A DNA stretch of 27,810 nucleotides from Lachnospiraceae bacterium (GTDB lineage: Bacteria > Bacillota > Clostridia > Lachnospirales > Lachnospiraceae), in contig JAFRCB010000203.1 of the NCBI GenBank assembly GCA_017404585.1, positions 1 through 27,810 on the forward strand. Direction: 5' to 3'. Made by a program: the position numbers and the translations under genes. This document shows, piece by piece, positions 1 through 27,810 of the stretch; within the stretch, counting starts at the first letter, position 1; each line of letters begins with the position of its first letter. The notes under the pieces were generated by a model. That model saw only the letters and a program-made list of their open reading frames with translations. It was not told the origin of the DNA and made no database searches.

Positions 1-144
1 ATATAGATTAAAACTGCACAATTTGGTGTTGTATTTTTCAGTTGATTCGATAATATTGCAATTATGTTTCAAAATCAATTCAAATAAGATTCAACATATG
101 TATAATAGTGTCTAATGTTCGAACTGACAAGAATATATCCTATG
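1..144. other. AT-rich intergenic stretch, no gene seen
   Basis: This stretch lies beyond the terminator of the ABC transporter operon. It is much richer in A and T than the genes and holds no open reading frame worth calling. A TATAAT hexamer sits at 101-106, with only a weak TTCAAA at 79-84 as a possible -35, and no gene follows it on the plus strand. It may be the upstream region of a gene to the left of the window, but nothing here proves that. Confidence 0.4.
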
Positions 145-179
145 AAAAAAAGGACTGCCGCACTTTGATGCGGCAGCCC
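145..179 (-). terminator. Intrinsic terminator of the ABC transporter operon
   Basis: Read on the minus strand, an 8-bp perfect stem (CTGCCGCA with TGCGGCAG, plus-strand arms 155-162 and 169-176) closes a 6-nt loop and is followed by a run of seven T (plus-strand A run 145-151). It lies about 50 bp past the permease stop codon, so it should end the leftward transcript of the importer genes. Confidence 0.9.
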
Positions 180-228
180 CGACAGGGTCTTTACAGAATG
201 TAATGAAAATGAAAAGTGTTGCAGCGCT

Positions 229-1908
229 TTACATGAATCGTCGATCGTCCAGCTTGAAGATCAGGGCGAGTGAAGCGTAGCAGATCGCAATCACAAGGAC
301 CCCGTAGGCCAGGGAGATGCCGACGTTGTACTCCTGCATATTGGTGATGATGGAGATGGAGATCGGCCGGTTGTGCACACCGTAAAGAAGTGCGGACATT
401 GTATATTCTCCGATCATCCGGATCAGGATCAGGATGCCTCCCGCCATGATGCCCGGAGCGATGTTCGGAAGGATCACATGACTGAACGTGCGCAGCATGT
501 CAGCCCCCAGACTGTGAGAGGCCTCTTCCAGGCTGGGGTGCAGACCGCGGATGGCCACCTCGTTGGAAGTGAGCAGCATGGGCAGGGCTGCAATGGTGTA
601 TGCGATCGGGATAATGTAATAGCCGCCGATCAGAGCCTGGTTGAAGGCGAAAATACTCTTCTGATTGAAGGCGTTGATCAGGTTGATGGCAACGAGGCTT
701 GCGGGCATGGCGGACGGAAGCAGCAGGAACAGCTTAAGGAGCGCGCCCGGCTTTCCGCCGCGTCGGGCGATGAGGTAAGCGCTGGGGACTGTGAGAGTGA
801 GGCCGGCAAAGACAGCCATGGCAGACATCGAGAGACTGTTCCGAAGAGGCATAAAGACTCTTTTCTTTCTGAATATGGTCAGGTAATTCTCCAGAGTGAA
901 GCGGTGGGGAAAGATGTCCTGCATAATGGAACTTGTGCTGACGAAAGACAGGTAGATGATCGCCGCAATCGGCAGCAGGATCAGCAGGATCTGTATGAAG
1001 ACGACAATCCGCCCGACATATGCCAGAGGACCTTTTCTTTTGCCCGCAGGTACTGCCGTCTGCCCGCGGTCCCCGGTCATATCGCCGAACCGTCGGCTGT
1101 AATACTGAACGAGGAGCATCACCGTTATGCTGATGACGAAGAGGATTACGACCTGTACGGAGGCCATTTCCATGTGGTTATTGGCCTTGGACCGCACGAT
1201 CTGGGTGCTCAGCACTTTGAAACCGCCGCCGATAAGATTAGGAGCGGAGAAGGCGCTCACTCCGGATGCAAATGTAATCACGACGGAGGAGAGTACCGCC
1301 GGCCGGATCACAGGCCAGATGACATCTCTGAAAACACCCGGCCAGGAAGCGCCGAGGCTCCTTGCCGCCTCTACGGCTGAATAATCCAGATATTTCAGGG
1401 CGACATAGACGTTCAGATAGAAATAGACATACTGAGTGTAGGTGATGACAAAGAGGATCGCTCCAAAGCCCTGAAAAGTGTAGGGTGCTTTGTCAAGGTG
1501 CAGGGCATATTCGATCGCCTTGGTCAGTATACCGCTCTCGCCGTAGAGCTGGATAAATGATATGACGGTGATGACGCCGGGCACCATCATGGGGCTGAGC
1601 AGCAGGATGTGGATCAGCTTTTTATATTTTCCGCAGAGAAAGGTCATGTAGAGGGCCAGAAGGATTCCGATCGTTCCGCAGGTAAAGGTCATGGACAGGC
1701 CGAGAAGAATGGTGTTCCTTGCGACAGCCCGCTGATTGGGGTTCGTGAAGAACTCGCGGAAATTGAGAAGCCCCATGCCGTCGTCGATCCTGAGTGAGAG
1801 AAGCACAGTCCGGGCGAAGGGCATAATAATGTAGCCGAGAATGAGGAATCCCATGATCCCGTACCAGAGCAGGCGGAAGGCGGAGGTGCCGCCGACTTTC
1901 TTTTTCAT
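229..1908 (-). CDS. ABC transporter permease, two fused permease domains
   Basis: This is the membrane channel of a binding-protein-dependent importer. The 559 residues contain two BPD_transp_1 units in one chain, about twelve hydrophobic helices in all. Each half carries its EAA loop, which contacts the ATPase: around residues 180-200 (EAARSLGA) and about 455-475 (EEASHSLGA). Such double-length permeases are typical of Fe3+ (FbpB), 2-aminoethylphosphonate (PhnU/V-like) and some thiamine importers. The ATG at 1908 follows AAAGGAGGG and overlaps the ATPase stop codon by 4 nt (ATGA), so the two genes are translationally coupled. The substrate cannot be read from the sequence. A single double-length permease suggests the complex has one copy of it with two ATPase subunits. 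Confidence 0.93.
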   Translation of the reverse strand: MKKKVGGTSAFRLLWYGIMGFLILGYIIMPFARTVLLSLRIDDGMGLLNFREFFTNPNQRAVARNTILLGLSMTFTCGTIGILLALYMTFLCGKYKKLIHILLLSPMMVPGVITVISFIQLYGESGILTKAIEYALHLDKAPYTFQGFGAILFVITYTQYVYFYLNVYVALKYLDYSAVEAARSLGASWPGVFRDVIWPVIRPAVLSSVVITFASGVSAFSAPNLIGGGFKVLSTQIVRSKANNHMEMASVQVVILFVISITVMLLVQYYSRRFGDMTGDRGQTAVPAGKRKGPLAYVGRIVVFIQILLILLPIAAIIYLSFVSTSSIMQDIFPHRFTLENYLTIFRKKRVFMPLRNSLSMSAMAVFAGLTLTVPSAYLIARRGGKPGALLKLFLLLPSAMPASLVAINLINAFNQKSIFAFNQALIGGYYIIPIAYTIAALPMLLTSNEVAIRGLHPSLEEASHSLGADMLRTFSHVILPNIAPGIMAGGILILIRMIGEYTMSALLYGVHNRPISISIITNMQEYNVGISLAYGVLVIAICYASLALIFKLDDRRFM

Positions 1909-2984
1909 AGCCTGCCCTCCTTTCGAGCGGTGTTCTGCGCTGATTCTGCCGCTTTAGCGGCACTCTGACCGGCGCGTGACGATGCAGCTGTCAAATGGGC
2001 ATCGTCATGGCTGATACCGGAAGAAACTGCTTTAAGGGCAGCGGAAGAGAGGACTTCGGGCTTCACGGACACAAAGCACGGGTCGCCGTCCTTGAAGGAG
2101 GCGCCGGAGCCGTCGTTGAGTTCGATTATCCTGTATTCTCTGTCGGAGGCTCGGGCAGTGTATTCATAATACACTCCGCTGAAGCGGATCCCGGTGACCC
2201 GGGCCGGGATGCCGTCACCGCTTTTTAAAAGCTGCATCTGCTCCGGGCGGACGTAGCGGCCATCCAGGAGATTGGAGGTCCCGACGAAATTGGCGACAAA
2301 CTCCTGATTGGGACTGTTGTAGATCTCGTCCGGTGTTCCCACCTGCAGCACGTGTCCGCCGCGCATGACGGCGATTCTGTCGGAGATGGAGAGCGCCTCC
2401 TGCTGATCATGGGTGATAAAGAGGGTGGTGATACCGACCTTCTTCTGGATGCTCCGGATCTCCTCGCGCATTTTCACCCGAAGGGCAACGTCGAGGTTAG
2501 ACATGGGCTCGTCGAGAAGAAGCATCCGGGGCTCGATGACCAGAGCTCTGGCGATTGCCACGCGCTGCTGCTGACCGCCGGACAGATCCTGGATGCGGCG
2601 GTCGGCATACTCCTTCATGCCCGCCAGCTCCATGTAATAGTCGCAGCGATCCTGCTGCACGTTTTTCGGGAGCCTGCGCACGCGGAGCCCGTAGGAGATG
2701 TTCTCGCGCACAGTCATGTTCGGAAACAGTGCATAGTTCTGGAACACGATGCCCATATTTCTTTTTTCTGGTCCGTGGTCGGTTATGTTCTGATCTCCGA
2801 TCCAGACTTCGCCTTCGGAAGGGGTGATGAATCCCGCCAGGATCCGGAGGAGTGTTGTCTTTCCGCAGCCCGAGGGACCGAGCAGAGTATAGAACTCCCC
2901 CTCGCCTATGGTCAGATCCACGTTTTCCAGCACTCGGACGCGGTCGTAGCTGTGTGAAATATGCTTAAGGATAACGTTGCTCAT
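1905..2984 (-). CDS. ABC transporter ATP-binding protein (PotA/FbpC type)
   Basis: This is the ATPase that powers the importer at the inner face of the membrane. All nucleotide-binding motifs are visible: Walker A GPSGCGKTT at residues 36-44, Q-loop Gln82, signature LSGGQ at 134-138, Walker B LLLDEP ending near 160, D-loop SNLD at 162-165, and switch His192. The sequence around these (FQNYALFPNMTV) is typical of the Fe3+/spermidine/phosphonate subclass. A C-terminal extension resembling a TOBE fold runs from about 240 to 320. It is followed by an unusual Ala/Ser-rich tail of about 40 residues with no obvious function. The start has GAGGT six bases ahead. It lies 196 bp after the lipoprotein gene, a gap that contains a large palindrome. 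Confidence 0.95.
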   Translation of the reverse strand: MSNVILKHISHSYDRVRVLENVDLTIGEGEFYTLLGPSGCGKTTLLRILAGFITPSEGEVWIGDQNITDHGPEKRNMGIVFQNYALFPNMTVRENISYGLRVRRLPKNVQQDRCDYYMELAGMKEYADRRIQDLSGGQQQRVAIARALVIEPRMLLLDEPMSNLDVALRVKMREEIRSIQKKVGITTLFITHDQQEALSISDRIAVMRGGHVLQVGTPDEIYNSPNQEFVANFVGTSNLLDGRYVRPEQMQLLKSGDGIPARVTGIRFSGVYYEYTARASDREYRIIELNDGSGASFKDGDPCFVSVKPEVLSSAALKAVSSGISHDDAHLTAASSRAGQSAAKAAESAQNTARKEGRL

Positions 2985-3008
2985 CGTACTACCTCGGTAT
3001 CAGATTTT

Positions 3009-3040
3009 GCAAATGCAGACCGGGAGCGGCCGGCATTTGC
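3009..3040. repeat. Short inverted repeat ahead of the ATPase gene
   Basis: GCAAATGC (3009-3016) and GCATTTGC (3033-3040) form a perfect 8-bp inverted repeat with a 16-nt spacer. It lies 25 bp upstream of the ATPase start codon, next to the larger palindrome. It has no T run, so it is not a classical terminator. It could be a protein-binding dyad or part of a processed mRNA leader. Confidence 0.45.
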
Positions 3041-3054
3041 CCAAAGAGAAGCAA

Positions 3055-3155
3055 AGGGGCTGTCGCATTAAGGCGAGATGCCGCTATATATGGCAGACGT
3101 TATGTGCAAATGTCTGCAATATATAGTGATGACACCTTCTAATGCGCCAACCCCT
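3055..3155. repeat. 101-bp imperfect palindrome between importer genes
   Basis: The outer arms 3055-3070 and 3140-3155 pair at 14 of 16 positions (AGGGG and CGCATTA blocks). The inner arms 3084-3098 and 3112-3126 pair at 14 of 15 positions (CTATATAT and GCAGAC blocks) around a 13-nt loop. The whole can fold into one long two-tier hairpin on either strand. It lies between the lipoprotein gene and the ATPase gene, where many importers have an element that keeps the binding-protein mRNA level high. The outer arm shares 13 identical bases with 11455-11467, so it may instead belong to a dispersed palindromic repeat family. Confidence 0.75.
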
Positions 3156-3180
3156 CTGCCATTATTTCAGGATTCTCGGT

Positions 3181-4299
3181 TTATTCACTTGCTACAGCTT
3201 TTTCAGCATCGAGATAATCTGTCTCCCATTTCTCGAGCCACTCGGACTGGTTGGCGCTGATTTCGCTCCAGTCGACCGGAAGTGCGGAGAACTCTGTCTG
3301 CATCCACTCGGGGCACTCGGAGAGGAATCCGTCGGTGACAGGCATACGATTGAAATCGTTGGCTGCCATTACCTGGCACTCTTTGCTGCCGACGAAATCG
3401 ATGAAGGCTGCCGCAGCGTTCGGATGCGGAGCGTTGGCTGTGGCTGCGATGCAGTCTGTGATGACGACGGCACCGCTTGCAGGGATGACCATTTCAAGAG
3501 GCATCTCGTTGGCGTCGCGGTTCTTCAGAACGTCATTGATGACAGCCATGGAGACGGAAGCTTCTCCCTTTCCGACAGCCTGGAACATCATGCTGCCGCT
3601 GTTGTAGTAGTTCTTTGTGTTCTTGCCGAGAGCTTCGATGAAGCTCCAAGCTGCCTCTTCACTGTCGCTCGCCTTGATATTCTGGACCAGGGAGACAATG
3701 GTGGAGCGCATTGAGGATGACAGGGAATCGCGGGTGACGATCTTGCCGGCATATTCTTCCTTGGTGAGATCTGTCCAGTCTGTCGGGGCTTCTTCCGCTG
3801 TCATGGCTTCGCTGTTGTAGAAGAGGACCATCGGTGTGCGGTAAGTGCCGTACCAGTAGCCTTCGGCTTCCTTGTAGGCTTCATCCACGTCATCGGCCCA
3901 GCTCGGAGAGGTCGGAGCGTAGCATCCTTCGGACTGGAGCACCATATAGGTCGCGGTGTCGCCGCCGAACATGATGTCAGCCTGCGGGTTGTCTTTTTCA
4001 CTGCGGATTCGGTCTGCCAGCTCGCCTTTGAGATTGATGAATTCTACGGGGACGCCGGTCTTCTCGGTGAACTCGTCGCTGATGGCTTCCACAAGATCCT
4101 CGGGATGGGTGGTGTAGATTACCAGTGAATCCTCAAGCTGTGTGGCCTCCTCCGCAGATGTCTCGGCTTCCGCTGCCGCGGTGCTCTCGACTGCCGGTTC
4201 TGCCTCGGCCGGTGCTGTTTCCTGCGGAGCCGCGGTCTGTCCGCAGCCTGCCAGTGCCATTGCAGCGATCAGAAATAGTGATGCCAGTTTTCTTTTCAT
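3181..4299 (-). CDS. ABC transporter substrate-binding lipoprotein (Fe3+/phosphonate type)
   Basis: This is the extracytoplasmic receptor of the importer. It has a lipoprotein signal peptide: basic start MKRK, hydrophobic core and lipobox LAGC, with Cys19 as the lipidated residue. An acidic linker (about residues 20-55) precedes a family-1-type periplasmic-binding fold that starts YTTHPEDLVEAI, as in FbpA/AfuA-like and 2-aminoethylphosphonate-binding proteins. The length of 372 is normal. A tyrosine pair (NYYNSG) lies in the second lobe, but I cannot say whether it matches the iron-binding pair of FbpA, so the ligand stays open. The start has AAAAGGAGG 6 nt ahead. It belongs to the leftward cluster with the ATPase, the permease and the upstream PHP gene. 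Confidence 0.92.
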   Translation of the reverse strand: MKRKLASLFLIAAMALAGCGQTAAPQETAPAEAEPAVESTAAAEAETSAEEATQLEDSLVIYTTHPEDLVEAISDEFTEKTGVPVEFINLKGELADRIRSEKDNPQADIMFGGDTATYMVLQSEGCYAPTSPSWADDVDEAYKEAEGYWYGTYRTPMVLFYNSEAMTAEEAPTDWTDLTKEEYAGKIVTRDSLSSSMRSTIVSLVQNIKASDSEEAAWSFIEALGKNTKNYYNSGSMMFQAVGKGEASVSMAVINDVLKNRDANEMPLEMVIPASGAVVITDCIAATANAPHPNAAAAFIDFVGSKECQVMAANDFNRMPVTDGFLSECPEWMQTEFSALPVDWSEISANQSEWLEKWETDYLDAEKAVASE

Positions 4300-4434
4300 T
4301 TCTTGCCTCCTTTTATGTGCTTTGTTTATTCTTCATCGCGCAATACTCGAGACGCAAGTCTGGGTACGCGCGCAAAGTTACGTCTGCCTTTGCCTCACGC
4401 GAAACGGCTGAGAAGCATGTCCGCGGGGAGCGCC

Positions 4435-4481
4435 GTGCCGTCTGCGGCGTCGTGTCCGCAGAAATCACAGTGCCGTCTGCG
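4435..4481 (-). other. Direct repeats and hairpin in the lipoprotein gene leader
   Basis: The dodecamer GTGCCGTCTGCG occurs at 4435-4446 and again at 4470-4481. Overlapping the first copy, TCTGCGG (4441-4447) and CCGCAGA (4456-4462) form a perfect 7-bp stem with an 8-nt loop. The spacer is GC-rich and lies between the PHP stop codon and the lipoprotein gene. No T run follows, so a plain terminator is unlikely. An unrecognised RNA leader or a protein-binding site is possible. Confidence 0.35.
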
Positions 4482-4489
4482 CCGGTCTT

Positions 4490-5128
4490 TTAAAGGAGCA
4501 GATGATCTGTATCCCAGACGAAATATGAATGATCCTGGTGAAAGGCAGGGCGGCAGTCGCGATTCCTGATAGCTCTGATCAGATCATCCATAGTGCGGAT
4601 CTCATTCGGGAACCATGTGGCAGTGATGCCTACTTTGTAGGGATAATGACAGTCGCTTCCGCCGGTCAGGGCAAAGTCATACTTGCGGCCATACCTGACC
4701 GCCATCATTGTGGCATCCGGCAGTGTGCTTCCGTTCAGGATCTCGATACCGTCGACCCCTTTCAGCGTGTCCAGGGCCCCCTCGAGACCACGTCTGTTGT
4801 GGCGGAAGGGATGGGCGCTGATAACGACGCCTCCCTGCTCGTGGACGCTGTCAATGAAAGTCTGTGCGTCAATGCGCTCTTTTGGGTAGTCTTTAATGCC
4901 GAACGCCAGAATATCTCCCTGCAGGGAGTAATATTCGATGCCGACAAAAATCGGAAAACCGGTCTTTTCCGAATATTCAGCGGCAAAATCATAAAGACCC
5001 ATGCTGTCGTGGTCGGTGATGCAGATTCCGTCCAGATGCCGCTCGCGGGCGATCGGAACAATCTCTTCCAGAGCCAGAAAGCTGTCCTTGGAGAACCGTT
5101 TTTCGTGCATATGCAGGTCTATTACCAT
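4490..5128 (-). CDS. PHP-domain metal-dependent phosphoesterase
   Basis: The protein has the motifs of the PHP superfamily, which uses two or three metal ions to hydrolyse phosphoesters: HxH at His6 and His8 (DLHMHE), ITDHDS near residue 38, an AHP histidine near residue 105 (ISAHPFRH), and a terminal SDCH in GGSDCHYP. At 212 residues it is a stand-alone PHP domain like the YciV/TrpH group (nucleotide or oligonucleotide phosphatases), not the polymerase-linked form. AAGGAG lies 12 nt before the ATG. It is the first gene of the leftward cluster, 190 bp ahead of the importer lipoprotein. This suggests, without proving it, that it acts on the imported substrate or a product of it. Confidence 0.88.
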   Translation of the reverse strand: MVIDLHMHEKRFSKDSFLALEEIVPIARERHLDGICITDHDSMGLYDFAAEYSEKTGFPIFVGIEYYSLQGDILAFGIKDYPKERIDAQTFIDSVHEQGGVVISAHPFRHNRRGLEGALDTLKGVDGIEILNGSTLPDATMMAVRYGRKYDFALTGGSDCHYPYKVGITATWFPNEIRTMDDLIRAIRNRDCRPAFHQDHSYFVWDTDHLLL

Positions 5129-5215
5129 AGAGTGCCTTAACTCCTTGATTAAAAGACAGTGAGAAATCCGCTGATTTTTGCGGCAAATGAAAAGCTGATC
5201 TGATGCGTTAATACA

Positions 5216-5244
5216 ATGGTACTATCGGATATTCACATTATCAA
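5216..5244 (-). promoter_or_regulatory. Probable promoter of the PHP/importer operon
   Basis: On the minus strand TTGATA (plus 5239-5244) and TACCAT (plus 5216-5221) are separated by exactly 17 nt. The -35 matches 5 of 6 consensus bases and the -10 matches 4 of 6. It lies about 90 bp upstream of the PHP start and diverges from the grd promoter. Confidence 0.4.
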
Positions 5245-5360
5245 ATTGAATATTCTTACAAATGGGAGGCATTTATTTGAAATCCCTATAGAAAAAAGTG
5301 AATACAATAGGTATACAAACAGCTATTTATTCATTGCAATATGCTATAAATGAGCTAAAA

Positions 5361-5372
5361 TATTGAACAGTA
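5361..5372. promoter_or_regulatory. Candidate operator TATTGAACAGTA at the grd promoter
   Basis: This near-palindrome overlaps the -35 hexamer of the grd promoter. The core TGAACAGT recurs upstream of the DUF5714/OPT pair (8778-8789) and the two-component operon (16439-16450). The overlap with a TTGAAC -35 means this copy could also be plain promoter sequence. Confidence 0.3.
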
Positions 5373-5391
5373 TTGCAAATTTTGATACAAT
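5363..5391 (+). promoter_or_regulatory. Sigma-A-type promoter of the grd operon
   Basis: TTGAAC (5363-5368) and TACAAT (5386-5391) are separated by 17 nt, in a strongly AT-rich stretch. Transcription would start near 5398, just ahead of the glycine riboswitch. Confidence 0.7.
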
Positions 5392-5410
5392 TATTTCAAC
5401 AGCACAAGAG

Positions 5411-5495
5411 CTTTCACGGGAGAGAGTCCAGCGACCACCGAAGAGGCAAGTGACAAAGATCACGAATCTTTCAGGTAAAAGGACCGGGAAGCCGG
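5411..5495 (+). promoter_or_regulatory. Glycine riboswitch aptamer
   Basis: The stretch carries the conserved blocks of a glycine-sensing aptamer in order: CGGGAGAG (from 5417), ACCGAAGAGGCAA (from 5436), AATCTTTCAGG (from 5465) and AAAAGGACCGGG (from 5477). Only one complete aptamer is seen; the 30 nt after it could hold the short remnant helix found in singleton glycine riboswitches. It lies between the grd promoter and grdX, and an expression-platform hairpin follows at 5526-5565. Glycine binding should raise expression of genes that consume glycine, which fits a glycine reductase operon. Confidence 0.9.
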
Positions 5496-5525
5496 CGTTC
5501 TGAATCTGACCAAAGCGTTCGAGAC

Positions 5526-5565
5526 AGGAGGCGAAACGAGAGTACATACTTTCGTGTCGCCTCCT
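5526..5565 (+). terminator. Expression-platform hairpin of the glycine riboswitch
   Basis: The arms 5526-5542 and 5549-5565 pair at 15 of 17 positions (AGGAGGCG with CGCCTCCT) around a 6-nt loop. The run after it (TATGCTTTGC) has few T, so termination may be weak. The stem also contains AGGAGG, so sequestration is conceivable, although the true grdX ribosome binding site lies further on at 5593-5599. Confidence 0.65.
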
Positions 5566-5606
5566 TATGCTTTGCAGGCAGAGAATTGATCAAAGGAGCG
5601 GCATTG

Positions 5607-6011
5607 ATGAAACAGAAAAACGTGATAGTGACCAATAATCCGCTTGTGTCAGAGAAGCAGCCCGGAAACCTTCCGGTGGAATATCTGGAGACGGACTATA
5701 TGGGCGTTCTGAAAGCAGCCCGGGATAAGATTCATAGCGGAGCGACTCTTCTCACCCACCCTCTTTACGGCAGCGTCAAGCCGGGGGAGACGCCGTACCG
5801 TTCCCTTCTGATCAGGGAGGGCGGCAATAAAGTCGATCTTCAGTCGCTGAGACTTATCGAAGCCGCAATGGAGACATGCCGCAAGTTCGAGGAACGTACA
5901 GGTCTTTTCGGAGCCGGGTCCGTCAGGGACTTTCAGGTCGTGGATCTGTCGCTGCTTATGAGCGCGCTCGGAGACTTTCATGAAAGCAGGCAAACATTAT
6001 CTTATAAGTAG
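5607..6011 (+). CDS. grdX: GrdX family protein
   Basis: This is a 134-residue protein of the GrdX family, the small protein of unknown role that heads glycine, sarcosine and betaine reductase operons. Recognisable blocks are VTNNPLV near the start, the AARDKIHSG helix, and LLTHPLYGSVKPGETPYRS in the centre. The ATG at 5607 is chosen because AAAGGAG lies at 5593-5599; an in-frame TTG at 5586 lies upstream of that site and is rejected. It is the first gene after the glycine riboswitch, 15 bp before the grdE-like gene. Family members are assumed to help assemble or regulate the reductase; the biochemical role is not known to me. Confidence 0.88.
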   Translation: MKQKNVIVTNNPLVSEKQPGNLPVEYLETDYMGVLKAARDKIHSGATLLTHPLYGSVKPGETPYRSLLIREGGNKVDLQSLRLIEAAMETCRKFEERTGLFGAGSVRDFQVVDLSLLMSALGDFHESRQTLSYK

Positions 6012-6026
6012 AAAGGAGGGAACAGC

Positions 6027-7307
6027 GTGAAACTGGAATTAGGCAAAATACTTATACATGATATCTGTTTTGCGGAAAAATCAGAGATCAGAGACGGGGT
6101 CCTGTATGTTTCAAAGGAAGAGCTGGAAAAGATCGTAATGCAGGAAGAAGGCATTCAGTCTGTCAGCTTTGATATAGCAAAACCCGGTGAGTCAGTCCGC
6201 ATAACTCCGGTCAAGGACGTTATTGAACCCCGTGTCAAGGTCGAGGGTCCGGGAGGCATATTCCCGGGAATGGTCGCAGGAGTTGAAACTGTCGGCTCCG
6301 GAAAAACATATGCTCTTAAAGGAATGGCGGTGGTGACAGCAGGTCCCATCGTAGGTTTTCAGGAGGGTGTGATCGACATGACCGGTCCGGGTGCAGAGTA
6401 CACACCGTTCTCCAAGACACTGAATCTTGTCATGGTATGCACTCCGGTCCCGGGACTTGAGGCTCACGACTATGAGTCGGCAGTGCGCCTGTCCGGCTTC
6501 CGCGTTGCGGCAGCTCTCGGCGAGCTGGCAAGAGAGCTTCAGCCGGATGAGACAGTTGTATACGAGTGCAGTGACCTCAAGGAAAGCTTCGAGAAGTATC
6601 CGGGACTTCCCAGAGTCGCCTATGTTCAGATGCTTCAGAGCCAGGGACTTCTGCATGATACCTATGTGTACGGCGTCGATGCCAAGAAGATTCTCCCGAC
6701 ACTGCTCTATCCTACGGAAGTTATGGACGGAGCTATCGTATCCGGAAACTGCGTTTCCGCATGCGACAAGAACCCGACCTACATTCATGAGAACAACAGC
6801 GTGGTAGAAGACCTCTTTGCACAGCACGGAAAGACTTTGAATTTTGTGGGTCAGATCGTCACCAATGAGAACGTATATCTGGCAGACAAGGAGCGCTCCT
6901 CCAACCAGACTGCAAAACTGTGCAGGATGCTTGGCCTTGACGGCGTCATTGTTTCCCAGGAAGGCTTCGGAAATCCGGATACAGACCTTATCATGAACTG
7001 CAAGAAGATCGAAGCTGAAGGCATCAAGACAGTCATCATCACTGACGAGTATGCGGGCAGAGACGGAAAATCCCAGTCCCTGGCTGACGCTGATGTCGCA
7101 GCGGATGCAGTCGTTACCGGAGGCAACGCCAACGAACTGGTAATTCTTCCGAAGCTTGACAAAGTTATCGGCACATTGGCCTACATCAATAAGATCGCCG
7201 GCGCGAACGCCGAGACCCTGAGAGAAGACGGTTCTCTCGCGGTGGAGCTGCAGGTCATTACCGGCGCCACCAATGAGACCGGCTTCGGACGGCTCAGCGC
7301 GAGATAA
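6027..7307 (+). CDS. grdE: Glycine/sarcosine/betaine reductase component B, pyruvoyl-type proprotein (GrdE-like)
   Basis: Component B binds the amino acid substrate as a Schiff base on a protein-bound carbonyl group, so that selenocysteine chemistry can release the amino group. The 426-residue chain is a proprotein of the GrdE/GrdG/GrdI family. The expected self-cleavage site is Asn241-Cys242 in SGNCVSACDKNP; the new N-terminal Cys would become the pyruvoyl-type cofactor. Cleavage there gives 241 and 185 residues, close to the roughly 25 and 22 kDa subunits known for component B. It begins with GTG at 6027 behind GAAAGGAGGG and sits 10 bp ahead of its selenoprotein partner. The glycine riboswitch favours glycine as substrate, but sarcosine or betaine cannot be excluded. 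Confidence 0.92.
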   Translation: MKLELGKILIHDICFAEKSEIRDGVLYVSKEELEKIVMQEEGIQSVSFDIAKPGESVRITPVKDVIEPRVKVEGPGGIFPGMVAGVETVGSGKTYALKGMAVVTAGPIVGFQEGVIDMTGPGAEYTPFSKTLNLVMVCTPVPGLEAHDYESAVRLSGFRVAAALGELARELQPDETVVYECSDLKESFEKYPGLPRVAYVQMLQSQGLLHDTYVYGVDAKKILPTLLYPTEVMDGAIVSGNCVSACDKNPTYIHENNSVVEDLFAQHGKTLNFVGQIVTNENVYLADKERSSNQTAKLCRMLGLDGVIVSQEGFGNPDTDLIMNCKKIEAEGIKTVIITDEYAGRDGKSQSLADADVAADAVVTGGNANELVILPKLDKVIGTLAYINKIAGANAETLREDGSLAVELQVITGATNETGFGRLSAR

Positions 7308-7317
7308 GGAGGCAGAA

Positions 7318-8631
7318 ATGGGAAAGATTAAAGTTGTACATTATATCAACCAGTTCTTTGCCCAGATAGGCGGCGAAGAAAAGGCAGACTTCCCTGCGCA
7401 ACTGCGCAAGGGTGAGGTAGTCGGACCGGGCCTTGCGCTCACGCAGGCATTCGGCGATGAGGCTGAGATCACAGCGACGATCGTGTGCGGCGACAGCTAC
7501 TTCAATGAGAATATCGAATCCGCAACAAAGCAGATTCTTGACTGGGTGAAGGAAGAGGCTCCGGATGTATTCATCGCAGGTCCTGCTTTCAATGCGGGCC
7601 GCTACGGCGTAGCCTGCGGCACGGTCGCCGATGCGGTTCAGTCCGAACTCAATATTCCGTCAGTGACCAGTATGTACGTTGAGAATCCCGGAGCTGACAT
7701 GTTCAAGGACAAGGTTTATATCGTATCTACCAAGAACAGTGCAGCCGGTATGAGAGGAGCCATCAAGGCTCTGGCTCCGCTTGCTCTGAAGCTGGCAAAG
7801 GGAGAGAAGATCGGAGCATCCTGCGAAGAAGGCTATATCCCGCAGAATATCCGTGTCAACTTCTTCGAGAAAGAGAGAGGATCCAGGCGAGCCGTCGATA
7901 TGTTGCTTAAGAAGCTTGCCGGCAAACCGTTTACGACGGAATATCCGATGCCGGTATTCGACCGTGTAGCTCCGAATCCGGCAGTTAAGGATCTTTCCAA
8001 GGCGACGATTGCCCTGGTAACTTCCGGCGGTATTGTGCCGAAGGGCAACCCGGATCATATCGAGAGCTCCAACGCTTCTCACTTCGGCGAATATGACATT
8101 ACCGGCGTGATGGATCTCACGGCAGAGACCTATGAGACCGCTCACGGCGGCTACGACCCGACCTATGCCAATCAGGATGCGGACCGTGTACTTCCGGTCG
8201 ATGTCCTGAGAGATATGGAAAAAGAGGGCGTGATCGGAAAACTCCATCATCTCTATTATGCGACTGTCGGTAACGGAACCGCTGTTGCGTCCGCCAAGGC
8301 ATTTGCAGAAGAAATCGGAAGGAGACTGGTCGCGGATCATGTAGATGCCGTGATACTGACCAGCACGTGAGGAACCTGTACACGTTGCGGCGCAACGATG
8401 GTCAAAGAAATTGAGCGTGCAGGCATTCCGGTCGTTCATATGTGCACAGTAACACCGATCTCCATGACGGTCGGCGCTAACCGGATCATTCCGGCTATAG
8501 CGATCCCGCATCCGCTCGGAAATCCCGCTCTGACACCGGCTGATGAGAAGAAGCTCAGAAGACGTCTTGTGGAGAAAGCATTGAAGGCGTTGACAACAGA
8601 GGTAGACGGACAGACGATTTTTAAAGACTGA
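7318..8631 (+). CDS. grdB: Selenoprotein subunit of glycine/sarcosine/betaine reductase component B (GrdB-like)
   Basis: This is the selenocysteine-containing catalytic subunit. The frame starts at ATG 7318 (MGKIKVVHYINQFF, behind AAGGAGG), meets TGA at 8368-8370 (codon 351), and continues without another stop to TGA 8629-8631. The full 437 residues are the usual GrdB length. The residues around the internal TGA (LTST-U-GTCTRCGATM) are the conserved UxxC active site of the family, and similarity runs unbroken across it, so it is recoded and is not a pseudogene. A hairpin suitable as a bacterial SECIS lies 13 nt downstream. No grdA lies between grdE and grdB, unlike many glycine reductase operons; that layout is closer to sarcosine or betaine sets. 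The selenoprotein A and acetyl-phosphate-forming component C must be encoded elsewhere. Confidence 0.95.
8383..8397 (+). promoter_or_regulatory. Candidate bacterial SECIS hairpin
   Basis: CGTTGC (8383-8388) and GCAACG (8392-8397) form a perfect 6-bp stem with the loop GGC, starting 13 nt after the recoded TGA and lying inside the coding sequence. Position and size fit a bacterial selenocysteine insertion element recognised by SelB. Clostridial SECIS elements are poorly conserved, so identity rests on position. Confidence 0.6.
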
Positions 8632-8663
8632 TCTTTTAAGAACCGCATAGAATGAGTGACGGG

Positions 8664-8707
8664 TCCCTGCGGCTGTCTGCATTTGCAGATGTCTGCAGGG
8701 ATTTTTT
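8664..8707 (+). terminator. Intrinsic terminator of the grd operon
   Basis: TCCCTGC (8664-8670) pairs with GCAGGGA (8695-8701); an inner TCTGCA/TGCAGA stem forms the tip. Six T follow at 8702-8707. It lies 33 bp after the grdB stop, so the DUF5714/OPT genes probably have their own promoter. Confidence 0.9.
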
Positions 8708-8759
8708 GGCGAGACAATGCTATGCAGGCGAACGGTCATATTGTAAAATAATGGAAAGT

Positions 8760-8794
8760 TTTGTAACTGCTCAGTGGTACTGAACAGTTACAAA
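8760..8794. repeat. Near-perfect 35-nt palindrome upstream of the DUF5714 gene
   Basis: TTTGTAACTG (8760-8769) and CAGTTACAAA (8785-8794) pair perfectly; inside them TCAGT (8771-8775) and ACTGA (8779-8783) pair around GGT. Only C8770/A8784 fails to pair, so 15 of 16 pairs form. No T run follows. It ends about 9 bp before the GAAGGAGA ribosome binding site. It could be an operator or an mRNA leader hairpin, and its right half contains the TACTGAACAGTT motif. Confidence 0.7.
8778..8789. promoter_or_regulatory. Candidate operator TACTGAACAGTT upstream of DUF5714/OPT
   Basis: This is the second copy of the TGAACAGT dyad, 11 of 12 bases identical to the perfect dyad at 16439-16450. It lies inside the palindrome 8760-8794, between the presumed promoter and the start codon at 8818. 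Confidence 0.3.
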
Positions 8795-8817
8795 TTTACT
8801 TTGAAGGAGATAAGAAT

Positions 8818-9528
8818 ATGAGTGAAGAGTGTCTGATCTGCAAAGCCCCGCTAGAATATCTGGAAGACGATGTGCTCATGGAATGCGCGATCTGTCACAA
8901 AATAGAAAACAGCAAGACCCGCTGCGTCAACGGCCACTATGTCTGCAGCAAATGTCACACGAAAGGCCTGGATTCGATCATAGGGCTGTGCCTCAGTGAG
9001 ACATCTAAAAATCCCATTTATATTATTGAAAAGATGATGCATATGCCGTTCTGCCATATGCATGGGCCGGAACACCACGTCATGGTCGGTGCGGCTCTTC
9101 TCACCGCTTACAAAAACGCCGGCGGCAGTATAGACCTTGAGCGTGCTCTGAAAGAGATAATTAACAGGGGCAGCGAGGTGCCCGGCGGGTCCTGCGGGTT
9201 CTGGGGAGCCTGCGGGGCGGGACTCAGTACCGGGATGTTCATAGCTATTATCTCCGGTTCGAACCCGCTTGCCGGTGAGCCGTTCGCGCTGTCCCACATG
9301 ATGACGGCCAGGTCGCTCAGCAAAATAGGGGAGATCGGCGGCCCGCGCTGCTGCAAGCGCGATTCCTTCCTTGCGATTCTCTCCGCCGTTGACTATGTGA
9401 AAGAGAACTTCGGGATCGAGATGGAAAAGAGCGGCGTTGTGTGCAGCTATTCCGCGAAAAATAACCAGTGCATCGGAAAACGCTGCCCGTTTTCGAAAGC
9501 CAACGCAGGAAACAGGCAGACCGGATGA
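8818..9528 (+). CDS. Cysteine-rich DUF5714-like protein, function unknown
   Basis: I recognise this 236-residue protein only as resembling the family annotated DUF5714; its activity is unknown to me. The N-terminus is a probable zinc-binding region with paired cysteines: Cys5/Cys8, Cys23/Cys26, Cys36 and Cys43/Cys46, with histidines at 27, 40 and 47. A helical core follows, with the striking motif HMHGPEHH, then glycine-rich GGSCGFWGACGAG and a CC pair (GPRCCKRDS). The C-terminus has further cysteines (VVCSYS, QCIGKRCPFS). So many Cys and His residues suggest metal binding or redox chemistry. The start follows GAAGGAGA. It ends 13 bp before the OPT transporter gene, so the two are very likely cotranscribed. 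Confidence 0.75.
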   Translation: MSEECLICKAPLEYLEDDVLMECAICHKIENSKTRCVNGHYVCSKCHTKGLDSIIGLCLSETSKNPIYIIEKMMHMPFCHMHGPEHHVMVGAALLTAYKNAGGSIDLERALKEIINRGSEVPGGSCGFWGACGAGLSTGMFIAIISGSNPLAGEPFALSHMMTARSLSKIGEIGGPRCCKRDSFLAILSAVDYVKENFGIEMEKSGVVCSYSAKNNQCIGKRCPFSKANAGNRQTG

Positions 9529-9541
9529 GAGGAGATAGAAT

Positions 9542-11437
9542 ATGAGTGAGAAAAATGAAAAAAACAGCTTCAAACCGTATGTGTCTCCGCATGAGAATCC
9601 GCCGGAATTCACGGTGACATCCACCGTCATGGGAATTTTGCTGGCAGTCATTTTCGGTGCCGCAAATGCATATCTGGGCCTTCGCGTCGGCATGACGGTA
9701 TCCGCGTCGATACCGGCTGCGGTCATCTCGATGGGGGTGATCCGCGTGCTCATGAAAAAAGACTCAGTGCTGGAGAGCAATATGGTGCAGACCATCGGAT
9801 CCGCGGGAGAGTCACTGGCAGCCGGTGTCATCTTCACGATGCCGGTACTGTTCCTCTGGTCTGCGGAAGGAGCTGCGGACACACCGGATCTTATCAGCAT
9901 CTCCTTCATCGCGCTGTGCGGTGGCGTCCTCGGCGTTCTCTTCATGATCCCCCTGAGAAACGCGCTCATCGTGAAGGAGCACGGCGTGCTGCCGTATCCC
10001 GAGGGGACGGCCTGTGCTGAAGTGCTTCTGGCGGGCGAAGAAGGAGGGGAAGGCGCAAAGAAGGTATTTGCCGGCATGGGCATTTCCGCGCTGAGCAAAT
10101 TCCTGGTCGACGGACTGCAGCTTGTGCCGGGCGTGATCACCGCGCCTCTTCGGGCCCTTCGGACGGAGTTTTCTGTCGAAGTATATCCTGCGCTTCTCGG
10201 TGTGGGTTATATCTGCGGCCATAAGATCTCCGCATACATGTTCGCGGGCGGCATACTCGGATGGTTCGTCCTCATACCGGCCATTGTGCTGTTCGGCAGT
10301 GAGACGATTCTCTATCCCGGAACCCAGACTATCGCGCAGATGTACGAAGCGGGAGGAGCATCCGCCATCTGGAGCAGCTATCTCCGCTATATCGGATCGG
10401 GCATGGTCGCGGCCGGCGGCATTTTCAGCCTGATCAAGTCCCTGCCCCTCATCATATCGACGTTCAGAGACGCGATGAAAGGAATGCAGAGCGCGAAGGA
10501 CGGATCGGGCCATCGCACAGAGCGGGATCTTAATATGAAAATCGTTCTCGCTGGTATCGGGATCATCGTGCTTCTCATCTGGCTGCTTCCCCAGATTCCT
10601 GTCGCACTGCCCGGAGCGATCCTCATTGTAGTGTTCGGGTTCTTCTTCGGGGCGGTCTCCTCGCGCATCGTCGGTCTGGTAGGCAGCAGCAACAGCCCGG
10701 TGTCGGGCATGACGATTGCCACGCTTCTATTTGCGACATTCATATTGAAAATGACAGGGGACACGGGCATGCACGGCATGATCGGCGCAATCACGATCGG
10801 GTCGGTGATCTGCATCGTGGCGGCCATGGCCGGTGACACGTCGCAGGACCTCAAGACCGGATTTATTCTGGGCGCTACACCGATAAAGCAGCAGGTCGGG
10901 GAGCTGATCGGAGCGGTGGCCTCCGCGCTTGCCATCGGAGGCGTGATGGTGCTTCTCAATAACGCGTGGGGCTTCGGCACAAAGGAGCTCGCGGCTCCGC
11001 AGGCAACGCTGATGAAGATGATAGTGGAAGGCGTCATGAACGGAAACCTTCCCTGGTCACTGATTTTTATCGGTGTGTTCATCGCCGTCGTGTTCGAGAT
11101 CATGGGCATGCCGGTACTTCCGGTCGCCATCGGTCTCTACCTGCCGCTGGAGCTGTCGTCCACGATCATGGTCGGAGGCCTGATCCGTTGGATCACAGAT
11201 CGTTTTGCGGATGAAAAGGATAAGGAGAGCGGAGCGGGCGGAGGAATCCTGTTCTGCTCGGGCATGATCGCCGGTGAGGGAATTGTCGGCATCCTGCTGG
11301 CAATTCTGGCGGTGCTTGGCCTCGCGGACAGGATGAATCTGTCATCTGTTGCAAATGGCGGGACGATAAGCGGTCTCATTTTACTCATCGCCCTGACGGC
11401 TTTGGTGTTCGGGGCTGCGAGAAAGACCAAGAAATAA
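9542..11437 (+). CDS. OPT family oligopeptide transporter
   Basis: This is an integral membrane transporter of the OPT/YSL superfamily, which imports small peptides or metal chelates, usually with protons. The 631 residues are almost entirely hydrophobic segments (about 14-16). Family blocks are present: NPPEFTVTSTVMGILLA near the start, FGAANAYLGLRVGMTVSAS at about residues 38-56, and the NMVQTIGSAGESLAAG stretch near residue 80. A cytoplasmic loop around residue 320 is charged (KDGSGHRTERDLN). The start follows GAGGAGATAG. With DUF5714 upstream and the glycine reductase genes before that, a role in feeding peptides to Stickland fermentation is a reasonable inference. Bacterial OPT substrates are rarely known. 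Confidence 0.93.
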   Translation: MSEKNEKNSFKPYVSPHENPPEFTVTSTVMGILLAVIFGAANAYLGLRVGMTVSASIPAAVISMGVIRVLMKKDSVLESNMVQTIGSAGESLAAGVIFTMPVLFLWSAEGAADTPDLISISFIALCGGVLGVLFMIPLRNALIVKEHGVLPYPEGTACAEVLLAGEEGGEGAKKVFAGMGISALSKFLVDGLQLVPGVITAPLRALRTEFSVEVYPALLGVGYICGHKISAYMFAGGILGWFVLIPAIVLFGSETILYPGTQTIAQMYEAGGASAIWSSYLRYIGSGMVAAGGIFSLIKSLPLIISTFRDAMKGMQSAKDGSGHRTERDLNMKIVLAGIGIIVLLIWLLPQIPVALPGAILIVVFGFFFGAVSSRIVGLVGSSNSPVSGMTIATLLFATFILKMTGDTGMHGMIGAITIGSVICIVAAMAGDTSQDLKTGFILGATPIKQQVGELIGAVASALAIGGVMVLLNNAWGFGTKELAAPQATLMKMIVEGVMNGNLPWSLIFIGVFIAVVFEIMGMPVLPVAIGLYLPLELSSTIMVGGLIRWITDRFADEKDKESGAGGGILFCSGMIAGEGIVGILLAILAVLGLADRMNLSSVANGGTISGLILLIALTALVFGAARKTKK

Positions 11438-11454
11438 TGTTAGGTCCGGGGTGC

Positions 11455-11467
11455 CGCATTAAGGCGA
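11455..11467. repeat. Copy of a CGCATTAAGGCGA element
   Basis: These 13 bases are identical to 3064-3076 inside the large palindrome. Both copies follow a GGGG run and are followed by CCGCT and TATGG at slightly different spacing. The copy lies between the convergent OPT and NSS genes. It may be a remnant of a dispersed palindromic element or a degenerate terminator arm. Confidence 0.45.
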
Positions 11468-11517
11468 ACCGCTGGTTATGGTCCGGAAGTAATCTCTGAA
11501 CTGAATAATGGAATACT

Positions 11518-11550
11518 AAAGGGGCTGCCGCACTATTGCGACAGCCTCTT
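11518..11550 (-). terminator. Terminator between convergent OPT and NSS genes
   Basis: GGCTGCCGCA (11523-11532) faces TGCGACAGCC (11537-11546) across a 4-nt loop. On the minus strand the single mismatch becomes a G-U pair, so the hairpin suits the leftward NSS transcript best, although only three T follow. It may also slow the rightward OPT transcript. Confidence 0.7.
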
Positions 11551-11595
11551 GTGTAATTATCGACAGTGTTTGTTTTAGAAATTGATTTTTTCCTC

Positions 11596-12996
11596 TTAGC
11601 TCAGCGTCATGCCGGCAGCGAAGCTCATGATCAGAATGGCCAGGATAGCTACCGGAGCGACATACTTGATGAGAATAGCGTAAACTTTGGCAAGACCAAA
11701 GCGAACGCCGCACTGCTCGATTTCCTCGATGGCGCTCTCCGGCTTCCATACCCATCCGACGAAGATGCAGCAGCCAAGAGCACAGACGGGAATCATAATT
11801 CTGTCTGTCAGGTATTCCATGAAGTCACAGAATGCGGGATAAGTAACACCGTTGGCAGCGTCGAACCAGATGCCCTTCAGCGGGACAGCGGCCTGCGTGC
11901 AGGTATACAGGCATCCGATGAGGAACATGATCACGCAGACGATAATTGTCGTGCGTGTGCGCTCCCATAAAAAATGCTCTGTCAGGAAAGCCACAATACT
12001 CTCTACCAGCGAGATGCAGGAGGTAAGAGCCGCGAAGAGAAGCAGCAGATAGAACAGAACGCCGAAGAACGTTCCGCCCGGCATCTGATCAAATACCTTT
12101 GCCAGAGAGACAAATGCAAATCCGCCGCCCTTGCCGATCTCACTCTCACCGAGGGTCGCAAAAACTGCGGGGACGATGATAAAGCCGGCGAGGAATGCGA
12201 CCATTGTATCCATCGCGCAGATCAGCACTGTATTCTTGGCAATATTCTCCGTCTTCGGGAGATATGAACCGTACGTGATCATGATGGCCATACCGATGGA
12301 CAGGGAGTAGAAAGCCTGACCGAGGGCTGCGAGGAAAGTGCTGAAATTGACTTTGCTCCAGTCCAGAGAGACCATATACTGAAGACCTTCCGCAGCACCG
12401 TCCAGAGTGACAGAGCGGACGAGCAGGATCAGCAGCAGGATGAAAAGAGCCGGCATGCCGATCTTGTTGAACTTTTCAATACCGCTTTCAACGCCTCTGA
12501 TAATGATGATGGCGTTCATAGCCATAAAAATAGCTGCAAAGAGAATGGCCACCCACGGGATGGATGTCGTACCGTCACCGTGCAGCCCCAGCATGTTGTA
12601 GAAGTAGCCGAGAGAATCCGAGTAAATACTGGAAGATTCGGTCGCGTAGCCTACGACATAGCGGAGTACCCAGCCGCCGACATGAGCATAGTAGCAGGTG
12701 ATGATAAAAGCACCGATGACGCCGATCCAGCCGACCCAGGAAAAGTTCCTGTGGCCGAGCTTGTGGAAGACGCCGACGATGTTGGCCTGGCTTGCCCGAC
12801 CTACGGAGAGCTCCGTAAGCATCATCGGAGCGCCGAGGAATATGACAATCAGGAGGTAAATCAGCAGGAAGCATCCGCCGCCGCCTTCAAAGGCTCTGCC
12901 GGGGAACTTCCAGATGTTGCCGAGACCGACAGCCGAGCCGGCCGCTGCCAGTATGAAACCGAGTTTGCTGCCCCATTGGGCGCGTTCATTTTCCAT
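11596..12996 (-). CDS. Sodium-dependent amino-acid transporter (NSS/SNF family)
   Basis: This is a membrane symporter of the neurotransmitter:sodium symporter family, related to LeuT and MhsT, which use sodium to import amino acids. The 466 residues begin with the family hallmark in TM1, AAAGSAVGLGNIWKFP, which forms part of the sodium and substrate sites. TM3 carries CYYAHVGGW and TM6 the FYSLSIGMAIMITYGSYL stretch. I count eleven to twelve membrane segments. The start ATG follows AAGGAGAAGG. It has its own promoter at 13090-13118 and lies directly downstream of a two-component operon on the same strand. Substrate is not readable; glycine, alanine or branched-chain amino acids are all possible. 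Confidence 0.95.
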   Translation of the reverse strand: MENERAQWGSKLGFILAAAGSAVGLGNIWKFPGRAFEGGGGCFLLIYLLIVIFLGAPMMLTELSVGRASQANIVGVFHKLGHRNFSWVGWIGVIGAFIITCYYAHVGGWVLRYVVGYATESSSIYSDSLGYFYNMLGLHGDGTTSIPWVAILFAAIFMAMNAIIIIRGVESGIEKFNKIGMPALFILLLILLVRSVTLDGAAEGLQYMVSLDWSKVNFSTFLAALGQAFYSLSIGMAIMITYGSYLPKTENIAKNTVLICAMDTMVAFLAGFIIVPAVFATLGESEIGKGGGFAFVSLAKVFDQMPGGTFFGVLFYLLLLFAALTSCISLVESIVAFLTEHFLWERTRTTIIVCVIMFLIGCLYTCTQAAVPLKGIWFDAANGVTYPAFCDFMEYLTDRIMIPVCALGCCIFVGWVWKPESAIEEIEQCGVRFGLAKVYAILIKYVAPVAILAILIMSFAAGMTLS

Positions 12997-13089
12997 AATA
13001 ATTCATCCTTCTCCTTATATAGTAACAATAATGAATGCGAAGGAGCAAACATGCAGTATCACGTTAAACTCCTAAAACGCAATATTGGT

Positions 13090-13118
13090 ATTATAACGCT
13101 ATCATCGGACGATTTCCA
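13090..13118 (-). promoter_or_regulatory. Promoter of the NSS transporter gene
   Basis: On the minus strand TGGAAA (plus 13113-13118) and a perfect TATAAT (plus 13090-13095) are 17 nt apart. The -35 lies just past the stop codon of the response regulator gene, so the transporter can be expressed separately from the signalling genes. Confidence 0.65.
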
Positions 13119-13126
13119 GTAATTTA

Positions 13127-13753
13127 TTAATATTTCGGCAGCACCAGCCTCTTCTCCACGACCTCAGCCACCAGCTGTATAGTACTTCTGAACCCGGTCT
13201 TCTGCAGTATATTCTTGACATGGTACTTGACAGTGTTGATCGACAAATGCAATGTATCCGCCATCTCCTCATACCGGACGCCCCTGACCAATTCCCGGAT
13301 CACAGCAAATTCCCGATCCGTAAATTCTGAGCTTTTAGCCTGGCCGATCATGATGACAGGTGAACTTTCCGGCCATACTTTTTCTCCCCTCATGGTCCGC
13401 TCGCACACTTCGCGCAGAGAAATATTGCCGTACTCTTTATACCAGAAACTGTCACATCCGCTGTCCTGAGCTTTTTTGATGAACGAATGCTCCGGCATGG
13501 ATGTCATCAGAATGATCCTGACCCGGGGATAATTCTTTTTGACCCTGGCAGCCGCACGGATTCCGGATTCGTCATCGGCCGTGCACACATCCATCAAAAT
13601 AAGGTCGATTTTATTTGACATGCAGGCGATTTCCGCATTTGCGGCGTTTTCAATAGATGCGATTACGGAATACTCAGGGAAAGAAGTTATTTTTCTCTCA
13701 AAGGCTTCCCTCGATACCCTTGAGTCCTCTACAATTAGTACGTTAACCTTCAT
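13127..13753 (-). CDS. LuxR/NarL-type response regulator
   Basis: This is a transcription factor of a two-component system. The receiver domain (residues 1-120) shows acidic Glu9/Asp10, phospho-acceptor Asp55 in LILMDVCTADD, Thr84 and Lys106, all the residues needed for phosphorylation. The C-terminal helix-turn-helix (about 145-205) has the LuxR pattern, LSINTVKYHVKNILQKTG. Length 208 is typical. The ATG follows GGGAGG and overlaps the kinase gene end by 11 nt, so kinase and regulator are coupled. Its targets are unknown. Candidates are its own operon and the genes preceded by the TGAACAGT dyad. Confidence 0.94.
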   Translation of the reverse strand: MKVNVLIVEDSRVSREAFERKITSFPEYSVIASIENAANAEIACMSNKIDLILMDVCTADDESGIRAAARVKKNYPRVRIILMTSMPEHSFIKKAQDSGCDSFWYKEYGNISLREVCERTMRGEKVWPESSPVIMIGQAKSSEFTDREFAVIRELVRGVRYEEMADTLHLSINTVKYHVKNILQKTGFRSTIQLVAEVVEKRLVLPKY

Positions 13754-14759
13754 TTTTTCCTCCCGGAATCGTTACATACATGACAACACCGACACCATCC
13801 TCGATTTTCATAGTAAGCTCTGCACCCTCCTGCTCCAGACGGCGCCTCAGGTCACTCAGGCCTCCCCGCTCATGGATCGTGGTCACATCGGTCCGGCCGT
13901 TACAGGATATCCTGACAAAAAAGCAGTTATCCCTGTATTTCGTTTCAACTTTCAGCCGGTTGGCATGTGCATGACGCACCGCGTTTGTGAGGGCCTCACG
14001 TATAGCGGCATTAAAAAGCAGAACAGTTTTTCTTTCTTTTGACTTATCACCGACAATGTCGATATGGCATTCTATCATTTCCGCAATTTTCAGCAATTCG
14101 TTTTCGGGCGAAGCGGAAATCGCAATCTCTCTTCGACTGGCATTTTCCATATCGGCTATGACATCTTCCCAGGCCCGAAAGAGTTCCGCGTCGTCTTCTG
14201 CCGCTTTGTCATTTGCTATTCTGTTTCTCGTCATGACCAGTAATCTTCCGAAATCATCATGGATCCTGATCTTTGCGCTGAGCAATTCCTTTTCCATATT
14301 ATTCTGGACGATATTCTGAAGCAGAATCCTCTGTCTTTTATGCATTTCCTCGGCCCTGCGGTTGTTCTCGACAAGTCTGGTCCTGTACTGATAGAGTTCG
14401 GAAACATCTGAAGCTTCATACTGAATTACGGGAGATGAGTTGATGAGTAACTTTTTGCGCTGAAACTGCCAGACTCGACCATCCGGAAGCCTGCAAAGGA
14501 TCTGCTCCGTATCCCCGGCCTTTTCCTCATGCATGCCGGAAGGTGCTTCCATCATTTTGAGAGTCGCCAGTTCTTCCCACATGTGTTTCGCGTTCACGAC
14601 CGTATGACCGGTCAGACTGTAGCAGACGTCATTGATTTGTCTGTTAGCCAGAATAGGACGGCCGCCGGCTGTCGCGAAACAGATCCCGTCAGGATATGTA
14701 TTGATAGCCTCGCGGATCAACATGGCCTTATGAAGCCGTTCACCGATGCGCATCGACAT
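13743..14759 (-). CDS. Soluble sensor histidine kinase (PAS-like, HisKA_3 type)
   Basis: This kinase has no membrane segment. Residues of about 15-120 resemble a PAS sensor fold (AINTYPDGICF, LPDGRVWQF), a coiled region follows, then the phosphorylation helix with His167 in KIRIHDDFGRLL. The ATP-binding part has an N-box REALTNAVRHAHAN with Asn259 and a G-region GGLSDLRRRLE, as in NarX/DesK-type kinases that pair with LuxR-type regulators. I start at ATG 14759 (338 residues) because GGGAGG lies 8 nt ahead; a GTG at 14768 would overlap that site. It overlaps the upstream 7TM gene by 20 nt. Signals probably arrive from that membrane partner. Confidence 0.9.
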   Translation of the reverse strand: MSMRIGERLHKAMLIREAINTYPDGICFATAGGRPILANRQINDVCYSLTGHTVVNAKHMWEELATLKMMEAPSGMHEEKAGDTEQILCRLPDGRVWQFQRKKLLINSSPVIQYEASDVSELYQYRTRLVENNRRAEEMHKRQRILLQNIVQNNMEKELLSAKIRIHDDFGRLLVMTRNRIANDKAAEDDAELFRAWEDVIADMENASRREIAISASPENELLKIAEMIECHIDIVGDKSKERKTVLLFNAAIREALTNAVRHAHANRLKVETKYRDNCFFVRISCNGRTDVTTIHERGGLSDLRRRLEQEGAELTMKIEDGVGVVMYVTIPGGKNEG

Positions 14760-16416
14760 AGGCAGCACCTCCCTCGAAAAGATCCACTATATAACCATGC
14801 GAAATATCTGATATTTTGAAAGTATATTGGTCGGAAACAAATGAAAAGACTGCTCTATTGGGATTTTCGTCGGTTCTTAATACTTCAAAACGCACCCCGT
14901 AAGGACTTATCCGGATTTGTAGCTCATCAATCAGATACTCTTCGTATTCCAGAATGTTCTGCAGCGTATCAAAAATATATATGGAAAAGTCCGATGAAAA
15001 CTTCGCTTTGTTCCAATCGAATGCGGTTCGTATATTAGAGATGTTCAAAGCCTGCATCATATTCTCCAGGCTGATGACCAGGTCTTCGAAATCAATCATT
15101 CCCGTTTCCTGCTCAATCAGCCTGAGATTGCATCGCCTTTTTACATACGTCCCCAGAAGAAGGAGCATACACAGATTTTTTTCCTGTCCTGCGCCCCGGT
15201 TTTTCTGGGCTATAATATCTTTCATTTTCCGGAGCTGTCCTGCGACCTCCCCGGACAATGTATCATAAATCCGGTTCTTGGCGAACAGACCGGCCTCCTC
15301 ATTTTTAGTCCGGAGCTCTGCTCTTAGGAGTATGCCTTCCTGATCGAGTTGTTCCGCGATTCCTTTCAGCTCATCTATTGTCCTCGTCATCAGGGTAATG
15401 TCCTTGTTCCAAAGAAAGTATCCGTCTGAGAGTTTGTGCAAATGCAGCTCAAGCCCGTTTTCAAGAGAAACAAACTTCTTCTCTTTGAGCTCCTCTAATA
15501 ATTCAGGTGACACATATGCCGCGTTATGTGAAGCAAGTCTGTTGCTGTTTCCTATGAGCTGCATACCTACGGTCGACTTCTCAAAAATACTCTGATACTC
15601 TGTATTGACCGGAACAAGACCCATATAAATGTCAAATTCCCAGGTAAGGACCTCCATGTAATAAATCTTGGCGAACAATTCGATAAGTTCAATGTTGACG
15701 AAAGCGGGTATTAAATTGAGGGAAGTCATAAAATAGGGAAAAGAGAATATGACCATTAAGATGGGCTCGATACATGGAATGAAGAATCTCAAAAGACCGC
15801 TTTCCTGAATACCTTTATTCCTTTTGTAAATCAGGATCACCCGAATGACCATCAGGAAAACTCCAAAAGCCGTAAGCAGAAATGTTCCGTAATACGGATG
15901 GAACATCAGATTAGGCTGAGCTTCTGAGGGGTCAAGAAAAAATACGAAATGACGCTGCTCATCCGTTACAATTATAAAAATTGTGAACGCCACCGGGATA
16001 AGAAGCCAGAACCATTTTCTCTCTATATGATATTGATTGATTTCGCCTATACCGAAAGAGGCGTACAGTCCCAAAAGAAGCATGGGAGTAATTGTCGCTG
16101 CCAGCCACAGGCCGCTCGCGCGCACAAGCGGAATGTTCTCACACCAGAAGGTATCCTGTAAAAACCGTACCGTCAAACCAAAAAACATAACACCCGCTTC
16201 GCAGAGCATATAAAATCGCATGTTCTTTTGCGTTACGCGGTTAATTATCGAATAACTCCAGAGGGTGATCAGGAACACGTAGCAGGCATACAGTATGTAG
16301 GTCCTCAGGAAATCATCGGGTATAAATCTCAGACTGAGCTGTCTGTATAACGACACAAGGCAAAGAATCAGAAAGGCAGCCGCATTGATTCTGACTTGTC
16401 TTTTTCGTACGGACAT
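14740..16416 (-). CDS. 7TM membrane sensor with degenerate histidine-kinase module
   Basis: This is a 558-residue protein with about seven or eight membrane segments in residues 10-250, resembling the 7TM N-terminal domain of some histidine kinases. A soluble part follows with a PAS-like stretch (about 270-340), a coiled segment (345-375) and a helix NRIYDTLSGEVAGQLRKM. That helix aligns with the phosphorylation helix of the next gene's kinase, but Tyr384 replaces the histidine. The C-terminal 130 residues look like an ATPase fold lacking clear N and G boxes. It is therefore probably a sensing pseudokinase that works through the soluble kinase encoded next. It leads the three-gene operon; GAAAGGAGG precedes the ATG. 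Confidence 0.8.
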   Translation of the reverse strand: MSVRKRQVRINAAAFLILCLVSLYRQLSLRFIPDDFLRTYILYACYVFLITLWSYSIINRVTQKNMRFYMLCEAGVMFFGLTVRFLQDTFWCENIPLVRASGLWLAATITPMLLLGLYASFGIGEINQYHIERKWFWLLIPVAFTIFIIVTDEQRHFVFFLDPSEAQPNLMFHPYYGTFLLTAFGVFLMVIRVILIYKRNKGIQESGLLRFFIPCIEPILMVIFSFPYFMTSLNLIPAFVNIELIELFAKIYYMEVLTWEFDIYMGLVPVNTEYQSIFEKSTVGMQLIGNSNRLASHNAAYVSPELLEELKEKKFVSLENGLELHLHKLSDGYFLWNKDITLMTRTIDELKGIAEQLDQEGILLRAELRTKNEEAGLFAKNRIYDTLSGEVAGQLRKMKDIIAQKNRGAGQEKNLCMLLLLGTYVKRRCNLRLIEQETGMIDFEDLVISLENMMQALNISNIRTAFDWNKAKFSSDFSIYIFDTLQNILEYEEYLIDELQIRISPYGVRFEVLRTDENPNRAVFSFVSDQYTFKISDISHGYIVDLFEGGAAYVDAHR

Positions 16417-16438
16417 GGCCTGCGCCTCCTTTCTTGTT

Positions 16439-16450
16439 TACTGAACAGTA
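16439..16450. promoter_or_regulatory. Candidate operator TACTGAACAGTA, perfect dyad
   Basis: TACTG and CAGTA flank AA in a perfect 5-bp dyad, 22 bp upstream of the 7TM sensor gene. On the minus strand its edge overlaps TATACT (plus 16448-16453), a candidate -10 element, which would fit autoregulation. Related sites occur at 5361 and 8778. Confidence 0.4.
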
Positions 16451-16488
16451 TACAGGTGTCTTGTCCATTATGCCACAAAGGGTATACG

Positions 16489-16519
16489 AAAAAAAGACCG
16501 GCGTCAAAAGACATCGGTC
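16489..16519 (-). terminator. Intrinsic terminator downstream of the SLH surface protein gene
   Basis: On the minus strand GACCG and GTC pair with GAC and CGGTC around TTTT (plus 16496-16519, with a 2-nt internal mismatch). Seven T follow (plus A run 16489-16495). It separates the leftward transcript of the surface protein from the two-component operon. Confidence 0.88.
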
Positions 16520-16729
16520 CCAGTTATCATTTATCAGACTCTTCGAAGATGTCGCCTGAGAAGACAAAATGGCAAAGCAGGCGGAGACGCATTATCGTCT
16601 CCGACCGCTCTGATCCCTCATTTTGATATTATTCACGAGCCGACATCCCTAAGTTTTTATAGTATACACACTTTTTCTTTGAAGCGCCCTACACAAAAGT
16701 GTAGTTTTGAGAGATAAATTGCTGATCTT
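16520..16729. other. Intergenic region with two extra stem-loops
   Basis: No convincing gene is present. GGAGACG (16583-16589) and CGTCTCC (16596-16602) form a perfect 7-bp stem. CTACAC (16689-16694) and GTGTAG (16699-16704) form a 6-bp stem with loop AAAA, followed by TTTT on the plus strand only. They may help protect the 3' end of the surface protein mRNA. The strong terminator is further on at 16489-16519. Confidence 0.5.
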
Positions 16730-19700
16730 TTATATTGATCTTGCCCTGTAAAGGAAGGTCACGATCTGGCCTCTCAGACAATTATCGTTGATACCGAAAT
16801 TCCCTTTCTTCGGACCTGATGTGTATCCGTTCGTAATCTTTTTCTGAGATCCCCACAAAATGGCATTGTAGAAAACGTGGGACTTCGGAACATCTTTGAA
16901 CGGACTCACAGCGGCAGGCTTCGGTGCAGGTTTGCCTTTGAGTCTCCAGAGGAACATCATACACTCACCGCGGCTGACATTGCGGTTGATTCCGAACGTG
17001 CCGTCCGAATAGCCCTTGGTAATGCCTTTCTGGGAGCCCCAGAGGATCGCTTTGTAGAAGACATGGGTCGTAGGAACATCCTTGAACGGGGATTTAGACA
17101 CCGCCCTTGGAGCCGGCTTGCCGACATATCTCCACAGGAACATCATCATTTCTCCTCGGGTGCAGTTCCGGCCGATGCCGAATGTGCCGTCCGGATAGCC
17201 TTTTGTGATCCCGGCGTCGGCTGCCCAGTAGATGGCATTGTAGTAAGGGTGTGACAGGTCTTGAACGTCGGAGAAGCCGTTGACTGCCGGTTTCGGCGTA
17301 GGAGTAGGTGTGGGTGTAGGCGGTGCTTTGACTGTCAGCGAATATGTTGCGCTGCCCGCATTATAGTTAGTGGCGGCTTTTGCCTCGGCTGTGATGGTGG
17401 CAGTGCCCATTCCTTTGATCGTCACCTCGCCGGTCGCGCTGTCGACCGTGGCAACAGCTGAATTGTCGGAAGTAAAGGTCACCTCGGCGGTAGTGGCCTT
17501 CGTCAGTGTGTTGGTAAAAGCCGCATCCGTTGTTTTCTTTGTTATGCTGCTCTCGGCAAATGCAAATCCCGCAGCCGCTTTCTTGATTGTAAAGTTGACG
17601 GTCTTAGTGCCCTTGTAATCCCCTGTCTCTGTTGCCGTTATCGTCACGACCGCTGTGCCCGCGTTCTTGTTCTTCGAGTAGGCTACGGTATAGTCCGTGC
17701 CCGAAGTCAGTGTCTTTGTCCCGTCTTTTACGGTGATGGCTGGTTTCTTGGCCTTCCCGTCATATGTGTAGCTGGTCGGCTTGAGGGTCACTGTGCACTC
17801 GGAAATAGCCTTGGCCGCATATTCATGCGCGATCTTCTGAGTTTTTCCAAGGACGATGCTCTTTGAGAGGACAGGTAGCTCGAGGTATACCTTTCCGGAA
17901 TTGTCGTACATAGCGAGCGGTAATGTAATGCCGCTTTTAGTATGCTTTTGGGGAGTGCGGAGGACTTCAAGATTTTTGCAGTCAGAGATCATCGTATTAA
18001 AATCGTACACTCGCGATGTGTCAAAGCTGCTCAGATTCAGACTGGTAAGGCTGCTGCAACCAAGGAACATATAATGCATATCCTTCACGTTGGATGTATC
18101 AAAGCTGCTCAAATCCAGATTTGTGAGGCTGCTACAGTCCTTGAACATCCAACACATGTTTGTCACGTTGGATGTATTAAAGCTGCTCAAATCCAGATTT
18201 GTCAGGCTGCTGCAGCCCTTGAACATTTGAAGCATATATGTCACGTTCGACGTATCAAAGCTGCTCAGGTTCAGATTGGTCAGGTTAGAGCAGCCCTCGA
18301 ACATTTGCATCATATTCGTCACGTTCGATGTGTTAAATTTGCTCAAATCCAGATTTGTCAGACTGCTGCAATACCAAAGCATATAATCCATAGCCGTCAC
18401 GTTCGATGTGTTAAACCCGCTCAGATCCAGATTTGTCAGACTGCTGCAAGAATCAAACATGCAACACATATCCGTTGCACTCGATGTATCAAAACTGCTC
18501 AGATCAAGATTGGTCAATCGATAACAATGCTGAAACATTGCGTTCATAATCGTCACATTCGAGGAGTCAAAATTGCTAAGATCCAGCTTTGTCAGTTCTT
18601 CAAGGTCAGCAAATATCCAATGTGAATTCGTCGGCAGATACACTGTTCCATAGGATACAGAGATTGATTTGAAACTTTCTGTGTCAATTCCGATGCTGTA
18701 GAGCTTATGTTGCCATGTTTCCCAGAGAGTCCCCTGATCTGAATAAAGACTGAGTGCGTAGTTGGAAGACTTGAACGAGGCAGTGACACAGTCTCCTACG
18801 AATATCGTTCCTTTCGCCAGCTCTTTATCTTTTGCAAGAATCAGACTCGTTGATGAAACAGGAATCGCCGTATGCTCTATACCCGCACGGTTATACAGAG
18901 TGACCGGCAAATTAATTATACATGAGGTCTTTTTTGGTGTTCCGAGAAGTCTTAATGCATTGCAGTTCCTGAATACATTTACTGCGTTGCCACTCGGCAC
19001 GTTACTCAGGTCAAAATTTGTAAGAACCAATGTCCTGAGATTCAAGCAGTTTGCGAACATGGCGCCAATATCTGTCAAACTCGAAGTATTAAAGCTGCCA
19101 AGGTCCAGGCATGTCAGGTTTTGGCAACTGGCGAACATGGCGATCATAGTCGTCACTTTCGATGTATCAAACTCGTCGAGGTCAAGGCTTGTCAGGCTTC
19201 TGCAGTTATAGAACATGTACTGCATATTTGTTACTTTTGACGTAATAAAGTTGGACGTATCCAGATCCACCAGATTATTCAGTTCCTGGAACAGGAAGCC
19301 TGAATCAGCCGGCAGGTATAACTTACCGCCCGAACGGATTGATTTGATTTTACTGGATTCAAAGCCTGACTTGGAAAGCCAGTCCTTCCACAGAGTCCCG
19401 CCATTCGTATAAAACTTCACTTCACCGGTTGCAGAATCGAACGTCGCCGTCACGTCTTCGCCTACCTGCACTTTGTTTCCTTCGACTCCGACGATCTCTT
19501 CCGGAACCTCATTTTCAATCTCGTCGTCGGCCTCCTTCGAAGATTCGCCGGTAGTTAAGCCGGGCGCTTCCTCCGAAGATTCGTCGGCATCCAGGTCTGA
19601 CGGTTCCTCTGGAATGACAGCCTCCGCCTCTACTTCCGATGCGTCGTCTACTGTTTCAACTGATTCGGGTCCGGCCGCTTCATCAATTTCCGGCACCGGG

Positions 19701-19834
19701 GCTGCTTCTTCAGCCACCAGGATTTCTTCCGCCACATCGCCTTCCTCCGGGGATGCGTAGACTGCGGCGGGCATTACTCCTGCAATCATGAATATTGACA
19801 TCATGACTGCCAAATATTTCTTCATTGCCTTCAT
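16730..19834 (-). CDS. Secreted SLH-anchored surface protein with DUF285/BspA-like repeats
   Basis: This is a 1034-residue cell-surface protein. A signal peptide ends near Ala27 (VYA before SPEEG). Residues 28-115 are very acidic and low in complexity. Two blocks of 26-residue repeats follow (consensus SSLTNLDLSSFDTSNVTNM then MF and Cys): about three units near 190-270 and eight near 410-615, the DUF285 or BspA-like type found on host-associated bacteria and mycoplasmas. Two Ig-like domains (about 669-840) follow; the first contains SYTYDGKAKKPAITV. A PTPTPTPTPKP spacer follows. Three SLH repeats (about 850-1030) end the protein and should bind a secondary wall polymer. GGAAGGAG precedes the ATG. 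Likely roles are adhesion or envelope structure; the partner is unknown. Confidence 0.93.
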   Translation of the reverse strand: MKAMKKYLAVMMSIFMIAGVMPAAVYASPEEGDVAEEILVAEEAAPVPEIDEAAGPESVETVDDASEVEAEAVIPEEPSDLDADESSEEAPGLTTGESSKEADDEIENEVPEEIVGVEGNKVQVGEDVTATFDSATGEVKFYTNGGTLWKDWLSKSGFESSKIKSIRSGGKLYLPADSGFLFQELNNLVDLDTSNFITSKVTNMQYMFYNCRSLTSLDLDEFDTSKVTTMIAMFASCQNLTCLDLGSFNTSSLTDIGAMFANCLNLRTLVLTNFDLSNVPSGNAVNVFRNCNALRLLGTPKKTSCIINLPVTLYNRAGIEHTAIPVSSTSLILAKDKELAKGTIFVGDCVTASFKSSNYALSLYSDQGTLWETWQHKLYSIGIDTESFKSISVSYGTVYLPTNSHWIFADLEELTKLDLSNFDSSNVTIMNAMFQHCYRLTNLDLSSFDTSSATDMCCMFDSCSSLTNLDLSGFNTSNVTAMDYMLWYCSSLTNLDLSKFNTSNVTNMMQMFEGCSNLTNLNLSSFDTSNVTYMLQMFKGCSSLTNLDLSSFNTSNVTNMCWMFKDCSSLTNLDLSSFDTSNVKDMHYMFLGCSSLTSLNLSSFDTSRVYDFNTMISDCKNLEVLRTPQKHTKSGITLPLAMYDNSGKVYLELPVLSKSIVLGKTQKIAHEYAAKAISECTVTLKPTSYTYDGKAKKPAITVKDGTKTLTSGTDYTVAYSKNKNAGTAVVTITATETGDYKGTKTVNFTIKKAAAGFAFAESSITKKTTDAAFTNTLTKATTAEVTFTSDNSAVATVDSATGEVTIKGMGTATITAEAKAATNYNAGSATYSLTVKAPPTPTPTPTPKPAVNGFSDVQDLSHPYYNAIYWAADAGITKGYPDGTFGIGRNCTRGEMMMFLWRYVGKPAPRAVSKSPFKDVPTTHVFYKAILWGSQKGITKGYSDGTFGINRNVSRGECMMFLWRLKGKPAPKPAAVSPFKDVPKSHVFYNAILWGSQKKITNGYTSGPKKGNFGINDNCLRGQIVTFLYRARSI
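18011..18615 (-). repeat. Eight tandem 78-bp coding repeats
   Basis: Units begin at 18011, 18089, 18167, 18245, 18323, 18401, 18479 and 18557, exactly 78 bp apart, each encoding one 26-residue DUF285-type repeat. Neighbouring units in the middle are highly similar at the DNA level, the outer ones less so. This fits expansion by unequal exchange. Three more units with the same period lie around 19079-19312. Confidence 0.9.
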
Positions 19835-19882
19835 TTACACTCACTCCTTCCTGTCTGCAGTATATTTATGTTTGCTCTATCC

Positions 19883-19911
19883 ATTATATCAAATTTTCAG
19901 GTCATTATGAA
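19883..19911 (-). promoter_or_regulatory. Promoter of the surface protein gene
   Basis: On the minus strand TTCATA (plus 19906-19911) and a perfect TATAAT (plus 19883-19888) are 17 nt apart, about 50 bp upstream of the start codon. Confidence 0.65.
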
Positions 19912-20030
19912 TGTTTGTGCATAATTTCTGAAAATAGATTCGGAGTGCCACTGTATTCTTGAAAAATATTCTCCGAAGATGTAGACGCCCATTTCAATGA
20001 AATCAACTGCCCATCATTACCACCCAACGT

Positions 20031-20070
20031 AAAAGGCTGTGAAGAAACGAATTAACGTTTTTTCACAGCC
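20031..20070 (-). terminator. Intrinsic terminator of lysS
   Basis: The arms 20035-20049 and 20056-20070 (GGCTGTGAA with TTCACAGCC, extended by AAACG/CGTTT) form a 15-bp stem with one G-U pair and a 6-nt loop. On the minus strand TTTT follows. It lies 36 bp beyond the lysS stop codon. Confidence 0.88.
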
Positions 20071-20106
20071 CCTATAAATCGGTTAATCAGACCTATAATT
20101 ATCTGT

Positions 20107-22059
20107 TTAATACAGCTTCGCGCCCGCCGGAATCGCGTCGCTCACGATCATGAGATTGAGCTTCTCCTCGCCGTCCTCCTTGTGGACCGCGCTCATGAGC
20201 ATGCCGCAAGATTCGACTCCCATCATCTGTCTCGGCGGAAGGTTCACGATAGCCACAAGCGTCTTGCCGATGAGCTCTTCCGGCTCGTAGAATGCGTGAA
20301 TTCCCGAGAGAATCGTGCGGTCTGTGCCCGTGCCGTCATCCAGTGTGAACTGAAGGAGCTTCTTGGACTTCTTGACCGCAACGCAATCTTTGACTTTTAC
20401 TACCCTGAAATCGGACTTGCTGAAAGTCTCGAAATCGACAGTCTCCTCAAAGAGCGGCTCTGTCTCGGCGTTCTCCGGAGCGACTGCCTTCGGAGCTTCC
20501 GGAGCCTTTGGAGCGGCCTCTTCGGCTGCCTTTTCAGCAGGTGCGTCAGATGCACCTTTGCCGCCTAAGGTCTTCATTGTCGGGAAGAGCAAAACATCCC
20601 TGATGGCTTCCGCGCCGGTGAGCAGCATGACAAGTCTGTCGATGCCGTAGCCGATGCCGCCTGTCGGAGGCATGCCGATCTCGAGGGCGTTCAGGAAGTC
20701 TTCGTCGGTGTGATTGGCTTCCTCGTCACCTGCCGCAAATGCTTCCTCCTGCGCTGCAAATCTCTCTCTCTGGTCGATCGGATCATTCAGCTCGGAGTAG
20801 GCGTTGCACATCTCCCAGCCGTTCATGAACATCTCGAAGCGGAGGACCTTGCCCGGATTCTCCGGATCCTTCTTTGTCAGCGGTGAGATCTCGATCGGGT
20901 GGCCGGTCAGGAATGTCGGCTGGATCAGATGCTCCTCGACATACTCGTCGAAGAAGAGATTCAGAATGTCGCCGATCTTGTGGTGCGGCTCATAGTGGAT
21001 TTCGCGAGCGTCGCAGAGGGCACGGGCTTCTTCCAGTGTCTTCACTTCGTCGAAATCGACACCGGAGTACTTCTTGACAGCTTCTGTCATGGTGATGCGC
21101 GTAAAAGGCTTTCCGAGGTCAATGACATTGCCCTTGTAGTTAAGAAGGGTCGTTCCGAGAACTTCCTGGGCGACTGTCCTGTACATGTCCTCAGTGAGTC
21201 TCATCATGCCTTCGTAATCTGTGTAAGCCTGATAGAGCTCCATCAGAGTAAATTCCGGATTGTGCTTGATATCGAGACCCTCGTTACGGAAGACACGGCC
21301 GATCTCGTAGACTCTCTCAAGACCGCCGACGATCAGGCGCTTTAAGTAGAGCTCGAGGGAGATACGAAGCTTCTTGTCCTCATTCAGGGCATTGAAATGT
21401 GTGGTGAAGGGGCGGGCTGCGGCGCCGCCGGCATTTTCAACCAGCATCGGAGTTTCAACTTCCATGAATCCGCGCTCGTCGAGGTAGCGGCGGATCGCGG
21501 AAATGATCTGGGAACGCTTGACGAACACGTCCTTGGATTCCGGGTTCATGATGAGGTCGACATAGCGCTGACGATAGCGAAGGTCGGTGTTGGTCAGGCC
21601 GTGGAACTTCTCCGGAAGGATCTGGAGGGACTTGGACAGAAGAGTGACTTCCTTTGCGTGAATGGAAATCTCGCCCATCTTTGTTGTGAATACGATGCCC
21701 TTTACGCCGATGATGTCGCCGATGTCGAGTCTCTTGAATGCTTTGTAATCCTCACCGAGGTCATCGCGGGACGCATAAATCTGGATGGTGCCCTGAAGGT
21801 CCTGAATGTGACCGAAGGAGGCCTTGCCCATGACACGCTTTGACATGAGACGGCCGGCGACGGAGACTTCCTTGTCTTCAAAAGCCGCGTAGTTGTCCTT
21901 GATTTCCTGCGAGTGCTGTGTCTGATCGTAGGTCACGATCTCAAATGGATTCTTACCTTCAGCGACAAGCTCCGCCAACTTTTCTCTGCGGACCTTGCGA
22001 AGCTGGTTAAGATCCGGCTCCTTAGCCTGTCCCTGCTGCTTACTCTGATTCTGTGCCAT
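20107..22059 (-). CDS. lysS: Lysyl-tRNA synthetase (class II) with C-terminal tRNA-binding domain
   Basis: This enzyme charges tRNA-Lys in the cytoplasm. The normal class II LysRS occupies about residues 1-500: an anticodon-binding OB fold near 65-150, motif 2 [18 protein letters not shown], and motif 3 [14 protein letters not shown]. The chain then continues through a flexible Ala/Pro/Glu-rich linker (about 500-540) into an extra OB-fold domain (about 545-650). That domain has [18 protein letters not shown] and [16 protein letters not shown], the Trbp111/EMAP-II type seen at the end of methionyl-tRNA synthetases. Most bacterial LysRS lack it, so 650 residues is long. The domain probably improves tRNA capture or dimer contacts. 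AGGAGGAG precedes the ATG. It lies 107 bp after greA. Confidence 0.95.
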
Positions 22060-22122
22060 TTTTCATTCTCCTCCTGAGGCTTGTATGCGTTTTGTCAAGC
22101 CGGTCTATTGACGCTATTAATG

Positions 22123-22159
22123 AAAAAGCCGCGGTCTCTATACCTCATGGGACCGCGGC
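22123..22159 (-). terminator. Terminator between greA and lysS
   Basis: GCCGCGGTC (22128-22136) pairs with GACCGCGGC (22151-22159). On the minus strand five T follow (plus 22123-22127). It lies just after greA. As no separate lysS promoter stands out in the short gap, partial read-through into lysS is likely. Confidence 0.85.
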
Positions 22160-22166
22160 CGATGAA

Positions 22167-22664
22167 TTACACGTTTCTTGTGATATCAAGGACTTTATAC
22201 TGGCTGGTCAGGCCATTCGGCATTTCGACCGTGACGACCTGGTCCTTTGTCGCGCCGATGAGTGCGCGGCCGAGCGGAGATTCGTTGGAGATCTTCCCCT
22301 TCAGGCTGTTGGCTTCTGTGGAGCCGACGATGGCGAAATCCATTTCCTCGTCGTATTCCATATCGAGGATCTTGACCTTGCAGCCGACGTTGATCGCATT
22401 CGTGCTTGCCTCTTCCTCAACGAAGACTTCCGCGTTCTTCAGGATTTTTTCGATCTCCTCGATACGCGCCTCGATGTCTCTCTGCTCGTCCTTGGCAGCA
22501 TCGTATTCAGCGTTCTCGGAAAGGTCGCCCTGCTCGCGGGCCTCTTTAATTTTCTCGGAAATTGCCTTTCTCTGATTGACCTTCAGGTCTAAGAGCTCGT
22601 CCTCGAGCTTTTTGAGTCCGGCATAAGTAAGTATATTTTTCTTTCCAGGATTAACGTCAGCCAT
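22167..22664 (-). CDS. greA: Transcription elongation factor GreA
   Basis: GreA rescues stalled RNA polymerase by stimulating cleavage of the backtracked transcript. The 165 residues show the N-terminal antiparallel coiled coil (about 10-80) with the acidic tip GDLSENAEYDAAK that enters the polymerase secondary channel. The C-terminal FKBP-like domain holds SPLGRALIGA and ends near the C-terminus. Length and motifs are standard. TGGAGGCG lies ahead of the ATG, and a strong promoter at 22751-22779 drives it. Pairing with lysS downstream is common in Firmicutes. Confidence 0.96.
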   Translation of the reverse strand: MADVNPGKKNILTYAGLKKLEDELLDLKVNQRKAISEKIKEAREQGDLSENAEYDAAKDEQRDIEARIEEIEKILKNAEVFVEEEASTNAINVGCKVKILDMEYDEEMDFAIVGSTEANSLKGKISNESPLGRALIGATKDQVVTVEMPNGLTSQYKVLDITRNV

Positions 22665-22711
22665 TTTTATTCGCCTCCACTTATTTCTATCTTAACTGCA
22701 GATAGCAAATG

Positions 22712-22728
22712 GGCGCACTAAGTGCGCC
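22712..22728 (-). repeat. GC-rich palindrome in the greA leader
   Basis: GGCGCACT (22712-22719) and AGTGCGCC (22721-22728) form a perfect 8-bp inverted repeat with a one-base centre. It would be transcribed in the greA leader, about 48 bp before the start codon. It has no T run and its function is unknown. Confidence 0.5.
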
Positions 22729-22750
22729 TATGCCCGCAATGTATTTATGG

Positions 22751-22779
22751 ATTATACTGATAAGCCCCCGAAAAGTCAA
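22751..22779 (-). promoter_or_regulatory. greA: Promoter of greA (and probably lysS)
   Basis: On the minus strand TTGACT (plus 22774-22779) and TATAAT (plus 22751-22756) are exactly 17 nt apart, a near-consensus housekeeping promoter. Confidence 0.85.
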
Positions 22780-22853
22780 GGAGTCTTGCACTATAATCTG
22801 ATAATGATAAACCGCCAAATAAGCAGGAGAAGATGTAAATTCTTAAATACGTA

Positions 22854-22882
22854 TTGACAGTCGTCCGCTTTCCTGCTACAAT
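22854..22882 (+). promoter_or_regulatory. Promoter of the T-box operon
   Basis: TTGACA (22854-22859) and TACAAT (22877-22882) have a 17-nt spacer, a near-consensus housekeeping promoter. Start of transcription is expected near 22889. A perfect GCGCCG/CGGCGC hairpin at 22908-22923 lies between it and the T-box. Confidence 0.88.
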
Positions 22883-22940
22883 CACTTTTGTTCGTTAAAG
22901 AGCAAAAGCGCCGCAAACGGCGCACACAAACCAACATATA

Positions 22941-23198
22941 AAGACTATGACGAAGACGGTCGGGACTTATCCGGAGTACAGAGAACCTGCATTTGCTGAG
23001 AACAGGCTGAAGGAAATCCCAGAACTATCACTTCCGAGTCGGAGCGCTGAGCGGCCCTGCCGTTAGGTTCTCCCGCGAAGGCTGCGTTAGTGCCAGGGAC
23101 TTGATGGAGTCTTAGAGAGGCGCCGAAAGGCGCAATTTGAGTGGTACCGCGAGTTGATATTTCAGCCCGTCTCAAAGAAATTTGAGGCGGGTTTTTTT
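22941..23198 (+). promoter_or_regulatory. T-box leader, specifier read as AUC (isoleucine)
   Basis: This RNA leader senses uncharged tRNA and lets transcription continue when the cognate amino acid is short. The T-box core AGTGGTACCGCG lies at 23140-23151; its TGGT would pair with a tRNA ending ACCA. Stem I runs from GACT (22943-22946) to AGTC (23037-23040), with a kink-turn-like ATGACGAA near the start, GGGA/TCCC above the specifier loop, and AGAGA in the distal part. The 3' side of the specifier loop is AGAACTATCAC (23021-23031). ATC at 23027-23029 is followed by the expected A, so I read isoleucine. ACT (Thr) or TAT (Tyr) in another register fit less well. A terminator closes the leader. 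Confidence 0.93.
23166..23198 (+). terminator. T-box-controlled terminator
   Basis: CCCGTCTCAAA (23166-23176) pairs with TTTGAGGCGGG (23181-23191) across GAAA, 11 pairs including one G-U, followed by seven T at 23192-23198. It begins 15 nt after the T-box core, as expected for an antitermination switch. Confidence 0.93.
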
Positions 23199-23328
23199 AT
23201 GCAGACAAAGCCTGCCTCCGCATATGCCGGGTGTACTGACTGACAGAAATCCGGCATACAGGACTCTTGAACAAGAAGCATCATACCGCTCGTTATCGAA
23301 CAATTATCTTACTGAGGAGGTTTTTGAA

Positions 23329-25650
23329 ATGTCGGATACTGCTGTAAAGAATAGGGCGGCACTGGAAATGGAGAGGGAAGTTGCCAATCGTATCATGGCG
23401 CTGCGTGTTGACAGTGGATACACACAGGCCGAGATGGCTGATATGACAGGGTTCTCCCTCGAGGACTACACGATGTATGAGGAGGGCGGCGCAGATCTTC
23501 CGTTCTCGTTTATTCACAAATGCGCGTCTGTCTTCGATGTCGAGATCATGGAGCTTCTCGAAGGTCGTACTCCGCTCCTTACCGGCTACACGCTGACCCG
23601 CGCGGGCGGCGGCCAGCTGACGTCTGTGGAGCCGGGCGTTCTCATCAAGAACATCGCGCCGCTTTTCAAGGACAGAATTGCGGATCCGTATTTCGTTGTT
23701 TACAACTATAACGAAGAGCAGCAGCACACGCCGATCGAGCAGGTCACCCATCCGGGTCAGGAGTTCGACTACGTCCTCGAGGGATCCATGAAGATCAGGA
23801 TCAAGGACAATGAGGAAGTCCTGCATGCCGGCGACAGCATTTTCTATAATTCTTCCAATCCGCACGGCATCATCGCCGTGGGCGGTCAGGACGTCCGCTT
23901 CCTCGCGCTCGTACTGCCGGAGGAAGGCGCGGATGTTGTCTGGGAGAAGGGTCGTCTCAGATCAAGAGAAGAAGTTGATGTAATTGAAAAGGAAGCGTCC
24001 CCGGATGCCCTTAAGGCTCCGAACTTCGTATCCAATTTCGTCTCAGTCAAGGAGAGGGAAGACGGATATCCGACGGAAGTCACTTTTAAGAATACAGAGA
24101 AGTTCAACTTCGCGTTCGACGTCGTCGATGCTATCGCGGAGAAGGAGCCGGATCGTCTGTGTATGGTCCACCTCGACAAGGATAAGAATGAACGCCGCTT
24201 CACGTTCCAGGATATGAAGAAAATGAGCGCCCGGGCTGCCAACTATTTCAAGGCCCAGGGCATCAAAAAGGGCGATGCCGTCATGCTGCTTCTTCGCAGG
24301 AACTGGGAGTTCTGGCCGATCATCGTCGGTCTGCACAAACTCGGAGCAATCGCGCTGCCGGCAACAGACCAGCTCAAGCAGAAGGATCTGGAATACCGTT
24401 TCCAGACCGCTGACGTCAAGGCTGTCTGCTGCACTGCAACAAGTGCCTGCGTGGAAGAAGTCGAGTTTGCCGTTAAGAACTGCCCGTCAGTCCAGCACCT
24501 CTTTACGACGGGAGGAAAGAGAGAGGGCTGGCATTCATTTGATGATGAATACGAAATGTATTCCAGCCGCTACCGCCGCACAGGCGATTCCATCCGCGGC
24601 AACGACACGATGCTGATGCTTTTCTCATCGGGAACATCAGGCTACCCGAAGGCTGTTGTTCACAGCTGCAAGTACGCGCTCGGACACTTCGTCACAGCGA
24701 GATACTGGCAGTGCGTACACGCCGAAGGCCTGCATCTGACCATCTCCGACACCGGCTGGGGCAAGGCTCTGTGGGGCAAGCTGTACGGTCAGTGGATGAA
24801 CGGCGGGGCAACATTTGTATACGATTTCGACCGCTTCCATGCGGACGACATTCTGCCGCTGTTCGGCAAATACAAGATCACCACATTCTGCGCGCCGCCC
24901 ACAATGTACAGATTCTTTATCAAAGAGGATCTCAGCAAATACGATCTGTCCTCCATCCGTCACGCCAGCATCGCGGGTGAGGCCATGAACCCGGAGGTAT
25001 TCAACCGCTTCAGAGAAGTGACCGGTATCTCCATCATGGAAGGTTTCGGACAGACAGAGACTACACTGACGGTCGGCAACTTTATCGGCATGACGCCGAA
25101 GCCGGGCTCGATGGGCAAGCCGTCTCCGATGTACAAGGTCATGCTGATGGCTCCGGACGGTACGGAAGCCAGGGTCGGCGATCCGGGCGAGATCTGCGTG
25201 CGCTACGGAGCTGATGAGCCGTGCGGCCTCTTCAAGGAGTACCTGAATAATAAGGAAGCGACGGACAACGTAAAGGACAATGGCTGGTATCACACCGGAG
25301 ACCTTGCGTGGAAGGACGAGGACGGCTACTTCTGGTATGTCGGCCGTACGGATGACATCATCAAGTCCTCCGGCTACCGCATCGGACCGTTCGAGATCGA
25401 GAGCGTCATCATGGAACTTCCGTACGTCCTCGAGTGCGGCGTATCCGCCGTCAAGGACGATATCCGCGGTCAGGTCGTAAAGGCAAGTATCGTTCTTGTC
25501 AAGGGAACAGTGCCGTCTGATGAGCTGAAGAAGGATATCCAGCAGTATGTCAAGAAGCGCACTGCGCCTTACAAGTACCCGAGAATCGTCGAGTTCAAGT
25601 CCGAGCTCCCGAAGACGATCAGCGGAAAGATCATCCGCAATCAGCTGTAA
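23329..25650 (+). CDS. Fused XRE regulator, cupin and acyl-CoA ligase
   Basis: This is a 773-residue three-domain protein. Residues 15-80 form an XRE helix-turn-helix (RVDSGYTQAEMADMTGFSLEDY). Residues 85-195 form a cupin barrel (HPGQEFDYVLEGSMKIRI, then SNPHGI), with His and Glu suited to metal or ligand binding. From about 250 an ATP-dependent acid:CoA ligase of the medium-chain/aryl type follows: P-loop SSGTSGYPKA near 431, SDTGWGKALWG, GFGQTETT, YHTGD, and VGRTDDIIKSSGYR near 670. Catalytic Lys767 lies in SGKIIRNQL. It would convert a carboxylic acid, ATP and CoA to the acyl-CoA. ATG 23329 follows GAGGAGG; an in-frame upstream start lies inside the terminator. The context suggests a branched-chain acid substrate. 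The N-terminal half could sense the acid or autoregulate the operon. Confidence 0.9.
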   Translation: MSDTAVKNRAALEMEREVANRIMALRVDSGYTQAEMADMTGFSLEDYTMYEEGGADLPFSFIHKCASVFDVEIMELLEGRTPLLTGYTLTRAGGGQLTSVEPGVLIKNIAPLFKDRIADPYFVVYNYNEEQQHTPIEQVTHPGQEFDYVLEGSMKIRIKDNEEVLHAGDSIFYNSSNPHGIIAVGGQDVRFLALVLPEEGADVVWEKGRLRSREEVDVIEKEASPDALKAPNFVSNFVSVKEREDGYPTEVTFKNTEKFNFAFDVVDAIAEKEPDRLCMVHLDKDKNERRFTFQDMKKMSARAANYFKAQGIKKGDAVMLLLRRNWEFWPIIVGLHKLGAIALPATDQLKQKDLEYRFQTADVKAVCCTATSACVEEVEFAVKNCPSVQHLFTTGGKREGWHSFDDEYEMYSSRYRRTGDSIRGNDTMLMLFSSGTSGYPKAVVHSCKYALGHFVTARYWQCVHAEGLHLTISDTGWGKALWGKLYGQWMNGGATFVYDFDRFHADDILPLFGKYKITTFCAPPTMYRFFIKEDLSKYDLSSIRHASIAGEAMNPEVFNRFREVTGISIMEGFGQTETTLTVGNFIGMTPKPGSMGKPSPMYKVMLMAPDGTEARVGDPGEICVRYGADEPCGLFKEYLNNKEATDNVKDNGWYHTGDLAWKDEDGYFWYVGRTDDIIKSSGYRIGPFEIESVIMELPYVLECGVSAVKDDIRGQVVKASIVLVKGTVPSDELKKDIQQYVKKRTAPYKYPRIVEFKSELPKTISGKIIRNQL

Positions 25651-25880
25651 AAGCGAAGGGATTCGGCTTGGAATTATGTCAGCTGGCGCTGACCCGAATG
25701 TCGCGGCAAGTCTCGCGAGCGAGATTTGAACTGTCAGTCAGGCTCCCCCTGCAAGTCCAGACAAGAGGAATGACGCTTTACATGTTCGATTTTTAGTACT
25801 ATCATATAAAGAACCTATCTGCCGGTCTCCGGGGGTGCTCTGATGAGCATCCCTGCGGGGCGGGCAGTGCTGTGATTAAC
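25651..25880 (+). other. Structured intercistronic region, no gene seen
   Basis: No reading frame here looks real. Several stem-loops are visible on the plus strand. ATTCGG (25661-25666) pairs with CCGAAT (25694-25699) and encloses GTCAGC/GCTGAC (25678-25683, 25688-25693). AAGTCTCGC (25708-25716) pairs with GCGAGATTT (25719-25727). GGGTGCTC pairs with GAGCATCC around TGAT near 25833-25852, inside an outer CTGCC/GGCAG pairing. None has a T run. This could be an RNA processing or stability element, or an unrecognised regulatory RNA, between ligase and ferredoxin genes. Confidence 0.5.
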
Positions 25881-25881
25881 A

Positions 25882-25915
25882 GGTAATTGTATTACAAGTA
25901 CCCGTTTTGAATAAT
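25882..25915 (+). promoter_or_regulatory. Dyad overlapping a possible internal promoter
   Basis: GGTAATTGTA (25882-25891) and TACAAGTACC (25893-25902) form a 21-bp palindrome with one mismatched pair. It covers a weak -35 (TTGTAT, 25887-25892) that is 17 nt from a good -10 (AATAAT, 25910-25915). The oxidoreductase genes may thus have a second, regulated promoter. The XRE domain of the upstream fusion is one candidate binder. Confidence 0.4.
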
Positions 25916-26027
25916 CAACAAAGGACATATGAGTGTGTTTACGGCTGCGAAGCAGACGCTTACATACTCAGCGATCCGACACCTGCATGCAAATGCAAAA
26001 ACTATTTTTACGAGGAGACACCAGGTT

Positions 26028-26291
26028 ATGAAGAGAAGGTTCAAGGTTGTATTCAACCGGGAAAAATGCAAGGGCTGCGAGCTCTGTATTAACTTCTGTC
26101 CCAAGGGCATTTTAGCCCTCGATCCGGAAGTCAATGCCAAGGGTTACCATCCGGCCGGCATCGTTGATCAGGAAAAGTGCATCGGCTGCGCAAGCTGCGC
26201 GACCATGTGTCCCGACTATTGCATCAGTATCTATCAATTAGAGGACGGGGAAGAGTACGAAACTTCCGAGTCCCAGGCTAAACAGATGTAA
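26028..26291 (+). CDS. 2[4Fe-4S] ferredoxin subunit of 2-oxoacid oxidoreductase (delta)
   Basis: This 87-residue iron-sulfur protein has two complete cluster motifs: CKGCELCINFCPKG and CIGCASCATMCPDYC. It is the delta (KorD/VorD-like) subunit that passes electrons between the oxidoreductase and free ferredoxin. I use ATG 26028 (MKRRFKVVF), behind CGAGGAGA, since the first cluster motif then starts at the usual distance. An in-frame ATG at 25929 has AAAGGA ahead of it and would add 33 basic residues (MSVFTAAKQTLTYS), so a longer form cannot be excluded. It ends 16 bp before the alpha-subunit gene. Confidence 0.92.
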   Translation: MKRRFKVVFNREKCKGCELCINFCPKGILALDPEVNAKGYHPAGIVDQEKCIGCASCATMCPDYCISIYQLEDGEEYETSESQAKQM

Positions 26292-26307
26292 CGGGAGGAG
26301 AATGATC

Positions 26308-27387
26308 ATGTCAAGAATCCTGATGAAAGGCAACGAGGCCTTTGCCGAGGCGGCTATCCGCGCAGGCGTCAAATGTTATTTCGGTTATCCGATCACACCG
26401 CAGAATGAAATTCCCGAATATATGTCCCACGAGCTTCCGAAAGCCGGCGGCGCATTCATTCAGGCAGAATCCGAGCTTGCAGCCATCAGCATGGCTTACG
26501 GCGCTGCAGCCAGCGGCGGTCGTGTATTTATTTCCACGAGCTCCCCGGGACTTGCCCTGATGCAGGAAGGCATCGGCTTTATCGCGTCCTGCGAAGTTCC
26601 GCTCGTAATCCTCAACGTATCCCGCGGCGGCCCCGGCGTCGGCGGCATTCAGCCCGGCCAGGCAGACTACCTGCAGGTAACGCGCGGCGGTTATAACGGC
26701 GACGTGAAGGTGCCTGTATTTGCACCGTCCAGCATTCAGGAATGCGCAAATCTCATCTATGAGTGCTTCGACATCGCTGAAGAGTACCGCAACCCGGTCG
26801 TCATCCTCGCGGACGGCATGCTGGGCCAGATGATGGAGCCGGTGGAACTTCCGGAATCCAAGGGAATCGTTCCTGTAGAAGATATCAACAAGGGTAAGCC
26901 GTGGGCAATCACAGGCACGGATTACCACGAGGGAAGAAACGTCGTTTATTCACTCCGTCTTCAGCCGCAGGTCCTCGAAGATCACGTCGAGCACCTGTTC
27001 AAGAAATATGACAAGGCTGAGAAGGAACTGGTCCGCTGGAGCGATCAGGGCCTTGAGGATGCGGAGATCGTATTTGTCGCGTTCGGCACAATGTCCAGAC
27101 TGTGCGCCGAGGCATGCGAGCTGCTCGAGGAGCGCGGAATCAAGGCCGGTCTCATCAGACCGATCTCCCTGTGGCCGTATCCGGAAGCTGCATTTGACAA
27201 GATTGGACCGAATTGCAAGGTCGTTATTTCCACAGAGCTTTCCATGGGCCAGATGATGACTGACGTCAAGGCTGCTGCCAAAGGACGCTGGCCGGTCGGC
27301 CTCATTCACCGTACCGGCGGTATGGTCCCGTCCTCTATCGAGATCGCGGACCGTGCGGAGAGCGCATTAAAGGAGGCGATGAAATGA
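26308..27387 (+). CDS. vorB: 2-oxoacid:ferredoxin oxidoreductase alpha subunit (VorB-like)
   Basis: This is the alpha subunit of a four-subunit, CoA-dependent 2-oxoacid:ferredoxin oxidoreductase. The enzyme interconverts a 2-oxoacid plus CoA with acyl-CoA, CO2 and reduced ferredoxin, and the family can run in either direction. The 359 residues start SRILMKGNEAFAEAAIRAG and contain GYPITPQNEIPEYM, ISTSSPGLALMQEG and RGGPGVGGIQPGQADYL, which fits the branched-chain (VOR) or 2-oxoglutarate (KOR) groups. ATG 26308 is preferred to ATG 26302 because GGAGGAG (26294-26300) is only 1 nt from the latter but 7 nt from the former. It overlaps the beta subunit by 4 nt. The VOR assignment rests on overall resemblance and context. 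Confidence 0.9.
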   Translation: MSRILMKGNEAFAEAAIRAGVKCYFGYPITPQNEIPEYMSHELPKAGGAFIQAESELAAISMAYGAAASGGRVFISTSSPGLALMQEGIGFIASCEVPLVILNVSRGGPGVGGIQPGQADYLQVTRGGYNGDVKVPVFAPSSIQECANLIYECFDIAEEYRNPVVILADGMLGQMMEPVELPESKGIVPVEDINKGKPWAITGTDYHEGRNVVYSLRLQPQVLEDHVEHLFKKYDKAEKELVRWSDQGLEDAEIVFVAFGTMSRLCAEACELLEERGIKAGLIRPISLWPYPEAAFDKIGPNCKVVISTELSMGQMMTDVKAAAKGRWPVGLIHRTGGMVPSSIEIADRAESALKEAMK

Positions 27388-27810
27388 AGACAGTATTTGA
27401 ACCGACAAGAGGAATGATCCAGACTGATACATCCTACTGCCCGGGCTGTACACACGGTATAGCACACCGCATTATCATGGAAGCTCTCGAGGAGAGAGGT
27501 TCTCTCGGCAACACGATCGGCGTTGTACCGATCGGCTGCTCCATCAATGCGCACCACTTTATGAACGTTGACATGTGCGAATCCACTCACGGACGCGCTC
27601 CGGCGATTGCCGCAGGCATCCGACGTGTCCATCCGGACCAGGTGGTCTTCACATATCAGGGCGACGGCGACCTCGCTTCCATCGGAACAGCTGAGATCAT
27701 CCACGCCGCTCACCGCGGTGAGAAGTTCACCACATTCTTTATCAACAACGCTATTTACGGCATGACCGGCGGCCAGATGGCTCCGACGACACCGATCGGC
27801 CAGAAGACGA
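27384..27810 (+). CDS. vorA: 2-oxoacid:ferredoxin oxidoreductase beta subunit, TPP-binding (partial)
   Basis: This is the thiamine-diphosphate-binding beta subunit, cut by the window edge after 142 codons. Near the start it has YCPGCTHGIAHRII, the cysteine motif of KorB/VorA-type subunits. GDGDLASIGTAEIIHAA and then INNAIYGMTGGQMAPTT form the TPP and magnesium site (GDGD to NN). ATG 27384 overlaps the stop of the alpha subunit (ATGA) and follows AAGGAGG. The gamma subunit should lie just beyond the edge. Confidence 0.92.
   Translation, partial: MKTVFEPTRGMIQTDTSYCPGCTHGIAHRIIMEALEERGSLGNTIGVVPIGCSINAHHFMNVDMCESTHGRAPAIAAGIRRVHPDQVVFTYQGDGDLASIGTAEIIHAAHRGEKFTTFFINNAIYGMTGGQMAPTTPIGQKT

What the first reader, a model, noticed from the sequence alone, without database searches (positions are those of the whole stretch)
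22854..27810. T-box-controlled acyl-CoA ligase plus ferredoxin oxidoreductase: a probable isoleucine-from-branched-acid pathway
The sequence shows a promoter, a T-box, an acid:CoA ligase, and delta, alpha and beta subunits of a 2-oxoacid:ferredoxin oxidoreductase in one direction. Such oxidoreductases are usually annotated as amino acid degradation enzymes. T-boxes, however, switch genes on during shortage of an amino acid, which points to synthesis. With an isoleucine specifier the logic would be: scavenged 2-methylbutyrate is activated to its CoA ester, reductively carboxylated with reduced ferredoxin and CO2 to 3-methyl-2-oxopentanoate, then transaminated to isoleucine. Branched-acid carboxylation is known physiology in rumen anaerobes and methanogens; a tRNA-sensing switch on the whole route would be a clear genetic signature for it.
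Basis: partly seen in the sequence, partly recalled or inferred. Interest (0 to 1): 0.82.

Follow-up and report, generated by a model that had tools for sequence, protein, structure and literature searches.

The report
tRNA-switched isoleucine synthesis from scavenged acid
A gut bacterium appears to build the amino acid isoleucine from a scavenged branched acid instead of from scratch, under an RNA switch that senses uncharged isoleucine tRNA, and related bacteria carry a matching valine version, so the switch's codon tells which acid each enzyme probably uses.

Summary
Confirmed and extended. 22854-27810 holds a promoter-like site, a T-box leader (Rfam E 6.6e-17, below the curated cut-off), an acyl-CoA ligase and delta, alpha and (cut by the contig end) beta subunits of a VOR-type oxidoreductase. 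The specifier is AUC (Ile). Among 204 homologous fused ligases, 179 leaders could be called: 124 Ile, 55 Val, nothing else. Of 80 named loci, 36 carry two such ligases. The specifier follows the ligase tree (2 changes; shuffles at least 42); one active-site residue is Gly in 124/124 Ile and Ala in 55/55 Val ligases. In the window's genus 0 of 9 ligase genomes have ilvC over cut-off, against 13 of 16 others (15 with fragments). Best reading: isoleucine from scavenged 2-methylbutyrate here, valine from isobutyrate in relatives, by activation, reductive carboxylation and transamination. The chemistry is classical rumen physiology and T-boxes are known; the tRNA-coded pairing of switch and acid was not found in ten searches, but two main T-box surveys were not readable. 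No biochemistry was done; the window genome is 65% complete.

The parts
22854..22882 (+). sigma-70-like promoter TTGACA-17-TACAAT
   Evidence: consensus scan, 11 of 12; consensus match only
22938..23177 (+). T-box leader RNA (RF00230)
   Evidence: 77.1 bits, E 6.6e-17, below gathering 93; homologous leaders before 179 of 204 fused ligases; alignment of ten leaders
23027..23029 (+). specifier codon AUC (isoleucine)
   Evidence: constant in 124 Ile-type leaders while flanking bases vary; Rfam alignment
23142..23151 (+). T-box core UGGUACCGCG; UGGU expected to pair with the tRNA acceptor end
   Evidence: UGGU in all 190 called leaders, ligase and LeuA together
23164..23193 (+). intrinsic terminator-like stem, alternative to the antiterminator
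   Evidence: 13-pair stem and T run
23329..25650 (+). HTH-cupin-acyl-CoA ligase fusion, 773 aa, predicted 2-methylbutyrate:CoA ligase
   Evidence: Pfam; best NCBIfam MbcS 437.7 bits, under its cut-off 850; best PDB 3ETC 631.6 bits; fold 3ETC rank 1
23392..23556 (+). HTH_3 domain of the ligase (residues 22-76)
23740..23910 (+). Cupin_2 domain of the ligase (residues 138-194)
24760..24762 (+). codon of Gly478: Gly in all Ile-type, Ala in all Val-type called ligases; next to K479 (aligned with Lys256 of 3ETC) and W482 (aligned with Trp259)
   Evidence: the residue numbers of 3ETC rest on an offset I derived
26028..26291 (+). 4Fe-4S delta subunit of the 2-oxoacid:ferredoxin oxidoreductase
26302..27387 (+). 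alpha subunit, VorB family (start may be ATG at 26308)
   Evidence: PRK07119 463.5 bits, cut-off 399
27384..27810 (+). beta subunit, cut off by the contig end
   Evidence: TPP_enzyme_C and PorB/KorB; complete in relatives L120-L123

Best explanation
The operon makes isoleucine from scavenged 2-methylbutyrate. When tRNA-Ile is uncharged it pairs through its anticodon with AUC and through its acceptor end with UGGU, the leader forms the antiterminator, and transcription reads into the operon. The ligase makes 2-methylbutyryl-CoA from the acid, ATP and CoA. The VOR-type enzyme carboxylates it with CO2 and reduced ferredoxin to 3-methyl-2-oxopentanoate. A branched-chain aminotransferase (in the locus of many relatives, elsewhere or unseen here) gives isoleucine. 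In related genomes a second ligase under a valine T-box feeds the same oxidoreductase, most likely with isobutyrate. Shown by sequence: the T-box, its specifier, domain make-up, gene order, specifier-ligase concordance and absence of the classical genes. Inferred: acid substrates, direction of the oxidoreductase, antitermination and flux.
For: T-box, E 6.6e-17, with AUC. Of 204 fused ligases 179 leaders could be called: 124 AUC, 52 GUA, 3 GUC, no other. Tree of the 204: 2 specifier changes, at least 42 in 50 label shuffles. Residue 478: Gly in 124/124 Ile-type, Ala in 55/55 Val-type, including an independent switch (L087/L114 Ala; sisters L060/L096 Gly); by alignment it neighbours Lys256 and Trp259 of 3ETC/MacsMa. 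VorA in 54 of 80 named loci (52 of 63 that are at least 10 kb) and an aminotransferase homologue in 38 of 80; VOR downstream on the same strand in 16 of 22 assessable named loci; the one aminotransferase tested, of L049, is over two family cut-offs. Genus: ilvC over cut-off in 0 of 9 ligase genomes and 13 of 16 others, 15 of 16 with fragments; ilvD over cut-off likewise. Class sample of 291: ilvC (E up to 1e-20) in 8 of 55 genomes with a called T-box ligase vs 148 of 236 others, p 4.7e-11. ilvC over cut-off in 10 of the 48 ligase genomes searched (48 of 80 loci given); of the 7 of these with a single ligase at the locus, 5 lack a threonine dehydratase and citramalate synthase match. VOR alpha in 50 of 55 against 126 of 225 without fused ligase.
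Against: No enzyme, growth or transcript data. The T-box and MbcS scores lie below curated cut-offs. No aminotransferase was seen in the stretches fetched around the operon in the window's genus. In the class sample VOR lies directly downstream in only 1 of 38 assessable loci. The specifier is followed by C in 44 of 124 AUC leaders, where a purine is usual (recalled). Four T-box genomes of the class sample have both ilvC and ilvA; the three tandem genomes with ilvC also have ilvA. Four of the 9 ligase genomes of the genus have a dehydratase match of 505-516 bits, below the ilvD cut-off of 618, which I take for a paralogue. The ten genomes without ilvC that were searched also lack threonine dehydratase and citramalate synthase matches, so that lack is not special to the single-ligase genomes. 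The structure model is weak (pLDDT under 50) at residues 475-478, so it says nothing on the pocket. The window genome is 65% complete. Genome counts are not independent by descent.
Confidence: 0.82

Rival explanations
1. Membrane lipid supply: as with MbcS of Staphylococcus aureus, the ligase makes 2-methylbutyryl-CoA as primer for branched fatty acids, and the isoleucine T-box turns it on because isoleucine shortage starves the usual primer route. VOR works oxidatively.
For: Best NCBIfam match is MbcS; MbcS activates 2-methylbutyrate and isobutyrate and feeds fatty acid synthesis (PMC10026030, abstract and passages). Eight genomes of family f33 have a fused ligase, no T-box found and both ilvC and ilvA.
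Against: Genomes with T-box ligases lack ilvC far more often than others, so they need another source of Ile and Val; an aminotransferase homologue lies in the same locus in 38 of 80; inducing an oxidative VOR during Ile shortage would waste the amino acid; the Val leaders fit two amino acid products.
Confidence: 0.1
2. Amino acid breakdown: VOR and the ligase run in the degradative direction to make acyl-CoA, ATP and branched acid.
For: VorB-type enzymes are usually annotated as degradative (recalled); the window also carries glycine reductase genes and a glycine riboswitch, a fermentation trait.
Against: T-boxes turn genes on when the amino acid is short; AMP-forming ligases favour acid activation (both recalled); ilvC and ilvD not over cut-off in carriers of the genus.
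Confidence: 0.04
3. The ligase acts on another acid (for example an aryl acetate or a linear acid) and the isoleucine T-box is a general starvation signal.
For: No assay; MacsMa adenylates C3 to C8 acids (PMC10455477 passages).
Against: Specifier and ligase clade match with two amino acids only; the nearest structure prefers 2-methylbutyrate; VOR-type partner; the Gly/Ala difference near the acyl-pocket Trp fits a larger versus a smaller branched acid.
Confidence: 0.04

Closest known systems
T-box leaders of ile/val genes (Rfam RF00230)
   Same: Stem I, specifier, UGGN core and terminator in order
   Different: They are described for tRNA ligases, transporters and amino acid biosynthesis including the branched-chain genes (PMC2494555, passages); here the controlled gene is an acid:CoA ligase, in many loci with one leader per ligase
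MacsMa (PDB 3ETC) and S. aureus MbcS, 2-methylbutyrate/isobutyrate:CoA ligases
   Same: AMP-forming ligase domain; 631.6 bits to 3ETC, about 50% identity in the fold alignment; acyl-pocket Trp and neighbouring Lys aligned
   Different: N-terminal HTH and cupin domains; below the MbcS family cut-off
VOR / VorB 2-oxoisovalerate:ferredoxin oxidoreductase (PRK07119)
   Same: Alpha over cut-off, beta and delta (and gamma in relatives) adjacent
   Different: Proposed to run in the carboxylating direction
Branched-acid carboxylation in rumen anaerobes and methanogens
   Same: 2-methylbutyrate to Ile and isovalerate to Leu stated for methanogens (PMC10658910, passages); the rumen bacteria work of Robinson and Allison is recalled
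   Different: No tRNA-sensing control or gene set of this kind was seen in the listings of my searches

Membership tests
T-box riboswitch | Stem I with a specifier codon matching an amino acid of the controlled pathway | tested here: met
   AUC by Rfam alignment and across relatives
T-box riboswitch | UGGN core with N complementary to the tRNA discriminator base | tested here: met
   UGGU in all 190 called leaders; discriminator A for Ile/Val/Leu tRNA is recalled
T-box riboswitch | Terminator downstream of the core | tested here: met
   alignment
T-box riboswitch | Score over Rfam's gathering threshold | tested here: not met
   77.1 against 93 bits, though E 6.6e-17; this is a curator's score line rather than a structural trait
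T-box riboswitch | tRNA-Ile-dependent antitermination | not testable with these tools
   needs in vitro transcription
MbcS (NF047394) | Curated family cut-off 850 bits | tested here: not met
   437.7 bits: a relative, not filed as a member
MbcS (NF047394) | Activates 2-methylbutyrate and isobutyrate | not testable with these tools
   needs assay
VorB (PRK07119) | Curated family cut-off 399 bits | tested here: met
   463.5 bits
VOR complex | alpha, beta, gamma and delta subunits | tested here: inconclusive
   delta and alpha complete, beta cut by contig end, gamma beyond it; all four in L120-L123 of the same genus
Reductive-carboxylation route to isoleucine | Classical route absent in the same genome | tested here: met
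   ilvC and ilvD not over cut-off in G000 (65% complete) and in the 8 other genus members with the ligase; four of the 9 have a sub-cut-off ilvD relative
Reductive-carboxylation route to isoleucine | Label from 2-methylbutyrate in isoleucine | not testable with these tools
   needs growth experiment

The most novel reading that the evidence does not exclude
Many uncultured gut and rumen Clostridia have replaced the acetolactate pathway by a modular, tRNA-coded salvage system: each branched volatile acid has its own ligase under its own T-box (2-methylbutyrate/Ile, isobutyrate/Val, and isovalerate/Leu through a TIM-barrel ligase fusion in a leucine T-box operon), all feeding one VOR and one aminotransferase, so the specifier codon predicts the ligase's substrate; the HTH-cupin domain makes the enzyme also a sensor or regulator.
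Probability: 0.5. Interest if true: 0.88.

Novelty: new variant of a known kind. Interest (0 to 1): 0.8.

Why it matters
Rumen microbes have long been known to need branched volatile acids, which are even fed to cattle (isoacids), but the genes and their control in bacteria are poorly defined. A specifier codon that reads out which acid a ligase serves would give a genomic marker for cross-feeding of branched acids, correct predicted Ile/Val auxotrophies in gut genomes, and turn a large set of ligases annotated only as AMP-binding proteins into testable substrate predictions.

Tried and rejected
Alternative specifier registers: one base upstream gives UAU/CAU, which varies between relatives; one base downstream gives UCA/UCC in one class and the stop UAG in the GUA class; only the AUC/GUA/GUC register gives one amino acid per clade. 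Minimum free energy folding of the leader alone gave no useful T-box fold (z -1.11). A simple regular expression missed or miscalled some leaders; the calls used are those, where the 11 bases after the codon are scored.

Rows dropped or odd: a TIM-ligase row of L091 with negative coordinates and a CTT call of L098 (leader truncated by the contig start) are artefacts. In one search ligases under 690 aa or 850 bits were left out, 3 of 228 rows were duplicates, and 25 of 204 ligases and 10 of 21 LeuA genes had no call; L107's LeuA leader was miscalled AAA with CTC as second candidate; the GUA call of L079's second ligase lies at an implausible place, and by eye its codon is GUC, also Val. G303 was counted as without T-box call although Rfam finds one; G135 has its ligase broken over contigs; G342 has no T-box found and no ilvC. 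Of the eight f33 loci without T-box, only L175 and L197 were scanned with Rfam, the others by core motif only. The class search scored at most three candidates per genome. The convergent Gly478Ala switch alone is modest evidence: L087/L114 differ from both sisters at 182 of 728 columns.
Full report
What is there. The window holds, on the + strand, a promoter-like site (22854-22882), a T-box leader (22938-23177; RF00230, 77.1 bits, E 6.6e-17; below Rfam's gathering score and therefore not in the default scan), a terminator-like stem (23164-23193), a ligase gene (23329-25650), and delta, alpha and the first part of the beta subunit of a VOR-type 2-oxoacid:ferredoxin oxidoreductase (26028-27810). 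The contig ends at 27810. In four genomes of the same genus (L120-L123) the order is T-box(Ile), ligase, Fd, alpha, beta, gamma. The genome is a draft of 2.16 Mb at 64.9% completeness. Its two other T-boxes found precede a threonyl-tRNA-synthetase-like gene and tryptophan genes (gene names from reading the sequence, not from a family search).

The ligase is a fusion. Its 773 residues contain an HTH_3 domain, a Cupin_2 domain and a complete AMP-forming ligase. The fusion is common: the 120 best-listed homologues of a protein search carry the cupin and AMP-binding domains, and many a listed HTH domain. The ligase part is closest to MbcS among curated families, below its cut-off, and to 3ETC among solved structures by sequence (631.6 bits against 349.9 for the next) and by fold (rank 1; model mean pLDDT 76). 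MacsMa (3ETC) prefers 2-methylbutyrate (PMC10455477, passages); MbcS takes 2-methylbutyrate and isobutyrate, with isovalerate a poor substrate (PMC10026030, abstract and passages).

The specifier. A scan of genome contigs gave 80 named loci with fused ligases, largely Clostridia MAGs from ruminants and other guts by their titles (583 candidates, 80 kept). Most have a T-box core just upstream; 36 of 80 hold two fused ligases, and in 30 of these 36 both leaders could be called. Over all loci collected, 204 fused ligases remained after filtering; 179 leaders could be called: 124 AUC, 52 GUA, 3 GUC, and no other codon (for one of these, L079, the automatic place is wrong and by eye it is GUC, the same amino acid). 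The bases around the codon vary, the codon does not. UGGU is invariant in the called leaders. On a FastTree tree of the 204 ligases the specifier changes twice; 50 label shuffles need at least 42 changes (rows without a call were left open). The second change is a local one: L087 and L114 carry Val leaders inside an Ile clade; L096, a sister ligase, lies in the same assembly as L087 by record title.

A residue that follows the specifier. Window residue 478 is Gly in 124 of 124 Ile-type ligases and Ala in 55 of 55 Val-type ligases, including the two of the independent switch. In the 25 rows without a call it is Gly in 17 and Ala in 8. By the alignment to 3ETC and an offset of 23 that I derived from residues named in PMC10455477 (Gly459, Tyr460, Lys461), the next residue, K479, is the Lys256 named in the title of that entry, and W482 is Trp259, described as critical for substrate binding (PMC10455477, passage). 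A larger side chain there would fit a smaller acid. This is inference: six columns share no residue between the two types, and 478 is the only one of them at which L087/L114 took the Val-type residue; the structure model is unreliable at 475-478. A split paralogue in the window genome (G000:C205; HTH-cupin and ligase as neighbours, no T-box found there at E 0.001) has Ala at this place and might serve isobutyrate.

Pathway context. VorA lies in 54 of the 80 named loci, 52 of 63 that are at least 10 kb long, and a homologue of the aminotransferase in 38 of 80. Of 22 named loci with at least 6 kb behind the last ligase, 16 have VOR downstream on the same strand and 3 on the other strand. In L049 the order is T-box(Ile), ligase, a 220-aa protein that looks like a P-loop ATPase (no Pfam match), Fd, VorA, VorB, VorC, aminotransferase, the last over the cut-off of two branched-chain aminotransferase families. 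In the class sample the ligase mostly stands alone: VOR lies directly downstream in 1 of 38 assessable loci (12 more were too short), although 50 of 55 T-box-ligase genomes hold VOR alpha somewhere, against 126 of 225 without a fused ligase.

Loss of the classical pathway. In the window's genus (25 genomes), fused ligases occur in 9. None of these 9 has ilvC over cut-off (the best match is 26 bits); of the other 16, 13 have it over cut-off and 15 if fragments count (Fisher p 1.1e-4 and 4.9e-6). ilvD over cut-off gives the same numbers; four of the 9 have a relative of 505-516 bits, below the cut-off of 618. If each gene were missed only by incompleteness, all 9 misses would have a chance near 7e-9. 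In an even sample of 291 genomes of the class, ilvC (E up to 1e-20) occurs in 8 of 55 genomes with a called T-box ligase against 148 of 236 others (p 4.7e-11), and threonine dehydratase of type TIGR01127 (E up to 1e-50) in 4 of 55 against 95 of 236 (p 5.7e-7). Eight genomes of one family (f33) have the fused ligase without a T-box found and have both ilvC and ilvA. Of 48 ligase genomes searched (48 of the 80 named loci given), ilvC is over cut-off in 10, while 14 of 14 control genomes have it: 7 of 18 with one ligase at the locus and 3 of 30 with two (p 0.027). Of those seven, 5 have no threonine dehydratase or citramalate synthase match at E 1e-30: they could make valine but seem to lack a source of 2-oxobutyrate, and carry just the isoleucine ligase at the locus. 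Ten tandem genomes without ilvC lack both matches too; only 20 of the 48 genomes were given to these two searches, and other types of threonine dehydratase were not searched. These counts treat related genomes as independent, which they are not; the comparison within one genus is the cleanest.

Mechanism and limits. The parts fit one reading: shortage of charged tRNA-Ile turns on activation of 2-methylbutyrate and its reductive carboxylation to the oxoacid of isoleucine. Sequence shows the parts, the code and the missing genes; substrates, direction and flux are inferred. The strongest rival is branched fatty acid priming as with MbcS; it does not explain the lack of ilvC/ilvD or the aminotransferase.

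Comparison with the literature. The listings of ten full-text searches (one search listed 20 of 1,492 papers) showed no report of T-box control of an acid:CoA ligase with VOR. The main texts of two T-box surveys do not hold the words ferredoxin or acyl-CoA (PMC2494555, PMC3766115; word search and passages); their supplementary tables were not readable here. Two other central surveys are not held, so prior listing cannot be excluded. The main text of a survey of amino acid synthesis in human gut genomes does not hold the words carboxylation, isobutyr or 2-methylbutyr (PMC9026213). That methanogens make Ile from 2-methylbutyrate and Leu from isovalerate is stated in PMC10658910 (passages).

Leucine module. 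In 22 of 80 named loci a LeuA homologue is found; 11 of 21 LeuA leaders were called, 10 of them CUC or CUG. In L049 LeuA is followed by an 839-aa fusion of a TIM barrel with an AMP ligase and by an amidohydrolase. leuB is over cut-off in 5 of 48 ligase genomes, with two more full-length matches of 259-272 bits; the cut-off is strict, since only 9 of 14 control genomes pass it. How leucine is made there is open; isovalerate activation by the fusion is a guess.

Noticed in passing
L049 2756-7612; also L073, L080, L088, L092, L102, L103, L108, L160: Leucine T-box (CUC/CUG) before a LeuA-like gene, with a TIM-barrel/AMP-ligase fusion (and in L049 an amidohydrolase), near the Ile/Val ligases; leuB is over cut-off in 5 of 48 ligase genomes. 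The role of the fusion is unknown.
   Followed up: partly
L115 5301-7685 (G000:C205): Split paralogue: separate HTH-cupin gene and ligase with Ala at the selectivity residue and no T-box found; also in relatives L127-L129.
   Followed up: partly
family f33 genomes: L175, L188, L197-L199, L201-L203: Fused ligase without a T-box found, in genomes with both ilvC and ilvA: possibly a lipid or degradative role, or loss of the switch.
   Followed up: partly
window 5407-8408: Glycine riboswitch (RF00504) before glycine reductase genes; GrdB (7273-8370) ends at a stop followed directly by a SECIS_4 element, so the stop is probably read as selenocysteine.
   Followed up: no
window 16730-19834, minus strand: 1034-aa surface protein with DUF285/PARCEL repeats and SLH domains.
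   Followed up: no
window 20107-22059, minus strand: Lysyl-tRNA synthetase with a C-terminal tRNA-binding domain like that of MetG.
   Followed up: no
L046 10508-11544: Valine T-box followed by only a partial ligase match, possibly a decaying or mis-assembled copy.
   Followed up: no
window 25651-26027: 377-base gap between ligase and delta subunit with a promoter-like site at 25777-25805; the gap is shorter in L120 and L121. VOR may have its own start.
   Followed up: no
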